NCBI RefSeq assembly: GCF_022809125.1
Contig: NZ_JALGBI010000001.1
Location: forward strand, 2,542,001-2,606,000
Direction of reading: 5' to 3'
DNA: 64,000 nucleotides
From: Variovorax terrae
GTDB lineage: Bacteria; Pseudomonadota; Gammaproteobacteria; Burkholderiales; Burkholderiaceae_C
Shown: positions 1 to 64,000 of the stretch, in pieces
Layout: each line of letters begins with the position of its first letter
Numbering within the stretch: the first letter of the stretch is position 1
Made by a program: the position numbers and the translations under genes
Notes under the pieces: generated by a model
What the model saw: only the letters and a program-made list of their open reading frames with translations
What the model was told of the DNA's origin: nothing
Databases searched by the model: none

Positions 1-1468
1 ACACGGCCTGCGCCACCAGCGCGACAACCACGTTCAGCAGCAAGGCGACCAGGCCGGTGTACAAGGCATAGGAGTGGCCGCCGAGAACAAAGGTGTGCAC
101 CGGCTTGATGCCGTCGGCATAGGCCAGCAGCGTGCCGGCCAGCATGCCCATGGCCCAGCCCAGCAGCAGGGCCGGCGCGCGGAAGAGGCGGAAGAACAGG
201 CCCAGCACCACCGACGGGAACGTCTGCAGGATCCAGACGCCGCCCAGCAGTTGCAAATCCAGCGCGTACTGCGTGGGAATGAACAGGATGAATACCAGCG
301 CGCCGAACTTCACCACCAGCGAGGCGATCTTGGCCACCCTGGCCTGGCCTTCAGGCGACAGCTCGGGGTTCACGTAAGCCTTCCAGAAGTTGCGCGTGAA
401 CAGGTTGGCCGCGCCGATCGACATCACCGCCGCCGGCACCAGGGCGCCGATGGCGATGGCCGCGAACGCGAAGCCGCTGAACCAGTCCGGAAACAGCGCG
501 GCGAACAGGCCCGGCACGACATCGTTGGGGGTTTTGACCACCAGATGCGCGGCGTGGGCCATGTAGCCCAGCAGGGCGATCAGCCCCAGCAGCAGCGTAT
601 AGGCCGGCAGGAACACGGCGTTCCTGCGGATGGTGTCGGCGCTTCTGGCGGCAAAGATGCCGGTCAGCGTGTGCGGGTACATGAAGGCCGCCAGGGCCGA
701 GCCCAGCGCCAGGCTGGCATAGGGCAGCATCTGCTGCGGCTGCAGGATCAGGCCCGTGGCGCCGCCCTTGGCCGCGAAGGCATCGCCGGCCGCCTGGAAC
801 ACGGCGCCGTAGCCGCCCAGCCGGGCCGGCACCAGCACCACCGCGACCAGCACCACGATGTAGATCATCAGGTCCTTCACAAAGGCAATCAGCGCCGGCG
901 CGCGCAGGCCGGCCGAGTAGGTGTAGAGCGCCAGGATGACGAAGGCCGCCGCCAGCGGCAGTTCGCCCGACAGGCCCAGCGCCTTGATCACCACCTCCAT
1001 CCCAACGAGCTGCAGCGCGATGTAGGGCATGGTGGCCACCACGCCCGTCAGCGCCACGGCCAGCTCCAGTGTGCGCGAGCCGTAGTGGCCATAGACCACA
1101 TCGGCGGCCGTCACGTGCCCGGCCTCGCGCGCCCGGGTCCACAGCCGCGGCATGATGGCGAAGACGATGGGGTACACCACGATGGTGTAGGGCAATGCAA
1201 AGAAGCCATAGGCGCCCACGGCGTACACCAGCGCCGGCACCGCGATCACCGTGTAGGCCGTGTAGAAATCGCCGCCCACCAGGAACCAGGTGATCCAGGC
1301 GCCGAAGCGGCGGCCTCCCAGGCCCCACTCGTCCAGGTGCTGGCCGGGCCCGGGCGACGCGGGGCCGCGCTGCCAGCGCGACGCCACGAAGCCCATTACC
1401 GTCACCAGCGCAAAGAAGAACACGAACACCGCCAGCGCGGTCCAGTGGATGCGGGAGTCGGCCATCAT
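1..1468 (-). CDS. Sodium:solute symporter, monocarboxylate permease type (3' end cut by window edge)
   Basis: Inner-membrane sodium-coupled transporter of the SSS family, probably for a short monocarboxylate such as acetate, lactate or pyruvate. About 489 codons are visible, close to the usual length, so only the last few residues lie beyond base 1. The frame begins ADSRIHWTALAVF and carries a run of hydrophobic helices with family-typical stretches such as GGDFYTAYT and VKDLMIYIVV. The start codon overlaps the stop of the DUF3311 gene in an ATGA arrangement, so the two are translationally coupled. A DUF3311 small protein next to an SSS permease is the known gene pair of MctP-type uptake systems. 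The substrate is inferred from that pairing and from the neighbouring acyl-CoA genes; the sequence does not show it directly. Confidence 0.85.
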   Translation of the reverse strand, partial: MMADSRIHWTALAVFVFFFALVTVMGFVASRWQRGPASPGPGQHLDEWGLGGRRFGAWITWFLVGGDFYTAYTVIAVPALVYAVGAYGFFALPYTIVVYPIVFAIMPRLWTRAREAGHVTAADVVYGHYGSRTLELAVALTGVVATMPYIALQLVGMEVVIKALGLSGELPLAAAFVILALYTYSAGLRAPALIAFVKDLMIYIVVLVAVVLVPARLGGYGAVFQAAGDAFAAKGGATGLILQPQQMLPYASLALGSALAAFMYPHTLTGIFAARSADTIRRNAVFLPAYTLLLGLIALLGYMAHAAHLVVKTPNDVVPGLFAALFPDWFSGFAFAAIAIGALVPAAVMSIGAANLFTRNFWKAYVNPELSPEGQARVAKIASLVVKFGALVFILFIPTQYALDLQLLGGVWILQTFPSVVLGLFFRLFRAPALLLGWAMGMLAGTLLAYADGIKPVHTFVLGGHSYALYTGLVALLLNVVVALVAQAV

Positions 1469-1653
1469 TCCTCCTCCTCGTCGTCAGGCGCCCGGTAGTG
1501 GCGGTACACCACCCAGGTCAGCAGCGCCGTCACGAACACCCAGGCCAGCTGGTACCAGTAGAAGAAGGGGAAGCCGAACAAGGCGGGCTGCGCGTGGTTG
1601 TAGAACGGCACGTACAGCAGGCCGGCAAACGGCAGCAGAAGAAGCACCCACAT
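1465..1653 (-). CDS. DUF3311 small membrane protein
   Basis: A 62-residue inner-membrane protein with two hydrophobic segments (about residues 2-17 and 27-48) and a strongly acidic tail ending DDEEEE. DUF3311 proteins are the small partners encoded directly before SSS-type monocarboxylate permeases. Here the stop codon overlaps the permease start by four bases. The function of the family is not established; a role in assembly or stability of the permease is inferred from the constant linkage. A TATAGT hexamer at 1686-1691 on the same strand is a plausible -10 element for the pair. Confidence 0.85.
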   Translation of the reverse strand: MWVLLLLPFAGLLYVPFYNHAQPALFGFPFFYWYQLAWVFVTALLTWVVYRHYRAPDDEEEE

Positions 1654-1685
1654 ATGTTGTCTTTCTTCATAGGGGGATGCAGAAA

Positions 1686-1691
1686 ACTATA
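1686..1691 (-). promoter_or_regulatory. Possible -10 element for DUF3311-symporter pair
   Basis: On the minus strand this reads TATAGT, 32 bases before the DUF3311 start codon. A weak -35 candidate (TGCACA) lies 16 bases further upstream. It is supported only by its position and hexamer match. Confidence 0.35.
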
Positions 1692-1795
1692 CGCCTCGGG
1701 CCGGCGATGTGCAGCGGCCGGCATTCCCCGTTTTGCCCGCAGGGATATGGGCCGGCGCTACGGGCCGGGGCCGCGCAGCGCCCTGTCCAGGCATT

Positions 1796-1815
1796 GGCCG
1801 GCGTTCTCGCCGGCC
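1796..1815 (-). terminator. Hairpin after scoB
   Basis: A perfect 8-bp stem, GGCCGGCG and CGCCGGCC, with a 4-base loop begins four bases past the scoB stop codon. There is no T tract, so it is a weak intrinsic terminator or an mRNA-end-protecting hairpin. It separates scoAB from the downstream DUF3311-symporter unit. Confidence 0.45.
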
Positions 1816-1819
1816 TTCG

Positions 1820-2455
1820 TCAGAGCAGCTTGACGCCGGTCTTGGACTGCAGGAACTCCTGCGTCACCCCGGGTGCCAACTCGACCAGCTTCAGGCCCTG
1901 CGGCGTGACGTCGAGCACGGCCAAGTCGGTGATGATGCGGTCGACCACGCCCACGCCGGTCAGCGGCAGCGTGCACTTGGGCAGGATCTTCAAGTCCTCG
2001 GTGCCGTCCTTTTTCTTCGCGACATGCTCCATCAGCACGATCACGCGCTTGACGCCGGCCACCAGGTCCATGGCGCCGCCCATGCCCTTGACCATCTTGC
2101 CCGGGATCATCCAGTTGGCCAGGTCGCCGTGCTCGCTGACCTGCATGGCGCCGAGGATGGACAGGTTGATCTTGCCGCCGCGGATCATCGCGAAGCTGTC
2201 ATGGCTGCCGAAGATCGACGAGCCCTTGATGGTGGTGACGGTCTGCTTGCCGGCGTTGATGAGGTCGGCGTCGACCTGGTCTTCCGTCGGGAACGGGCCG
2301 ATGCCCAGCATGCCGTTCTCGCTTTGCAGCCAGACCTCCTTGTCGCCGGTGAAATTGGCCACCAGCGTGGGAATGCCGATGCCGAGGTTGACGTAGAAGC
2401 CGTCTTCGAGTTCCTGCGCGGCGCGCGCCGCCATTTGGTCTTGCGTCCAGGGCAT
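1820..2455 (-). CDS. scoB: 3-oxoacid CoA-transferase subunit B
   Basis: Beta subunit of succinyl-CoA:3-ketoacid CoA-transferase, which moves CoA from succinyl-CoA to acetoacetate (or 3-oxoadipate in close relatives) in the cytoplasm. The 211-residue length is normal. The start region has [12 protein letters not shown], and the SENGMLGIG motif near residue 45 carries the glutamate that forms the enzyme-CoA thioester. It follows scoA by four bases, so the two are co-translated and form one enzyme. In this setting, with a PAS-LuxR regulator opposite and a PHB depolymerase elsewhere in the window, ketone-body or PHB-breakdown use is likely. PcaIJ-type 3-oxoadipate specificity cannot be excluded by reading alone. 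Confidence 0.93.
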
Positions 2456-2459
2456 GATG

Positions 2460-3167
2460 TCAGGCTCCTTGTTTTTCAGTGATCGTGCGCTTCTCGATGC
2501 GCTTCTCGGGCGTGGCGTTGAGCACCAGGCGGTGCACGTAGATGCCCGGCAGATGGATGTCGTCGGGCGCGAGTTCGCCGACTTCGACGATCTTCTCCAC
2601 CTCGACCACGCAGACCTTCCCGGCCATGGCCACGGCGGGGTTGAAGTTGCGCGCGGTGAGGTTGAAGCGCAGGTTGCCGGATGTATCGGCCACGGCCGCC
2701 TTGACCAGCGCCACGTCGGGCACCAGCGAACGTTCCATCACATAGGTCTCGCCGTCGAAGTCACGCAGCTCCTTGCCTTCGGCCACCTGGGTGCCGACGC
2801 CGGTCTTGGTGAAGAACGCCGGGATGCCCGCGCCGCCGGCGCGCAGCTTCTCGGCCAGCGTGCCCTGCGGCGTGAACTCCAGCTCGAGTTCGCCCGCGAG
2901 GTACTGGCGCTCGAACTCCTTGTTCTCGCCCACGTAGCTCGAAATCATCTTCTTGATCTGGCGCGTCTCCAGCAGCTTGCCGAGGCCGAAGCCGTCGACG
3001 CCCGCGTTGTTGGAAATCACGGTCAGGTTCTTCGCGCCGCTGTCGCGCAGCGCGTCGATCAGGGCCTCGGGGATGCCGCACAGGCCGAAGCCGCCGACCG
3101 CCAGCAACTGGCCATCCTGGACGACGCCCTTGAGGGCCTCGGCGGCGGAGGGGGAAAGTTTGTTCAC
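2460..3167 (-). CDS. scoA: 3-oxoacid CoA-transferase subunit A
   Basis: Alpha subunit of the same CoA-transferase, 235 residues. The glycine-rich [13 protein letters not shown] motif near residue 26 and the [12 protein letters not shown] stretch are classic for the subunit A family and contribute to CoA binding. It is the first gene of the scoAB pair and is divergent from the PAS-LuxR regulator; the 76-bp gap between them holds an inverted repeat likely to be the regulator's target. The start is preceded by AGGAGA on the minus strand, about six bases before the ATG, which supports the chosen start. Confidence 0.93.
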
Positions 3168-3201
3168 AAAGGTCTCCTCTGGAAATTCAGAACGTTACGA
3201 T

Positions 3202-3223
3202 ACTACCTAGGAGCATACGTAGT
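3202..3223. promoter_or_regulatory. Imperfect inverted repeat, probable operator of PAS-LuxR regulator
   Basis: The arms ACTACCTA and TACGTAGT are separated by six bases and match at seven of eight positions. The element is centred in the 76-bp gap between scoA and the divergent PAS-LuxR gene, which places it well for control of both. LuxR-type HTH proteins bind such dyads as dimers. The link to this regulator is inferred from position. Confidence 0.55.
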
Positions 3224-3243
3224 TTTTCGTAAAGGTTAGCCCC

Positions 3244-3798
3244 ATGGAAGTGGATTACCGTCTCGCGTTCGACCTCGCCCCGGTGGGGCTGGTGCTGTCG
3301 CGCAACCGCGCCATTGTGGACTGCAATCAGCGTTTGTGCGAGATGTTCGGCGCCTCGCGCGAGGCACTGGTGGGCCAGTCGTTCCAGGTGCTGTACCCGA
3401 GCGTGGACGAGTACGAGCGCACCGGCGCGCGCATCGCGCCCATCATGAACGCCAAGGGCCACTACGCCGACGACCGCATCATGAAGCGCGTGGACGGCCG
3501 CTTCAAGGGCGAAACCTTCTGGTGCCACGTGACCGGCCGCGCGCTCAACCGCGCCGCGCCGCACGAGGCCGGCATCTGGAGCTTCGAGGACCTGAGCTCG
3601 CGCCGCCCGGTGAAGGCCGAGCTCACCGCGCGCGAGCGCGAGGTGGCGGCCCACCTGATGGACGGCCTGACCTCCAAGGAGATCGGCAAGGTGCTGGCCA
3701 TCAGCCACCGCACGGTGGAGATCTACCGCGCGCGGCTGATGCGCAAGTACAAGGCCAGCACCACGGCCGACCTCGTGCACAAGCTGATGGCGGGCTGA
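3244..3798 (+). CDS. PAS domain LuxR-type transcriptional regulator
   Basis: A 184-residue DNA-binding regulator. Residues about 5-115 form a PAS sensor domain (LAPVGLVLSRNRAIVDCNQ, with a conserved FWCHVTGRAL strand). Residues about 125-180 form a LuxR/GerE helix-turn-helix (LTAREREVAAHLMDGLTSKEIG). It has no receiver domain, so it is probably a one-component sensor that reads a small molecule, redox state or metabolite through PAS rather than a phosphorylated response regulator. It is divergent from scoAB across an inverted repeat. Regulators of this build commonly sit beside CoA-transferase and alcohol or acid oxidation genes in Comamonadaceae and Burkholderiales. Activation of scoAB is inferred. 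Confidence 0.85.
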   Translation: MEVDYRLAFDLAPVGLVLSRNRAIVDCNQRLCEMFGASREALVGQSFQVLYPSVDEYERTGARIAPIMNAKGHYADDRIMKRVDGRFKGETFWCHVTGRALNRAAPHEAGIWSFEDLSSRRPVKAELTAREREVAAHLMDGLTSKEIGKVLAISHRTVEIYRARLMRKYKASTTADLVHKLMAG

Positions 3799-3823
3799 GC
3801 GGGCGTGGCGTCACATTTCGGAT

Positions 3824-3890
3824 GCTACGTTTTCCATAGCAGCCAATGACCGCCCGACGCGGACATCGGGCCATTTTCACTGAAAATTTT
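3824..3890 (+). repeat. Dispersed Comamonadaceae-type repeat, copy A
   Basis: Shares the order TTTTCCATAGCA, ATGACCG, GGACATCGGGCC and ATTTTC with the other copies. It fills the gap between the convergent PAS-LuxR and pcaC-like genes, where a palindromic element can serve as a two-way transcription stop. Confidence 0.8.
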
Positions 3891-3895
3891 TGGAT

Positions 3896-4285
3896 TCAGG
3901 CCGGTTTGCCGGCATCCACCACCTCGGCCGCGGTGCGAAAGGCATCGACGGCCGCCGGCAGGCCGCAGTAGATGCTCGCGTGCAGCAGCACTTCCTGGAT
4001 TTCCTGCGGCGTGGCGCCGTTGTTGAGTGCGCCGCGCACATGGCCCTTGAGCTCGTGCTGCTTGCCCAGGGCGGCGAGGAAGGCCACCGTGACGAGGCTG
4101 CGGGTCTTGAGGTCCAGCCCCGGGCGCTGCCAGACGTCGCCCCAGGCGTTGCGCGTGATGTAGTGCTGGATCGGCAGCGTGAACTCGGTGGCGCCGGCGA
4201 ATGCCTTGGCCACGAAGTCCTCGCCCATCACCTGCTTGCGGGTGGCCAGGCCCTGGTCGAAGTCCTTGTCGGGAGGCGGGGTCAT
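3896..4285 (-). CDS. pcaC: 4-carboxymuconolactone decarboxylase-like protein
   Basis: A small cytoplasmic AhpD-fold protein of 129 residues, matching PcaC of the beta-ketoadipate pathway along its length: [10 protein letters not shown], an [22 protein letters not shown] core, then [14 protein letters not shown] and [16 protein letters not shown]. PcaC converts 4-carboxymuconolactone to 3-oxoadipate enol-lactone. No other pca gene lies beside it; a degenerate enol-lactonase homologue is found at 33207-33977. The ATG at 4285 is preceded by GGAG at good spacing. An ATG four codons upstream (4297) abuts the T tract of a terminator-like hairpin, so I chose 4285. A related CMD-family protein of other function remains possible. 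Confidence 0.82.
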
Positions 4286-4298
4286 GCGGTTCTCCATG

Positions 4299-4316
4299 AA
4301 AAAACCACCGCATGGT
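4299..4316 (-). terminator. Short hairpin with T6 tail after the katG unit
   Basis: On the minus strand ACCAT and GTGGT can pair (four Watson-Crick pairs and one G-U) around a three-base loop, followed directly by TTTTTT. The stem is short, but the T tract is unusual in such GC-rich DNA. It lies between the small ORF after katG and the pcaC-like gene. Confidence 0.4.
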
Positions 4317-4353
4317 AGCCGCACGCCTCCCGCCGCAGGCATCGCCCGCGTGC

Positions 4354-4446
4354 TCAGCCCACGTAGCCGTGCGCCAGGTTCGCCAGCACCACCACCAGGC
4401 CGGTGCCGGAGATAGCCAGGCCCACGGCGGTCCTGATGCGCTTCAT
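4354..4446 (-). CDS. Predicted 30-residue membrane peptide downstream of katG
   Basis: A small open frame of 30 codons that begins [14 protein letters not shown] and ends LAHGYVG. The start has an ideal ribosome-binding site (AGGAGG, six bases before the ATG) that lies in the 15-base gap after the katG stop. The peptide has a basic N-terminus followed by one hydrophobic segment (about residues 8-26), as expected for a single-pass membrane peptide. I do not recognise a family. Being a short in-frame run of hydrophobic codons behind a strong Shine-Dalgarno sequence makes it a credible unannotated gene co-transcribed with katG. Confidence 0.5.
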
Positions 4447-4461
4447 GAGGTCCCTCCTCTC

Positions 4462-6687
<2,226 letters not shown>

Positions 6688-6713
6688 CTAGGCACTGCGG
6701 GCAAATCGGTAAA

Positions 6714-6750
6714 GACAATCAGATATATCCCTCCGATAGTTTTTATATTC
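6714..6750. promoter_or_regulatory. OxyR-like core between katG and an AhpD-like gene
   Basis: ATAT at 6725-6728, seven bases, then ATAG at 6736-6739 reads on the minus strand as CTAT-N7-ATAT, close to the two central boxes of the OxyR consensus (CTAT-N7-ATAG). The outer boxes match poorly. OxyR control of katG is usual in this group. Confidence 0.35.
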
Positions 6751-6850
6751 CACACCCCCGAGGGCCCGGCCGCCGCGCCTATGATGGAGACACCGGCCGT
6801 GCGCCGCCTGCGCATGCCCGCCCGCTTCATCCCATCCAGGAGATCTGCCC

Positions 6851-7447
6851 GTGTCCCAGCGCTACCCCGCCCCCGAACTGAACGACCTGCCCGACGACAT
6901 CCGCGCCAAGATCCTCGAGGTGCAGGAGAAGTCCGGCTTCATCCCCAACGTGTTCATCGCGCTGGCGCGCCGGCCGGCCGAGTGGCGCGCCTTCTTCGCC
7001 TACCACGACGCGCTGATGGCGCCCGAGACCGCGGGCCGCGACAGCGGCCTCAGCAAGGGCGACCGCGAGATGATCGTCACCACCACCAGCGCAGCCAACC
7101 AGTGCCTGTACTGCGTGGTGGCGCACGGCGCCATCCTGCGCATCCACGAGAAGAAGCCGCTGGTGGCCGACCAGGTGGCCGTCAACTACCGCAAGGCCGA
7201 CATCACGCCGCGCCAGCGCGCCATGCTCGACTTCGCGATGAAGGTCTGCCTGCGCTCGCACGAGATCGGCGAGGACGACTTCGCGCCGCTGCACGCGCAC
7301 GGCTTCTCCGACGAGGACATCTGGGACATCGCCGCCATCACCGCGTTCTTCGGCCTGTCCAACCGCATCGCCTCGTTCAGCAGCATGCTGCCCAACCCCG
7401 AGTTCTACCTGATGGGCCGCGTGCCCAGGGCCAAGCCGGCGGCCTGA
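6851..7447 (+). CDS. AhpD-like peroxidase-related protein (CMD family)
   Basis: A 198-residue cytoplasmic protein of the uncharacterised peroxidase-related branch of the CMD/AhpD family. The active-site motif CLYCVVAHG (about residues 83-91) has the two redox cysteines and the histidine of AhpD-type alkylhydroperoxidases. The flanking SNRIASFSSMLPN end is typical of this branch. The start is GTG at 6851 behind AGGAG. It is divergent from katG, and the shared region with an OxyR-like core suggests both answer to peroxide. The physiological thiol partner is unknown. Confidence 0.85.
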   Translation: MSQRYPAPELNDLPDDIRAKILEVQEKSGFIPNVFIALARRPAEWRAFFAYHDALMAPETAGRDSGLSKGDREMIVTTTSAANQCLYCVVAHGAILRIHEKKPLVADQVAVNYRKADITPRQRAMLDFAMKVCLRSHEIGEDDFAPLHAHGFSDEDIWDIAAITAFFGLSNRIASFSSMLPNPEFYLMGRVPRAKPAA

Positions 7448-7460
7448 GCAGCGCCCGGCC

Positions 7461-7526
7461 GCTCCTGTTTCAATAGCATGAAACAACCACGGGACGAGGA
7501 CCTTGGCCGGTTTTCATTCAAAAATC
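7461..7526 (+). repeat. Dispersed Comamonadaceae-type repeat, copy B
   Basis: GCTCCTGTTTCAATAGCA, then ACCACGGGACGAGGACCTTG, GGCCGG and TTTTCATTCAAAAATC follow the family order. It fills the 77-bp gap between the convergent AhpD-like and TetR genes and ends at the TetR stop codon. Confidence 0.75.
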
Positions 7527-8160
7527 AGGCCCGCAGCACGCCCCAGACCATGCGCACCAGCTCGTCCTCGAACTCGGGCGTGCCCAGCAGCGGCGAATCC
7601 TCCAGCGAGGCGCTGCGGATCGTGCCCATGACGGCGCGCGTGGCCACGAACATCATGGCCGGCGTGGGCGCGCGCACGCCCGGGTCGTTGAGCTGGCCGA
7701 GCGCGAACGCATTGCGCTCGCCCGCCTCGCGCAGCGCCTGCGTCACGTTGTCGTGATGGTCCATGCGCCAGGCCAGCCGGATCATGGCGCGCCGGTGCTT
7801 CGGCCCGCTGCCGAACGATTCCACCAGTTGGTGCACCAGCTCGCGCACCACGGCCTGCGGGTCGCGCCGCTGTTGCACCGCCTGGCTCAGCAGGGCCTGC
7901 AGCCGCTCCATCACGCGGCGGCGCTCGCGCCCGATCATGGCCAGCAGGATGGCTTCCTTGCTCGGAAAGTACTGGTACAGCGTGCCGATCGAGAACCCGG
8001 CCTTGCGCGCCACCTTGTTGGTGGTCAGCGCCGCCTCGCCCTCGTCTTCCACAATCTGAGCCGTGGCCTGGAACAGGGCCTCGATGGTGCGCTGCGCGCG
8101 CTCCTGCGTGGGCAGTTTGCGCATGCTGTCAGAGGGCGGGCTCGGGGCGGCGTTCTTCAT
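7525..8160 (-). CDS. TetR family transcriptional regulator
   Basis: A 211-residue regulator. Residues about 19-65 form the TetR helix-turn-helix (ALTTNKVARKAGFSIGTLYQYF, then PSKEAILLAMI). The rest is an all-helical ligand-binding domain with no close signature. It is divergent from the ferritin-like hydrolase gene at 8258 across 97 bp, so control of that gene and of itself is likely. An alternative start exists at the internal Met before RKLPTQERAQRT. The inducer cannot be read from the sequence. Confidence 0.88.
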   Translation of the reverse strand: MKNAAPSPPSDSMRKLPTQERAQRTIEALFQATAQIVEDEGEAALTTNKVARKAGFSIGTLYQYFPSKEAILLAMIGRERRRVMERLQALLSQAVQQRRDPQAVVRELVHQLVESFGSGPKHRRAMIRLAWRMDHHDNVTQALREAGERNAFALGQLNDPGVRAPTPAMMFVATRAVMGTIRSASLEDSPLLGTPEFEDELVRMVWGVLRA

Positions 8161-8257
8161 GGCGGACGAGGAGTGAAAACTGAGCGATAAGCGAGTTGCG
8201 GGCCAGGCCGCAGAACTGAATAATGCTCATAAAACGGCTTCGCATCAAGGCTTTTCC

Positions 8258-9088
8258 ATGACCCAGCTCCCCATCCGCAAACTCGAGGTCGACCTGTCCG
8301 GCGGCTTTGCACGCCACTGGCATGGCGGCGACCCGTTCCGCAGCCAGTACTACAACGCGCTATCGATGAGCTTTCCGGTGGGCGAGCAGTTCTTCATCGA
8401 CTCGGTGCGCGCGGCCCTCAAGCTGCTGCCCGAGACCGAGGCCCACGCGCCGCTGCGCGCCACGATCCAGGGCTTCATCGGCCAGGAGGCCACGCACCGC
8501 CACATCCACGGCCTGTACAACGCGCAGTTGGAAAAACAGGGCCTGGTCAACCGCTGGCAGCACTGGGCCAGCTGGCGCATCGCCAAGACGCGCGGCTTCC
8601 ACCCGCTGCACGACCTGGCCGTGACCTGCGCCTACGAGCACTGCACCGCGGTGTTCGCCGACGGCACGCTGCGCCACGCGAGCTGGTTCGAGGCGGCCGA
8701 GCCGCGCATGCGCACGCTGTGGCGCTGGCACGCGGCCGAGGAAACCGAGCACAAGGCCGTGGCCTACGACCTCTACCTGGCCCTGGGCGGCAACCACAGG
8801 TGGCGCGTGTGGTGGTACAGCTACGTGCTCGCGGTGTTCGCGTTCGATGCGATGCGCCAGACCGTGCTCAACCTCTGGCGCGACGGCTCGCTGTTCAAGC
8901 CCCGCACCTGGTGGGGCGCGGCCACCTTCTTCTTTGGCCGCGACGGCCAGCTCTGGCGCTGCACCGGGCCGCTGCTGGCCTACTACCGCCGCGGCTTCCA
9001 CCCCGACCAGGACGGCGACCGCGCGCTGGCCGAGCGCTGGCTGGCCGCCAACGCCGACAGCTTCCGCGTGGTGCGCCCCGGCGCCTGA
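8258..9088 (+). CDS. Ferritin-like metal-dependent hydrolase (PF10118 type)
   Basis: A 276-residue protein of the predicted metal-dependent hydrolase family. The motifs FIGQEATHRHIHGLYN (about residues 71-86) and WHAAEETEHKAVAYDLY supply the Glu and His residues of a di-metal helical-bundle site. The YYNALSMSFPVGEQFFI start segment is also conserved. The reaction of the family is not known with certainty; members are often linked to lipid or hydrophobic-compound metabolism and to TetR repressors. The TetR gene divergent from it fits that pattern. Confidence 0.8.
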   Translation: MTQLPIRKLEVDLSGGFARHWHGGDPFRSQYYNALSMSFPVGEQFFIDSVRAALKLLPETEAHAPLRATIQGFIGQEATHRHIHGLYNAQLEKQGLVNRWQHWASWRIAKTRGFHPLHDLAVTCAYEHCTAVFADGTLRHASWFEAAEPRMRTLWRWHAAEETEHKAVAYDLYLALGGNHRWRVWWYSYVLAVFAFDAMRQTVLNLWRDGSLFKPRTWWGAATFFFGRDGQLWRCTGPLLAYYRRGFHPDQDGDRALAERWLAANADSFRVVRPGA

Positions 9089-9111
9089 GCGCCACAGTCT
9101 CTGGGCCGCCG

Positions 9112-9531
9112 CTACAGCAGCTGCGCGCGCACCCAGTCGGGCAGCGGCGCCGATTTCTGCGCCGGAAAATTCACCCAGATGGTGGTGGCGCCGCCCGCCG
9201 CGCAGATCACGCCGGGGGCGTCCGCGCGCTCCATGGTGCCCCAGCTCTCGAAGGTGCTGCGCGCCGGGTCGCTCACGTACATCTTCATCAGCACATCGCC
9301 CGGGTATTCGAGCTGCTTGTAGAAGTTGCAGAAGGCGTTGACGATCACCGGCCCCTCGCCTTTCGGATCGGGCTGGCAGCCGATGCTGCGCATCCATTCG
9401 ATGCGGATGGTCTCGAGGTAGCGGAAATAGGTGGTGTTGTTGACGTGGCCCATCGCGTCCATGTCGCCCCAGCGGATGGGAATGCTCATGGTGTGGACCA
9501 GCTTCTTCTTCTCGGGGAGTTCGATCTTCAT
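9112..9531 (-). CDS. Acyl-CoA thioesterase, 4-hydroxybenzoyl-CoA type hotdog protein
   Basis: A 139-residue single-hotdog enzyme that hydrolyses an acyl-CoA thioester. The catalytic loop RWGDMDAMGHVNN (about residues 20-32) contains the Asp of the 4HBT family, followed by the YFRYLETIRIEWM helix. Its ATG overlaps the stop of the EamA exporter gene (ATGA), so it is translationally coupled to that gene. The substrate is unknown. The full length is normal for the family. Confidence 0.88.
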   Translation of the reverse strand: MKIELPEKKKLVHTMSIPIRWGDMDAMGHVNNTTYFRYLETIRIEWMRSIGCQPDPKGEGPVIVNAFCNFYKQLEYPGDVLMKMYVSDPARSTFESWGTMERADAPGVICAAGGATTIWVNFPAQKSAPLPDWVRAQLL

Positions 9532-10421
9532 CGGTGTGCCTTGATGGATGCCAGGATGCCCAGCGTGAACAGCCCGCAGGCCAGCCATTGCGCCCAGGTC
9601 GGCCAGCGCCCGTCCCAGGCAAACGAGTAGAGCAGCGCGAACAGCGTCTCGCTCACGATCAGCTGGCCGCACAGGCTGGCCGACAGCCGCTGGCTGGCCA
9701 GGTTCCAGAGGATCGTGGCCAGCCAGCTCGAACCGAATCCGGTTGCTATCGAAAGAATAGCAAACAACGACCCGTCCGCCTGGACCTCCAGCGTTTTCAG
9801 GCCGGAACCCGCGGCCAGCCAGAGCACCACGGCGCCCAGTCCCGTGGCCACGCCCAGCCAGTTGGCCCAGTCGGTGGCGTTGACCTCCGGATGGCGCTTG
9901 AGCCAGGCCGCGTTGCCGATCGCAAAAACCGTCCAGCACACCAGCGAGGCCGCGGCCAGCAGCAGGCCGCGCGCGTAGTGCGGGGGCAGGCCCTCGCCCG
10001 CCACGCCGTGCGGCGCGCTCATCATCAGGCCCAGGCCGGCCAGCGTGAGCAGCAGGCCGGGCGCCAGCGCGCCCCAGCGCAGGTGCCCGGGCTTGCCCAG
10101 CAGCATGACCCAGATCGGGATGGTGCCGATGATCAGCGTCGGCACCTCGGTGCCGGCATCGCGGATCGCCAGCACCAGCAGCAGGTAGTAGCCCGTGAAG
10201 CCCAGCACGCTGAAGCCGAGCGCCGCCCCGGCCTGGCGCAGGGTGGGCCGGCGCCGCGTGCGCAGGCCCAGCAGCATCATCGCCGCCGCGATCGCGCCGT
10301 AGGCCACGAAGCGGCCCGCCGCGAAATCCACCGGCGCATAGCCCGGCACCATGCGCGGCGCCACGAACACGAGGCCCCAGAGCGCGCCCGCCGCGAGGCC
10401 CGCGAGAATGCCGGCCGTCAT
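9528..10421 (-). CDS. EamA/DMT family exporter containing a translated repeat element
   Basis: A ten-helix drug/metabolite exporter of 297 residues in the inner membrane; the substrate is unknown. The N-terminal half (GALWGLVFVAPRMVPGYAPVD and on) and the C-terminal half (TGFGSSWLATILWNLASQRL) are normal EamA repeats. Residues of the segment GLKTLEVQADGSLFAILSIA, at the entry to the second EamA half, are encoded by a copy of the dispersed repeat at 9740-9802, which stays in frame. It ends on the thioesterase start and follows the LysE exporter gene by seven bases. Confidence 0.87.
   Translation of the reverse strand: MTAGILAGLAAGALWGLVFVAPRMVPGYAPVDFAAGRFVAYGAIAAAMMLLGLRTRRRPTLRQAGAALGFSVLGFTGYYLLLVLAIRDAGTEVPTLIIGTIPIWVMLLGKPGHLRWGALAPGLLLTLAGLGLMMSAPHGVAGEGLPPHYARGLLLAAASLVCWTVFAIGNAAWLKRHPEVNATDWANWLGVATGLGAVVLWLAAGSGLKTLEVQADGSLFAILSIATGFGSSWLATILWNLASQRLSASLCGQLIVSETLFALLYSFAWDGRWPTWAQWLACGLFTLGILASIKAHR
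9740..9802 (+). repeat. Dispersed repeat, copy H, inside the EamA gene
   Basis: TTGCTAT, seven bases, ATAGCAA forms a perfect 7-bp hairpin, followed by CGACCCGTCCGCCTGGACCT and TTTTCAGGCC in family order. The element lies wholly inside an intact minus-strand coding sequence and is read through without a stop. Confidence 0.72.
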
Positions 10422-10428
10422 CCGCGGC

Positions 10429-11082
10429 TCAGACCTGCGAGGCCGTCAGCACCAGGCGCCCGCCCAGCAGCCCCATCACGCCGGCCGCGGTGCGGTCCAC
10501 CGCCATCTTGCTGCGCAGGTAGGCCGCGCGCGGCGCGGCCGACGACAGCACCAGCGCCACCACGACGTACCAGCCCGTCTCCATCAGCAGCACGCCCAGC
10601 GCCACCAGCAGGCTGGCTGCCAGCGGGAAATGCGCGGGCAGCAGCGCGGCGAACACGCTGCCGTACACCACGGCGCACTTGGGGTTGCTGAGCTGCGTGA
10701 CCAGCCCGAGCCGGAACGACTGCCACAGCGAACGCCGGGCCGGCACAGCAGCGGCCTCGCCGGCCAGCGCCAGCGGCTGCTTCGCGCCGCGCCAGATCGA
10801 CCAGGCCATCCACAGCAGGTACAGCCCGCCGAGCAGCTTGAGCGCGGTGTACAGCGGCGGCACCGCCGCCAGCACCGCGTGCAGGCCCGCCAGCGCCAGC
10901 ACGGCGAACACCACCGCGCCAAGGCCGAGGCCGACGGCCACCGCGAGGCCGTCGGCGCGCGAGCGCGCCACGGCGATGCGCGCCACCTGCACGAAGCTCG
11001 GCCCCGGGCTCAGCACGCCGGCCAACAGGGCCAGCAGGATCATGCCGACGGAGGCGAGGTAGGGAGGGAAATGGAAGTCCAT
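10429..11082 (-). CDS. LysE/RhtB family amino-acid exporter
   Basis: A 217-residue inner-membrane exporter with about six hydrophobic helices. The N-terminal SPGPSFVQVARIA is the LysE/RhtB signature, and TQLSNPKCAVVYGSVF is the conserved mid-protein motif. RhtB-type members export homoserine, threonine or other amino acids; the substrate here is unknown. The start is the ATG at 11082, directly upstream of the conserved PYLASVGMIL helix. It is followed within seven bases by the EamA exporter, so two small-molecule exporters and a thioesterase form one unit. Confidence 0.9.
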   Translation of the reverse strand: MDFHFPPYLASVGMILLALLAGVLSPGPSFVQVARIAVARSRADGLAVAVGLGLGAVVFAVLALAGLHAVLAAVPPLYTALKLLGGLYLLWMAWSIWRGAKQPLALAGEAAAVPARRSLWQSFRLGLVTQLSNPKCAVVYGSVFAALLPAHFPLAASLLVALGVLLMETGWYVVVALVLSSAAPRAAYLRSKMAVDRTAAGVMGLLGGRLVLTASQV

Positions 11083-11105
11083 GCTCAGGTCCTTGCGAAT
11101 GGCGT

Positions 11106-11888
11106 TCAGACCGCGAATCCGTCGTCGGCGGCGATCACCGCGCCGTTCACGAAGTGGCTCTGGCTGCTGGCCAGCATCACCAGGATCGCGTCCAGGTCCT
11201 GCGGCTGGCCGACGCGCTTGCGCGGCAGCATGTTGACCAGCTTCTGGCCCTGCTCGGTCTGCCAGTGGTGGTGGTTGATCTCGGTGTCGATGTAGCCCGG
11301 GCAGATCGCGTTGACGTTGATGCCGAAGCGGCCCCACTCGAGCGCCATGGCCCGGGTCATCTGCACCACGGCGGCCTTGCTCATGCAGTACACGCCGATC
11401 TGCGGCAGCACCTTCAGGCCCGCCATCGAGGCGATGTTGATGATGCGCCCGCCGGTGTAGGTGCCCGGCGCCGCGCCGCGGGCGCGCGCCAGCATGCGCT
11501 TGCCCACTTCCTGCGCCACGAAGAAGGCGCCCCGCACGTTGGTACCGAAGATGAAGTCGTAGTCTTCCTCGCCCACGTCCTGCAGGCGCTGGGTGGTGCT
11601 CACGCCCGAGTTGTTGACCAGGATGTCGATCGAGCCGACCTCGGTCTCGGCACGCGCCACGGCCGCGCGGATGCTGGCGATGTCGGTCACGTCGAGCTGC
11701 ACCACATGCGCATCGCCGCCCTCGGCCTCGATCTGCGCGCGCAGCTCCTTGAGCTTGTCGGTGCGGCGGCTGGCCAGCACCACGGCGGCACCGGCGCGCG
11801 ACAGGGTCCTGGCGAACTGCGCCCCGAGCCCGCTCGATGCGCCGGTGATGAAGGCCACACGGCCCGAGAGATCGATGCTGTAAGCCAT
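11106..11888 (-). CDS. SDR family oxidoreductase
   Basis: A classical short-chain dehydrogenase of 260 residues. The cofactor motif TGASSGLGAQFA lies near residue 16, LVNNSGVS near residue 91, and the catalytic set is the Ser of IINIASMAG plus YCMSK. The arginines after the second strand (LASRRTDKL) favour NADP(H). It is probably a 3-oxoacyl or 3-hydroxyacyl reductase type, though SDR substrates cannot be assigned from sequence. It sits upstream of the LysE-EamA-thioesterase run and is divergent from etfQO-like gene 12017. Confidence 0.88.
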   Translation of the reverse strand: MAYSIDLSGRVAFITGASSGLGAQFARTLSRAGAAVVLASRRTDKLKELRAQIEAEGGDAHVVQLDVTDIASIRAAVARAETEVGSIDILVNNSGVSTTQRLQDVGEEDYDFIFGTNVRGAFFVAQEVGKRMLARARGAAPGTYTGGRIINIASMAGLKVLPQIGVYCMSKAAVVQMTRAMALEWGRFGINVNAICPGYIDTEINHHHWQTEQGQKLVNMLPRKRVGQPQDLDAILVMLASSQSHFVNGAVIAADDGFAV

Positions 11889-12016
11889 TTAGGGAGTCCT
11901 CTTCAGATGAATGAAATGACCATCCGCCGGCCGGTGGCCGCCGCATAAAATGCTGTCAGTTCAGCGGCGCGCCACGCGCCTTCCGGTTTCCAATCCATTA
12001 TCAGCGAGACACCCCA

Positions 12017-13714
12017 ATGACCAACGATGAAATCCTGGCCCAGTTCGGCCCCCGCGAAGCCATGGAATACGACGTGGTGGTGGTCGGGGGCGGCCCCGGC
12101 GGGCTGGCCACGGCGATCCGGCTCAAGCAACTGGCGGCCGACAAGGGCACGGACCTGTCGGTGGTGGTGCTCGAAAAAGGCTCCGAGCCCGGCGCCCACA
12201 TCCTCTCGGGCGCCATCATGGACCCGCGCGCGCTGACCGAGCTGTTCCCCGACTGGAAGGCGCGCGGCGCGCCGCTGAACCAGCCGGTCACCGACGACGC
12301 CATGATTTTCCTGGGCGAGTCGGCCAGCCTGCGCACCCCCAACTTCCTGCTGCCCGAGTGCTTCCAGAACCACGGCAACTACATCGTCAGCCTGGGCAAC
12401 GTGACGCGCTGGCTGGCCCAGCAGGCCGAGGCTCTGGGCGTCGAGATCTTCCCGGGCTTCGCCGCGGCCGAAGTGCTGTACAAGGACGACGGCTCGATCA
12501 AGGGCGTGGCCACCGGCAACATGGGCGTGGGCAAGGACGGCGAGCCCACGGCCGACTTCCAGCTCGGCATGGAGCTGCATGCCAAGTACACCATCTTCGC
12601 CGAGGGCGCGCGCGGCAACCTGGGCAAGCAGTTGATCGCCCGCTTCAAGCTCGACGCCGGCCGCGACCCGCAGGCCTACGGCCTGGGCGTGAAGGAAGTG
12701 TGGGAGATCGACCCGAAGCGCCACCAACCCGGCTTCGTCATGCACACCGCCGGCTGGCCGATGGACAACAGCACCTACGGCGGCGCCTTCCTGTACCACA
12801 TGGAAGACAACAAGGTGACGCTGGGCTTCATCACCGGCCTGGACTACGCCAACCCCTACCTGAGCCCGTTCGAGGAATTCCAGCGCTGGAAGACGCACCC
12901 CAACATCCGCTGGTACCTCGAGGGCGATGAAGCCCAGGGCATCAAGCCGGGCAAGCGCCTGGGCTACGGCGCGCGCGCCATCACGGCCGGCGGCCTGCTG
13001 TCGCTGCCCAAGACCGTGTTCCCCGGCGGCGCGCTGGTGGGCTGCGATGCCGGCTACCTCAACGTGAGCCGCATCAAGGGCAGCCACGCCGCCATCAAGA
13101 CCGGCATGCTGGCCGCCGAGGCCGCGTATGCCGCCGTCACCGCCGGCCGCCAGCACGACGAGCTGACGGCCTACCCCGAGGCCTTCGAGAACAGCTGGCT
13201 GCACACCGAGCTGCACAAGTCGCGCAACTTCAAGACCTGGTTCAAGAAGGGCCTGGTGGTGGCCACGCTGATGAACGGCGTCGAGCAGTTCGCGCTGCGC
13301 GGCCATGTGCCCTGGACGCTGCGCCGCGACAAGCCCGACCACCTGAGCCTCAAGCCCGCGGCCGAGTGCAAGCCCATCGCCTACCCCAAGCCCGACGGCA
13401 AGCTCACCTTCGACCGCCTCTCCAGCGTGTTCATCAGCAACACCAACCACGCAGAGAACCAGCCGGCGCACCTGACGCTGAAGGACGCGAGCGTGCCGGT
13501 GGGCATCAACCTGGCGAAGTACGCGGGCCCCGAGTCGCGCTACTGCCCGGCCGGCGTCTACGAATTCGTCAAGAACGCCGACAACAGCGACCGCCTGCAG
13601 ATCAACGCGCAGAACTGCGTGCACTGCAAGACCTGCGACATCAAGGACCCGACGCAGAACATCGTCTGGGTCACGCCCGAAGGCGGCGGCGGGCCCAACT
13701 ACTCGGGCATGTAG
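12017..13714 (+). CDS. Electron transfer flavoprotein-ubiquinone oxidoreductase
   Basis: Membrane-associated iron-sulfur flavoenzyme that passes electrons from ETF (acyl-CoA and amine dehydrogenases) to ubiquinone. The 565-residue length is normal. The FAD-binding VVVGGGPGGLATAIRLKQL lies near residue 18, and GALVGCDAGYLNVSRIKGSH is the second flavin segment. The 4Fe-4S ligands are in CPAGVYEF and CVHCKTCDIKDP at the C-terminus. No ETF subunit genes are in the window. A TAAAAT hexamer about 65 bases upstream is a possible -10 element. Confidence 0.95.
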   Translation: MTNDEILAQFGPREAMEYDVVVVGGGPGGLATAIRLKQLAADKGTDLSVVVLEKGSEPGAHILSGAIMDPRALTELFPDWKARGAPLNQPVTDDAMIFLGESASLRTPNFLLPECFQNHGNYIVSLGNVTRWLAQQAEALGVEIFPGFAAAEVLYKDDGSIKGVATGNMGVGKDGEPTADFQLGMELHAKYTIFAEGARGNLGKQLIARFKLDAGRDPQAYGLGVKEVWEIDPKRHQPGFVMHTAGWPMDNSTYGGAFLYHMEDNKVTLGFITGLDYANPYLSPFEEFQRWKTHPNIRWYLEGDEAQGIKPGKRLGYGARAITAGGLLSLPKTVFPGGALVGCDAGYLNVSRIKGSHAAIKTGMLAAEAAYAAVTAGRQHDELTAYPEAFENSWLHTELHKSRNFKTWFKKGLVVATLMNGVEQFALRGHVPWTLRRDKPDHLSLKPAAECKPIAYPKPDGKLTFDRLSSVFISNTNHAENQPAHLTLKDASVPVGINLAKYAGPESRYCPAGVYEFVKNADNSDRLQINAQNCVHCKTCDIKDPTQNIVWVTPEGGGGPNYSGM

Positions 13715-13719
13715 GCCTG

Positions 13720-13743
13720 CGCGGCGGGGGGTCCGCCGCGTTT
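13720..13743 (+). terminator. Intrinsic terminator-like hairpin after ETF-QO
   Basis: The stem CGCGGCGG and CCGCCGCG (8 bp) has a 5-base loop and is followed by TTT. It begins six bases past the stop codon. The U tract is short, so termination may be partial. Confidence 0.5.
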
Positions 13744-13815
13744 CGTCACATCTTGTAACAATCACGCGCTTGCGCTATAAACGGCGCACTCAACCCGACG
13801 TCAGGGAGTGTCGTC

Positions 13816-15129
13816 ATGGCAGCCGCCCGGCTCTATCAGCGCAAGTGGGTTCTCATCAAGCTGCCGATTGCCCTGCTGGCGCTGGCAACGATGGCGTGGC
13901 TCTGGCTGGAATGGCTGCCGATGCCGCCCAGCCAGCTGCGCGTGTCGGCCGGCCGCGCCGACGGCGTCTACTACGCCTATGCCCAGCAGTACGCGCAGAA
14001 GTTCGCCGAGCACGGCGTCACGCTGGAGGTGCTCGAATCGGACGGCGCGCTGCAGAACCTGCAGCGCCTGCACGGCGAGCAGGCCGAGCTGGCCTTCATG
14101 CAGGGCGGCGTCGGCTATCTCGGCAGTGCCGGCAACATCCGGGGCAGCGGGCGCGTGCAGACGCTGGCCAACATCGACATCGAGCCGCTGTGGATCTTCT
14201 CGCGCCTGCGCGACATCGAATCCCTGCAGCAGCTGCAGGGCCTGAAGGTGTCGCTGGGCCCGGCCGGCAGCGGCACCCGGCTGCTGGCGCTGAAGCTGCT
14301 CGAGCAGGTCCGGCTCGGCCCCAAAGACCTGACGGTGACCGACACCGCCGGCATGGCCGCGGTGCAGGCCCTGCAGCAGGGCACGCTGGACGCGGCCGTG
14401 ATGGTGCTGGCGCCTGAATCCGCCGTCATCAACGCCCTGCTGATCGCGCCCGGCCTCCAGTTGGTCCAGCTGCGGCGCACGGCCGCCCTCACCGAGCGCC
14501 TGCCCTACCTCGAGCCCCACCTGCTGGCGCAGGGCACGCTGGACCCGACCGGCCGGCACCCGCCGCAGGACGCCACGCTGCTGACCGTGGTGGCCAGCCT
14601 CGTCGCGCGCGACGACCTGCACCCCGCGCTCAAGCGGCTGGCCACCCAGATCGCCAGCGAAATCCATGCGCGCAGCGGGCTGTTCTACCGCCCCGGCGAG
14701 TTCCCCTCGCTCAAGCGGCTCGATTTCCCCGCTTCGGCCGAGGCGCGCCACACGCTGGTCCACGGCCTGCCGTGGCTGGAGGCGCACCTGCCGTTCTGGT
14801 GGGCCCAGGTCACCACGCGGCTGCTGGTCATCTGCCTGCCGGTGCTGCTGCTGGCCCTGTGGCTGGCGCACCTGATCCCGGCCTACCTGCGCTGGCTGGT
14901 GGAAAGCCGCGTGACCCGCTGGTACGGCGAGCTCAAGTACATCGAGCTGGACCTCTCGCGCGACAGCTTGTCGGGCCTGGACCTGACCAAGTACCTCGGC
15001 CGGCTCAACAGCATCGAGCGGCGCATGGCGGCCTTCGTGACGCCGGCCTACCTGATGCCGCGCTGGTTCATGCTGCGCCAGCACATCGACTTCGTGCGGC
15101 TGCGGCTGTACCGCCGGCGAGGGCGCTAA
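13816..15129 (+). CDS. Membrane-anchored TAXI family solute-binding protein, first of three
   Basis: A 437-residue TAXI-family protein. It has an N-terminal membrane segment (about 14-34), then a TRAP-type binding domain (SAGRADGVYYAYAQQYAQKF, with LHGEQAELAFMQGGVGYLG and the IEPLWIFSRL strand), a second membrane segment (about 340-362) and a cytoplasm-facing tail (RWYGELKYIELDL) of about 70 residues. TAXI proteins normally bind solutes such as glutamate or 2-oxoglutarate for a fused TAXI-type permease. None is present, and the second helix and tail are not part of the usual soluble receptor. RBS AGGGAG precedes the ATG. The stop codon abuts the next paralogue's start. Confidence 0.85.
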   Translation: MAAARLYQRKWVLIKLPIALLALATMAWLWLEWLPMPPSQLRVSAGRADGVYYAYAQQYAQKFAEHGVTLEVLESDGALQNLQRLHGEQAELAFMQGGVGYLGSAGNIRGSGRVQTLANIDIEPLWIFSRLRDIESLQQLQGLKVSLGPAGSGTRLLALKLLEQVRLGPKDLTVTDTAGMAAVQALQQGTLDAAVMVLAPESAVINALLIAPGLQLVQLRRTAALTERLPYLEPHLLAQGTLDPTGRHPPQDATLLTVVASLVARDDLHPALKRLATQIASEIHARSGLFYRPGEFPSLKRLDFPASAEARHTLVHGLPWLEAHLPFWWAQVTTRLLVICLPVLLLALWLAHLIPAYLRWLVESRVTRWYGELKYIELDLSRDSLSGLDLTKYLGRLNSIERRMAAFVTPAYLMPRWFMLRQHIDFVRLRLYRRRGR

Positions 15130-16437
15130 ATGACGAAAGTGGTATTGCTGTATCGCCGCCGCTGGGGCCTGTTCTACCTGCCCGTGGTGGCGCTGGCCGT
15201 GGCCGCCATGGCCTGGGCCGCCACCTACTGGATGCCGCTGCCGCCGCGCAGCCTGGCCTTTGCCGCCGGCGTGCCGCAGGGCGGCTACATGCAGCTGGCC
15301 GAACGCTACCGCGAGGAGCTGCGCCGGCGCGGCATCGCGGTCGACATCCTGGGCAGCGCCGCGGGCGCGCTCGGGCCGATGCAGCGCCTGGCCGATCCGG
15401 CCGATCCATCCCAGGCCGGCTTCGCCTACGGCCTGCTGTCGCAGCAGGGGAACCCGCAGCTCCAGGCGCTGGCCATCATCGGGCGCCAGCCCGTCTGGAT
15501 CTTCACGCGGCACCCAGCGCTCACCTCCCTCACCCAGCTGCGCGGCCTGCGCATCGCCGCCGGGGCCGAGAACGGCCCGGCGCGCCATGTGGCGCAACTA
15601 CTGCTCGCGCAGGCCCAGCTCGACGTGGACGAGGTGCAATGGGTGGCGCGCCAGGGCCTGGACGCAGCCAACGACCTGCTGGACGGCAAGATCGATGCGC
15701 TGGTGGCGATCGGCAGCGGCGACTCGCCCACCGCGCGCCTGCTCACGCACTCCCCCGGCATCCAGATGCTCGGCGTGGAGCGCGCCACCACCGTGGCCGC
15801 GCGCGAGCCGCGCCTGCGCCCGTTCGTGCTGCCGCAGGGCACGATCGAGCTGCGCGGCGACGTGCCGTCGCGCGACCTCACGATGCTCTACACCGGCACC
15901 CACCTGCTGGTACGCACCGGCATGCATCCGGCCCTGCAGCGCGCCCTGCTCGACGCCGCCACCGACATCCACTCGCCGGCCTCGTTCCTGCAGCGCCAGT
16001 CCGAATTCCCCGACATGCGCGGCACCGATTTCCCGCTCTCGCCCGAGGCCCAGCACTACGCGCTGGGCGACCGCCCCTGGCTCGAATCGGCCCTGCCCTA
16101 CTGGTGGGCACAGCTGGCCGCGCTGGTGCTGTACGCGCTGCTGCCGATCCTGCTGCTGGCGATGGTGGCGCTGGTCTGGATCCCGCAGCTGTTCAGCCTG
16201 CACGTCAACGCCGTGCTGTCGCACTACTACGGCGAGCTCAAGTTCCTGGAGAACGACATCGAGCATGTGGTCACCGAGACCCCGCTGGCGCTGAAGAACC
16301 TGCTGGCCAAGCTCGACGCGATCGAGCAGCAGGTGGCCGCGCTGGACCTGCCCGACCGTTACGCCGACCGCTGGTACACCCTGCGCGAGCATCTCGCGGC
16401 GGCGCGCGAGCGGCTGCTCACGCTGCGCGCGCGCTGA
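15130..16437 (+). CDS. Membrane-anchored TAXI family solute-binding protein, second of three
   Basis: A paralogue of the preceding gene, 435 residues, starting on the very next base after its stop. It has the same layout: N-terminal helix (about 13-33), binding domain with AAGVPQGGYMQLAERYREEL and PVWIFTRHPALTSL, a second helix (LAALVLYALLPILLLAMVAL) near residue 330, and the tail with YYGELKFLENDIE. It is clearly diverged from its neighbours over the binding domain, so the three receptors probably see different solutes or form a hetero-complex. Tight junction with the first copy implies one transcript. Confidence 0.85.
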   Translation: MTKVVLLYRRRWGLFYLPVVALAVAAMAWAATYWMPLPPRSLAFAAGVPQGGYMQLAERYREELRRRGIAVDILGSAAGALGPMQRLADPADPSQAGFAYGLLSQQGNPQLQALAIIGRQPVWIFTRHPALTSLTQLRGLRIAAGAENGPARHVAQLLLAQAQLDVDEVQWVARQGLDAANDLLDGKIDALVAIGSGDSPTARLLTHSPGIQMLGVERATTVAAREPRLRPFVLPQGTIELRGDVPSRDLTMLYTGTHLLVRTGMHPALQRALLDAATDIHSPASFLQRQSEFPDMRGTDFPLSPEAQHYALGDRPWLESALPYWWAQLAALVLYALLPILLLAMVALVWIPQLFSLHVNAVLSHYYGELKFLENDIEHVVTETPLALKNLLAKLDAIEQQVAALDLPDRYADRWYTLREHLAAARERLLTLRAR

Positions 16438-16484
16438 CGCGCCGCGCCTCGCGTTGTGCCCGTGCGCACGCGCTGAACAGGCCC

Positions 16485-16490
16485 TAAACT
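16485..16490 (+). promoter_or_regulatory. Possible -10 of a near-leaderless transcript for the third TAXI gene
   Basis: TAAACT ends six bases before the ATG at 16497, where transcription would begin at or next to the start codon. There is no Shine-Dalgarno sequence at this start. No convincing -35 element is seen. Confidence 0.3.
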
Positions 16491-16496
16491 CGGCGC

Positions 16497-17846
16497 ATGA
16501 TCATCCCGGCGCTCACGTCCAGGCAGCAGGCGGTCTTCTGGGTCGCGGTGGCGGCGTTCATCGCCGTGTCGACCTGGGCCGTGTTCCGCTTCGTCAGCCC
16601 GCTGCCGCCGCGCACCCTGGTCATGACCACGGGCGCGCCCGACGGCGCCTACCACGCGTTCGCGCTCCGCTACCAGCAACTGCTCAAGGCCAACGGCGTC
16701 ACGCTGGAGCTGCACCCGTCCAGCGGCGCGGTCGAGAACCTGCAGCGGCTGAACGCCGGCACGGCCTCGGTCGGCCTGGTGCAGGGCGGCCTCGGCTTCC
16801 TGACGCTGGAGCCGCAGTCCGACGACGCCGTCGACACACCGCTGCGCTCGCTCGCCACGGTGTTCTACGAGCCGGTCTGGATCTTCTCGCACACCCTGGA
16901 CCTGTCGCGCGGACTGGGCGCGCTGGAAGGCAAGAAGATCGCCACCGGCGTGTCCGGCAGCGGTAACCACCGGCTGGCGCTGGATCTGCTCAAGGTCTAC
17001 GGTGTCGTCGATGCGCAGGACCGGCCCACGCCCGGCACCACGCTGGTGGGCGAAGGCGGCGTGGCGGCCGCGCGCCTGCTGCAAGCCCATGCGGTCGACG
17101 CGCTGATCCTGGTGTCGGCGCCGCAGGCCGCCGCGGTGCAGCTGCTGCTCAACGACAGCGCCATCCAGCTCGCCTCGCTGCGGCACACCCAGGGCCTGGC
17201 GCGGCGCTTCCCGTACTTCCAGCCGGTCAGCCTCAAGCGCGGCTCGGTCGATCCGCGGCGCGACCTGCCCCCGCACGACATCGCGCTGCTGGCCACCACG
17301 GCCAACCTCGTGATCAGCCAGGACCTGCATCCGGCCCTGGCCTACCTGCTGCTCGACGCGGCCAACCAGACGCACCACCAGCCCAGCCTGCTGAGCCGCC
17401 CGGGCGACTTCCCGAGCCCGCAGGCTACCGACTTCCCGCTGGCCGCGGAGGCCGAGCCGTATTTCAAGAACGGCCGGCCCTTCCTGCAGCGCTACCTGCC
17501 GTTCTGGGCCGCCAACCTGGTGCAGCGCCTGGTGCTGCTGCTGGTGCCGCTGGTGGCCGTGCTGGTGCCGCTGTTCAGGATCCTGCCGCCGCTCCTGACC
17601 TGGAAGGAAAAGAACAAGCTGTTCCGCCGCTACGGCGAACTCAAGTTCCTGGAGAAGGACCTGGCCTCGCGCACCCTGAGCGATGCGGAGCGGCAGGCCG
17701 CGCGGGAGCAGCTCAACCACATCGAGCACGAGGTCAGCATCGCCAAGTTCCCGCTCGATTTCTCCGACCGGGTCTACACCCTGCGCCAGCACGTGGACTA
17801 CGTGCGCGCCCAGCTCGACCAGCAGACGCCCCCGCCCGCGGCCTGA
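16497..17846 (+). CDS. Membrane-anchored TAXI family solute-binding protein, third of three
   Basis: The third paralogue, 449 residues, 59 bases after the second. It has an N-terminal helix (about 13-31), a binding domain with TTGAPDGAYHAFALRYQQLL, a SVGLVQGGLGFLTL strand and PVWIFSHTLDL, a membrane segment (LVLLLVPLVAVLVPLFRIL) and the tail YGELKFLEKDLASR. The conserved (Y)YGELKFLE motif after the second helix is found in all three copies and marks a domain I cannot name. The start has no Shine-Dalgarno sequence and may be leaderless. A 114-bp gap with palindromes separates it from dctP. Confidence 0.85.
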   Translation: MIIPALTSRQQAVFWVAVAAFIAVSTWAVFRFVSPLPPRTLVMTTGAPDGAYHAFALRYQQLLKANGVTLELHPSSGAVENLQRLNAGTASVGLVQGGLGFLTLEPQSDDAVDTPLRSLATVFYEPVWIFSHTLDLSRGLGALEGKKIATGVSGSGNHRLALDLLKVYGVVDAQDRPTPGTTLVGEGGVAAARLLQAHAVDALILVSAPQAAAVQLLLNDSAIQLASLRHTQGLARRFPYFQPVSLKRGSVDPRRDLPPHDIALLATTANLVISQDLHPALAYLLLDAANQTHHQPSLLSRPGDFPSPQATDFPLAAEAEPYFKNGRPFLQRYLPFWAANLVQRLVLLLVPLVAVLVPLFRILPPLLTWKEKNKLFRRYGELKFLEKDLASRTLSDAERQAAREQLNHIEHEVSIAKFPLDFSDRVYTLRQHVDYVRAQLDQQTPPPAA

Positions 17847-17906
17847 GCGTCGCCACGGCGACCGCGCGTCGGTGGAAATCCCGACACCGGCAGGCCGCCG
17901 GTTCGG

Positions 17907-17924
17907 GCATAGTTGCTATGCATA
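17907..17924. promoter_or_regulatory. Overlapping palindromes upstream of dctP
   Basis: GCATAG, three bases, CTATGC is a perfect dyad (17907-17921), and it overlaps TATGCATA (17917-17924), a second perfect palindrome. Such TATGCATA cores are typical of GntR/FadR-class operators. No GntR gene is in the window, so the assignment is by sequence type only. Confidence 0.4.
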
Positions 17925-17960
17925 CACATTGACAGATCCACCACAGGAGCAGGAGATACC

Positions 17961-18932
17961 ATGAAAGTAAGCCGATTGTTTGCAGGTCTGGTGCTGGGCT
18001 TCGGCCTGACGGCCGCCGCGATGGCGCAGACCACCATGAAGATCAACATCTCGGTGGCGCAGAACTCGCACCAGGGCGTGGCCATCGACACCTTCGCCAA
18101 GGAGGTCGAGAAGCGCACCAACGGCCGCTACAAGATCCAGACCTTCTACAACGGTTCCATCGGCGGCGAGCGCGAATCGATCGAGGCGGTGCAGCTCGGC
18201 ACGCAGGAGCTCACCTTCACCTCCAGCGGCCCGATCCCGAACTTCGTGCCCGAGACCCGCATCCTCGACGTGCCCTTCCTGTTCCGCGACAAGGCCCATG
18301 CGCGCGCCGTGCTCGATGGCCCGATCGGCCAGGACCTGCTGACCAAGTTCGACAGCAAGGGCATGAAGGCGCTGGCCTGGGCCGAGAACGGCTTTCGCCA
18401 CATGACCAACAGCAAGCGCGCCGTCAACAGCCCCGACGACCTCAAGGGCCTGAAGATGCGCACCATGGAGAACCCGGTGCACGTGGCCGCCTACAAGGGC
18501 TTCGGCATCATCACCACGCCTATGGCCTTCCCCGAGGTGTTCACCGCGCTGCAGCAGGGCACGGTGGACGGCCAGGAGAACCCGCTGCCGGTCATCATGT
18601 CGGCCAAGTTCGACCAGGTGCAGAAGTACCTCACCCTCACCGGCCATGTCTACTCGCCCTGCATCTTCCTGATGAACAAGGGCATGTACGACAAGCTGTC
18701 CGACGCCGACAAGAAGGCCTTCCTCGAGTCGGCCAAGGTCGCCGCCGCCGCCAACCGCGCGCGCGTGGACGAGGACGACGCCAAGGGCGTGGCCGAGCTG
18801 CGCGCCAAGGGCATGCAGGTGGTGGAGACCGTGGACAAGGCCAAATTCGTGAGCACGCTCACGCCGGTCTACGCCGATTTCGAGAAGCAGTTCGGCAAGG
18901 CCAACCTCGACACCATCCGCAACTACAAGTAG
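17961..18932 (+). CDS. dctP: TRAP transporter substrate-binding protein, DctP type
   Basis: Periplasmic receptor of a TRAP uptake system, 323 residues. A signal peptide (MKVSRLFAGLVLGFGLTAAA, cleavage after AMA) is followed by the DctP domain, with the conserved arginine region MRTMENPVHVAAYKGFG and FTALQQGTVDGQENPL near residue 195. It probably binds an organic acid anion through that arginine. The start at 17961 follows AGGAGATACC; an upstream in-frame ATG lies inside the operator palindrome and is unlikely. dctQ and dctM follow, but a dispersed repeat is placed between dctP and dctQ. Confidence 0.92.
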   Translation: MKVSRLFAGLVLGFGLTAAAMAQTTMKINISVAQNSHQGVAIDTFAKEVEKRTNGRYKIQTFYNGSIGGERESIEAVQLGTQELTFTSSGPIPNFVPETRILDVPFLFRDKAHARAVLDGPIGQDLLTKFDSKGMKALAWAENGFRHMTNSKRAVNSPDDLKGLKMRTMENPVHVAAYKGFGIITTPMAFPEVFTALQQGTVDGQENPLPVIMSAKFDQVQKYLTLTGHVYSPCIFLMNKGMYDKLSDADKKAFLESAKVAAAANRARVDEDDAKGVAELRAKGMQVVETVDKAKFVSTLTPVYADFEKQFGKANLDTIRNYK

Positions 18933-18935
18933 AAC

Positions 18936-19000
18936 GCTCCTTTTTTCATAGCAAACAATGCCCGGAGGTCCAGGACCTTCGGGCATTTTCATCAGAAAAA
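18936..19000 (+). repeat. Dispersed Comamonadaceae-type repeat, copy C, between dctP and dctQ
   Basis: TTTTTTCATAGCAAACAATG, then CCCGGAGGTCCAGGACCTTC, GGGCATTTTC and AGAAAAAG match the family. In this copy GGTCC and GGACC also pair locally. It starts just past the dctP stop codon and ends five bases before the dctQ start. Confidence 0.78.
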
Positions 19001-19005
19001 GCCCC

Positions 19006-19500
19006 ATGAAAGCAGCTTTTCTCCGGTTCGAGCGCTTCGCCTCCGAACTCGCCATGGCCGGCGCCTGCCTGATGCTGGCCGTGGCCTCGACGCTGGGCCT
19101 GTACCAGATCATCACGCGCTTCGTGATCGAGAAACCGGCCGAGTGGACCGAGGTGCTGATCCGCTTCAGCCTGATCTGGATGGTGTTCCTGGGCATTCCC
19201 GCGGCGTTCCGCGCCGGCGCCATGGTCAGCGTGGACGTGCTGTACCGCTGGAGCCCGCCGGCCTTCAAGCGCGTGCTCGACTGGGTGGTGTGCCTGGCCG
19301 CGCTGCTGCTGGTGGCCGTGATCCTCTGGTGGGGCTGGGACTACGCGCAGCGCGGCAAGGTCCAGACCATGAGCGGCCTGGAGTCGCTGTCGATGTTCTG
19401 GGCCTACCTGGCGATGCCGGTCGGCGCCCTGTTCTCGGTGTTCGGCATCGTCGGCAACCTGCTCGACCCGCAGCGGCTCGAACTCGAAACCGCGCAATAA
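19006..19500 (+). CDS. dctQ: TRAP transporter small permease, DctQ type
   Basis: Small membrane subunit of the TRAP transporter, 164 residues with four hydrophobic helices. The ITRFVIEKPAEWTEVLIRFS stretch is the DctQ signature. The ATG at 19006 begins the first amphipathic helix (KAAFLRFERFASELAM). An upstream in-frame ATG at 18958 would start inside the repeat element and is rejected. It is 19 bases before dctM. Confidence 0.92.
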   Translation: MKAAFLRFERFASELAMAGACLMLAVASTLGLYQIITRFVIEKPAEWTEVLIRFSLIWMVFLGIPAAFRAGAMVSVDVLYRWSPPAFKRVLDWVVCLAALLLVAVILWWGWDYAQRGKVQTMSGLESLSMFWAYLAMPVGALFSVFGIVGNLLDPQRLELETAQ

Positions 19501-19519
19501 AAGAAAGACAAGAATCGCC

Positions 19520-20797
19520 ATGTCCACCGTGATGATTTCCACCATGGTGCTGTGCTTTGCACTCACCATCTCCGTTGCCGTCTCGATCGGCCTGGCCTCG
19601 GTGCTCGGCATCCAGGTCGCCAACGCCAACATGCTCATCTCCGTCAAGGAGATGTTCGGCTCGATCAACAAGTTTCCGCTCGCGGCCATCCCGTTCTTCA
19701 TCCTGGCCGGCAACCTCATGGAGACCGGCGGCATCTCGCGCCGCCTGGTCGAGTTCGCCAAGAGCATCGTGGGCGGCGTGCAGGGCGGCCTGCCGATGAC
19801 CTGCGTGCTCACCTGCATGATCTTCGCCGCCGTCTCGGGCTCCTCGGTAGCCACCACCTTCGCCATCGGCGCGATCCTGATCCCGGCCCTGATCAAGCAC
19901 GGCTACCCCACCACCTACGCGGCGGCGCTGCAGGCCACCAGCGCCGAGCTGGGCGTGATCATCCCGCCCTCGATCCCGATGATCCTGTACGGCGTCTCGG
20001 CCGAGGTCTCGATCGGCGAGCTGTTCATCGCCGGCTTCGGCCCGGGCCTGCTGATCGGCGGCGCGCTGATGCTGTTCGTCTGGCTCTACTGCAAGTACAA
20101 GGGCTGGGGCAAGAACGACGGCGTCGGCCGCATGTCCCTGGGCCGCGCCACCTGGCAGGCCGGCTGGGCGCTGATGATGCCGGTCATCATCCTCGGCGGC
20201 ATCTACGGCGGCGTGTTCACGCCGACCGAGGCCTCCGCCGTGGCCGTGTTCTACGCCCTGATCGTGGGCATGGTGATCTACCGCGAAATCAGCGTGAAGG
20301 ACCTCTACGCCATCCTGCGCAAGTCGGTGATGTCGTCGGCGGTCATCATGTTCATCATCGCCAACGCCGGGCTGTTCGCCTTCCTGCTCACGCGCGCCGG
20401 CGTGCCCGAGGCCATCGGCCACTGGCTCGAGCAGGTGCTGCAGTCGCCCGCCATGTTCCTGCTGGGCGTGAACGCGGCGCTGTTCGTGATCGGCATGTTC
20501 ATCGAGACCAGCGCCGCCATCATCGTGCTGGCGCCCATCCTTGCCCCGGTGGCGCTGCACTTCGGGGTGGACCCGGTGCATTTCGGGCTGATCATGGTGG
20601 TCAACCTCGCCCTGGGCATGATCACGCCGCCGTTCGGCGTGAACCTGTTCGCCGCCTGCACCGTGGCGCGCATCTCGCTGGACCGCATCGTGACGCAGCT
20701 GCTGCCCTTCGTGCTGGTGGTGCTGGCCTGCCTGATGGTGATCACCTACGTGCCCGGGCTGTCGCTGGGCCTGCGCGACCTGGTGTACTCGCGCTAG
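19520..20797 (+). CDS. dctM: TRAP transporter large permease, DctM type
   Basis: The 425-residue ion-coupled permease of the DctPQM system, with about 12 hydrophobic helices and no insertions. Landmarks are FPLAAIPFFILAGNLMETGG, AAVSGSSVATTFAIG and GVIIPPSIPMILYGV in the first half, and MFIETSAAIIVLAPILAP with LALGMITPPFGVNLF in the second, which form the scissor-helix sodium sites. Uptake uses a sodium gradient and the DctP receptor. The substrate class is probably a carboxylate, not determined. Confidence 0.94.
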   Translation: MSTVMISTMVLCFALTISVAVSIGLASVLGIQVANANMLISVKEMFGSINKFPLAAIPFFILAGNLMETGGISRRLVEFAKSIVGGVQGGLPMTCVLTCMIFAAVSGSSVATTFAIGAILIPALIKHGYPTTYAAALQATSAELGVIIPPSIPMILYGVSAEVSIGELFIAGFGPGLLIGGALMLFVWLYCKYKGWGKNDGVGRMSLGRATWQAGWALMMPVIILGGIYGGVFTPTEASAVAVFYALIVGMVIYREISVKDLYAILRKSVMSSAVIMFIIANAGLFAFLLTRAGVPEAIGHWLEQVLQSPAMFLLGVNAALFVIGMFIETSAAIIVLAPILAPVALHFGVDPVHFGLIMVVNLALGMITPPFGVNLFAACTVARISLDRIVTQLLPFVLVVLACLMVITYVPGLSLGLRDLVYSR

Positions 20798-20845
20798 AAC
20801 CTGTCCACGCCCTGCCGGCTTCATCAAGCTGTCACCTTTTCCATC

Positions 20846-20874
20846 GATGCTGTGGCTTTGACCTCCACGGCATC
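20846..20874 (+). promoter_or_regulatory. RNA hairpin abutting the start codon of the 20877 gene
   Basis: GATGCTGTGG and CCACGGCATC form a 10-bp stem (one G-U pair) with a 9-base loop. It ends two bases before the ATG at 20877 and would cover the ribosome-binding region. No T tract follows, so it is not a standard terminator for dctM. Confidence 0.45.
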
Positions 20875-20876
20875 GC

Positions 20877-21434
20877 ATGTTCCTGCTGAAGACCGACAAG
20901 GCGCGCGCTGAGCTTCGCCCGGGCAACCGGACGCTGGGCCAGCGCGAGCGCACGCTCCTGCTGCTGGCCGACGGCCAGAAGTCGGCGCAGGACTTCCGCG
21001 GGCTGTTCGACGGCGAAGGCGAGGAGATCGCGCTGCGCCTGCTGCGCGAGGGCTACCTGCAAGGCGGTGCCGCTGCCGCGCGGGCGCCGGCACCGGCGCC
21101 CGTGGCGCCCCCGACCGCGGCGCAGCGCGAGGCTTTCCCGAGCCCCGAGACCACGCAGGCCATCCGGGTGGCGGCCGATTCATTCGAGGGCAAGCGCTCG
21201 CTGGCGACCACGCGCATGTTCCTGTTCGACATCTGCGAGCGCATGTTCGCCCGGCGCGACCCGGCGCTGGCCGAGCAGTTCCGCGAGGCGCTGCGCGCCG
21301 CCAAGGACCGCGACAGCATGCTCGCGGCCGGCCGCAGCATGCTGGTGGAGATCGAGAAGGCCGCGGGCCACGAGCGCGCCGACTCGATCAGCGAGCGCAT
21401 CGCCATGCTGCTGCCGCCCGAATACGCGAGCTGA
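20877..21434 (+). CDS. Unknown cytoplasmic protein with winged N-terminal segment and proline-rich linker
   Basis: A 185-residue protein I do not recognise. Residues 1-60 (FLLKTDKARAELRPGNRTLG, then LLLLADGQKSAQDFRGLF) resemble a small two-helix module seen at the start of many Comamonadaceae proteins. Residues about 64-85 are an Ala/Pro-rich linker. Residues 100-185 are helical and charged (TTRMFLFDICERMFARRDPA). There is no signal peptide or membrane segment. No Shine-Dalgarno sequence is visible; instead a stable hairpin ends two bases before the ATG. It lies between dctM and the glycine riboswitch with no clear operon partner. Confidence 0.75.
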   Translation: MFLLKTDKARAELRPGNRTLGQRERTLLLLADGQKSAQDFRGLFDGEGEEIALRLLREGYLQGGAAAARAPAPAPVAPPTAAQREAFPSPETTQAIRVAADSFEGKRSLATTRMFLFDICERMFARRDPALAEQFREALRAAKDRDSMLAAGRSMLVEIEKAAGHERADSISERIAMLLPPEYAS

Positions 21435-21450
21435 GGCCGCGCCCATCCGT

Positions 21451-21456
21451 TACACT
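21451..21456 (+). promoter_or_regulatory. Likely -10 element of the gcv operon
   Basis: TACACT ends about seven bases before the first paired bases of the glycine riboswitch, so transcription would start right at the aptamer. Confidence 0.5.
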
Positions 21457-21463
21457 GGCGGGG

Positions 21464-21668
21464 TCAGGAGAGAGCCCTTTTCCAAGGGCCGCCGAAGGCG
21501 CAGGATCCATCCGAACGCTCAGGCAAAAGGACTGGCAAACGTCCGCAAGGACGTCCCCCCCTGGAGAGAGGCCGCTGCGCGCAGCGGCCCACCGAAGGAG
21601 CAAGCCGCAGTCTGCCCATGTCGTCCATGGCGGGCCCGGTGAATCTCTCAGGTAAAGCGGACAGCGGG
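21464..21668 (+). promoter_or_regulatory. Tandem glycine riboswitch
   Basis: Two glycine aptamers lie in series. The first runs from GGAGAGAGCCC through CCGCCGAAGGCGCAGG to CTCAGGCAAAAGGAC (21468-21532). The second runs from GGAGAGAGGCCGC through CCACCGAAGGAGCAAG to AATCTCTCAGGTAAAGCGGAC (21562-21663). The conserved GGAGAG, CCGAAG and CTCAGG-AAA elements are present in both. Between them sits a hairpin ACGTCC-GCAA-GGACGT with a GNRA loop. The element precedes gcvT-gcvH-gcvP and should turn on the glycine cleavage genes when glycine is abundant. Confidence 0.95.
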
Positions 21669-21718
21669 GCAAGCCCATGGCCCTGGGGCCATGGAACCTG
21701 TTTGCCCTGGAGAACACC

Positions 21719-22852
21719 TTGTCCGCCGCCACCGCCCCCCTGCTCAAGACCCCGCTGCACGGCCTGCACCTCGAACTGGGCGCCCGCATGGTGCCGTTCG
21801 CCGGCTACAGCATGCCGGTGCAGTACCCGGCCGGCCTGATGGCCGAGCACCACCACACGCGCAGCGCCGCCGGCCTGTTCGACGTCTCGCACATGGGCCA
21901 GCTGCGCCTCGTGGGGCCGGACGCCGCCGCCGCCTTTGAAACCCTGATGCCAGTGGACGTGATCGACCTGCCCGTGGGCAAGCAGCGCTACGGCCTGCTG
22001 CTCAACGGCGAAGGCGGCATCATCGACGACCTGATGTTCGTGAACCGGGGCAGCGACCTGTTCGTGATCGTCAACGGCGCCTGCAAAGCAGGCGACATCG
22101 CGCACATCCAGGCGCGCATCGGCGCGCGCTGCGAGGTCATTCCCATGCCCGAGCGCGCCCTGCTCGCGCTGCAGGGGCCGCAGGCCGCGCAGGCGCTGTC
22201 GCGGCTGCTCACCCACATCGAGAAACTCGTGTTCATGACCGGCGGCCACTTCACCTGGGAAGGCGCCGACCTGTTCATCACCCGCAGCGGCTACACCGGC
22301 GAGGACGGCTTCGAGATCTCGGTGCCCGACTCCCACGCCGAGGGCCTGGCCCGCACGCTGCTGGCCCAGCCCGAGGTCCAGCCCGTCGGCCTGGGCGCGC
22401 GCAATTCGCTGCGCCTGGAGGCCGGGCTGTGCCTGTACGGCAACGACATCGACACGGGCACCACGCCGGTCGAGGCCGGCCTGACCTGGGCCCTGCAGAA
22501 AGTGCGCCGCGCCGGCGGCGCGCGCGAGGGCGGCTATCCGGGCGCGGCCAAAGTGATGGCGCAATTGCAGGACGCGGCAGGGGCCTTGACGCGAAAGCGC
22601 GTCGGACTCGTGGCGCTGGAGCGGATTCCGGTGCGCGAGCACACCGAGCTGCAGGATGCGGCCGGCCGGCGCGTCGGTGAAGTCACCAGCGGCCTGCTCG
22701 GGCCCAGCATCGACCGGCCCGTGGCCATGGGCTACGTGGACGCCGCCCAGGCCGCCCCCGGCACCCGGCTGAACGCCCTGGTGCGCGGCAAGCCGGTGCC
22801 GATGGAAGTCAGCCCCATGCCCTTCGTTCCCAACCGATACTACAGGGGCTGA
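21719..22852 (+). CDS. gcvT: Glycine cleavage system T protein (aminomethyltransferase)
   Basis: Transfers the methylene carbon from aminomethyl-lipoyl GcvH to tetrahydrofolate and releases ammonia, in the cytoplasm. From the chosen start the protein has 377 residues, with LHLELGARMVPFAGYSMPVQ, the FDVSHMGQLRL motif and the C-terminal barrel domain (MGYVDAAQAAPGTRLNALVR). I chose the TTG at 21719, which has GGAG seven bases upstream and begins at the family's usual point (SAATAPLLKTPLH). The in-frame ATG at 21677 lacks a ribosome-binding site and lies almost against the riboswitch. It is followed by gcvH and gcvP. Confidence 0.93.
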   Translation: MSAATAPLLKTPLHGLHLELGARMVPFAGYSMPVQYPAGLMAEHHHTRSAAGLFDVSHMGQLRLVGPDAAAAFETLMPVDVIDLPVGKQRYGLLLNGEGGIIDDLMFVNRGSDLFVIVNGACKAGDIAHIQARIGARCEVIPMPERALLALQGPQAAQALSRLLTHIEKLVFMTGGHFTWEGADLFITRSGYTGEDGFEISVPDSHAEGLARTLLAQPEVQPVGLGARNSLRLEAGLCLYGNDIDTGTTPVEAGLTWALQKVRRAGGAREGGYPGAAKVMAQLQDAAGALTRKRVGLVALERIPVREHTELQDAAGRRVGEVTSGLLGPSIDRPVAMGYVDAAQAAPGTRLNALVRGKPVPMEVSPMPFVPNRYYRG

Positions 22853-22892
22853 TTGCACAGCCCTTTTTCAACCTTTTTCCGGAGAACCGACC

Positions 22893-23267
22893 ATGACCGT
22901 CAAGTACACCCAGGATCACGAGTGGATCCAGCTCGAAGACCATGAAGCCGCCGTCGTCGGCATCACGCTGCATGCGCAGGACGCGCTGGGCGACGTGGTG
23001 TTCGTCGACCTGCCCGAAGTCGGCAAGACCTTCAGCCAGGGCGAAGTCGCCGGCGTGGTCGAGTCGGTCAAGGCCGCGGCCGACATATTCATGCCCGTGG
23101 CCGGCGAGGTCACCGAAGTCAACGAGGCCCTGCGCGCCGACCCGGCGCTGGCCAACAGCGACCCGATGGGCAACGGCTGGTTCTTCAAGATCCTGATCAA
23201 GGACATGGCCCAGTTCGACCAGCTGATGGACGAACCCGATTACGAGAAATTCACCAAAGAAGCCTGA
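22893..23267 (+). CDS. gcvH: Glycine cleavage system H protein
   Basis: A 124-residue lipoyl carrier that shuttles the aminomethyl group between GcvP, GcvT and the lipoamide dehydrogenase. The lipoylation site is the Lys of [18 protein letters not shown], near residue 62. The start is marked by CCGGAG ten bases upstream. It lies between gcvT (40-base gap) and gcvP (16-base gap) in the riboswitch-controlled operon. Confidence 0.97.
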
Positions 23268-23283
23268 CCCAGCCGAGCCGCCC

Positions 23284-26175
<2,892 letters not shown>

Positions 26176-26245
26176 GCGGAAAAGGGGCGCGGCGGCGGGT
26201 AACATCGCCGCTTCCCATTCACCCCTCTTTCCCGAAGGATCGATC

Positions 26246-26650
26246 TTGCGAACCCTGTTGTGCATCTTGCTCGCCGGCCTCGCGGCCGCGCCCGCCGTCC
26301 TGGCGCAAAACGCGCCCGTCACCACCAAGAGCGGCCTGATCTACCAATCGCTCAAGGAAGGCAGCGGCGCCGCGCCCGCCGCCACCGACACGGTCAAGGT
26401 GCACTACCGCGGCAGCTTCCCCGACGGCCGCGAATTCGACAGCTCCTACAAGCGCGGCGAGCCCACCGAGTTCCCGCTCAACCGCGTGATCCCCTGCTGG
26501 ACCGAAGGCGTGCAACTGATGAAGCCGGGCGGCAAGGCCAAGCTGACTTGCCCGCCGGCCATCGCCTACGGCGAGCGCGGCGCCGGCGGCGTGATTCCGC
26601 CCAATGCGACGCTGAACTTCGAGATCGAGCTGATCTCGGTGAAGCGCTAG
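26246..26650 (+). CDS. FKBP-type peptidyl-prolyl isomerase, exported
   Basis: A 134-residue FKBP-fold proline isomerase for folding of exported proteins. A signal peptide (RTLLCILLAGLAAAPAVLA) is followed by one FKBP domain with DTVKVHYRGSFPDGREFDSS, the CWTEGVQLMKPGGKAKLTCP core and IPPNATLNFEIELI. The start is TTG at 26246 behind GAAGGA. It has a single domain and no dimerisation extension, so it is shorter than FkpA. It is independent of the gcv operon by function, although it follows gcvP by 70 bases. Confidence 0.93.
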   Translation: MRTLLCILLAGLAAAPAVLAQNAPVTTKSGLIYQSLKEGSGAAPAATDTVKVHYRGSFPDGREFDSSYKRGEPTEFPLNRVIPCWTEGVQLMKPGGKAKLTCPPAIAYGERGAGGVIPPNATLNFEIELISVKR

Positions 26651-26662
26651 GCCGCACACCCC

Positions 26663-27664
26663 ATGCTGCTCAAGGTCGGTGAGCTGGCAAGGCGCACCGG
26701 CCTCACGGTGCGCACCCTGCACCACTACGACGAGATCGGCCTGCTCAAGCCCTCGGGGCGCTCCGGCGCCGGCTACCGCCTGTACAGCCGCGAGGATGTG
26801 CAGCGCCTGCACGGCATCCAGGCGCTGCGGCACCTGGGGCTGCCGCTGCATGACATCGCGCAGCTGCTGGCGGGTGAAGGCGCCCAGCCCGACCGCATCA
26901 TCGCGCAGCAGATTCACGCGCTGGACCAGCAGATCGTGCAGGCCACCGAGCTGCGCGGCCGCCTGGCCCTGATGCGCGATGGCCTGGTGGCCGGCGCCGA
27001 GCCCGACATGGGCAACTGGCTGGAAACGCTGGGGCTGATGGCCACCTTCGGGAAGTACTTCAGCGCCGCCGAGCTCAAACAGGTGTTCGAGAACTGGAAA
27101 CGCATCGAGGCGGAGTGGGTGCCGCTGATGGCGCAGGTGCGCGAGGCCATGGACCAGGGCCTGGCACCGCAAACGCCGCAGGTGCAGCGGCTGGCCTACC
27201 GCTGGATGTCGCTGGTGCTGCACTGGATGGACGGCGATCTCGAGCTGCTCCACCGCTGGGGCCACATGTACCGCCAGGAGCCCTCGGCGCATGGCCGCCA
27301 CCATGGCCCGCCCGGCGACATGTTCGAGTTCGTGGAAACCGCCATCAAGCTGCGCATGGCCCTGCTGGAAAAATACGTGACACCGGCGCAGCTGCGCCGC
27401 CTGGCCCATGTCTCCATCGCGCAGTGGGAGGCGCTGGAGAACCGCGTGACCGGTCTGCTGCACGACGGCGTGCCGCCCGGCAGCCCGCCGGGCCAGGCAG
27501 CGGTGCAGCAGTGGAGCGACTTGATGGACCAGTTGACGCGCCACGACCCGGTTCTGCGCAGCAAGCTGCTGGCGGCCTCCGCCAACGAGCCTTTGCTGCG
27601 GGCCGGCTCGCCCTTGAGCGCCGCCGTGCGCGACTACCTCCAGCAGGGCTTGCCCGCCGCCTGA
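26663..27664 (+). CDS. MerR family transcriptional regulator with a large C-terminal sensor domain
   Basis: A 333-residue regulator. Residues 1-70 are the MerR winged helix (KVGELARRTGLTVRTLHHYD, then GYRLYSREDVQRLHGIQALR). Residues about 75-125 form the dimer coiled coil. The remaining 200 residues are a helical domain (NWLETLGLMATFGKYFSAAE, HGRHHGPPGDMFEFVETAIK) unlike the short metal-binding tails of MerR/CueR; it probably binds an organic ligand as in TipA- or BmrR-type activators. The next gene is an MFS exporter with a 19-bp-spacer promoter, the usual MerR target. No strong ribosome-binding site is seen. Confidence 0.85.
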   Translation: MLLKVGELARRTGLTVRTLHHYDEIGLLKPSGRSGAGYRLYSREDVQRLHGIQALRHLGLPLHDIAQLLAGEGAQPDRIIAQQIHALDQQIVQATELRGRLALMRDGLVAGAEPDMGNWLETLGLMATFGKYFSAAELKQVFENWKRIEAEWVPLMAQVREAMDQGLAPQTPQVQRLAYRWMSLVLHWMDGDLELLHRWGHMYRQEPSAHGRHHGPPGDMFEFVETAIKLRMALLEKYVTPAQLRRLAHVSIAQWEALENRVTGLLHDGVPPGSPPGQAAVQQWSDLMDQLTRHDPVLRSKLLAASANEPLLRAGSPLSAAVRDYLQQGLPAA

Positions 27665-27683
27665 GTTTTCCTGAAGAATCCGC

Positions 27684-27714
27684 TTGACCCTCACGCAACG
27701 TGAGGGCCTACAGT
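27684..27714 (+). promoter_or_regulatory. MerR-type promoter of the MFS exporter gene
   Basis: TTGACC (27684-27689) and TACAGT (27709-27714) are separated by 19 bp, the over-long spacer that MerR activators correct. The spacer holds a perfect dyad, CCCTCACG and CGTGAGGG with 3 bases between (27688-27706). It lies between the MerR gene and its predicted MFS target. Confidence 0.85.
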
Positions 27715-27747
27715 CGGCCCCCGGTACAGAACCCAAGGATCGACGGC

Positions 27748-29055
27748 ATGAACACACCCCACCCCGGCGCCGCACGGCGCAGCCAGCGCGCCGCGCTGTT
27801 TCGCGACACCAATTTCCGCTGGATGACCGCCGGCGGCGCGCTGTCCATGCTGGGCGACCAGTTCACGCTGATCGCCCTGCCCTGGCTGGTGCTGCGCATG
27901 ACCGGCGACACGCTGGTGCTGGGCACGGTGCTGGCCCTCATCAGCCTGCCGCGCGCCGCGTTCATCCTGGTCGGCGGCGCCCTGGTGGACCAGCATTCGC
28001 CCAAGCAGGTGCTGATGCTCACCAAGCATGTCAACACCGTGCTGCTCGGCGTGCTGGCCGCGCTGGTGCTCACCGGCAGCCTCGCGCTGTGGATGGTCTA
28101 TGCGCTGGCGCTGGGCATCGGCCTGGCCACGGCCTTCAGCATTCCTGCGGGCACGGCGCTGATGCCCAGCGTGGTGGCCCCCGCGCAGCTGCAGGCGGCC
28201 AACGGCGTGCAGCTGGGCCTGCGCCAGCTCTCGATGTTCCTCGGCCCCCTGCTGGCAGGCCTCCTGATCGCGCTGTTCGGCGACGGCGCCTCGGCAACGG
28301 CGAATGCCACCGGCATCGGCCTGGCGTTCGCCTTCGACGCGGTCAGCTTCGCGCTGTCGGCCTGGACCCTGGCGCAGGTGCGCCCGCACGCAGCGGCGGC
28401 CCGCGCCGCGCCCGGGGCGCCGCAGCCGGTGCTGGCGGCCGTGGCGCAGGGGCTCGCGCACTTCTGGCGCGACCGCGAACTGCGCACCTGCTTTGTCTAC
28501 TGGGCGGCGGTCGCGCTGTTCATCATGGGGCCGATCCACATCGCGATTCCCGTGCTGGCCAACGCCCGGCCGCAGCTCGGCGCCGCCGCCTTCGGCCTGA
28601 TGCTCGGCGCCCACGGCGCGGGCACGCTCGCGGGCATGGTGGTCTCGGGCATCGCGCCCCGGCTGCGCCTGGGCAGCCTGGGCACGACCATCCTCGCCTT
28701 CGATGCCGTCATCGGCCTGCTGTTCATCCCCATGGGCCAGATCACCGCCGTGTGGCAGGGCGCGGCGCTGATGCTGGCCATCGGCCTGCTGGGCGGCTTC
28801 ATGCAGGTGTCGGTGTTCACCTGGATCCAGCAGCGCGTGCCGCCGGCGCTGATCGGCCGCGCCATGAGCCTGTTCATGTTCATCTTCATGGGCCTGGCGC
28901 CCTTGTCGGCCGCGGTCACCGGCTGGCTGATGAAGGCCGTCACGCTGGGCCAGCTGTTCGCCGCCAGCGGAGGCACGCTGGTGGCGCTGGCGGCCCTGGC
29001 CCTGCTGTTCTCGCCGATGCGGCGGGTGACGGATGCGAGAATGGCCCCCCAGTAA
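27748..29055 (+). CDS. MFS transporter, probable drug exporter
   Basis: A 435-residue inner-membrane major facilitator with about 12 helices. The N-terminal FRWMTAGGALSMLGDQFTLI and the PRAAFILVGGALVDQ loop after helix 2 are like macrolide and multidrug efflux MFS proteins. Its promoter carries a classic MerR dyad, so expression is likely induced by a ligand of the MerR protein encoded just upstream. I chose the ATG at 27748, since the in-frame ATG at 27700 lies inside the operator. The substrate is unknown. Confidence 0.9.
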   Translation: MNTPHPGAARRSQRAALFRDTNFRWMTAGGALSMLGDQFTLIALPWLVLRMTGDTLVLGTVLALISLPRAAFILVGGALVDQHSPKQVLMLTKHVNTVLLGVLAALVLTGSLALWMVYALALGIGLATAFSIPAGTALMPSVVAPAQLQAANGVQLGLRQLSMFLGPLLAGLLIALFGDGASATANATGIGLAFAFDAVSFALSAWTLAQVRPHAAAARAAPGAPQPVLAAVAQGLAHFWRDRELRTCFVYWAAVALFIMGPIHIAIPVLANARPQLGAAAFGLMLGAHGAGTLAGMVVSGIAPRLRLGSLGTTILAFDAVIGLLFIPMGQITAVWQGAALMLAIGLLGGFMQVSVFTWIQQRVPPALIGRAMSLFMFIFMGLAPLSAAVTGWLMKAVTLGQLFAASGGTLVALAALALLFSPMRRVTDARMAPQ

Positions 29056-29086
29056 AGAGCTGCCAGAGTCAAGGAGTCGCGCCGGC

Positions 29087-29842
29087 ATGGATTTCGTCGT
29101 TGGAATGATCGTCCTGGGTGCGGCCGTGGCCGGCTTCGTCCAGGGCCTGTCGGGTTTTGCCTTCGGCCTGGTGGCCATGTCGTTCTGGGCCTGGGTGCTG
29201 GAGCCGCGGCTGGCGGCGGCGCTGGTGGTCTTCGGCTCGCTCACCGGGCAGCTGCTGGCCGTGCTGTCGGTGCGCCGCGGCTTCAGCCTCAAGCTGCTGC
29301 TGCCCTTCGTCGCCGGCGGGCTGGTGGGCATCCCGCTGGGCGTGCTGCTGCTGCCTCGGCTCGATGTCACCCTGTTCAAGCTGTTCCTCGGCCTGGTGCT
29401 GGTGATCTGGTGCCCGCTGATGCTGATGGCGCGCGAACTGCCGCGCGTCACGCGCGGCGGGCGCCTGGCCGATGGCGTGGCCGGCGCGATCGGCGGCGTG
29501 ATGGGCGGGCTCGGCGGCTTCACCGGCGTCGCGCCCACGCTGTGGTGCACGCTGCGCGGCTTCGACAAGGACGTGCAGCGCAGCGTGATCCAGAACTTCA
29601 ACCTCTCGATGCTGCTCGTGACCTTCGGCGTCTACCTGGCCACCGGCCTGATCACACGCGACACGCTGCCCCTGTTCGCCGTCGTGGCCCCGGCCATGCT
29701 GGTGCCCACGCTGCTGGGCACGCGGCTGTACATCGGCATCAGCGAGGCAGCCTTCCGCAAGATCGTGCTGGGCCTGCTGACGGCCTCAGGCATCGCGCTG
29801 CTGGGTTCGGCGCTGCCCGCGCTGGCGGCGCGTTGGGCCTGA
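29087..29842 (+). CDS. TauE/SafE family sulfite-exporter-like permease
   Basis: A 251-residue inner-membrane permease with about eight helices. The family motif GFVQGLSGFAFGLVAMSFWA is at residues 15-34, and its counterpart in the second half is IGGVMGGLGGFTGVAPTLW. TauE/SafE proteins move sulfonates, sulfite or organic anions; the substrate here cannot be told. The start at 29087 follows AAGGAG. It lies 31 bases after the MFS gene on the same strand. Confidence 0.88.
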   Translation: MDFVVGMIVLGAAVAGFVQGLSGFAFGLVAMSFWAWVLEPRLAAALVVFGSLTGQLLAVLSVRRGFSLKLLLPFVAGGLVGIPLGVLLLPRLDVTLFKLFLGLVLVIWCPLMLMARELPRVTRGGRLADGVAGAIGGVMGGLGGFTGVAPTLWCTLRGFDKDVQRSVIQNFNLSMLLVTFGVYLATGLITRDTLPLFAVVAPAMLVPTLLGTRLYIGISEAAFRKIVLGLLTASGIALLGSALPALAARWA

Positions 29843-29911
29843 CGCTCATTTTTTGATAGCACCCGATGACCGCTGCACGCGGACATCGGGCCGATTTCGC
29901 CTCAAAATCCG
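29843..29911 (+). repeat. Dispersed Comamonadaceae-type repeat, copy D
   Basis: ATTTTTTGATAGCACCCGAT, GACCGCTGCACGC, GGACATCGGGCCGATTTC and CAAAATC follow the family order and are the closest to consensus. It occupies the gap between the convergent TauE/SafE and carboxylesterase genes. Confidence 0.85.
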
Positions 29912-29934
29912 CCGGCCGCGGCCTCAACAGACCT

Positions 29935-30606
29935 TCAGCCCGCCGCCGGCAGCTGCTCCAGCCAGGCCATGGCCTGCTGCAGCTCCTCGGGGCGGATCTC
30001 GTGGGCGCCGGGAAACTCGGCATAGTGCAGCGCGATGGGCAGGCGCTGCGCGTAGTCGCGGATCGCCTGCGCGCTGGCCAGCGGAATCACGTTGTCCTGC
30101 AGGCCGTGGCTGACCCACAGCTGCCGGCCCTGCAGCGCCTCGGGCGCCGCCGCGGCCTGCACCGCCTGGGGCAGCAGGCGCCCGTGCAGCACCATCGCCG
30201 CGTGCAGGCTCCTGGGCCGCGTGAGCAGCAGCGACAGCGACATGATGCCGCCCTGGCTGAAGCCGCCCACCACCACCCGCTCCGGCGGGATGCCGAGCTG
30301 CTGCGCGGCGGCCTCCACCGTCTGCGCCACGAGCTGGCGGCTGGCGGCTTCCTGCGCCTCGTTGATGACGCGCTCGCCGTTGGGCCGCAGGCCGAACTCG
30401 AACCAGGCGTGGGCCGCATAGCCCAGGGTGTGCGGCGCGCGCAGGCTCAGCACGTGAAAATGCGGCGGCACATAGGGAGCGAGGCCGAACAGGTCCTGCT
30501 CGTTGCTGCCGACGCCGTGCATCAGCACCAGCAGCCAGGGCCTGTCGCCCTCGGCCGGGCGCTCCAGAAATGTGAGCGGCAAATCGAGCCTGGATGCGGA
30601 CTTCAT
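29935..30606 (-). CDS. Phospholipase/carboxylesterase family hydrolase
   Basis: A 223-residue cytoplasmic alpha/beta hydrolase of the acyl-protein thioesterase/carboxylesterase type. The nucleophile elbow is GGFSQGGIMS near residue 116. The acid is in SHGLQDNVIP and the histidine in FPGAHEI. The N-terminal LMHGVGSNEQDLFGLAP forms the oxyanion loop. The start at 30606 follows GAGGAG. It lies 38 bases after the hydrolase at 30645-31520 on the same strand. The substrate is a short ester; specificity is not determined. Confidence 0.9.
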   Translation of the reverse strand: MKSASRLDLPLTFLERPAEGDRPWLLVLMHGVGSNEQDLFGLAPYVPPHFHVLSLRAPHTLGYAAHAWFEFGLRPNGERVINEAQEAASRQLVAQTVEAAAQQLGIPPERVVVGGFSQGGIMSLSLLLTRPRSLHAAMVLHGRLLPQAVQAAAAPEALQGRQLWVSHGLQDNVIPLASAQAIRDYAQRLPIALHYAEFPGAHEIRPEELQQAMAWLEQLPAAG

Positions 30607-30644
30607 GGCATGTCTCCTCTTGAATTGAGCCGGGGCGCCGTGGC

Positions 30645-31520
30645 TCAGCCGCCCGGCGCCGCCAGCAGGCGCAGCAGCAGCGCATTGAACGCCGCCGCGG
30701 CCTCGAACTGCACCCAGTGCCCGGCGCCGTCGATCAGCGTGAGCTCGCGCACGCAGGGCTTGGAACGCAGCACCTGCGCCAGCGCGTCCAGACGCTCGCG
30801 GTACAGCGCGTCCTCGCGCCCGTAGATCGCGTGCACGGGGCAGGCCACCTGGTCCAGGGCACGGGCCAGCACGTCGGTGTGGGCCAGCCGCCGGCCCGGC
30901 ATGCGGTCGCGCACGACGTTGGCCGCATGCAGCCGCAGCGCCAGCTCGGTGATCGACGCGGGCTGATGCAGCATCAGCGCGGCCAGGTTCTGGCGGTGCA
31001 CCGCATCGCGCGCCGTAGGGTCCTGCAGGTGCCGCCAGCCCGACAGCGGCACGGTGCCGCGCGGCACCACGCCCAGGCCCGGCGCGCCCACGATCACGAG
31101 GCGCCGCGCGCGGGCCGAAAAACGCTCGGCCCACAGGCCGGCCACCATGCCGCCAAAGGAAAAGCCCACGAGGTCGCAGGCCGCGTCGCCCAGCAGTTGC
31201 TGCAGGCCGGCCTGCAGCGGCTCGACCAGCGCATCGGCGTCGCGCCCCGCGGCGGGCGGCGCCGAATCGCCGAAGCCCGGCAGGTCGGCCGCCAGCACGC
31301 GCCGCCCGGCGGTGGCCAGCGGCTCGATGTTGCGCAGCCAGTGCGTCCAGCTGCCGCTGCCGCCGTGCAGCAGCACCACGGGCGGGTGACGCCCATCGCC
31401 CTCGCCCCAGGCGTGCCAGACCAGGCTGCCGGCGCCGCAAGGGGTTTCGAGGCGTTCGGCCGACTGCGCCAGGCGCTGGATCTCCACCGGCAGCACCGGC
31501 GTCTCTTCAAGGGCTCGCAT
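30645..31520 (-). CDS. Alpha/beta hydrolase
   Basis: A 291-residue alpha/beta fold hydrolase related to haloperoxidase and ring-cleavage hydrolases. The oxyanion loop is VVLLHGGSGSWTHWLRNIEP, the nucleophile is the Ser of GFSFGGMVAG, the acid is in YGREDALY and the histidine in DGAGHWVQFE. All catalytic positions are intact, unlike its neighbour at 33207. It is in a minus-strand run with esterase, DsbA-like, arfB and aroQ genes; no shared pathway is evident. Confidence 0.88.
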   Translation of the reverse strand: MRALEETPVLPVEIQRLAQSAERLETPCGAGSLVWHAWGEGDGRHPPVVLLHGGSGSWTHWLRNIEPLATAGRRVLAADLPGFGDSAPPAAGRDADALVEPLQAGLQQLLGDAACDLVGFSFGGMVAGLWAERFSARARRLVIVGAPGLGVVPRGTVPLSGWRHLQDPTARDAVHRQNLAALMLHQPASITELALRLHAANVVRDRMPGRRLAHTDVLARALDQVACPVHAIYGREDALYRERLDALAQVLRSKPCVRELTLIDGAGHWVQFEAAAAFNALLLRLLAAPGG

Positions 31521-31529
31521 CGGCAGCGC

Positions 31530-32186
31530 TCAGGCCGGCGCGGCCTCGGCGGCGATCTGGCGCAGGGCCTGCTCGAACACCTCGGCCGGCTGGCCGCCCG
31601 AGATCAGGTGGCGCTGGTTGATGATGACGGCCGGCACGGAATGGATGCCGGCGTTCAGGTAGAACTGCTCGCGCTCGCGCGTGGCCTCGGCGTATTCGTC
31701 GCTGGCCAGGATGGCCTGGGCGCGCGCCGTGTCCAGCCCCGCCTCGCCGGCCAGGCGCAGCAGCACCTCGTGCGACTCGGGGCTTTCGCCGTCGGTGAAA
31801 TAGGCCTTGAACAGCAGCTTCTTGAGCTCGGTCTGCCAGCCTTCGAGCTCGGCCCAGTGCAGCAGGCGGTGCGCGTCGAAGGTGTTGTAGATGCGGCCGC
31901 GCGCGGCCATGTCGAAGGTGAAGCCCACGGCCTCGCCGCGCAGGCGGATGGCTTCGCGGTTGCGCTCGGCCTGCTCGGGCGTGGCGCCGTATTTTTCACT
32001 GAGGTGCTCGGTGATGTCCTGGCCGCCGGGCGGCATCTGGGGGTTGAGTTCGAACGGCTGGAAATGCAGCTCGGCCGTCACGTCGGGCGTCAGCCGGCGC
32101 AGCGCCTGTTCAAGCGAGTTCAGGCCGATGGCGCACCAGGGGCAGGAGACATCGGAGACGAAATCGATCTTCAGGAGTGTCGTCAT
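31530..32186 (-). CDS. DsbA family oxidoreductase, FrnE type
   Basis: A 218-residue thioredoxin-fold protein with the DsbA helical insertion. The redox motif is CPWC (VSDVSCPWCAIGLNSLEQAL) near residue 15, and the cis-proline is in IHSVPAVIIN near residue 178. There is no signal peptide, so it is the cytoplasmic FrnE/polyketide-associated branch, which acts on thiols or small molecules. The 218-residue length is normal. The start is the ATG at 32184-32186, following AGGAG. Confidence 0.9.
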   Translation of the reverse strand: MTTLLKIDFVSDVSCPWCAIGLNSLEQALRRLTPDVTAELHFQPFELNPQMPPGGQDITEHLSEKYGATPEQAERNREAIRLRGEAVGFTFDMAARGRIYNTFDAHRLLHWAELEGWQTELKKLLFKAYFTDGESPESHEVLLRLAGEAGLDTARAQAILASDEYAEATREREQFYLNAGIHSVPAVIINQRHLISGGQPAEVFEQALRQIAAEAAPA

Positions 32187-32297
32187 GGTACCGCTTTCAG
32201 ACAGAGAGATGGTTCATGCAGATGAGGGAATGCTAGGGATTTTCAAGAAACCCTGCTGCCCGGGCGGGGGCCGCCCGGGCCTGCCGGGACGGCGGGT

Positions 32298-32720
32298 TCA
32301 GGCCGGGCCTTCGCCCCGCACCCGGCCGCGCAGCCCCTTGAGCGCCGAGCGCTGGCTCTTGCCGTCCAGGCGGCGCAGGCGCGAGCCCAGGGTCGGGCGG
32401 GTGGCGCGCCGGCGCCGCGGCGGCAGCGACACGCTGTCCACCAGCTCCTGCAGCCGCGCCAGTGCATCGGCCCGGTTCATCTCCTGTGTGCGGTGCTGCT
32501 GGGCCTTGAGCACCAGCACGCCGTCCCGGGTGATGCGGCTGTCGCTGAGCGCCAGCAGGCGGGCCTTGACGTCGTCCGGCAGCGACGAGGCGGCGATGTC
32601 GAAACGCAGATGCACCGCGCTCGAGACCTTGTTGACGTTCTGACCGCCCGCCCCCTGGGCGCGGATCGCGCTGATCTCCACGTCGCGCTCATCCACCGGA
32701 AACAGGGACGGTGTGGACAT
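32298..32720 (-). CDS. arfB: Alternative ribosome-rescue factor ArfB (peptidyl-tRNA hydrolase)
   Basis: A 140-residue release-factor-like protein that frees stalled ribosomes. It has the catalytic GGQ (IRAQGAGGQNVNKVSSAVHL, near residue 26) but lacks stop-codon recognition domains, and ends in a basic tail (LPPRRRRATRPTLGSRLRRL and KGLRGRVRGE) that enters the empty mRNA channel. The length equals that of E. coli YaeJ. The start at 32720 begins the family's usual N-terminus. Confidence 0.94.
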   Translation of the reverse strand: MSTPSLFPVDERDVEISAIRAQGAGGQNVNKVSSAVHLRFDIAASSLPDDVKARLLALSDSRITRDGVLVLKAQQHRTQEMNRADALARLQELVDSVSLPPRRRRATRPTLGSRLRRLDGKSQRSALKGLRGRVRGEGPA

Positions 32721-32754
32721 GGACACCTGTGCTTGGCGGAGGCCCTGCCCCGCC

Positions 32755-33210
32755 TCAGGCGGCCGGAGCCAGCTCGGCCAAGCCGGCGATCGCCAGCGCA
32801 TAGCCCGGCACGCCGAAGCCCGCCATCACCGCCTTGGCCGCCGGCGAGATGTAGCTGTGGTGGCGGAAGGCCTCGCGCGCATGCACGTTGCTGATGTGCA
32901 GCTCGATCAGCGTGATGCCCGTGCCCTTGATCGCATCGTGCAGCGCCACGCTGGTGTGGGTGTAGGCCCCGGCATTGAGCACCACGCCGGCCAGCGTGCC
33001 GGCGGCGTGCGCCCGGCCCGCCTCGTGGATCCAGTCCACCAGCACGCCCTCGTGGTTGCTCTGGCGGAATTCCAGCGCGAAGCCGTGCCGGGCACAGGCC
33101 TGGGCGCAGAGCGCCTCCACGTCGGCCAGGGTCTGCGAGCCGTAGACCTGCGGCTCGCGCGTGCCCAGCAGGTTGAGATTGGGTCCGTTCAGGACATAGG
33201 CGGTTTTCAT
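32755..33210 (-). CDS. aroQ: 3-dehydroquinate dehydratase, type II
   Basis: Shikimate pathway enzyme converting 3-dehydroquinate to 3-dehydroshikimate, 151 residues. The [17 protein letters not shown] motif holds the catalytic Tyr and Arg. [16 protein letters not shown] and [20 protein letters not shown] supply the substrate pocket and catalytic His. Its ATG overlaps the stop of the enol-lactonase-like gene (ATGA), so the two are coupled. A second shikimate gene, aroC, is 3 kb away at 36345. Confidence 0.96.
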
Positions 33211-33977
33211 AGGCTGTTCAGGAATTCGATCACGAGGTTGGCAAAGTCGGTGGGCCGCTCCACGGCGCTGAGGCGGCCCGTGTCGATGATACGCAGCTGC
33301 GCGCCCGAGATGGTGCGGCACAGCGTGTCGGTCATCTCGATCGAGATATTGCTGTCCTGCGCCCCGGCGATCACCAGGGCCGGACAGGCGATCAGCGGGT
33401 TGCTGCGGCGGAAATCGGCCTGCAGGAGGGCCTCGCAGCTCGCCACATAGGCCTGCGCGTCGGTGGCGATGAAGGCGGCGCGCGCGGCCGCCACGCGGGC
33501 CGCGGCGGGCCCCGGCTCGGCCAGGAAGCCGGGCGTGAACCAGTTCGCCAGCGCCTCGTCGGCGAGCGCGGCCATGCCCAGCGTCAGCGCGCCACGCGCG
33601 CGCGCCAGCAAGGCCGCGCTCGCGGCCTCGCCAAAGCGGCTGGCGGAATTGGCCAGCACCAGGCTCTTGATCAGATGCGGGTAGCGCACGGCGATCTGCT
33701 GCCCCACCATGCCCCCCATGCCCAGGCCCACGAAGGTGACCGGTCCGCGCGCGTGCTGCTCGATCAGGGCCGCGGCATCGTCGGCCAGGGCCTCCATCGT
33801 GCAGGGCCCGGGCACCACCTCCGAGCGGCCGTGGCCGCGGTGGTCGTAGCGCAGCACCGTGTGGCGCGGCTGCAGCAGCGCGGCCACTTCGTCCCACATG
33901 CCGAGGTCGCAGCCCATCGAATGGCTGAGCACCACGGTCGAGCCTTTTCCCTGCTTGACGAAGTTCAACTGCGGCAT
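33207..33977 (-). CDS. 3-oxoadipate enol-lactonase-like protein lacking catalytic residues
   Basis: A 256-residue alpha/beta hydrolase that aligns with PcaD-type enol-lactonases throughout ([17 protein letters not shown], then [20 protein letters not shown]). The nucleophile elbow reads GLGMGG where GLSMGG is expected, so the serine is glycine (codon GGC at 33720-33722). The histidine loop reads [11 protein letters not shown] where GAGHLSNVEQP is usual, so the His is Arg (codon CGC at 33273-33275). The acid (GAQDSN) remains. It should not hydrolyse esters by the normal triad. It starts at the ATG after GGAGGGGCC, and its stop overlaps the aroQ start. Confidence 0.82.
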
Positions 33978-34121
33978 GGCCCCTCCTGTCTGGCTGTTGA
34001 TCGGCTTGCTGCATTGTGCCGCCGGACGGGAGCCCCGCCGTGTCAACGTTGGTTTCAGGCCACGCCGCGCCGCTTGGAGCCTGTTCACGGTCTCTCAGCC
34101 CCGCAGCCCGAGCGAAACCCG

Positions 34122-34190
34122 GTCGCTCCTGTTTTGATAGCAATGAATGACCGGAGCACCTGGACCTCGGGCCGATTTTCCTTGAAATCT
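34122..34190 (+). repeat. Dispersed Comamonadaceae-type repeat, copy E
   Basis: GTCGCTCCTGTTTTGATAGC, ATGACCGGAGCACCTGGAC, CTCGGGCCGATTTTCC and TTGAAATC match the family. It lies in the 277-bp gap between the divergent enol-lactonase-like and EamA genes, near the EamA start, so unlike most copies it may sit in an mRNA leader. Confidence 0.8.
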
Positions 34191-34254
34191 GCCCGTGCAC
34201 CGGCCGCTGGCGCCCAGCAGGATTCGCCGCGCTGCCTCACAATCGCCTGCGTCC

Positions 34255-35139
34255 ATGCAGACACGCCACTTCGCCCAGCTGATCGCCCTGTCCGCCCTCT
34301 GGGGCGCGTCGTTTCCCTTCATCCGCATCGCCAGCCCGGCCCTCGGGCCCTGGGGCGTGGCCGGCCTGCGCTGCGTGCTGGCGGCCCTGGTGCTCAGCGT
34401 GCTGATGCGCGTGCTGCGCAACCACTGGCCGGCGCGCGGCGCCTGGCCGCTGCTGTTGATGCTGAGCCTGCTCACCGTGGTGGCGCCGTTCGTGCTGTTC
34501 AGCTGGGCCGGCCTGATCCTGCCGGCCGGCTACTCGGCCGTGCTCAACGCCACCGTGCCGCTGTTCGGCGTGCTGGCGGCCGCGCTGGCAGGCGAAGAGC
34601 GGCTCACCGCACGCCGCCTGCTGGGCTGCCTGGTCGGCTTCGCCGGCGTGGCGCTGCTGGTGCAGCTGGGCCCGGTGGCGGTGAGCCGCGAAGTGCTGCT
34701 GGCCGCGCTGGCCTGCATCGCCGCCTCGGCCTGCTACGGCTGCGGCGCCATCCTGATGAAGCGCGCCACCATGGCGCACCAGCCCCTGCCCGCCTCGGCC
34801 GCCGTGCATGTGGCGGCGGCGCTGGTGCTGCTGCTGCCAGCCGCGGCGTCGGCACCCGCGATGCGCCCCACCTCCGGCGCCTTGCTGGCCGTGGCGACGC
34901 TGGGCATCGTGACCTCGGGCTTCATGTACTGGATCAGCATGCGGCTGATGCGCGAGATTCCAGCCAGCGCCGCCACCTCCTCGGCCTTCATGATCCCGCT
35001 GTTCGGCGTCACCTGGGGCAGCCTGTTTTTGGATGAGCCCGTCACCTCGGGCATGCTGCCTGGCTGCGTGCTGGTGCTGGCGGCCACCGCGCTGGTGACC
35101 GGCTTCAATCCGTTCCGCAGCGTGCCGCCCGAGCCCTGA
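34255..35139 (+). CDS. EamA/DMT family transporter
   Basis: A ten-helix inner-membrane exporter of 294 residues with the two EamA halves (LSALWGASFPFIRIASPALG at the start, and MLPGCVLVLAATALVTG at the end). The substrate is unknown. I start it at the ATG before QTRHFAQLIAL, since the upstream 20 codons are not hydrophobic or conserved. It is a second EamA protein in the window (the other is at 9528) but has no translated repeat. It is convergent with the MFS gene at 35160. Confidence 0.9.
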   Translation: MQTRHFAQLIALSALWGASFPFIRIASPALGPWGVAGLRCVLAALVLSVLMRVLRNHWPARGAWPLLLMLSLLTVVAPFVLFSWAGLILPAGYSAVLNATVPLFGVLAAALAGEERLTARRLLGCLVGFAGVALLVQLGPVAVSREVLLAALACIAASACYGCGAILMKRATMAHQPLPASAAVHVAAALVLLLPAAASAPAMRPTSGALLAVATLGIVTSGFMYWISMRLMREIPASAATSSAFMIPLFGVTWGSLFLDEPVTSGMLPGCVLVLAATALVTGFNPFRSVPPEP

Positions 35140-35159
35140 CGGGCGCCGTTCACAGCCGC

Positions 35160-36341
35160 TCAGACGGCGGCCGGTTGCTCGAGCCGGCGCATGCGCCAGG
35201 CGCAGGCCGTGGCCAGCAGGGCCAGTGCCGCCGCCACCAGGAACACCACCTGGAAGCCATGGCGCGCGGCCAGCGCGCCGCCGGCCAGTACCCCCAGCAC
35301 GCCGCCGCAGCCGTAGCCGATCACCGTGAACAGCGCCTGCCCGCGGCCGCGCAACCGCCCCGGGAAGTAGTGCGAGACCACGGCGATGCAGGTCGTGTGG
35401 TGCGCCGCGAAGGTGATGGCGTGCAGCACCTGGCCCAGGAGGATCGCCCAGGCCCACTGCCCCAGCCCGCCCGTGGCGGCCATGCGCAGCGCGGTGGCCG
35501 CGCCGCAGGCCAGCAGCCAGCCCGTCAGCGGCAGGCGGTGCAGGAAGCGGCCCTGCACGAAGAACCAGCCGATCTCCATGACCACCGAGACCGCCCACAG
35601 CGCGCCGATCGCGGCCTTGCTGTAGCCCAGCGAGTCGAGGTAGAGCGACAGGAAGGCGTAGACCGCGAAATGCGCCATCACGTGGAAGAGCAGCGAGACG
35701 AAGAACCAGCGCACCACCGGCTGGCGCAGCACCGCGCCGATCGGCGCGCCGCGCTCATGCGCAGCGGCCGGGCTCTCTTTCGCATCGGGCAGGCGCCAGG
35801 TGCACCACAGCACCAGCGCCAGCGTCACGCCGGCCCAGGCCGGGAAATGCCCCATGCCGAAATGCTCGAACCAGCCGCCGGCCAGCAGCACCGTGAACAG
35901 GAAGCCGGTCGAGCCCCAGAGCCGGATGCGGCCGTAGCGGCCCCAGTCGCCCGCCACCACGTGGGCCATGGCGGCCTCGGTCAGCGACATCATCGAGCTG
36001 GTGTGGGTGAACATCACCAGCAGCACCAGCCCCACCCACCAGTGGCCGCCATGCCACCACAGGCCGAGCGAGGCCGCCAGCGCCACGGCCGCGCTGATGC
36101 GCAGCAGCTTCACGCGCTCGCCCGTGTGGTCGCTCAAGGCGCCCCAGGCATAGGGCGCGAACACGCGCGTGACCGACTGCACCGAGGCCAGCAGGCTGAT
36201 GGTGAAGATCGGGAACCCCAGGTCCTTGAGCCACAGCGGCAGGTAGGGATTGAAGAAGCCGATGTGCGCGAAATAGCTCGCCGACAGCGCGGCGAACGGA
36301 ACGATCTGGCGGCCGCTGGCCGCCGCAGCCCCCTGGGCCAT
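35160..36341 (-). CDS. MFS transporter, HcaT/PPP family-like
   Basis: A 393-residue 12-helix facilitator with a soluble start segment and the typical N-terminal AALSASYFAHIGFFNPYLPL. This phenylpropionate-permease-like (MFS_1_like) group imports aromatic or sugar-type substrates by proton symport. WGSTGFLFTVLLAGG and FFVQGRFLHRLPLTG are family-like loops. It begins four bases after the aroC stop, so it is probably co-transcribed with aroC. The substrate is not established. Confidence 0.85.
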   Translation of the reverse strand: MAQGAAAASGRQIVPFAALSASYFAHIGFFNPYLPLWLKDLGFPIFTISLLASVQSVTRVFAPYAWGALSDHTGERVKLLRISAAVALAASLGLWWHGGHWWVGLVLLVMFTHTSSMMSLTEAAMAHVVAGDWGRYGRIRLWGSTGFLFTVLLAGGWFEHFGMGHFPAWAGVTLALVLWCTWRLPDAKESPAAAHERGAPIGAVLRQPVVRWFFVSLLFHVMAHFAVYAFLSLYLDSLGYSKAAIGALWAVSVVMEIGWFFVQGRFLHRLPLTGWLLACGAATALRMAATGGLGQWAWAILLGQVLHAITFAAHHTTCIAVVSHYFPGRLRGRGQALFTVIGYGCGGVLGVLAGGALAARHGFQVVFLVAAALALLATACAWRMRRLEQPAAV

Positions 36342-36344
36342 GCC

Positions 36345-37439
36345 TCAGGCCGAGGCTTTGATCGGCGCCACCGGCAGGCGCACGTCGCCGCACTGGGCGC
36401 GCTGGCGCAGCGCATGCTCCATCACCACCAGCGCCAGCAGCGCCTCGGCGATCGGCGTGGCGCGGATGCCGACGCAGGGGTCGTGCCGGCCCTTGGTGAT
36501 GACCTCGGTGGAGCGGCCTTCGATGTCGATGGTCTCGCGCGGGCTGATGATGGAGCTGGTGGGCTTGATCGCGATCGTCACCTCCAGGTCCTGGCCGGTG
36601 CTGATGCCGCCGAGCACGCCGCCCGCGTTGTTGGAGCGAAAGCCCTCGGGCGAGAGCGAGTCGCCGTGCGTGGTGCCGCGCTGCGTGACGCTGGCGAAGC
36701 CGGCGCCGATCTCCACCGCCTTGACGGCGTTCAGCCCCATCATGGCCTTGGCGATGTCGGCGTCGAGCCGGTCGTACAGCGGCTCGCCCAGGCCCACGGG
36801 CATGCCGCTGGCGGTGACGCGGATCTTCGCGCCGCAGGAGTCGCCGGCCTTGCGCAGCGCGTCCATGTAGTCCTCCAGCGCCGAAACGTCGGCCACCGGG
36901 GCGAAGAACGGGTTGTGCGGCACATGCTCCCACGACTCGAACGGAATCTCGATCTCGCCGATCTGCGCCATGCAGCCGCGAAACTGCATGCCGTACTGCT
37001 GGGCCAGCCATTTCCGGGCGACCGCGCCCGCGGCCACCGTGGGCGCGGTCAGCCGGGCCGAGGAGCGGCCGCCGCCGCGCGGGTCGCGGATGCCGTATTT
37101 GTGGAAGTAGGTGTAGTCGGCATGGCCGGGCCGGAAGGTCTGGGCGATGGCGCTGTAGTCCTTGCTGCGCTGGTCGGTGTTGCGGATCAGCAGGCAGATC
37201 GGCGTGCCGGTGGTCTTGCCCTCGTAGACGCCGGAGAGGATTTCCACCGCGTCGGGCTCGTTGCGCTGGGTCACGTGGCGGCTGGTGCCGGGACGGCGGC
37301 GGTCCAGCTCGGCCTGGATATCGGCCTCGGCCAGCTCCATGCCCGGGGGGCAGCCGTCGATCACGCAACCGATGGCCGGGCCGTGCGATTCACCGAAGTT
37401 GGTGACCGCGAAAAGTGTTCCTAGGGTGTTGCCGCTCAT
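36345..37439 (-). CDS. aroC: Chorismate synthase
   Basis: Last enzyme of the shikimate pathway, forming chorismate from EPSP with reduced FMN. The 364-residue length is normal. The signatures are [19 protein letters not shown] at the start, [20 protein letters not shown] near residue 125 and [16 protein letters not shown] near the end. It is divergent from an MFS exporter gene across 57 bp and followed directly by an MFS gene. aroQ is nearby on the same strand. Confidence 0.97.
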
Positions 37440-37484
37440 GCCCTCGATTATCCCAGAGGGGCCGCGCGGCGGCGCGGCGGCCCC

Positions 37485-37490
37485 TAGAAT
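37485..37490 (+). promoter_or_regulatory. Possible -10 of a leaderless transcript for the DHA2 MFS gene
   Basis: TAGAAT ends six bases before the ATG at 37497, so transcription would start at or next to the start codon. No Shine-Dalgarno sequence fits the space. Confidence 0.4.
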
Positions 37491-37496
37491 CCCGGC

Positions 37497-38882
37497 ATGG
37501 CACATCGCGGCAGACTCGTTCCCCTCATCGTGGCCTGCCCGCTCTTCCTGCAGAACCTGGACACCTCGGTCATGGCGACGGCGCTGCCCAGCATCGCGCG
37601 CTCGCTCAACGTGCAGGCCCTGCACCTGAACCTCGCCATCACTTCCTACCTGCTGAGCCTGGCGATCTTCCTGCCGGTCAGCGGCTGGTGCGCCGAGCGC
37701 TTCGGGCCCAAGCGCGTGTTCTGCTGCGCCATCGCCTTCTTCTCGCTCGGCTCGGCGCTGTGCGGCGCGGCCACCTCGCTGCCGGCGCTGGTGCTGTTCC
37801 GCATCCTCCAGGGCCTGGGCGGCGCGATGATGGTGCCGGTGGGGCGCCTGATCCTGCTGCGCAGCGTGCCGCCCGCGCAGATGGTGGCGGCGATGGTCTG
37901 GTTCACCGTGCCGCCGGCCATCGGGCGCATGGTGGGCCCGCTGTTCGGCGGCGCCATCGTGACCTGGACCTCCTGGCGCTGGATCTTCCTGGTCAACGTG
38001 CCGTTCGGCCTGCTGGGCATCGCGCTGGCGCTGTGGTTCATCGACGACCGCCGCGAGGACACCGCACCCGAGCCCTTCGACACCGGCGGCTTCGTGCTGC
38101 TGGCGCTGGGGCTGATCGGCCTGCTCGGCGCGCTGGAAACCGCTGGCAAGGCCCTGGTGCCGGGCTGGGTGAGCTGGTCGGTGGCCGGAGCGGGCGCGCT
38201 CGCCATGGGCCTGTACCTGCTGCGCAGCCGGCGCATGGCCAGCCCGATCATCGACCTGCGCATCCTGCGCCACCCGACCTACTTCGCCTCGATCATCGGC
38301 GGCACGCCGCTGCGCATCGCCATCGGGGCCTCGCCCTTTTTGCTGCCGCTGATGCTGCAGCTGGGCTTCGGCCTGTCGCCGCTGGACTCCGGCCTGCTGA
38401 CGGTGGCCACCGCGCTCGGCTCGCTGGCCACCCGCACGGTGATGACCCAGGCGATCCGCCGCATCGGCTTTCGCACGCTGCTGCTGGCCACCACCACGCT
38501 GACCAGCCTGTTCTACGCGAGCTACAGCCTGTTCCGCCCCGACACGCCGCATGTGCTGATGTTCTGCACGCTGCTGCTGGGCGGCCTGGTCAATTCGATG
38601 GGCATGGTGGCGCTGCAGACGCTGGGCTTCTCGGATATCCCCAAGCCGCGCATGAGCCACGCCACCACGCTCTCCAGCATGGCGCAGCAGCTCTCCCTGA
38701 GTTTCGGCGTGGTGCTGGGCGCCTCGCTGGTGAGCGCGGCGGCCTGTTGGCATGGCGGCGATGCGGCGCACCTGACGGCGCGCGACTTCTCGCCCGCGTT
38801 CGCGGTGATCGGCGCGATGACGCTGCTGTCGCTGTTCTTCTTCGTGCGGCTCGACAAGGACGAAGGCGCCGGACTGCGCTGA
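37497..38882 (+). CDS. MFS transporter, DHA2 (EmrB/QacA) multidrug exporter type
   Basis: A 461-residue inner-membrane proton antiporter with about 14 helices. The N-terminal [20 protein letters not shown] is the DHA2 motif C region, and [20 protein letters not shown] is motif A. The protein is probably a drug or fatty-acid exporter, with the substrate unknown. It lies divergent from aroC. The upstream sequence allows a leaderless transcript. Confidence 0.9.
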
Positions 38883-38962
38883 GCACCTGCCGGCCGGGCC
38901 GCGGCGGGAACGCTTTATGCATGCTGCAACGCAGCATTCTGACCACTTCCCAGGAGCGCCCC

Positions 38963-39385
38963 ATGCTGGACCGCACGACCACCCAGTTCTCCCACGTCAA
39001 GCCCGGCGACACCGCCTACGTTGCCGGCGGCCTGCGCGACTTCTTCCTCTACCGCGACCTCGGGGTCGCCGAGGCCACGCACGGAAAAGTGATCGCCCAC
39101 CTGGTCAAGGCCAACATGGCACCGGAACAGGGCACGGGATGGCACCGGCATGAGGCGGATTTCCAGATCGTGATCATGCTCAAGGGCTGGGCGCGCTTCA
39201 TGTACGAAGACCGGGAAACCCGGGTCGAAGCCGGCGACTGCGTGCACCAGCGCCCCGGCATCCGCCACTACCTGTTCGACTACTCGCCCGACATGGAGTA
39301 CCTGGAAATCGTTTCGCCGGCGGATTTCAAGAGCATCGACGTCGATCCGGTCTGCGAAATTCCGCCGCCCACGCCCTGGAAGTGA
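38963..39385 (+). CDS. Cupin domain protein
   Basis: A 140-residue single-cupin protein. The metal site motif is [20 protein letters not shown] (near residue 57) with second-motif residues in [20 protein letters not shown]. It probably binds a divalent metal; the reaction is unknown. The start is the ATG after CAGGAGCGCC, and a further upstream in-frame ATG is rejected for lack of a binding site. It is convergent with a GST gene across a repeat copy. Confidence 0.88.
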
Positions 39386-39456
39386 TTTTTCAAGGCAAAT
39401 CGACCCGATGTCCTTGTCGGGCGGTTATTTCATGCTCTCATTTTAATAGCAACCAC
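39383..39456 (-). repeat. Dispersed Comamonadaceae-type repeat, copy F, inverted orientation
   Basis: On the minus strand GGTTGCTATTAAAATGAGAGC, ATAACCGCCCGACAAG, GGACATCGGGTCGATTTG and TTGAAAAATC follow the family order. It fills the gap between the convergent cupin and GST genes and is the only complete copy in this orientation. Confidence 0.8.
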
Positions 39457-39465
39457 CGCAGAGCT

Positions 39466-40122
39466 TCAAAACTCGGCTTCGAGCTCGTCGATGGCCTCGG
39501 GCTCCTGGCGGGCGGCGGCCACCCACTCCTGCATCGCGGGCAGTTCCATGATGCGCTTGCAGTAGGCCGCGCAGACCTTGTCGATGGCCACGTCGTAGGT
39601 CAGAAAACGCGTCACCACCGGCGCGTACATGGCGTCGGCCATGCCCGGCTGCCGGCCGAACAGGTAAGGGCCGCCATAGGCCACCAGGCACTCCTTCCAG
39701 ATCGCGATCACGCGGTCGATGTCGCCCTGCGCACGCGACCAGACCTTGAAGCCGGGGAAGCGCGCCTTGAGGTTCATCGGCAGCGAGCCGCGCAGCGCGC
39801 TGAAGCCCGAATGCATTTCGCCGCAGATCGCGCGGCAATGGGCGCGGGCCTTGGCGTCGGCCGGCAGCAGGCCGGCCCGCGGTTTGATTTCGTGCAGGTA
39901 CTCGCCGATGGCCAGCGTGTCCCAGACCTTGATGCCGTTGTGCAGCAGCGAGGGCACCAGCATGGACGACGACAGCAGCAGGATCTCGGCCTTCATCGCC
40001 GGGTCGTCCGGCGGGATGACCTTCTCGGAGAAATCCAGCCCCGACAGCCGGGCCATCAGCCAGCCGCGCAAGGCCCAGGCCCCGTAGTTCTTGCTGCTGA
40101 TGGTGAGAACGGCCTTGGCCAT
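39466..40122 (-). CDS. Glutathione S-transferase family protein
   Basis: A 218-residue cytoplasmic GST-fold protein. Residues 1-78 are the thioredoxin-like domain (ISSKNYGAWALRGWLMARLS, with VPSLLHNGIKVWDTLAIGEY near residue 57). The rest is the all-helical domain with DVAIDKVCAAYCKRIMELPA. The first-strand Ser of SSKNY is in the catalytic position. Substrates are unknown. It is convergent with the cupin gene and divergent from phaZ. Confidence 0.88.
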   Translation of the reverse strand: MAKAVLTISSKNYGAWALRGWLMARLSGLDFSEKVIPPDDPAMKAEILLLSSSMLVPSLLHNGIKVWDTLAIGEYLHEIKPRAGLLPADAKARAHCRAICGEMHSGFSALRGSLPMNLKARFPGFKVWSRAQGDIDRVIAIWKECLVAYGGPYLFGRQPGMADAMYAPVVTRFLTYDVAIDKVCAAYCKRIMELPAMQEWVAAARQEPEAIDELEAEF

Positions 40123-40196
40123 GGCTTGCTCCTGGAAGTGTGCAGGGCCTCAGCAAGGGATGTGCCACCGCCGCCCGGCGTCCCTCCTGAGCCGGC

Positions 40197-40211
40197 TGGC
40201 CCGCAACTTGC
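40197..40211 (+). promoter_or_regulatory. Sigma-54 type promoter upstream of phaZ
   Basis: TGGCCCG, four bases, TTGC matches the -24/-12 consensus TGGCACG-N4-TTGC with one mismatch and has the strict GG-N10-GC spacing. It is 38 bases from the phaZ start codon, giving a leader of roughly 28 bases. An RpoN activator site was not found. Confidence 0.5.
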
Positions 40212-40249
40212 CTGCACCCCTGGGGCCACGACCCTCCGTCAGGAATTCC

Positions 40250-41470
40250 ATGCTGTATCAGGCCTATCAAACCCAGTCCGACCTGATGTCGCCATGGCGG
40301 CTGCTGGCCCAGCATGGCAGCGCCGCGCTCTGGCTGCGCGAGACCGAAGGCTCGATGCTGCGCAGGCTGTCGGCGGCGTTCGAGGTGTTCTCGCGCCTGC
40401 GGCTCACGCACTCGCGTCCGGCCTACGGCATCGGCTCCGTAACGGCGAACGGGCACGAGGTTGCCGTGGCCGAGGAGCCGGTGCTGACGCTGCCGTTCGG
40501 CACCCTGCTGCACTTCAACAAGGCCCTGGACGGCGACAGGCCGCAGCACCCGCCGGTGCTGCTGGTCGCGCCGCTGTCCGGCCATTTCGCCACCCTGCTG
40601 CGCGAGACCGCGCGCACCCTGCTGCAGGACCACGACGTCTACATCACCGACTGGCACAACGCGCGCGACGTGTCGCTGCGCCACGGCGCCTTCGGGCTGG
40701 ACGACTACATCGACCACCTGATGCGCTTCACCGAGGCCATCGGCCCCGGCGCCCATGTGGTGGCGGTGTGCCAGCCCTGCGTGGCGGCGCTGGCCGCCAC
40801 CGCCCTCATGGCCGAGGACGACCACCCGGCCCAGCCGCGCAGCCTCACGCTGATGGCCGGCCCGGTGGACTGCCGCGTCAACCCCACCGAGGTCAACAGG
40901 CTGGCCACCAGCAAGCCGATCGAGTGGTTCGAGCAGAACCTGATCAGCCACGTGCCGTGGCCGCATGCCGGCCACATGCGCCGCGTCTACCCGGGCTTCG
41001 TGCAGCTCGGCGCCTTCCTGAGCATGAACCTGGAGCGGCACAAGAAATCCTTCGAAGCCCTGTACCAGTTCCTCGTTGAAGGCGAGGTGGAGAAGGCCGA
41101 CGTCATCCGCGCGTTCTACGACGAGTACCTGGCCGTCAACGACCTGCCGGCCGAGTTCTACCTGGAGACGGTGGCAAAGGTGTTCCAGACCTACGACCTG
41201 CCGCTGGGCAGGCTCACCTACCGCGGCCGCCTCGTCAACCCCGCAGCGATCCGCCGCACCGCCCTGCTCACCGTCGAGGGCGAGCGCGACGACATCTGCG
41301 CCGTCGGCCAGACCGTGGCCGCGCAGGACCTGTGCAGCAGCATCCGCCCCTACCGGAAGACCCACCACATCCAGGTGGGCGTGGGCCACTACGGCGTATT
41401 CAGCGGCCGCAAGTGGAACCAGCAGATCTACCCGCGCGTGCGCGAGGTCATCCACTCCAGCCTGGGTTGA
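40250..41470 (+). CDS. phaZ: Intracellular poly(3-hydroxyalkanoate) depolymerase
   Basis: Cytoplasmic PHB depolymerase of the native-granule type, 406 residues, releasing hydroxybutyrate from storage granules. The MLYQAYQTQSDLMSPWRLLA start and the TDWHNARDVSL motif are family hallmarks. The nucleophile is the Cys of VVAVCQPCVAAL (near residue 175), the acid is in VEGERDDICAV and the His in VGVGHYGVFSG. The ATG at 40250 has AGGAATTCC before it. Upstream in-frame codons lack the conserved start. A sigma-54-like promoter precedes it. It links with scoAB as another PHB/ketone-body gene. Confidence 0.93.
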   Translation: MLYQAYQTQSDLMSPWRLLAQHGSAALWLRETEGSMLRRLSAAFEVFSRLRLTHSRPAYGIGSVTANGHEVAVAEEPVLTLPFGTLLHFNKALDGDRPQHPPVLLVAPLSGHFATLLRETARTLLQDHDVYITDWHNARDVSLRHGAFGLDDYIDHLMRFTEAIGPGAHVVAVCQPCVAALAATALMAEDDHPAQPRSLTLMAGPVDCRVNPTEVNRLATSKPIEWFEQNLISHVPWPHAGHMRRVYPGFVQLGAFLSMNLERHKKSFEALYQFLVEGEVEKADVIRAFYDEYLAVNDLPAEFYLETVAKVFQTYDLPLGRLTYRGRLVNPAAIRRTALLTVEGERDDICAVGQTVAAQDLCSSIRPYRKTHHIQVGVGHYGVFSGRKWNQQIYPRVREVIHSSLG

Positions 41471-41489
41471 GGCGGCGCCAGGGCCACGC

Positions 41490-43280
41490 TCATGGGCTCG
41501 CCAGGTCTGCCAGGGTGAAGGCCTTGGTTTGCGCCTTGCCTTGCAGCTTTTGCCCGAACAGCTTGTTGCCGTGGATTTCCGTGATGTCCTCGCTGACCGG
41601 CAGCGCGCAACCCACCTCGGGCGAATACAGCCTGATTTCCTCGGCCTTCAGGTAGCCGCCCGCCGTCTCGAAGTCGCGCACGATCCTGAGCTGGGTGCCG
41701 GGGTAGGGAAAGTTGTATTCAGGCCAGCTCGCCCGCGTCTCGCCCACGGACACCCGGGTTTCGCCGGGCAGGCCGCGGCTCTGGATCGTCGCCACCATGC
41801 TTTGCCCCGGCGACAGCGTGGCGATGCTGCCGTTGAAGACCTGCTCGGTTTCCACGACCCGCGCATGCAGGAAATGCAGCGCCTTGGTGCCCCCTGCCGC
41901 GAGCGTGCCCGCCGCATGGTAGAACACCGTGAGCCCGTTGCCGTACTCGACGACGCAGAGGCCGTTCTCATGGCGCACCGTCATGTTGAGATCCTTGCCG
42001 CCGACCGCCATCACGACCTTGGCCGTCCGGGTGGGATGGGCCTGGGGAAACAACGCGCGCGAGCGGGCGATTTCCCCGCGCACCTTGTCCGAAATGAACA
42101 TGTCGGGGTCCACGCTGGCCACCTTGGCGGCGGATGCGCGTGCGGCGCGGTCGGCCTCGTCCAGCTCTTTCTTCTTGCGCGCGTCGGTTTCCTCGATCGC
42201 GATGATGCGGGTGCGCGCGGTCTGCACGAACTGGCCTTGCGGGTACTGCGCCAGGTAGGCCTGCAGTTCGGCGCGAGTGCCGCCCGCCTCCGCCGCGCGC
42301 CAGAAAGCCGCTTCGGCGTCGCGCGCCGCGGCTTCGCTGGAGGAATCGCCCTTCAGGCTCGCCAAGCGCACACGGCTTTGCGCCATGTAGCGCCCACGCG
42401 GGTACTTGGCGAGGTAGTCCTCGAACACGGCGGGGCTGCGGCTGGCCTTGATGCTGTCCCACAGCTGGTCTTCGATCTCGCCGGCCGATGGGGCGGCCAA
42501 GGCCATCAGCGTGCCGGCCGCGCAGTTGCCAAAGCAGAAGTCTCCTTCGATGCTGCCTTCCATCCACGGCTCCTGGCGCCCCGCCGATTCGTTCTTCACC
42601 CCGGTCACCACCCGCTTGAGCACCTGCTCCACCGGCTGGTTCGACTGTTCCATCTGCTTGAGCAGGTGCCCCGTGTACAGCCCGTTCTTGCCGCTGCCGT
42701 CGGCCGCCACGCTGCCGGGCCGCGTGGCGTAGGAGATCAGGGTGCCACTGGGCGCGCTGACTCGGGCCAGGCCTTCGCCTGTCGATCTGAAGCCCCGCGC
42801 ATACGGGTTGTTGCGGCAGGCGTCCAGGAACACGAGGTTCAGCCTCGTCTTGGCGTCTTCCAGCACGTCCATCACCTGTTTCATGGACAGGCTCTGACTG
42901 GGCACGTCTTCTTCGGAGTCGATTTCCGCGTCCACCGTGGGCAGGTAGTTCTCGCCTCGAATCTGCACGCCATGGCCCGCATAGAACACCAGCGCCACCG
43001 CGCCCGGTGTGAGTTTGCTGCGGAACTCGCGCAGCGTGGCGCCCATCTGCCGCGTGCGCAGGTTGCTGCGCTCGATCACCTCGAAGCCCAGCGCTCTGAG
43101 CCTCGCCGCCATGTCTTTCGCATCGTTCGTCGGGTTCTTCAGCGGCGAGTTCTTGTACGTGCTGTTGCCGATCACCAGCGCCACGCGCTTCTCGGCGTCG
43201 GCGGCATGGGCGGCTGCGCCGAGCAGGCAGGCCATCAGAAAGGCCAGGGCCCGGCGGATCAAAGGGTGTTGGGTTTGCAT
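41490..43280 (-). CDS. Exported caspase-family protein with YPxG repeats, downstream copy
   Basis: A 596-residue protein with a signal peptide (about 1-27, ACLLGAAAHA), then a caspase-like peptidase domain (about 30-250). The catalytic His is in FYAGHGVQIRGENYLP and the Cys in LNLVFLDACRNNPYAR. Two repeats with the YLAKYPRGRY or YLAQYPQGQF pattern follow (about 290-370), then a charged stretch (KKKELDEADRAARASAAKVA) and a beta-rich C-terminal domain of unknown type (about 410-596). It is a paralogue of the next upstream gene with which its first 240 residues are nearly identical. The target of cleavage is unknown. Confidence 0.83.
   Translation of the reverse strand: MQTQHPLIRRALAFLMACLLGAAAHAADAEKRVALVIGNSTYKNSPLKNPTNDAKDMAARLRALGFEVIERSNLRTRQMGATLREFRSKLTPGAVALVFYAGHGVQIRGENYLPTVDAEIDSEEDVPSQSLSMKQVMDVLEDAKTRLNLVFLDACRNNPYARGFRSTGEGLARVSAPSGTLISYATRPGSVAADGSGKNGLYTGHLLKQMEQSNQPVEQVLKRVVTGVKNESAGRQEPWMEGSIEGDFCFGNCAAGTLMALAAPSAGEIEDQLWDSIKASRSPAVFEDYLAKYPRGRYMAQSRVRLASLKGDSSSEAAARDAEAAFWRAAEAGGTRAELQAYLAQYPQGQFVQTARTRIIAIEETDARKKKELDEADRAARASAAKVASVDPDMFISDKVRGEIARSRALFPQAHPTRTAKVVMAVGGKDLNMTVRHENGLCVVEYGNGLTVFYHAAGTLAAGGTKALHFLHARVVETEQVFNGSIATLSPGQSMVATIQSRGLPGETRVSVGETRASWPEYNFPYPGTQLRIVRDFETAGGYLKAEEIRLYSPEVGCALPVSEDITEIHGNKLFGQKLQGKAQTKAFTLADLASP
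42521..43195. repeat. Long direct repeat, copy 1 (caspase domain)
   Basis: The caspase-domain coding DNA of the downstream gene matches 44521-45198 at about nine bases in ten; a 180-base stretch at 42961-43140 differs from its partner at about 12 positions. One codon of length difference exists. It marks a gene duplication or gene conversion. Confidence 0.85.
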
Positions 43281-43309
43281 GCGCTGTTCTGTGGGGTGGG
43301 TGGGTGTGT

Positions 43310-45307
43310 CTACTTCGACGCCGCAAGCACGTGCCGGTCGATGATGTAGTTGGTTCGCACGATCTCCTTGCCATAAGGCATGTCCCAGAAGTACTGGCCG
43401 CCGGGAGGCGACATGAGCAGCGGCTTCTCGGGCACGGTGCGCACCGCCACCTGCGACAGGAAAACACCCAGGTCTTCCAGGAAATAGTCTTCGGTGACGG
43501 TGTACTTGCCTTCGTTGCGCGGCACGTCGCCCTCGGCCGGCTTCACCTGCCAGGCGTCGCCCGTCAGTTCCGGCGACAGGCTGGACGCCGCCACCTTGCC
43601 CACGACCTGTTTGGACAGCTTCAGGACGGCCCCGTTGTTGTACTTGCCTTCCACGCGGATGCGCGCGCCTTCCCTCATCGGGAACAGGCTGCCCTCGATG
43701 CGGTCGATGCTCGCGATGTAGCTCGCCACGGTGCTGCCCTGCAGGCGGCCGATCTGCAGCAGCCCGCCAAAGGCCCAATAGGCATATTCCTGGACCGACT
43801 GCACGCTGCCCGTCGAGCCCATGAGGCCATTGAACTTTTGCTGGCTGCTGGTGTTGGAGCGCACCTCCAGCCAGCCTGGCGCCGGCTGGCGCAGGCGCCG
43901 CACTTCCTTGGCCCAGCTCTCGACCTTGCCTTCCTGCGAGTTGGTGCGCAAGTCCACCTGCACTTCCATCGCCCGGGGCTCGGGGGTTCTCTGGAACGCC
44001 TCCGAAGCCTCGAGCCTGTTCCAGGTGTCCTCGCTCAGTTGGAAGGGCAGATGGGGCCGCGCCTGGGCCGCAGGCAGGTCGCGCAGCTTTTGCCGGGCTG
44101 CATCGGCGTGGCTCCCGCCCGGATAGGCATTCACGTAGGCCATCAGCGCCGGCCTCGAATTGGCCTGGCTCGCCCTGGCCCAGGCCTCGTCGTCGGCCGC
44201 CGCGTTGCGCGTCAGCGCGATGCGGCTCGCCGCCAGCGCCGCAAACCGGCCCGACGGATAGCTCGACAGGTACGCCTCGTAGTCCGCCACGCTGCGCGAC
44301 TTGTCCGCCCGGCTCCATGCCGCCATCTGCTGGCTGTCGTCGGCCACCGGCGCCTTCGCCAGGCTTGCCGCCTGCGCGGCGTACTTGCCCCTGGGGTACT
44401 GGCGCAGGTATTCGTCAAACGCCGCCTTGCTGCCGCTGCCGCGGATCGACTCCCACAGGTCGTCCTCGATCTCCCCCGCCGTGCGGATGCGCGCCGGGCT
44501 GGCCGCTGTGCCGCCCGCGGCGCAGTTGCCAAAGCAGAAGTCGCCCTCGATGCTGCCCTCCATCCACGGTTCCTGGCGGCCCTGTGATGCTGCCTTCACC
44601 CCTGACACCACTCGCTTGAGCACCTGTTCCACCGGCTGATTCGACTGCTCCATCTGCTTGAGCAAGTACCCCGTGTACAGGCCATTGCGGCCCTCCCCGT
44701 CGGCCGCCACGCTGCCGGGGCGGGTGGCATAAGAGATCAGCGTGCCGCTGGGCGCGCTGACTCGCGCCAGTCCCTCTCCCGCCGCCGAACGGAAGCTCCG
44801 TGCATAGGGGTTGTTGCGGCACGCGTCCAGGAACACGAGGTTGAGCCGGGTCTTGGCATCGTCCAGCACGTCCATGACCTGCTTCACCGAGAGGCTCTGG
44901 CTCGGAATGTCTTCCTCGGAGTCGATCTCCGCATCGACCGTGGGCAGGTAGTTCTCGCCCCGAATCTGCACGCCATGGCCCGCATAGAACACCAGCGCCA
45001 CCGCACCCGGTGTGAGTTTGCTGCGGAACTCGCGCAGCGCAGCGCCCATCTGCCGCGTGCGCAGGTTGCTGCGCTCGATCACTTCGAAGCCCAGGCTGCG
45101 CAGCTTCGCCGCCATGTCCTTCGCATCGTTCGTCGGGTTCTTCAGCGGCGAGTTCTTGTACGTGCTGTTGCCGATCACCAGCGCCACGCGCTTCTCGGAA
45201 GGCTCAGGACTCTTCGCCAACCCCTGGCCCATTGCATGCGGCGCCACAAAGACCAGGAGCAGCCCCAACCCCAGCCCGCGCCACATGACAGCCAAAAAAG
45301 TGCGCAT
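43310..45307 (-). CDS. Exported caspase-family protein with YPxG repeats, upstream copy
   Basis: A 665-residue exported protein. From the ATG at 45307 it has a signal peptide (MRTFLAVMWRGLGLGLLLVF, cleaved after HAMG), then a caspase domain with YAGHGVQIRGENYLP and FLDACRNNPYARSFRS as catalytic His and Cys. Three YL..YPxGxY-type repeats follow (FDEYLRQYPRGKY, YEAYLSSYPSGRF, LMAYVNAYPGGSH), and then a C-terminal domain of about 270 residues that differs from that of its neighbour (VQEYAYWAFGGLLQIGRLQG). Start choice is uncertain; an upstream ATG exists at 45346. The gene ends 29 bases before the second copy's start. Confidence 0.8.
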   Translation of the reverse strand: MRTFLAVMWRGLGLGLLLVFVAPHAMGQGLAKSPEPSEKRVALVIGNSTYKNSPLKNPTNDAKDMAAKLRSLGFEVIERSNLRTRQMGAALREFRSKLTPGAVALVFYAGHGVQIRGENYLPTVDAEIDSEEDIPSQSLSVKQVMDVLDDAKTRLNLVFLDACRNNPYARSFRSAAGEGLARVSAPSGTLISYATRPGSVAADGEGRNGLYTGYLLKQMEQSNQPVEQVLKRVVSGVKAASQGRQEPWMEGSIEGDFCFGNCAAGGTAASPARIRTAGEIEDDLWESIRGSGSKAAFDEYLRQYPRGKYAAQAASLAKAPVADDSQQMAAWSRADKSRSVADYEAYLSSYPSGRFAALAASRIALTRNAAADDEAWARASQANSRPALMAYVNAYPGGSHADAARQKLRDLPAAQARPHLPFQLSEDTWNRLEASEAFQRTPEPRAMEVQVDLRTNSQEGKVESWAKEVRRLRQPAPGWLEVRSNTSSQQKFNGLMGSTGSVQSVQEYAYWAFGGLLQIGRLQGSTVASYIASIDRIEGSLFPMREGARIRVEGKYNNGAVLKLSKQVVGKVAASSLSPELTGDAWQVKPAEGDVPRNEGKYTVTEDYFLEDLGVFLSQVAVRTVPEKPLLMSPPGGQYFWDMPYGKEIVRTNYIIDRHVLAASK
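44521..45198. repeat. Long direct repeat, copy 2 (caspase domain)
   Basis: Partner of 42521-43195. The shift between copies is 2000 bases at one end and 2003 at the other, so one in-frame codon was gained or lost. Outside the repeat, the two genes diverge. Confidence 0.85.
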
Positions 45308-45558
45308 CGGCGCAAGCTCGAACAAGGACGCGGTGACAGATCTCATGAAACTCAAGGATGGAGGTCGCCCGGACGATGGGCCCGCAGGCCTGCCACCCGG
45401 TGGGGAAATTGCGCCACCCCGCCCGCGGTGCGCCATGGGGTTCCGCCCGGGCGGATGGCCCTGCCGATCATCGGCGCCTTCGGCCAGCCGCCTATCCCAT
45501 ATTCATGGGTGTCGGATGAATACAACAAGCGAACAGGAAGCGATCGAGGGCCCTGCCG

Positions 45559-46110
45559 TCACCGCGCCATGGCGGCCACGTACGGCCCGATCTCGGTGCG
45601 GATGCTCATGCCGCGCTCGTATTTCTGCACCACCTTGCCGCTGGCGTCGAGCACGATCGCCGTGGGAAAGCTGTAGATGCGGCCGAACGCCCCGACGTCG
45701 CGCAGCCCCTTGGGCCGGCTGCCCGGCGGATAGGCGCTGTACCGGGGCATGGCGATCCGGTAGTCGCTGGCGCGGCTCTCCGCCAGCTTGGCCGGCCTGT
45801 CGCGGTTGTCATCGGAGCTGAAGAACACCACGTTGACCTTGCCCGGCAGTTCCTTGGCCAGTTTCAGCACATAGGGGCGCGTCTCCTGGCACGGAATGCA
45901 CCAGTCGCCGCCGAAATACAGCACCGTGGGCCGCCCGCGCAGCGCGGCGAGCGAGATGTCCGTGCCGTCCACGTACTCGTAGACATCGGGCGCCAGCGGT
46001 ATTTCTCCTTTTTCCGGCGACCAGGCCAGGCAGGAAGCAGCGCCCAGCAGGCCCAGCAGCAGCGCGAGCGCCTGCGGACCCGTGGACCGCAGCGCCTGGC
46101 GGGCCCTCAT
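45559..46110 (-). CDS. Thioredoxin/TlpA-like exported protein
   Basis: A 183-residue thioredoxin-fold protein with a signal peptide or lipoprotein-like start (ALALLLGLLGAASCLAW, with a Cys near residue 27). The redox motif is GGDWCIPCQETRPYVLKLAK near residue 72, and the cis-proline region is YSFPTAIVLDASG. It probably reduces periplasmic thiols. The ATG overlaps the stop of the CBS gene (ATGA). The 251-bp stretch after it, before the caspase genes, has a short CCCAT/ATGGG inverted repeat and no clear gene. Confidence 0.85.
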   Translation of the reverse strand: MRARQALRSTGPQALALLLGLLGAASCLAWSPEKGEIPLAPDVYEYVDGTDISLAALRGRPTVLYFGGDWCIPCQETRPYVLKLAKELPGKVNVVFFSSDDNRDRPAKLAESRASDYRIAMPRYSAYPPGSRPKGLRDVGAFGRIYSFPTAIVLDASGKVVQKYERGMSIRTEIGPYVAAMAR

Positions 46111-46562
46111 GCCTGGCTTGGCTCGTCTTCCGCCGGCCAGTCGCGGATGTAGGCCTTGAGCATCTTGTTCTCGAAGTTCTGGCTGTCCACCACGGCCTTG
46201 GCCACGTCGTAGAAGCTGATCACCCCCATGAGCATGCGGCGGTCCATCACGGGCATGTAGCGCGCATGGCGGTCCAGCATCATGCGGCGCACCTCGTCGA
46301 GGTCGGTTTCCGAAGTGCAGGTGAGCGGGTGGTCGTCCATGGCGCTGCGCACCAGGGTCGCTCCGACCTGGCCGCTGTTCTTGACGATGCTCAGGATGAC
46401 TTCGCGGAAGGTCAGCATGCCCACCAGGTCGCCATGCTCCATGACGACCAGCGAACCGATGTCCTTTTCGGCCATCACATCCACCGCACGGGCCAGGGGC
46501 TCGTCGGGCGTGACGGTGTAGAGCGTGTTGCCCTTGACGCGCAGGATGTCGCTGACTTTCAT
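46107..46562 (-). CDS. CBS domain protein
   Basis: A 151-residue cytoplasmic protein with two tandem CBS domains (about 1-60 and 70-130), which bind adenine nucleotides or similar ligands. The signatures are VKGNTLYTVTPDEPLARAVD and LVVMEHGDLVGMLTFREVIL, then MLDRHARYMPVMDRRMLMGV. There is no effector domain. The start at 46562 has GAGGAG eight bases upstream. Its stop overlaps the thioredoxin-like gene, so the two are co-translated. It is divergent from metY. Confidence 0.9.
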   Translation of the reverse strand: MKVSDILRVKGNTLYTVTPDEPLARAVDVMAEKDIGSLVVMEHGDLVGMLTFREVILSIVKNSGQVGATLVRSAMDDHPLTCTSETDLDEVRRMMLDRHARYMPVMDRRMLMGVISFYDVAKAVVDSQNFENKMLKAYIRDWPAEDEPSQA

Positions 46563-46651
46563 GGTGTTCTCCTCTGTGTCGGCCTCGTCCACCCGGGCGG
46601 GCCGCCCTTGAAATATAGCCCACAATACCCCGAACTTCCATTGGAGACCGC

Positions 46652-47971
46652 ATGCCCGGCTATTCCGACCCCGGCTTCGACACCCTGGCGCTGCATGCCG
46701 GCGCCGCGCCCGACCCCGCCACCGGCGCGCGGGCGGTGCCGATCCACCTGACCACCTCGTTCGTGTTCGAGTCCAGCGACCACGCGGCCGCGCTGTTCAA
46801 CCTGGAGCGCGCGGGCCATGTCTATTCGCGCATCAGCAACCCCACCAATGCGGTGCTGGAGCAGCGCGTGGCGGCGCTCGAAGGCGGCATCGGCGCGATC
46901 GCCACCGCCAGCGGCCAGGCCGCGCTGCACCTGAGCGTGGCCACGCTGATGGGCGCGGGCTCGCACATCGTGGCCAGCACCGCGCTCTACGGCGGCTCGC
47001 AGAACCTGCTGCACTACACGATGCGCCGCTTCGGCATCGAGACCACCTTCGTCAAGCCCGGCGACATCGACGGCTGGCGCGCGGCCGTTCGCCCGCACAC
47101 CAAGCTGTTTTTCGGCGAGACCGTGGGCAACCCCGGGCTGGATGTGCTCGACATCCCCACCGTGGGCGCCATCGCGCACGAAGCCGGTGTGCCGTTACTG
47201 GTGGATTCGACCCTGACCTCTCCTTACCTCGTGAAACCGCTGGAGCTGGGCGCCGACCTGGTCTACCACTCGGCCACCAAGTTCCTCTCCGGCCACGGCA
47301 CGGTGATCGGCGGCATCGTGGTCGACGGCGGCAGCTTCGACTGGGATGGCCCGAAGACCGCGGGCCGATTCTCTGAACTGACCGCGCCCTATGACGGCTT
47401 CCACAACATGGTCTTCACCGAGGAAAGCACCGTGGGCGCCTTCCTGCTGCGCGCGCGGCGCGAGGGCCTGCGCGACTTCGGCGCCTGCATGAGCCCGCAC
47501 ACGGCCTGGCTGATCCTGCAGGGCATCGAGACGCTGCCGCTGCGCATGGAGCGGCACATGAGCAACACGCAGAAGGTGGTGGAGTTCCTCGCCAGCCACC
47601 CGTTCGTGGCGCGCGTGGGCCACCCGCTGCTCGAATCGCACCCCAGCCACGCGCTGGCGCAGAAGCTGCTGCGCTTCGGCGCGCGCGGCGCGGGCTCGGT
47701 GTTCAGCTTCGACATCCAGGGCAACCGCGAGCAGGGCAAGAAGTTCATCGAAACGCTCAAGCTGTTCAGCCATCTGGCCAACGTGGGCGACTGCCGCTCG
47801 CTGGTGATCCACCCGGCCAGCACCACGCATTTCCGCATGACGGACGAAGCCCTGGCCGCGGGCGGCATCTCGCAGGGCACGATCCGCCTGTCGATCGGGC
47901 TCGAAGACCCGGACGACCTGATCGACGACCTCAAGCGCGCGCTGAAGGCCGCAGAGAAGGCAGGTGCGTGA
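46652..47971 (+). CDS. metY: O-acetylhomoserine aminocarboxypropyltransferase
   Basis: PLP enzyme that makes homocysteine (or methionine) from O-acetylhomoserine and sulfide, 439 residues. It has the Cys/Met-metabolism fold with FVFESSDHAAALFNLERAGH, the PLP lysine in LVYHSATKFLSGHGTVIGG near residue 210 and the phosphate-binding ATASGQAALHLSV. The 439-residue length and the long C-terminal domain favour the MetY branch rather than MetB or MetZ. It is divergent from the CBS gene, and its stop overlaps the start of the next hydrolase (TGATG). No SAM riboswitch is visible upstream. Confidence 0.93.
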   Translation: MPGYSDPGFDTLALHAGAAPDPATGARAVPIHLTTSFVFESSDHAAALFNLERAGHVYSRISNPTNAVLEQRVAALEGGIGAIATASGQAALHLSVATLMGAGSHIVASTALYGGSQNLLHYTMRRFGIETTFVKPGDIDGWRAAVRPHTKLFFGETVGNPGLDVLDIPTVGAIAHEAGVPLLVDSTLTSPYLVKPLELGADLVYHSATKFLSGHGTVIGGIVVDGGSFDWDGPKTAGRFSELTAPYDGFHNMVFTEESTVGAFLLRARREGLRDFGACMSPHTAWLILQGIETLPLRMERHMSNTQKVVEFLASHPFVARVGHPLLESHPSHALAQKLLRFGARGAGSVFSFDIQGNREQGKKFIETLKLFSHLANVGDCRSLVIHPASTTHFRMTDEALAAGGISQGTIRLSIGLEDPDDLIDDLKRALKAAEKAGA

Positions 47972-48777
47972 TGGAGCTGCAAGTCAACGGCCACGCCAGC
48001 TACTGCTACACCGGCGGCAAGCCCTTCGATCCCGCCAAACCCACCGTGGTCTTCATCCACGGCGTGCTGAACGACCACAGCGTCTGGATCCTGCAGAGCC
48101 GCTACTTCGCACACCACGGCTGGAACGTATTGGCGGTGGACCTGCCGGGCCACTGCCGCAGCGCCGGCGAGCCGCCGCGCTCGGTCGAAGAGGCCGCGCG
48201 CTTCATCGTCGCGCTGCTGGACGCCGCCGGCGTGCCGCGCGCCGCGCTGGTCGGCCACAGCTTCGGCTCGCTGATCGCGCTCGAGGTGGCCGGCAGCGCG
48301 CCCGAGCGCGTGAGCCAGCTCGTGATGGTGGGCACGGCCTTCCCGATGAAGGTGTCGCCCGCGCTGCTGGACGCCTCGCTGAACCAGCCGATGAAGGCCA
48401 TCGACATGGTCAACACCTTCTCGCACTCGATGCTGGCGCCACCGCCCTCCTCGCTCGGCCCCGGCACCTGGCTGCTTGGCGGCTCCCGGGCGCTGATGAA
48501 GCGGGTGCTGGCCAGCAACCCGCGGCACAACGTCTTCCACCTCGGCTTCAAGGCCTGCGACGACTACCAGGGCGGCGAAGTCCAGGCGGCGCGGTCACAG
48601 TGCGCTATCCTTTTCATAGCAGGCCGAAACGACCAGATGACCCCGCCCCGCGCCATGCAGGCGCTCGCGGCCAAGGCCAGGCACGGCCGCATCGTCACGC
48701 TGGAAGCCGGCCATGCGCTGATGACCGAAGCGCCCGACGCGGTGCTGTTCGCGCTCAAGGACTTCCTCCAGCCCTGA
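47971..48777 (+). CDS. Alpha/beta hydrolase
   Basis: A 268-residue alpha/beta hydrolase with an intact triad: GHSFGSLIALEVA (Ser near residue 97), the Asp in AGRNDQMTPPRAM and the His in LEAGHALMTEAP. The VFIHGVLNDHSVWIL loop is the oxyanion hole. It is translationally coupled to metY and could be a homoserine acyl-related hydrolase, but nothing shows that. The codons at 48602-48634 (including ATA, CTT, GCA and CGA) are unlike the rest of the gene and match the first half of the dispersed repeat. Confidence 0.87.
   Translation: MELQVNGHASYCYTGGKPFDPAKPTVVFIHGVLNDHSVWILQSRYFAHHGWNVLAVDLPGHCRSAGEPPRSVEEAARFIVALLDAAGVPRAALVGHSFGSLIALEVAGSAPERVSQLVMVGTAFPMKVSPALLDASLNQPMKAIDMVNTFSHSMLAPPPSSLGPGTWLLGGSRALMKRVLASNPRHNVFHLGFKACDDYQGGEVQAARSQCAILFIAGRNDQMTPPRAMQALAAKARHGRIVTLEAGHALMTEAPDAVLFALKDFLQP
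48602..48634 (+). repeat. Dispersed repeat, copy I, partial, inside a hydrolase gene
   Basis: GCTAT, seven bases, ATAGC, then AGGCCGAAACGACC match the first half of the repeat. The second half is absent. The stretch encodes conserved fold residues, so it may be a chance likeness, but its codons are atypical for the gene. Confidence 0.4.
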
Positions 48778-48787
48778 GCGGCGCGCC

Positions 48788-51466
48788 ATGGACTTGCGGC
48801 TGGCCCTCTATGAACTGGCGCACCGGCACCGGCTGACGCCGCAGGCACAGCGGCAACTGTTCGATGCCGCGCAACTCGAGCAGGAGCCCGCCTCGCTCGC
48901 CCCGTGGTTCTGGCGCAGCGTGGCCGTGCTGGCGGCAGCGCTCGGCGGCCTGGGCGTCATCCTCTGGATCGCCGCCAACTGGGACACGCTGGGCCGCTTC
49001 GGCCGCTTTGCCCTGCTGCAGGGGTTTGTGCTCGCCACGGGCCTGGGCGCGGCCTGGCGGCCGGCGGCGCGCGCGCCGCTGGGCCTGCTCGCGCTGCTGG
49101 GCACCGGCGGCCTGTTCGCTTACTTCGGCCAGACCTACCAGACCGGCGCCGACCCCTGGCAACTGTTCGCCCTGTGGGCCGCGCTGGCGCTGCCGCTGTG
49201 CCTCGCGGCGCGCAGCGATGTGCTGTGGGCGCCCTGGGCGCTGGTGGCCATGACCGCCATCTCGCTCTGGACTCACGCCCACACCGGCCACCGCTGGCGC
49301 GTCGAGCCCGGCGACCTGGGCACGCACGGGCTGGCCTGGGCCGCCGCCGCGCTGCTGGTGCTGGCACTCGGCGGCGCCGCGCGGCGCATCACCGGTGCCG
49401 GCCCCTGGGCCGGGCGCACGGCCGCCACCCTGGCGGTGGCGATGGTCACGTTCACCGCCATCGGCGGGCTGTTTTACGAGACCGTGGCGCCGCACTACCT
49501 GCTGGGCCTGCTGCTGCTCGCGGCCGCCTGCGCGCTGTTCGCGCGGCGCCGCGGCTTCGAGATCTACGGGCTGAGTGCGGCGGCCCTGGGCCTGAATGCG
49601 CTGGTGGTGGCGGGCCTGGTGCGGCTGCTGTTCAGCGACCACCATGGCGAGCCCATCGGCGCCCTGCTGCTCATCGGCCTGGCCTCGGCCGGCCTGCTCG
49701 CCGCCAGCGTCAACGGCATTCTGCGGCTCGCACGCCGGCCCGCAAACCTGCCACCGGAGCCGGCCGGCGCGGCGCGCGAAGCGCCGGCGCCGCAAGTGGC
49801 GGCTCCCCGGGCCGGCGACCGCCTCGGCGCTGCTTTGCAAGCTGCCATCGAGAGCGGCGTTCTTCCCGCCGAAGCCCGCCGCCCCGACTCGGAGACACGC
49901 CCCTGGCCGGTGGTGGTGCTCACGGCCCTGGGCGCGTGGCTGGCCGCGGTGCCATTGTTGGGCGTGGTGGGCCTGCTGCTGGGCGATCTGCTGAGCCGTG
50001 GCGCCGGCCCCTACCTGGTCGGCCTGCTGGTGCTGGCCGGCGCGGCCGTGGTGCTGCGCACCCGCGACGTGCCGGTGTTCTTCGAACAACTGGCGGTGCC
50101 GGCGCTGCTGGTGGGCGGCGGCAGCCTGGGCTTTGGCGCCTTCCGCGACCTGCCGGTCCAGGCCGCGGCCGCGCTGCTGGCCGCCATGGCCCTCGTGCTG
50201 GCCTGGGCCCTCAGGCGCCCCTGGTTGCGCGGGTTGCTGGGCGCCACCGCCGCCGTGCTGGTGATGCGGGCACTCTCGCCCGACCCGTGGCTCGGTTTCG
50301 GCCGCCGCGACACCACGACGCCGTGGCTGGTGCTGCACGCGGTGCTGGCCTTGTGGCTGCTGGCGCTTGCTGCGCAGCGCCAGGGGCTGAACGGCGGGGC
50401 GCGGGCGCCGTGGGCGGCAGCGCTGGAGTCCATCGCCACCGGCTGGCTGCTGGCCACGCTGGCCGGACTGGCCTGGTTCTCGGGCATGAGCTTTCTGGTC
50501 GGCGGCACGCTCGGCAACGGACTGGCCGCCGACATCACCCGCGAGCTGGGCACGCGAACGCGCGCCACAGGGCCTTCCGCCCTGCTGCTGCCGGCCGCTT
50601 CAGTCGGCCTCGCACTGCTGGCCACCGCCTTGGCAGGCCGCGCCTGGCCAAGCCTGCGCCGCCCGCTGTGCGCCGCCGTCGGCGGGGTGCTGGTGGCGCT
50701 GGCCGCCTGCCTGCCGGCGCTCGGGGGCGTGCTGCTGGCGGCTGCGCTCACCGCCACCACGCAGCGCTGGCGCCTGGCGGCCGCGGCCGCGCTGGCAGCG
50801 GCCTGGATCGTCGGCAGCTTCTACTACCAGCTGCAGTGGCCCCTGGCCACCAAGGCCATGATGCTGGCCGCGGCCGGCGCCCTGTTGGGCGCCATCGCCT
50901 GGCTGGCCTGGCGCCGCGATGCACACGCGCGCGCGCCGGAGCGGCCGGCCCCCGCAGGCCCGCAACGCGCGCCCATGCTGGTGGCGCTGGGCCTGGTGGC
51001 CACGCTGGCCGTGGCCAACTTCGCGATCTGGCAGAAGGAACGCCTGATTGCCCACGGCCAGCCCGTGTACGTCGAACTGGCCCCGGTGGACCCGCGCTCG
51101 CTGATGCAGGGCGACTACATGCGGCTGAACTTCCGCATTCCCGACGGCGTGCGGCATGAACTCGACTCGCTCGACTCGCTCGTCGCGCTCGGGCGCCCAC
51201 AGGCCATGGCGCGGCGCGACGCACGCGGCGTGGCCACGCTGCTGCGCCTGCAGGCGCCGGGCGCGCCGCTGGCGGCGGACGAGTTCCTGATCGAGCTCAG
51301 CCCCAAGGACGGGCGCTGGATCCTGGTCAGCGATGCCTGGTACTTCAGGGAAGGAGACGCCGCGCGCTGGGCGGCGGCCCGCTATGGCGAATTCCGCGTG
51401 CTGCCCGATGGCACGGCCCTGCTGGTGGGCATGGCCGACGAGCGGCTGCAGCCGATACGGCCTTGA
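48788..51466 (+). CDS. Large membrane protein: DUF2157, DUF4401 and GDYxxLxY modules fused
   Basis: An 892-residue inner-membrane protein with about 20 hydrophobic helices. Residues 1-140 resemble DUF2157 (LAHRHRLTPQAQRQLFDAAQ, then ILWIAANWDTLG). Residues about 370-680 match DUF4401 (LTALGAWLAAVPLLGVVGLL, RTRDVPVFFEQLAVPALLVG). Residues about 730-890 form a periplasm-facing GDYxxLxY domain (VDPRSLMQGDYMRLNFRIP). In many bacteria these are three adjacent genes. Function of the set is unknown. It starts ten bases after the hydrolase gene. Confidence 0.8.
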   Translation: MDLRLALYELAHRHRLTPQAQRQLFDAAQLEQEPASLAPWFWRSVAVLAAALGGLGVILWIAANWDTLGRFGRFALLQGFVLATGLGAAWRPAARAPLGLLALLGTGGLFAYFGQTYQTGADPWQLFALWAALALPLCLAARSDVLWAPWALVAMTAISLWTHAHTGHRWRVEPGDLGTHGLAWAAAALLVLALGGAARRITGAGPWAGRTAATLAVAMVTFTAIGGLFYETVAPHYLLGLLLLAAACALFARRRGFEIYGLSAAALGLNALVVAGLVRLLFSDHHGEPIGALLLIGLASAGLLAASVNGILRLARRPANLPPEPAGAAREAPAPQVAAPRAGDRLGAALQAAIESGVLPAEARRPDSETRPWPVVVLTALGAWLAAVPLLGVVGLLLGDLLSRGAGPYLVGLLVLAGAAVVLRTRDVPVFFEQLAVPALLVGGGSLGFGAFRDLPVQAAAALLAAMALVLAWALRRPWLRGLLGATAAVLVMRALSPDPWLGFGRRDTTTPWLVLHAVLALWLLALAAQRQGLNGGARAPWAAALESIATGWLLATLAGLAWFSGMSFLVGGTLGNGLAADITRELGTRTRATGPSALLLPAASVGLALLATALAGRAWPSLRRPLCAAVGGVLVALAACLPALGGVLLAAALTATTQRWRLAAAAALAAAWIVGSFYYQLQWPLATKAMMLAAAGALLGAIAWLAWRRDAHARAPERPAPAGPQRAPMLVALGLVATLAVANFAIWQKERLIAHGQPVYVELAPVDPRSLMQGDYMRLNFRIPDGVRHELDSLDSLVALGRPQAMARRDARGVATLLRLQAPGAPLAADEFLIELSPKDGRWILVSDAWYFREGDAARWAAARYGEFRVLPDGTALLVGMADERLQPIRP

Positions 51467-51503
51467 AAGATCGCCTCATTCCGGGAATGCCGGAAAAAAG
51501 AAA

Positions 51504-51638
51504 CTAGGCGTCCGTGATCAGCCCGCGCTCGAGCGCGAGACCCGAGGCGCTCTTGTTGCCCCGAGGAGCAGCCCGGTAGAGCGCGGACAGCTCATTCCAG
51601 TCGAGACCGTCCAGCGAGCATTTCCAGTGCAGCGCCAT
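51504..51638 (-). pseudogene. Remnant of a GNAT acetyltransferase, N-terminal 44 codons
   Basis: A short frame beginning MALHWKCSLDGLDWNELSAL and continuing YRAAPRGNKSASGL. This is the typical first strand and helix of a small GNAT acetyltransferase (usually about 140 residues), but the frame stops after 44 codons and no continuation is visible downstream. GAGGAA precedes the ATG. It is most simply a gene that has lost its 3' part, though a made-up small protein of this start cannot be excluded. Confidence 0.5.
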
Positions 51639-51656
51639 GGCGGATTCCTCGTGAAC

Positions 51657-52115
51657 TCAGGCCGGGGCCCCGTCGCCCTTCCTTCGCGCCACCCACCACC
51701 GGAAACCGAGGCAAATGGCCAGCAGCGGAACGCACTGGTATGGCAGCAGCCCGATGGACAGGGCGGCGGCGGTCCACATCTGCTGCTTCAAGTGGATTTG
51801 CGCATCGTGGTAGGCGAAAAAGTACGCCAGGCCCAGCAGCAGGGCCCCGAAAAGAAACACCACGAGCCCGCGGTCCACTCCTTTTTTCCGGGCCAGGGAG
51901 GCCGACATCCAGCCGAGCAGCAGGAACGGCAGCAGCAGCATGGCGGTGCCCAGGGGCTCGGCGACCGCCTGGCGGGCGTGCGCCTGCATCGCCTGGGCGA
52001 GGCTGTCATCGCCCACCGAGGTTCGCGCCAGGACATCCGCACCGAACGTCGTGGCCAGGAAGAAGAGCACCGCAAGGCAGAAGAAGACCGCGTAGGGCCG
52101 GTCGCGCAGCATCAT
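51657..52115 (-). CDS. Unknown four-helix membrane protein
   Basis: A 152-residue inner-membrane protein with four hydrophobic segments (about 9-27, 58-73, 84-104, 117-140) and a charged C-terminus. I do not recognise the family. A periplasm-exposed loop of about 30 residues lies between the first two helices (ARTSVGDDSLAQAMQAHARQ). It is preceded by AGGAAGGA and follows the small membrane protein gene at 52135 by 19 bases, so the two are probably co-transcribed. Confidence 0.72.
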   Translation of the reverse strand: MMLRDRPYAVFFCLAVLFFLATTFGADVLARTSVGDDSLAQAMQAHARQAVAEPLGTAMLLLPFLLLGWMSASLARKKGVDRGLVVFLFGALLLGLAYFFAYHDAQIHLKQQMWTAAALSIGLLPYQCVPLLAICLGFRWWVARRKGDGAPA

Positions 52116-52134
52116 GGCATTCCTTCCTGAAGTT

Positions 52135-52515
52135 TCACGCTCCGCGCCTGGACAGGAGAAGCGCAGCGCCTCCCGCCACAAGCAGCACCAGGGCAAGCAT
52201 ATCCGCGAAGACGACTCGGGCCAATGGCGCGTTGTACCCGCCGACCGCCACCGCCAGCAGCACGAAAGAAACGACACTTGCGAGCCCCGCCACGAACCCG
52301 ATGGCCTGGTACTGCGGGCAAAACGCCGCATACACCAGAAAGGCGCCGAGCAGCCCGAAGAGAACCGCCCGATGGCGCAGCAGGATTTCCAGATTGGGTT
52401 CGGCCACAGGAATCCCATAGAGCGCCGACAGGCGCTCGGGGCCGGCCACGCCGGAGAGCGGCAGCAGGTGAATGATGCCCGTCAGCAGCAGCGTGGCGGC
52501 GATGAAGTAGCGCAT
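52135..52515 (-). CDS. Small four-helix membrane protein (Comamonadaceae type)
   Basis: A 126-residue inner-membrane protein with four hydrophobic helices. It begins RYFIAATLLLTGIIHLLPLS and has the conserved GPERLSALYGIPVAEPNLEI and RHRAVLFGLLGAFLVYAAFC stretches. Similar proteins are often carried under the name phosphopantetheine adenylyltransferase in this family, for which I see no basis: there is no HxGH nucleotide motif and the protein is all membrane. Function is unknown. Alternative starts lie at 52533 and 52557. Confidence 0.78.
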   Translation of the reverse strand: MRYFIAATLLLTGIIHLLPLSGVAGPERLSALYGIPVAEPNLEILLRHRAVLFGLLGAFLVYAAFCPQYQAIGFVAGLASVVSFVLLAVAVGGYNAPLARVVFADMLALVLLVAGGAALLLSRRGA

Positions 52516-52656
52516 GGCGTCGATCCCGGGCATGGTGTTCACCGGTTTGTACCCCATGCGGGCGCAGGACGGCCATGACCGGGGAGGTCAACACGGCGGG
52601 CCAGGCGTTCGACGTCGCGCGCTGCCGTGGCTTGGCGCCGGAGGCGGCCCCCGTCG

Positions 52657-53043
52657 TCACAGGGGCGTCTCCGCCGCCACCATGAAGGCGCTGGCGCGCA
52701 CCGGGTCGATGGGCCGGATCTCGTACGCCAGGCCGCAAGCCAGGCAGGGGTTTCCCGCCGCGATGCGCGCGGCTTCATCGAGGCTGCCGGCCAGGATGAA
52801 CCAGTAGCCGCCGATGACCTCCTTGGCTTCGGTGAACGGTCCATCCGTCACGCTGTGCCTCGACACGATCTTCCCTTCCCTGGCCAGCCGCTGCCCGGCC
52901 TTCATCTTTCCTTCGGCCACCAGTTGGTCGTGCCAGGCGTAGAACCGGTCGATCGCATCCTGTATCGCCTCCCGCGAGACATCCGCATCCCATTGCCCGC
53001 GAGAGATGACGAGGTACTCCGAGAGGGCGGTGTTTGCGGTCAT
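52657..53043 (-). CDS. YCII-related domain protein
   Basis: A 128-residue cytoplasmic protein of the YCII family (dimeric alpha-beta barrel). SEYLVISRGQWDADVSREAI, DGPFTEAKEVIGGYWFILAG and AYEIRPIDPVRASAF match the family. Members have been suggested as enzymes or accessory partners of ECF sigma factors; no sigma gene lies nearby. The KEVIGGYW motif holds the conserved Gly-Gly. The gene is independent of its neighbours, with a 141-bp gap on one side. Confidence 0.85.
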   Translation of the reverse strand: MTANTALSEYLVISRGQWDADVSREAIQDAIDRFYAWHDQLVAEGKMKAGQRLAREGKIVSRHSVTDGPFTEAKEVIGGYWFILAGSLDEAARIAAGNPCLACGLAYEIRPIDPVRASAFMVAAETPL

Positions 53044-53106
53044 GGCGGGCGTCCTGCGGTGTCGCGCGCCGGATCGGGATAGACCCTGGCGCCTGGGAAC
53101 AGGATT

Positions 53107-53670
53107 CTAGGCACCCTGCCCGCTCCACTGCTCGCGCGAAAGCCGGTACAGGACATGCTCCCGAAGGGGATTGCCCACCGGCACCGCCGGATGCTCGAAC
53201 GTGCCGGCGGCTTCAAGCATGCCCAGGCGCGCCATCACGGCGCGCGAGCGCAGGTTGCGAACGGCGGTGAAGGAGACGATCTCGGGCAGGCGCAGCACCT
53301 CGAAGCCCGCGCGCAACGCCGCGCCGGCCGCTTCCGTAGCGAACCCCTGACCCCAAGACGAAAAGCCAAGCCGCCATCCGATTTCGACGCACGGAGCAAA
53401 CGGAAGCTCGGCCATCGGCGTGTGCAAGCCGACAAACCCGATGAACTGCCGCGCCTCCTTCGTTTCGACGGCCCAGAAACCCCAGCCGCGCTCGGCGATC
53501 AGCGCCTGGCAGCGCTCGGCCATTGCGTCGCTGGCAGCGCGCTCGAGCGGTGCCGGGAAAAACGCCATCACCTTCGGGTCGGCATTGAGCGCCGCGAACG
53601 GCTCGCGGTCCGAGGCCTTCCACTGCCGCAGGTACAGGCGCCCGGTTTCAAGCTCGATCAGTTCAGCCAT
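53107..53670 (-). CDS. GNAT family N-acetyltransferase, RimJ/RimL type
   Basis: A 187-residue acetyl-CoA-dependent acetyltransferase. ELETGRLYLRQWKASDREPF is the N-terminal strand pair, and the acetyl-CoA loop region is RLGFSSWGQGFATEAAGAAL near residue 97. VRNLRSRAVMARLGMLEAAG is the C-terminal helix and strand. Substrates may be ribosomal protein N-termini or small amines. The start overlaps the end of the DUF6404 gene by eight bases, so the two are co-translated. GNAT remnant DNA lies 1.5 kb away. Confidence 0.9.
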   Translation of the reverse strand: MAELIELETGRLYLRQWKASDREPFAALNADPKVMAFFPAPLERAASDAMAERCQALIAERGWGFWAVETKEARQFIGFVGLHTPMAELPFAPCVEIGWRLGFSSWGQGFATEAAGAALRAGFEVLRLPEIVSFTAVRNLRSRAVMARLGMLEAAGTFEHPAVPVGNPLREHVLYRLSREQWSGQGA

Positions 53671-54073
53671 CTGCCGGAGACCTCTTCCCATGGGGTTGCG
53701 GCCGGAACTGCTGCCAGTGCGGTATGGCGTTCCTGCGCGCACTGCGGCGGTAGTAGGCCGCCAGCGCCAGCCCGAGCAGGCAGGCCGAGCCGATGATGAC
53801 GACAAGCCCCTGCCAGGGCGGCGCGTCGGAATCGATCGCGATCCATCCCGCGGCCTGCAGCAGCACCGCCACCCCATTGATGAGCGCACAGGTGACGATG
53901 AAGCAAACGGCGCTGAAGGCGAAATTGAACCCGAACCCCGAAAAATGAGGCGGCGGAACCGGGACGCGCAACCACCAGAGCAGGCCGTAGTTCGGCGGAG
54001 CCGACAGGCTGCGCGAGACGCCTGCCGATGCCAGCAGATCCAATGCCGCCTTGAGCTTCTGGTTGAAATCCAT
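53663..54073 (-). CDS. DUF6404 family membrane protein
   Basis: A 136-residue protein with a short N-terminal helix (FNQKLKAALDLLASAGVSRS), the conserved APPNYGLLWWLRVPVPPPHF segment and two hydrophobic helices (about 55-75 and 88-108). These match the DUF6404 family of unknown function. It overlaps the GNAT gene by eight bases and follows DUF2867 by 14 bases, so the three are one unit. The start at 54073 was chosen because the N-terminal 42 codons of the longer frame are not conserved. Confidence 0.75.
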   Translation of the reverse strand: MDFNQKLKAALDLLASAGVSRSLSAPPNYGLLWWLRVPVPPPHFSGFGFNFAFSAVCFIVTCALINGVAVLLQAAGWIAIDSDAPPWQGLVVIIGSACLLGLALAAYYRRSARRNAIPHWQQFRPQPHGKRSPADG

Positions 54074-54087
54074 GGCGTCTTGTCGGC

Positions 54088-54624
54088 TCACAGTCTTCCT
54101 GAGGTCACTGCGTTCGAGATGAGCCGCCGAACACCCCATGAGTGAAATGGAACGATGCAGAAGAGATAGACCTTGCCAAAGGTGTTGTGGACCACGCAAA
54201 CCGTGGACACGACCACGCTCGCCGTTCCGCCATCCACCATCCGCAGCACGGAAACCCTGAAGTCGAGATGCCGGTTGTCGCGCCCCGCCACCAGTTCGTT
54301 GTCGGTCAAGGCGAAGATCGGCCAGGCCCCGATCCTGTCGCCGACGGCGTATCGCGCCTTGAACACGGGGTTCATGACCTCGGCCGCCGTCGGGGCATCG
54401 AGTCCACAGAGCGAGGCCGCTGCGTTGCGGATCATCAGGATCACCCGGATCCAGGTGGGGCGGTGTGCAAAAATTCCAAGAAAGAGGTCAACGGCGCCCG
54501 CGTCGCTCCGGTGCATCGGCGCACGATACGAATCCCGGAAGTAGGCCGCCCCAACCCAGCGGCGGTCCATCACGCTCACGGAGGGGAAGTCGCATTCCTC
54601 GACGGTCTTTGGTGCTGGGGGCAT
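54088..54624 (-). CDS. DUF2867 family protein
   Basis: A 178-residue protein with a conserved core (IGAWPIFALTDNELVAGRDN, RHLDFRVSVLRM, VVHNTFGKVYLFCIVPFHSW). DUF2867 proteins are lipid-transfer-like (START/SRPBCC-type) folds of unknown function. There is no signal peptide. The gene leads a three-gene set with DUF6404 and the GNAT gene. The 164-bp gap to the P450 gene holds the divergent start regions. Confidence 0.82.
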   Translation of the reverse strand: MPPAPKTVEECDFPSVSVMDRRWVGAAYFRDSYRAPMHRSDAGAVDLFLGIFAHRPTWIRVILMIRNAAASLCGLDAPTAAEVMNPVFKARYAVGDRIGAWPIFALTDNELVAGRDNRHLDFRVSVLRMVDGGTASVVVSTVCVVHNTFGKVYLFCIVPFHSWGVRRLISNAVTSGRL

Positions 54625-54777
54625 GGGTCACACTTGAAGATCAAGCATACATGAGACCCTCGCGGCTGGATGCGAACGCATCGGGAAATCTGCCCCCGGA
54701 AACCCCAGTCCACGCGCCCGCGCCCTCAGCCGCCCTGCCGCGGGATTTCCATAGACCGATGAAGCGCGCCCCGCAGG

Positions 54778-54783
54778 TATAAC
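54778..54783 (+). promoter_or_regulatory. Possible -10 of a leaderless transcript for the P450 gene
   Basis: TATAAC ends five bases before the ATG at 54789, so transcription would start at or next to the start codon. There is no Shine-Dalgarno sequence. No convincing -35 is seen. Confidence 0.35.
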
Positions 54784-54788
54784 GCCGC

Positions 54789-56078
54789 ATGGCTTCTCCG
54801 CTCTCCATCACCCCGCCCATGGCGCCGGGGCGCGCCCGCGACATCGCCGCCAGCCTGGACCTGCGCGCCCTGCCCCCCGACTTCTACGCCAACCCCTACC
54901 CCGTCTACGCGCTGCTGCGCGACACCGAGCCGGTGCGGCGCATGCCCGACGGCTCGTACTTCCTCACCCGCCATGCCGACCTGGTGGCGGTGTACCGCGA
55001 CGCGCAGGCGTTCAGCTCGGACAAGAAGGTGGAGTTCGAGCCCAAGTACGGCGGCGCCTCGCCCTTGTTCGCGCACCACACCACCAGCCTGGTGTTCAAC
55101 GACCCGCCGCTGCACACCCGCGTGCGCAAGCTCATCATGGGCGCGCTCACGCGCCGCGCCATCGCCGACCTGGAGCCGGGCCTGGTGAGCCTGGTGGACA
55201 GCCTGCTCGACGCCATCGAGGCCCGGGGCGGCGGCGACCTGATCGAGGACTTTGCCTCGGCGATCCCGGTGGAGATCATCGGCAACCTGCTGGGCGTGCC
55301 GCATGCCGACCGCGCGCCGCTGCGCGGCTGGTCGCTCGCCATCCTCGGCGCGCTGGAACCGCGGCTCACGCCCGAGCAGGAGGCGCTGGGCAACCACAGC
55401 GTGCGCGAATTCACGGCCTATCTGCAAGGCCTGGTGGCCGAGCGCCGCCGCCGTCCCGGCGACCCGGAGCACGACGTGCTCACGCGGCTGATCCAGGGCG
55501 AAGGCCAGGGCGAGCAGCTCAGCGAGATGGAGCTGCTGCAGAACTGCGTGTTCATCCTCAATGCCGGCCACGAAACCACCACCAACCTGATCGGCAACGC
55601 CCTGGTGGCGCTGCAGGAATGGCCCGGCCAGAAAGCCGATCTGCTATCAAAACTAGAGCACTCCACGACCGCTGCACCTGGACATGAGGCCATTTTGACC
55701 CTTGCCATCGATGAATTCCTGCGTTTCGAGTCGTCCAACCAGCTCGGCAACCGCCGCGCGCTGCGCGCCTGCGAGATCGGCGGCGTGGCCCTGCCCGAAG
55801 GCGCGCTGGTGACGCTGTGCATCGGCGCGGCCAACCGCGACCCGGCCCAGTTCCCTAATCCCGACCAGTTGGATCTGGCGCGCGCCGACAACCGCCACCT
55901 GGCCTTCGGCTTCGGCATCCACCAGTGCGCGGGCCTGAGCCTGGCGCGGCTGGAGGGGCGCATTGCCATCGGCCGCTTTCTGCAGCGCTTTCCGCACTAC
56001 CGGCTCACGGCCGCGCCCACGCGCGGAGGCCGCGCACGGTTCAGGGGTTTTCTGCGCGCGCCGCTCAGCCTCGTTTGA
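54789..56078 (+). CDS. Cytochrome P450 with a translated repeat element
   Basis: A 429-residue cytosolic P450. The I-helix oxygen motif is LNAGHETTTNLIGNALVALQ (near residue 258), the ExxR is EFLR in IDEFLRFESSNQ, and the haem-cysteine motif is FGFGIHQCAG (near residue 378). The repeat copy at 55639-55700 is read in frame as LLSKLEHSTTAAPGHEAILT between the I-helix and the ExxR helix (J region), making that stretch longer than in relatives. The redox partner is not encoded nearby. The start may be leaderless. Confidence 0.92.
   Translation: MASPLSITPPMAPGRARDIAASLDLRALPPDFYANPYPVYALLRDTEPVRRMPDGSYFLTRHADLVAVYRDAQAFSSDKKVEFEPKYGGASPLFAHHTTSLVFNDPPLHTRVRKLIMGALTRRAIADLEPGLVSLVDSLLDAIEARGGGDLIEDFASAIPVEIIGNLLGVPHADRAPLRGWSLAILGALEPRLTPEQEALGNHSVREFTAYLQGLVAERRRRPGDPEHDVLTRLIQGEGQGEQLSEMELLQNCVFILNAGHETTTNLIGNALVALQEWPGQKADLLSKLEHSTTAAPGHEAILTLAIDEFLRFESSNQLGNRRALRACEIGGVALPEGALVTLCIGAANRDPAQFPNPDQLDLARADNRHLAFGFGIHQCAGLSLARLEGRIAIGRFLQRFPHYRLTAAPTRGGRARFRGFLRAPLSLV
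55639..55700 (+). repeat. Dispersed repeat, copy G, inside the P450 gene
   Basis: GATCTGCTATCAAAACTAGA, CGACCGCTGCACCTGGACAT and GAGGCCATTTTGAC follow the family order. The element is intact enough to be recognised and has no stop in the reading frame. Confidence 0.78.
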
Positions 56079-56120
56079 ACTACGGCGGCAAGCCGGACCC
56101 GGCACCTGCCGCAGCCATCC

Positions 56121-56546
56121 TCAGTGCGCGCCGACCGACACCATGACCTGCAACGGCCCACCCTTTTCGAACATCAGGGTCATCTCATAGCTGCGGCCCC
56201 ACTGCAGCGGCATCTTCAGGCCCTGCAGCAGCAGGTGGCGCTTGCCTTCGGTGAACTCGGTGTCGCCGCCGGGCTGGATGCTCAGGCTTTTGAGCGGCGG
56301 CTTGCTGGCCGGACCGGCATCGCGGAACTCGACCTTCTCGGCCAGGGGCGTCACCACCTTCACCAGCTTGTCGCCCTTGCTGACGGCTTCCACGGTGAAG
56401 TAGACCGGCGCCGACGTGGCGCCGGGCGCGGTGGGTTCGGCCCAGGGATGGACGAAGGTGAGGCCGGGCAGGTAGTACTCGTGGGCGTCGGCAACGGCAG
56501 CGGCGCCCAGCAGGGCCAGCGCCAGGCAGAGTCGGGGGAATTTCAT
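56121..56546 (-). CDS. PCuAC-like periplasmic protein with altered copper motif
   Basis: A 141-residue exported protein. A signal peptide (KFPRLCLALALLGAAAVADA) is followed by a cupredoxin-like fold that matches the PCu(A)C copper chaperone family (FVHPWAEPTAPGATSAPVYF, and a GKRHLLLQGLKMPLQWG strand pair). The usual ligand motif is H(M)-X10-M-X21-H-X-M; here the first His is Arg (VEFRD), the Met after it is Lys and HxM is HLL, so only one ligand is left. Other histidines (HEYY, HPW, terminal H) may substitute. It is the last gene of the operon. Confidence 0.78.
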   Translation of the reverse strand: MKFPRLCLALALLGAAAVADAHEYYLPGLTFVHPWAEPTAPGATSAPVYFTVEAVSKGDKLVKVVTPLAEKVEFRDAGPASKPPLKSLSIQPGGDTEFTEGKRHLLLQGLKMPLQWGRSYEMTLMFEKGGPLQVMVSVGAH

Positions 56547-56584
56547 GGTGGTCACTCGCAAATCAGAAAAAATCAGGAAAGGAA

Positions 56585-57217
56585 TCAGGAAGAGAAGGAA
56601 ATCGAATAGCCCCAGGCGTCCAGGCGCTGGGGAATCGCGTTGAAGGCCAGCGTCACGCGCGGCCCGCCGCGATTGACGGGCACCTCGTGCAGCAGGTAGC
56701 TGGGAAACAGCAGCAGGTCGCCAGCCGCCGGGGGTGGGCCGATCCACTTGTCGGCGTTGAACGGGCCCACCGCGGCGCCGGCATGGGTGTTGCCGAACAC
56801 GTAGTCGCGGCCGCCCAGGTTGCGCATGAAGACGGTGTTGGCCGAGGCATCGCAGTCACTCAGGTACAGCACGCCGGAGATGAAGCAGTTGGCATGGTTG
56901 TGCACGGCCTGCCGGCCGCCGGTGTGCATGGCGTTGACCCACATTTCCTTGATGCCCCACTGCTGCTTCTCGCCGAAAAGCAGGCTGCCCAGTTCGACGA
57001 TGTGCGGCCCGAGCCGCTGCGCCAGCTGCTGCAGCAGTTCGGGCTGGTCGCCGGGGCCCAGGATGCGGGTGTGCTGCAGCTCTTGCGAATGGTGGTTGGC
57101 CAGCGCGGCATCGCCCAGCAGGCCATCGCGCAGCGCCTGCACCTGCGCGGCATCGATCACCTGCTCGACCCGCATCACCGGGGTCGGGAACAGCGCAAAG
57201 ACTTGAGACTCGGCCAT
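56585..57217 (-). CDS. 2-oxoglutarate-Fe(II) oxygenase family protein (TIGR02466 type)
   Basis: A 210-residue putative dioxygenase. It starts MAESQVFALFPTPVMRVEQV, and its iron site is in AVHNHANCFISGVLYLSDCD with a C-terminal HEVPVNRGGPRVTLAFN. This group of small oxygenases is like prolyl hydroxylases and occurs widely in proteobacteria with unknown targets. A protein substrate is possible. The start is one base after the HupE stop, and the next gene follows after 38 bases, in a single operon. Confidence 0.82.
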   Translation of the reverse strand: MAESQVFALFPTPVMRVEQVIDAAQVQALRDGLLGDAALANHHSQELQHTRILGPGDQPELLQQLAQRLGPHIVELGSLLFGEKQQWGIKEMWVNAMHTGGRQAVHNHANCFISGVLYLSDCDASANTVFMRNLGGRDYVFGNTHAGAAVGPFNADKWIGPPPAAGDLLLFPSYLLHEVPVNRGGPRVTLAFNAIPQRLDAWGYSISFSS

Positions 57218-57218
57218 C

Positions 57219-58172
57219 TCAGCCCACAATGGCCACGATGCGAGTGAGCGACCAGTAGGCCGCCACCGCGCCGATCACATACAGCGCCGGCCGGCGCAGC
57301 GAAGTGAAACCCCGCAGGCGGCCAAACAGCCTGACGGCGCCCCAGGCCAGGCCCACCACCAGCAGTTGCCCGGCTTCGACGCCCAGGTTGAAGCCCAGCA
57401 GCGCCACGGTGATGTTCTGCTGCGGCAGGCCGATGTCCTTGAGCGCGCCGGCAAACCCCAGGCCATGCACCAGCCCGAACAGGAAGGCCACCAGCGCCGG
57501 CCAGCGCCGGCTCAGGGTCTCGCGGTCGCGCATGGCCTCGGCGCAGACCAGCACGATGGACAGCGCGATGCAGGCCTCGACCGGCGGCGGCCGCAGCGTG
57601 AGCCAACCCAGCGCGCTGGCCGCCAGCGTCAGGCTGTGGGCTGCGGTGAAGGCGGTGATGGTGCCCACCAGGCGGCGGTTCAGGCCCACCAGGAACAGCA
57701 GGCCGATGACGAACATCAGGTGGTCGATGCCGCTCAGGATGTGTTCCACGCCGAGCACGGTGTAGAGCCAGGCCAGCTCGAAGCCGCCGCGCTCGTCGCG
57801 GGCGCTGCCGAACAATTGCACCGTGGGCTGCGAGCCGCTCACGGTGACCACGCTCTGCTGGCCGTCGCGCCAGACGATGCGCACGATGGCCGCCGAATAG
57901 GCCTTGCCCACGCCCTCGACCGCCAGCGTGCCCGCCAGGCCCGAGGGCCCGCAGTTCAGCACGCGCGCGTCACCGCTGCAGCCCGCGGGCCAGACCGGTG
58001 TGAGCTCCTCGGCGATGGGTTTGGTCTTGGCCGGCGCCCCCCAGTTCCAGATGAACTGGCCGGGGCCGACTTCCCGCATGGTCATCTCGGCCAGGCTCAT
58101 CTCATGGGCCTGGCCGAGGCCCGCCACGCCGGCCAGCAGCACGGCCAGCAGCAGTCGAAGCAGGGACTTCAT
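57219..58172 (-). CDS. HupE/UreJ family membrane protein
   Basis: A 317-residue protein with a signal peptide (about 1-22, VAGLGQAHEM), a periplasmic domain of about 115 residues and about seven membrane helices with the HupE/UreJ motifs: LGVEHILSGIDHLMFVIGLL, TAAHSLTLAASALGW and FLFGLVHGLGFAGALKDIGL. The conserved His and Asp residues could bind a transition metal; HupE itself is a nickel permease, but this branch has a periplasmic N-terminal domain. The stop ends one base before the oxygenase start, and the start overlaps the parvulin stop (ATGA). Confidence 0.87.
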   Translation of the reverse strand: MKSLLRLLLAVLLAGVAGLGQAHEMSLAEMTMREVGPGQFIWNWGAPAKTKPIAEELTPVWPAGCSGDARVLNCGPSGLAGTLAVEGVGKAYSAAIVRIVWRDGQQSVVTVSGSQPTVQLFGSARDERGGFELAWLYTVLGVEHILSGIDHLMFVIGLLFLVGLNRRLVGTITAFTAAHSLTLAASALGWLTLRPPPVEACIALSIVLVCAEAMRDRETLSRRWPALVAFLFGLVHGLGFAGALKDIGLPQQNITVALLGFNLGVEAGQLLVVGLAWGAVRLFGRLRGFTSLRRPALYVIGAVAAYWSLTRIVAIVG

Positions 58173-58987
58173 GGCTTCTCGCCTTCGATACGCACCGCGT
58201 ATTTCTTGCCCATCTCGCGCACGGCCTTGGAGGTCATCTCGGCCATGGTGTCGTCGCGCCAATCCTGGTAGACGGCTTCCTTGATCGGGTCGAAGCTGGC
58301 GGGAATGGGCGGCTTGCTCGATTCGAGGCGGACCACCCGCAGGCCGCTGGTGCTGGGGATGGCCTGCCAGGTGCCCACGGGCGCCTTGTCCAGTGCCTCG
58401 GCGAAATCGCTGCCGTAGCTCTCCAGCAGGTTGCCGCGGGGGCGGTCCTTGAAGACGCGCAGGTCGCTCTGGACATCGGTTTTGGTGTCGGCATTGAGCG
58501 CCTTCACGAAGGACTGGAGCACTTCGGGCGTGCTCTCGCTCGTCACCACGGCTTCCAGAAAGCTGTAGCGGGCCGGCGCGTCGTAGCGGGCATGGCGCGC
58601 CTCGAACCAGTTGCGCAGGCCGGGCTCGTCGATCTTGGGCAAGGTGATGCCGGCCTGGGCCACGCTCAGGGCCTTGAAGATGACGCGCTCGCGGATGGTC
58701 GCGTCGCCCCGGTCCAGGCCCAGCGCCAGGCCTTCGCGGTAGAGGATCTCGTTGTCGGTCCAGCGGTCCAGCAGCTTCTTCATGTCGCTGGCGCTCGGCT
58801 GGCGCTGCATGCCGGCCGCGAAGATGTCGCGGGCTTCCTTCTGGACATCGGCGCCGACGACGATGGTCTGCGGATCCGCGCGGCCGGCGTCGAGCAGGTG
58901 GTCGACGCCGAAGATCAGGGCACCGAGCAACAGGAAATGCAGCAGCGGCTCACGGGCGGCCTGCTTGAAAAGTGGGGATAGGTTCAT
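58169..58987 (-). CDS. Parvulin-type peptidyl-prolyl cis-trans isomerase, membrane-anchored
   Basis: A 272-residue protein with an N-terminal membrane anchor (LLHFLLLGALIFGVDHLL) and a periplasmic SurA-like helical segment (about 40-120: SASDMKKLLDRWTDNEILYR) followed by a parvulin-type domain (about 130-235: FVKALNADTKTDVQSDLRVF, then GTWQAIPSTSGLRVVRLES). This branch is usually encoded directly before a HupE-type gene. It probably chaperones or isomerises an exported partner from the same operon. Its stop overlaps the HupE start. Confidence 0.83.
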   Translation of the reverse strand: MNLSPLFKQAAREPLLHFLLLGALIFGVDHLLDAGRADPQTIVVGADVQKEARDIFAAGMQRQPSASDMKKLLDRWTDNEILYREGLALGLDRGDATIRERVIFKALSVAQAGITLPKIDEPGLRNWFEARHARYDAPARYSFLEAVVTSESTPEVLQSFVKALNADTKTDVQSDLRVFKDRPRGNLLESYGSDFAEALDKAPVGTWQAIPSTSGLRVVRLESSKPPIPASFDPIKEAVYQDWRDDTMAEMTSKAVREMGKKYAVRIEGEKP

Positions 58988-59044
58988 ATCGGATAGCTTG
59001 CAATAAGGATGTGAATCGCCGTTGACGGTCGGGTGTTCACGGAT

Positions 59045-61660
59045 TCAAGACGGACGCAGGCAGCGCACCTGCAACTGGTCCAGGGTGGCGCGCAGCTCGC
59101 GCACCCGTTGCGGCTCGGTGGCCACCAGCGCCCGGCCCAGGGCGATCAACGGGTCGCAGGCAGGCCGGAACTCAGGGCTCTGGCGCAGCAGGTCCAGCAG
59201 CGTGGCCTCAACGCGCCCCAGCATGACCGCCGGATCGGGGTCGGGCCGCACGGTGGTGCCGAACTGCAGGTACTGGCGGCGCACCTGCCAGTAGGCCTGC
59301 AGGCGCAGGCCATCCGGCCCCTGCGGCTGGCGCAGCAGTTCGGCGGCATCGGGCACCAGCCCGTCGATCAAGGCCATCAGGCGCTCGCGCGGCCGCGACT
59401 CGGGGGCGTAGGTGGCCCAGGGTGCGCGGTGGTTCACCACCGGACGGTCGTCGGTGTTGGCAGGCGCATCGCTGGCAAACCGCCGCAGGGCGGCCGCACC
59501 GGCAATGGCACTGCCGGCGATGGCGTAGTCGTCTTCCAGCCGGGCGGTGGCGAGCCCCTTGGCCAGCGCGGGGGTGCCGCGAACGCCGGCCAGCCGGGTC
59601 CGCAGCGCATCCACATCGATGCGCCCGTCGCCCGGCAGCGCCACCAGGCCCAGCACCGGGGTGTCCAGGCTGTTGCTGGTCAGCACCGCAATGGCGTTGG
59701 GAAACACCTGCTGGAAAGCCGCAACGATGCTGCGCAGCGTCTGCAGGTCCATCTGGTGGATGGCCAGCCACTGGCAGAACAGACCGCCCGGCGCCAGCCG
59801 CGCGCGCACCGCCGCGAACTGCTCCACCGTGTAGAGCGAACCCGCGCCGCTGCGGGCCGGGTGGAACAGGTCGGCCACCACCACGTCGTACGCCGGGCCG
59901 CTGGCCTGCACATAGCGCCGCGCATCGGCCGCGGCCACATGCACCGGGCGCGCCGCACGCGGTGCCTGCGGCGCCTGCGCGAACAGGGCCGTGGCAGCCA
60001 CCACCTCGGGCAGCAGCTCGACCGCATCGACCTGCAACTCGGCCTGCTGGGCCGCCGCCGCCGCGGTGAAGCCCGTGCCCAGGCCCAGCAGCAGCGCGCG
60101 CCGCGGCGCCGGGTGCAGCAGCAGCGGCAACTGGGCCAGGCGCCACTCGACCAGCCCGCTGGCGCTGCTGCCCTCCTGCACACGGTTGTTGATGCGCAGG
60201 CGTGAAACGCCGTCCTCGTCCTCGACCACGCTGACCGCCGCCATCACGCCATCGCGGTAGCTGCGCAGCCGGCCGCCTTCGGGGATCTCGATGAAGCGCA
60301 GGGGCGGCAGCGCCAGCACCAGCAGCGCCGCCGCAACGGCCAGCGCCACGGCTTGCGGACGGCGCCAGCCTGCAGGCCACTGCAGCAGCAGATAAGCCAG
60401 CACCAGCAACGCGATGACCGCATGGGCGCCCACCGCCGGCAGCAGCCAGACCCCGATCAGCGCCGGGGCCAGCGCGGCGCCCGCGGTGTTGACGGCCAGG
60501 GCCCGGCCCAGCGGCCAGCCCTGGTGCTGCGCCTGCAGGCAGAGGTGGGTGAACAGCGCCCCCATCACCACGGTGGGCGCCAGCATGGCGGCCGCGGCGG
60601 CCAGGGCCTCGCCCGCCAGGGCGGACGCCGCACCCGGCCCCAGCCAGGCCGCGGGCCAGGCACACAGGACATCGGCCCAGCGCAGGCCGGCGCCCGACAG
60701 CAGCACCGCCAGCGCCAGCCAGCGCAGCAGCCGGTCGCGCAGTTGTTCTGCATCGCCCAGGCGCGGCAGATAGCGCTGGTACAGGGCCGCGCCCGCCGCG
60801 GTGCCCAGCAGGTACAGGGCCAGCAGCAAGGCGTAGCTGTAGACGGTGTTCTCGGTGACCTGGCTCAGCACGCGCACCGCCAGCACCTCGTAGCCGATGC
60901 CCAGCAGGCCGGTGGCCAGCAGCAGGCCCGGCAGGCGCCAGCCAGCCGATGACTCCGCGGCCGGCGCGGCGGGCATGACCGTGCTGTCGCGCCAGAGGCC
61001 CCAGGCGATCAGGGCGCAGGCCGCATTGGCCGCGGCACACAGCCAGGCCGTGTGCTGCAGGCCCCACAGCGGCAAGGCCACGAACACCACGGCCAGCAGG
61101 CCCAGCACCGCTCCCAGTGTGTTGGCGGCATACAGCGCGCCCAGGCGGCTGTGGCTGGCGCGCAGCTGGCTTTCCAGCGCCGGCAGCGTGGCGCCCATGG
61201 CAGCGCTGGCAGGCAGCAACAGCACCAGAGGCAGGGCAAAGGCAACCGTCCAGTGCCAGCCGATGGAAGGCTCGGCACCGATCAGCCGCGCACCGGCCTC
61301 GACCAGCACGGGCATCAGAAAACTCAGGGCCAGGCCCCACAGCACCAGCACCGCCTCGCAGGCGGCGTACCAGCGGCCGGGCCGGCGGCTGGCGGCGATG
61401 GTGCGCCCCAGGCCCCAGGCGCCCAGCGCCAGCCCGCCGAAGAAGGCGGCCAGCACGGCCAGCACGGCGACGATCTCGTGGCCCAGGCCGGCGCCGAACT
61501 GCGCGGTCCAGACCACCTGCCAGCCCAGGCCCGCGGCACCGGACAGCAGCATGACGAACAAGGCCGGCACGAGGCCGGCTTGGATCTGCCCCGCCGGCCC
61601 CAGGGCCGGCGGGTTGAGAACACCGGAGGCGCCTGCCCCCGGTGCGGATGCACGCAGCAT
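59045..61660 (-). CDS. Membrane-bound spermidine-synthase-like protein (fused)
   Basis: An 871-residue protein. The first 480 residues form about 12-14 membrane helices (LFVMLLSGAAGLGWQVVWTA, then GFGLGRTIAAS-like loops). Residues about 500-720 are a Rossmann methyltransferase/aminopropyltransferase domain with the cofactor motif LLLGLGTGFTAAAAA and VDAVELLPEVVAATALFA, and VVVADLFHPARSG near residue 600. The final 150 residues are helical. Polyamine synthesis is not certain, since such fused proteins often lack the putrescine-binding residues. It starts three bases after the DUF3604 stop. Confidence 0.85.
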   Translation of the reverse strand: MLRASAPGAGASGVLNPPALGPAGQIQAGLVPALFVMLLSGAAGLGWQVVWTAQFGAGLGHEIVAVLAVLAAFFGGLALGAWGLGRTIAASRRPGRWYAACEAVLVLWGLALSFLMPVLVEAGARLIGAEPSIGWHWTVAFALPLVLLLPASAAMGATLPALESQLRASHSRLGALYAANTLGAVLGLLAVVFVALPLWGLQHTAWLCAAANAACALIAWGLWRDSTVMPAAPAAESSAGWRLPGLLLATGLLGIGYEVLAVRVLSQVTENTVYSYALLLALYLLGTAAGAALYQRYLPRLGDAEQLRDRLLRWLALAVLLSGAGLRWADVLCAWPAAWLGPGAASALAGEALAAAAAMLAPTVVMGALFTHLCLQAQHQGWPLGRALAVNTAGAALAPALIGVWLLPAVGAHAVIALLVLAYLLLQWPAGWRRPQAVALAVAAALLVLALPPLRFIEIPEGGRLRSYRDGVMAAVSVVEDEDGVSRLRINNRVQEGSSASGLVEWRLAQLPLLLHPAPRRALLLGLGTGFTAAAAAQQAELQVDAVELLPEVVAATALFAQAPQAPRAARPVHVAAADARRYVQASGPAYDVVVADLFHPARSGAGSLYTVEQFAAVRARLAPGGLFCQWLAIHQMDLQTLRSIVAAFQQVFPNAIAVLTSNSLDTPVLGLVALPGDGRIDVDALRTRLAGVRGTPALAKGLATARLEDDYAIAGSAIAGAAALRRFASDAPANTDDRPVVNHRAPWATYAPESRPRERLMALIDGLVPDAAELLRQPQGPDGLRLQAYWQVRRQYLQFGTTVRPDPDPAVMLGRVEATLLDLLRQSPEFRPACDPLIALGRALVATEPQRVRELRATLDQLQVRCLRPS

Positions 61661-61663
61661 TGA

Positions 61664-63748
61664 TTACTTGACGCCGGCGACCTTGACCGAGTTCAGCACT
61701 TCGATGTAGACCGGGTTGCTGTAGAACCACAGGTCAGACCAGCCAGCCACGTCGTAGCTGGAGTACTTCACGCCATTCAGGGTGCGCAGGTGCGCCGGGC
61801 AGGCTGCGTCGCTGCAAGGGATCTTGCCGGGCTGGCTGCTGTCGGCCGGGTTCGCCAGGAAGTCCAGCAGCGGGTTGCCGTCGGCATCGGTCTCGTTCGG
61901 CACCGAGGCCGGCAGGTTGGTGCCGCGCAGGCGGAAGTACTGCGATGCGGTGGCGGCCGGCACGATGTAGCTCATGCTGATGGTGCCGTCGGCAGCCTTC
62001 GTCCAGTTCTTGCTGTTGAACACCTTGGCGATCTTGGCCGAGCTGTTGGTGGCGGCGGTCGAGTTCAGCAGGCCGGCGTAGCGGGCGCCGTCCGACGGGT
62101 CGACATAGCCGCTCACGCGGCCGTTGATCACGTCCACGTGGTCCAGTACCGGCTGGTTCAGCGGCTGGGTGATGCTGACCTGCTTGAGCGACGGGTTCGG
62201 GAACGAATACGGCGAGTTGTTGGTGCCGGGGGGATCGCGCAGCACCACCGTCACGACCAGGTCGGTGCCGGGGCGGACCACCAGCTTTTCGCCCATGGTG
62301 GCGCAGCCGTCGATGCGCACGTCGCCGTTGGCGGCGGCCGCGTTGGCGCCGGCCTTTTCCAGCAGCGCCTTGCCGGCATTGCGCGGCAGGCCCGGGTGGG
62401 CGGCGCAGACGGTGAACGACAGGCGGTCGATCAGCTGGCCGTTGGCGACGAAGCTGTTGCCGCTGCGCAGGCCGTCGATGATGCCGCCGGCGGTCAGGTC
62501 GCCCTTGCCCTTGCGCACCATCACGAAGTCGCGAGTGTATTCGCCGGGGTAGAAGTCGGCGGTGGATTCGCGCTGGTCGGGGCCGAAGCTGCCGCGGTTG
62601 TGGTAGTCGGAGCTGGCGAAGAACCACCAGTTGCGGCCTTCACCCAGCAGGGCATCCCAGACGCCGCCGACCTGTGCGGCATAGACGCCCGTGCCGCCAT
62701 AGGTGCCGCCGCCGACGGCGCCGGTGCCGTAGCTGCCGCGGCCTGCCTCAGCCTGGTGGCCGGGCATGGATTCGAAGCCGAAGGCGATGCGCGGAGCGGC
62801 GTTGTTGAAGTTGCGCAGGTGCTCGATGTTGAAGCCGCTGTTGCTGGTCGGGTTGTAGGCGCCTGCGCGCTCCAGGTGGGCCGGCACGAAGTAGCTGGTC
62901 GAGGGCGCCTTTTCGTTCATCCACTTGATGCCTTCCAGGGTCTTGAGGTGCCCCAGGTTGGCGGTGGCGGAAGCGTTGGTGCCCAGGATCTTGCGGGCGG
63001 TGGCGTCCATCAGCGCGTTGTTGCTGCTGCCGCTGACCGAGCAGTCCCAGTTGTTGTTGGCGCCGCGGCTGGTGTCGGTGTCGCTGCGGTCGAAGCAGTA
63101 TTCGTACTGCGCCTGCAGGTTGGCATTGCCGCTGTTGCCCGTCGCCGGGAAGGGCAGCTGGCCGTTCAGCACCGTGGTCGAGATGTGCTCGTGGCCCGGG
63201 GCGTTCTGCTCGACGCCGATCCAGATCGGCTTCTTGCGGTTGCGGCTCTCGGCTTCGGTGATCGGGTACTGGAACTCCGAGATTTCCTGCCAGCGCCACA
63301 TCGCCTTGGTGGTGGCGGTGCCGTCGCCCTTGATGGCGTCACGGCCGATGGTGGCCTGCCAGGTCTGGTTGGGCCCCTTGCCGGCGCTGGCCGGCTGGCC
63401 GCCGCTGGGAATGGTGTCGCCACTGGGAATGCCCAGCGCCGGAGCGACCGGCTCGAACGGGTCTTCCGCCAGCGTGCAGTTGCGGGTGCTGCTGCCGCCG
63501 TGGTCGGCCTGCACGAACCAGTCGAGGTTGAAAGTGCCGGCCGACTTGTCGATCAGCTTCTTCATCGACAGCGTGCCGTCGGAGCAGGTGGTGTGGTTGT
63601 GGAAGTCGCCGGTGACGTAGGTGCCCGATGCCTTGGTGTTGGCACGGTCGGCGGCCTGGGCGGTTTGCGGCGCGATGGCCGGCAGTGCGGCGGCCAGGGC
63701 GGCCAGGGCCAGGGCGGTCTCGCGCATCTTGAAGGAAGTGTGCTTCAT
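61664..63748 (-). CDS. DUF3604 family protein, exported
   Basis: A 694-residue periplasmic protein. The signal peptide is about 1-32 (ALAALAAALPAIAPQTAQA). The start of the mature part has GDFHNHTTCSDGTLSMKKLI, with the PHP-like HxH and downstream D, then VQADHGGSST, and SSDYHNRGSFGPDQR near residue 390, a likely metal site. Together these resemble the PHP metallophosphoesterase fold. DUF3604 has no assigned reaction. The 694-residue length is normal for the family. It is co-directional and nearly abutting with the spermidine-synthase-like gene. Confidence 0.85.
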   Translation of the reverse strand: MKHTSFKMRETALALAALAAALPAIAPQTAQAADRANTKASGTYVTGDFHNHTTCSDGTLSMKKLIDKSAGTFNLDWFVQADHGGSSTRNCTLAEDPFEPVAPALGIPSGDTIPSGGQPASAGKGPNQTWQATIGRDAIKGDGTATTKAMWRWQEISEFQYPITEAESRNRKKPIWIGVEQNAPGHEHISTTVLNGQLPFPATGNSGNANLQAQYEYCFDRSDTDTSRGANNNWDCSVSGSSNNALMDATARKILGTNASATANLGHLKTLEGIKWMNEKAPSTSYFVPAHLERAGAYNPTSNSGFNIEHLRNFNNAAPRIAFGFESMPGHQAEAGRGSYGTGAVGGGTYGGTGVYAAQVGGVWDALLGEGRNWWFFASSDYHNRGSFGPDQRESTADFYPGEYTRDFVMVRKGKGDLTAGGIIDGLRSGNSFVANGQLIDRLSFTVCAAHPGLPRNAGKALLEKAGANAAAANGDVRIDGCATMGEKLVVRPGTDLVVTVVLRDPPGTNNSPYSFPNPSLKQVSITQPLNQPVLDHVDVINGRVSGYVDPSDGARYAGLLNSTAATNSSAKIAKVFNSKNWTKAADGTISMSYIVPAATASQYFRLRGTNLPASVPNETDADGNPLLDFLANPADSSQPGKIPCSDAACPAHLRTLNGVKYSSYDVAGWSDLWFYSNPVYIEVLNSVKVAGVK

Positions 63749-63798
63749 GGAAAAAGTCCTGTGGTCGGTCAGAAATAAAGAGGGATGGCCGGCGTGGC

Positions 63799-64000
63799 TC
63801 AGACGGTGGGCGCCTGGGCCTGGTCGCCGTACAGGCGCACCTTGCTGTCCTGCAGCCTGACACGGGTGGTGAAGGTGGTGGCGGTGCTGTCAGCGTCGGC
63901 GTTGGTGACCGTGGCGGTCAGCGTGCAGAAGCCCTTGGCGTCGCAGTCGGTGATGGTGGCGTTCGACAGCGTCACGCCGGGAAACACCAGGTCCGGCGTG
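63799..64000 (-). CDS. Unknown protein, 3' end only
   Basis: The last 66 codons of a minus-strand frame that enters from beyond the window edge. The visible part, with LSNATITDCDAKGFCTLTAT and VRLQDSKVRLYGDQAQAPTV, is rich in Thr, Ser, Ala and Val and looks like one immunoglobulin-like or cadherin-like beta repeat of an exported protein. It ends 50 bases before the DUF3604 start codon, so it is probably the first known gene of the operon. The product cannot be named from this part. Confidence 0.6.
   Translation of the reverse strand, partial: TPDLVFPGVTLSNATITDCDAKGFCTLTATVTNADADSTATTFTTRVRLQDSKVRLYGDQAQAPTV

What the first reader, a model, noticed from the sequence alone, without database searches (positions are those of the whole stretch)
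56121..64000. Compact operon joining DUF3604, a spermidine-synthase-like protein, a parvulin, HupE, a 2OG-Fe(II) oxygenase and a PCuAC-like protein
Seven co-directional genes have gaps of 50, 3 and 57 bases, a 4-base overlap, and gaps of 1 and 38 bases. The products are exported or in the membrane, except the oxygenase: a PHP-like metal protein, a membrane methyl/aminopropyl-transferase-like enzyme, a folding factor, a metal-permease-like protein and a copper-chaperone-like protein. The set suggests assembly or modification of a metal-dependent exported product. I know of no described pathway with this composition.
Basis: partly seen in the sequence, partly recalled or inferred. Interest (0 to 1): 0.7.

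Follow-up and report, generated by a model that had tools for sequence, protein, structure and literature searches.

The report
Conserved exported PHP-hydrolase, chaperone, permease operon
A seven-gene bacterial operon, whose core gene set recurs in dozens of other bacteria, appears to make an exported metal-dependent enzyme together with its own folding helper and metal permease, and we found no description of such a gene set in the papers we could search.

Summary
The operon is real; coordinates and gaps are as stated. The gene set recurs in 80 named loci, mostly Burkholderiales, in several orders. Of 49 loci with long flanks, PpiC and HupE lie within 5 kb of the PHP gene in 49; the oxygenase is present in 48, the spermidine-synthase-like gene in 44. 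In 250 Burkholderiales genomes the PHP gene, its HupE (>= 475 bits) and the synthase-like gene (>= 678 bits) occur in the same 8. The 'DUF3604' protein does not match Pfam's DUF3604, but its model has a PHP fold and its predicted metal ligands are invariant. True DUF3604 genes elsewhere also have PpiC and HupE nearby (13 of 17 loci); in 199 phylum genomes every HupE above 200 bits (16 of 16) lies beside a PHP-type gene. Five further such HupE had PpiC beside them (5 of 5) and DUF3604 (4 of 5); of eight lower-scoring HupE fetched, seven had neither and one had both. Best reading: an exported metallohydrolase with a dedicated chaperone and metal-permease pair, plus accessory genes including a lipoprotein or PEP-CTERM protein. 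The copper-chaperone label fails: the ligand pattern is absent. Metal, transport direction and substrate are unknown. No paper found describes this set.

The parts
63799..64000 (-). C-terminal part of a 169-aa lipoprotein with lipobox LSAC (whole gene L004:11799-12308, beyond the window end)
   Evidence: no Pfam or NCBIfam match
61664..63748 (-). Exported PHP-fold metallohydrolase-like protein, CehA/McbA-related, 694 aa
63578..63607 (-). PHP motif I of that protein (residues 48-57, DFHNHTTCSD); D48, H50, H52 and D57 invariant in 87 of 87
62600..62608 (-). Motif D381-Y-H383 of that protein; D381 and H383 invariant in 87 of 87
59045..61660 (-). Membrane protein with spermidine-synthase-like SAM-binding domain (MFS_SpdSyn family), 871 aa
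58169..58987 (-). PpiC/parvulin-type protein (Rotamase_2) with N-terminal hydrophobic anchor, 272 aa
57219..58172 (-). HupE/UreJ_2-type permease with N-terminal, probably exported, domain, 317 aa
57813..58100 (-). N-terminal domain of HupE (residues 25-120); model resembles ZrgA/PA4063 zinc-binding proteins (tentative)
56585..57217 (-). 2OG-FeII_Oxy_5 / TIGR02466-like putative oxygenase, 210 aa; H-x-H invariant, H177 and R187 in 71 of 73
56121..56546 (-). PCuAC-fold exported protein without the recalled copper-ligand pattern, 141 aa

Best explanation
The operon makes an exported PHP-fold metallohydrolase and the proteins that put it into working order. Shown: the gene set is conserved, the model is PHP-fold, the predicted metal ligands are invariant, and PpiC plus this HupE subfamily accompany two families of exported PHP-like proteins. 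Inferred: PpiC acts as a dedicated periplasmic chaperone for the hydrolase after Sec export; HupE, a membrane permease whose N-terminal domain probably lies outside the inner membrane, handles the metal the hydrolase needs, by passing it to the apo-enzyme or by keeping the local supply. In the Burkholderiales version the synthase-like protein, the oxygenase, the PCuAC-fold protein and a surface protein (lipoprotein or PEP-CTERM) form an accessory layer that tethers or modifies the product or its ligand. The metal, the direction of transport and the hydrolase's substrate are not known.
Confidence: 0.45

Rival explanations
1. A metal-scavenging system: an organometallic complex enters through the TonB-dependent receptor, the PHP hydrolase breaks the ligand in the envelope, and HupE imports the freed metal.
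For: HupE residues of the recalled H-x3-G-x-D-H motif are invariant (H144, G148, D150, H151; 71 of 71) and certain HupE/UreJ members mediate Ni transport (PMC2667541, passages). A TonB-dependent receptor gene is divergent to the operon and a TBDR lies in 17 of 49 long-flank loci. Weak N-terminal likeness to zinc-binding ZrgA/PA4063. A PEP-CTERM zinc exoprotein, ZepA, is known (PMC10957091, abstract and passages). One locus (L063) has a urease alpha gene next to HupE.
Against: The receptor subfamily is in 46 of 250 genomes and in 6 of the 8 with the cluster; it is beside the cluster in the window's genome and on another contig in the other five. Of 20 fetched DUF3604-type loci one has a TBDR match, a weak one. 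In 38 PEP-CTERM proteins no alignment column has His in more than 7.
Confidence: 0.25
2. A nutrient-hydrolysis operon: the PHP enzyme cleaves an environmental phosphate- or sulfate-type ester, and the other genes are general helpers.
For: A sulfatase-like gene is near DUF3604 in 4 of 20 loci (two of the four confirmed as PF00884). PHP-fold relatives are mostly hydrolases (recalled).
Against: Apart from the genes named and PEP-CTERM, no gene cluster recurs in more than 9 of 86 loci, so no transporter or regulator is conserved. The partnership with one HupE subfamily is not explained.
Confidence: 0.15
3. A biosynthetic operon: the synthase-like enzyme and the oxygenase make a small exported ligand (metallophore-like) and the PHP protein trims or recycles it.
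For: The synthase-like gene is tied to the cluster (8 of 8 genomes; best match in the other 242 is 213 bits); its SAM-site-type residues E548 and D579 are invariant in 66 of 66 (assignment recalled).
Against: None of the 20 DUF3604-type loci has either enzyme. No further biosynthetic gene recurs in more than 9 of 86 loci.
Confidence: 0.1

Closest known systems
CehA/McbA family PHP metallohydrolases (NCBIfam NF038032)
   Same: 49 of 49 family members match this model at E <= 0.01; PHP fold and motif
   Different: The window's protein scores 36.5 bits, below the curated 80; it is about 700 aa with a beta-rich C-terminal part and has partner genes
DUF3604 (Pfam PF12228) with PpiC and HupE neighbours
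   Same: Same two partner families; GDxHxHT and DxH motifs in both
   Different: No significant sequence match between the two PHP-like families; no oxygenase, synthase-like, PCuAC or PEP-CTERM gene in the 20 loci
HupE/UreJ permeases (PF13795, PF04955), certain members shown to mediate Ni transport (PMC2667541, passages)
   Same: Same transmembrane family and motif
   Different: A subfamily with a conserved N-terminal domain, found beside PHP-type genes
NifM, PpiC-domain maturation factor of nitrogenase NifH (PMC12691677, abstract)
   Same: A PpiC-type protein serving the maturation of one metalloprotein
   Different: NifM serves nitrogenase; here the presumed client is exported
ZepA, PEP-CTERM zinc exoprotein (PMC10957091, abstract and passages)
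   Same: PEP-CTERM protein in a metal context
   Different: The PEP-CTERM proteins here have no conserved His (at most 7 of 38 in a column); Zur was not searched for. The two were not compared by sequence

Membership tests
Pfam DUF3604 (PF12228) | Match to the family HMM | tested here: not met
   0 of 24 members at E <= 0.1; profile search no better than shuffled sequences
PHP-fold metal-dependent hydrolases | PHP fold | tested here: met
PHP-fold metal-dependent hydrolases | Conserved metal-ligand residues | tested here: met
   H50, H52, D57, H83, E180, H291, D381, H383 in 87 of 87; their assignment as ligands is by motif, recalled
PHP-fold metal-dependent hydrolases | Hydrolase activity | not testable with these tools
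   needs enzyme assay
CehA/McbA family (NF038032) | Score above curated cut-off 80 | tested here: not met
   36.5 bits for the window's protein; 49 of 49 members match at E <= 0.01
HupE/UreJ | Match to PF13795 | tested here: met
   154.7 bits, cut-off 24.5, for the window's protein; 37 of 37 members match
HupE/UreJ | Nickel or cobalt transport | not testable with these tools
   needs uptake assay
ZrgA/PA4063-like domain (HupE residues 25-120) | Shared fold | tested here: inconclusive
PCuAC copper chaperone | Match to PF04314 | tested here: met
   67.8 bits, cut-off 29.4
PCuAC copper chaperone | H/M copper-ligand pattern (recalled: HM..M..HxM) | tested here: not met
   full pattern in 0 of 51 rows, any HxM in 7 of 51. 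Columns with H/M/C in half the rows: 22 (C 28, H 23), 33 (H 50), 50 (M 30; Phe in the window), 104 (H 35), so single remnants may exist
Aminopropyltransferase (spermidine synthase) | Both acidic residues of the recalled DxxD acceptor motif | tested here: not met
   D597 in 66 of 66; second position H in 60 and Q in 6 of 66
2OG-Fe(II) oxygenase | H-x-D/E ... H facial triad (recalled) | tested here: not met
   H-x-H in 73 of 73, H177 and R187 in 71 of 73; Pfam 2OG-FeII_Oxy_5 passes its cut-off; NCBIfam TIGR02466 does not (53.2 of 62.5 bits)
PpiC/parvulin | Match to PF13145 | tested here: met
   42.3 bits, cut-off 27
PEP-CTERM protein (relatives, not the window) | Sorting signal above cut-off | tested here: met
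   of 4 tested of 38, TIGR02595 above cut-off in 3 and TIGR03370 in 1

The most novel reading that the evidence does not exclude
A distinct HupE subfamily with a conserved N-terminal domain is not a cell-supply nickel permease but a dedicated metal-delivery partner that, with a PpiC-type chaperone, metallates exported PHP-type hydrolases of at least two families not related by detectable sequence similarity, across Proteobacteria.
Probability: 0.3. Interest if true: 0.8.

Novelty: new variant of a known kind. Interest (0 to 1): 0.6.

Why it matters
How enzymes that fold after Sec export get their metal is, to my knowledge, an open question. A membrane permease and a chaperone that travel with two families of exported PHP-like enzymes would be a testable dedicated answer, and would change how these HupE genes are annotated. 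It also gives partners to DUF3604, which only one paper in the searched library names.

Tried and rejected
Copper handling: rejected, the PCuAC-like proteins lack the full ligand pattern in 51 of 51 rows.

TonB-dependent receptor as a core part: not supported. In a sample of 24 genomes that I partly chose for having it, it lies within 10 kb in 13, but in 250 genomes drawn without that bias it is beside the cluster only in the window's genome; in the other five genomes that have both, it is on another contig, so distant but not measured.

Lipoprotein and PEP-CTERM protein as clean functional swaps: never together (0 of 49; Fisher p 3e-8), but the tree needs only 2 changes, so this is mostly two clades; six of the 49 have neither (a FastTree tree with some long branches). 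Profile comparison shows no homology. Exosortase (PF09721, 20 genomes, 17 over Pfam's cut-off): strong matches (over 200 bits) in 9 of 9 PEP-type genomes, 2 of 8 lipoprotein-type and 2 of 3 with neither; 77-90 bits, still over the cut-off of 25.7, in 3 lipoprotein-type and 1 with neither; none in the window's genome and two other lipoprotein-type genomes.

DUF and DUF3604 homology by sequence: hhalign E 0.009, probability 4%; hmmsearch no better than shuffled. Not shown.

Contexts of distant synthase-like homologues (9 loci) and distant PHP paralogues (3 loci): none of the other partner profiles matched there. Foldseek alone gave no hit at E <= 0.001 for either model; for the HupE membrane part no family stood out.
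Full report
The observation. The window lies in a 4.93-Mb genome whose PHP protein is 88% identical to one of Xylophilus rhododendri. The seventh gene, cut by the window end, encodes a 169-aa lipoprotein by its lipobox (Cys invariant in 24 of 24; C122 and C128 conserved). Divergent to it is a TonB-dependent receptor gene.

Conservation. One scan of the genome collection with an alignment of the PHP protein gave 178 relatives, of which the best 80 loci were kept: by their titles mostly Burkholderiales, with Steroidobacter, Methylococcaceae, Competibacteraceae, Hydrocarboniphaga, Azoarcus, Methyloversatilis, Methylotenera, and MAGs labelled Deltaproteobacteria, Sorangium and Phycisphaerales (MAG labels may be binning errors). 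Together with six loci, 86 were examined with tblastn and iterated profiles; two of them, L006 and L036, have identical PHP proteins. Of the 86, 49 have long flanks: PpiC 49, HupE 49, oxygenase 48, synthase-like 44, PCuAC 36, PEP-CTERM 28, TBDR 17, lipoprotein 15; 44 of 49 have PpiC, HupE, oxygenase and synthase-like together, and PpiC and HupE are never more than 4.4 kb from the PHP gene. Gene order and strand differ between groups while membership persists. Apart from the nine profiled families and PEP-CTERM, no gene cluster recurs in more than 9 loci.

Co-occurrence. In 250 genomes of the order (at least 90% complete) the PHP protein (E <= 1e-80) is in 8 (4 genera, 4 families). The synthase-like protein at >= 678 bits is in the same 8 and the best match elsewhere is 213 bits; HupE at >= 475 bits is in the same 8; the oxygenase at >= 217 bits is in the 8 and in G051, whose oxygenase has none of the other partners in the 16.8 kb fetched. 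In all 8 the matches lie together on one contig by coordinates. The genomes are related, so these are not 8 independent events.

The partners go with PHP-type proteins in general. True DUF3604 (PF12228) is in 15 of 199 genomes of the phylum (14 over the cut-off) and not in the window's. I fetched 20 kb around 20 of these matches (the two of G346 not): 17 loci hold a clear DUF3604 gene, and 13 of the 17 have both PpiC and HupE; L138, where only a DUF3604 fragment remains, also has both; L139 has HupE alone; L128, L129, L134 and L137 have neither, nor has L140, with a weak DUF3604 match. Of G346's two genes, one has both partners in its short flank and one has none. None of the 20 loci has the oxygenase, the synthase-like gene, PCuAC or PEP-CTERM. 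Searching HupE in the same 199 genomes gave 16 matches above 200 bits; by coordinates all 16 lie beside the window's PHP gene or a DUF3604 gene or fragment. The next match is 169 bits, and one partial match of 107 bits (G198) also adjoins a DUF3604 fragment. I then tested this as a prediction in the order: five HupE of 246-290 bits in genomes without the window-type cluster were fetched, and PpiC was adjacent in 5 of 5 and DUF3604 present in 4 of 5 (L186 has none in 14 kb). Of 67 rows under 200 bits I fetched eight: L188 (160 bits) has PpiC and DUF3604, and seven (one of them on a 5.2-kb contig) have neither. Whether the two PHP-like families are homologous is not shown by sequence.

The other proteins. 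In the PpiC-like protein no column of the PPIase domain has His in half of 77 rows, so a chaperone role fits better than isomerase catalysis; this is inference. The oxygenase family has H-x-H in 73 of 73; the nearest solved structures are two uncharacterized proteins. The synthase-like protein keeps SAM-site-type residues and one catalytic-type Asp but has His or Gln for the second. The PCuAC-like protein has no full ligand pattern in 51 rows, although H33 (50 rows) and H104 (35 rows) remain; its mature start by eye is His-Glu or Cys-Glu/Cys-Asp in most rows.

Lipoprotein or PEP-CTERM. No locus has both. The split follows two clades of the PHP tree with L039 as the one exception. All 9 PEP-type genomes tested have strong exosortase matches; of 8 lipoprotein-type genomes 2 have strong ones, 3 have 77-90 bits and 3, the window's among them, have none. 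The surface protein may thus be fitted to the anchoring machinery at hand; this is inference and the two strong lipoprotein-type cases speak against a strict rule.

Mechanism. I commit to an exported PHP metallohydrolase with its own chaperone and metal-permease pair (0.45). The main argument is that, in the genomes sampled, this HupE subfamily is found with PpiC and PHP-type proteins and seldom elsewhere, which a general cell-supply permease would not need. The scavenging rival (0.25) keeps the known direction of HupE transport.

Literature. DUF3604: 1 paper, by its title and abstract start unrelated. HupE with PEP-CTERM: 0 papers. Two of DUF3604, HupE, TonB-dependent: 30 papers, 20 listed. 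Two of HupE, PpiC, PHP domain, parvulin, DUF3604, CehA: 46 papers, 15 listed. Two of PEP-CTERM, spermidine synthase, 2OG-Fe, PCuAC, HupE UreJ: 10 papers, all listed. No listed title or abstract start describes the gene set; unlisted papers and subscription journals were not seen. Read in part: PMC10957091 (abstract, passages), PMC2667541 (passages), PMC12691677 (abstract), PMC12419801 (passages, irrelevant).

Every count was held against its call. Mended: the eighth lower-scoring HupE (L188, with both partners) is now in the summary; weak exosortase matches are said to pass Pfam's cut-off; the receptor is said to be on other contigs rather than unlinked; partial PCuAC remnants are told; and the statement on Zur was withdrawn, as it was not searched.

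Noticed in passing
window 41490-43250 and 43310-45436 (-): Two neighbouring caspase-domain (Peptidase_C14) proteins, similar to each other by eye, perhaps a tandem duplication.
   Followed up: partly
window 54789-56078 (+): Cytochrome P450 gene convergent with the operon, 42 bases from its end.
   Followed up: no
L004:12380-14617 (+): TonB-dependent receptor divergent to the operon; its subfamily (E <= 1e-60) is in 46 of 250 Burkholderiales genomes.
   Followed up: partly
L063:3196-4899: Urease alpha subunit gene directly beside HupE of this cluster in one MAG.
   Followed up: no
L125:5641-7161, L127:11341-12954: Sulfatase genes near true DUF3604-PpiC-HupE loci; related genes in 4 of 20 loci, two confirmed as sulfatases.
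   Followed up: partly
L183:6825-7427: A second HupE-like gene (by eye) directly after the first.
   Followed up: no
window 57219-58172 and 56121-56546: Two exported proteins of the operon appear, by eye, to begin after signal cleavage with His-Glu (Cys-Glu in many PCuAC relatives); H23-E24 of HupE is invariant in 71 of 71. Unexplained.
   Followed up: no
G314:C12:456051-456335: A DUF3604 fragment with a stop inside, beside PpiC and HupE genes.
   Followed up: no
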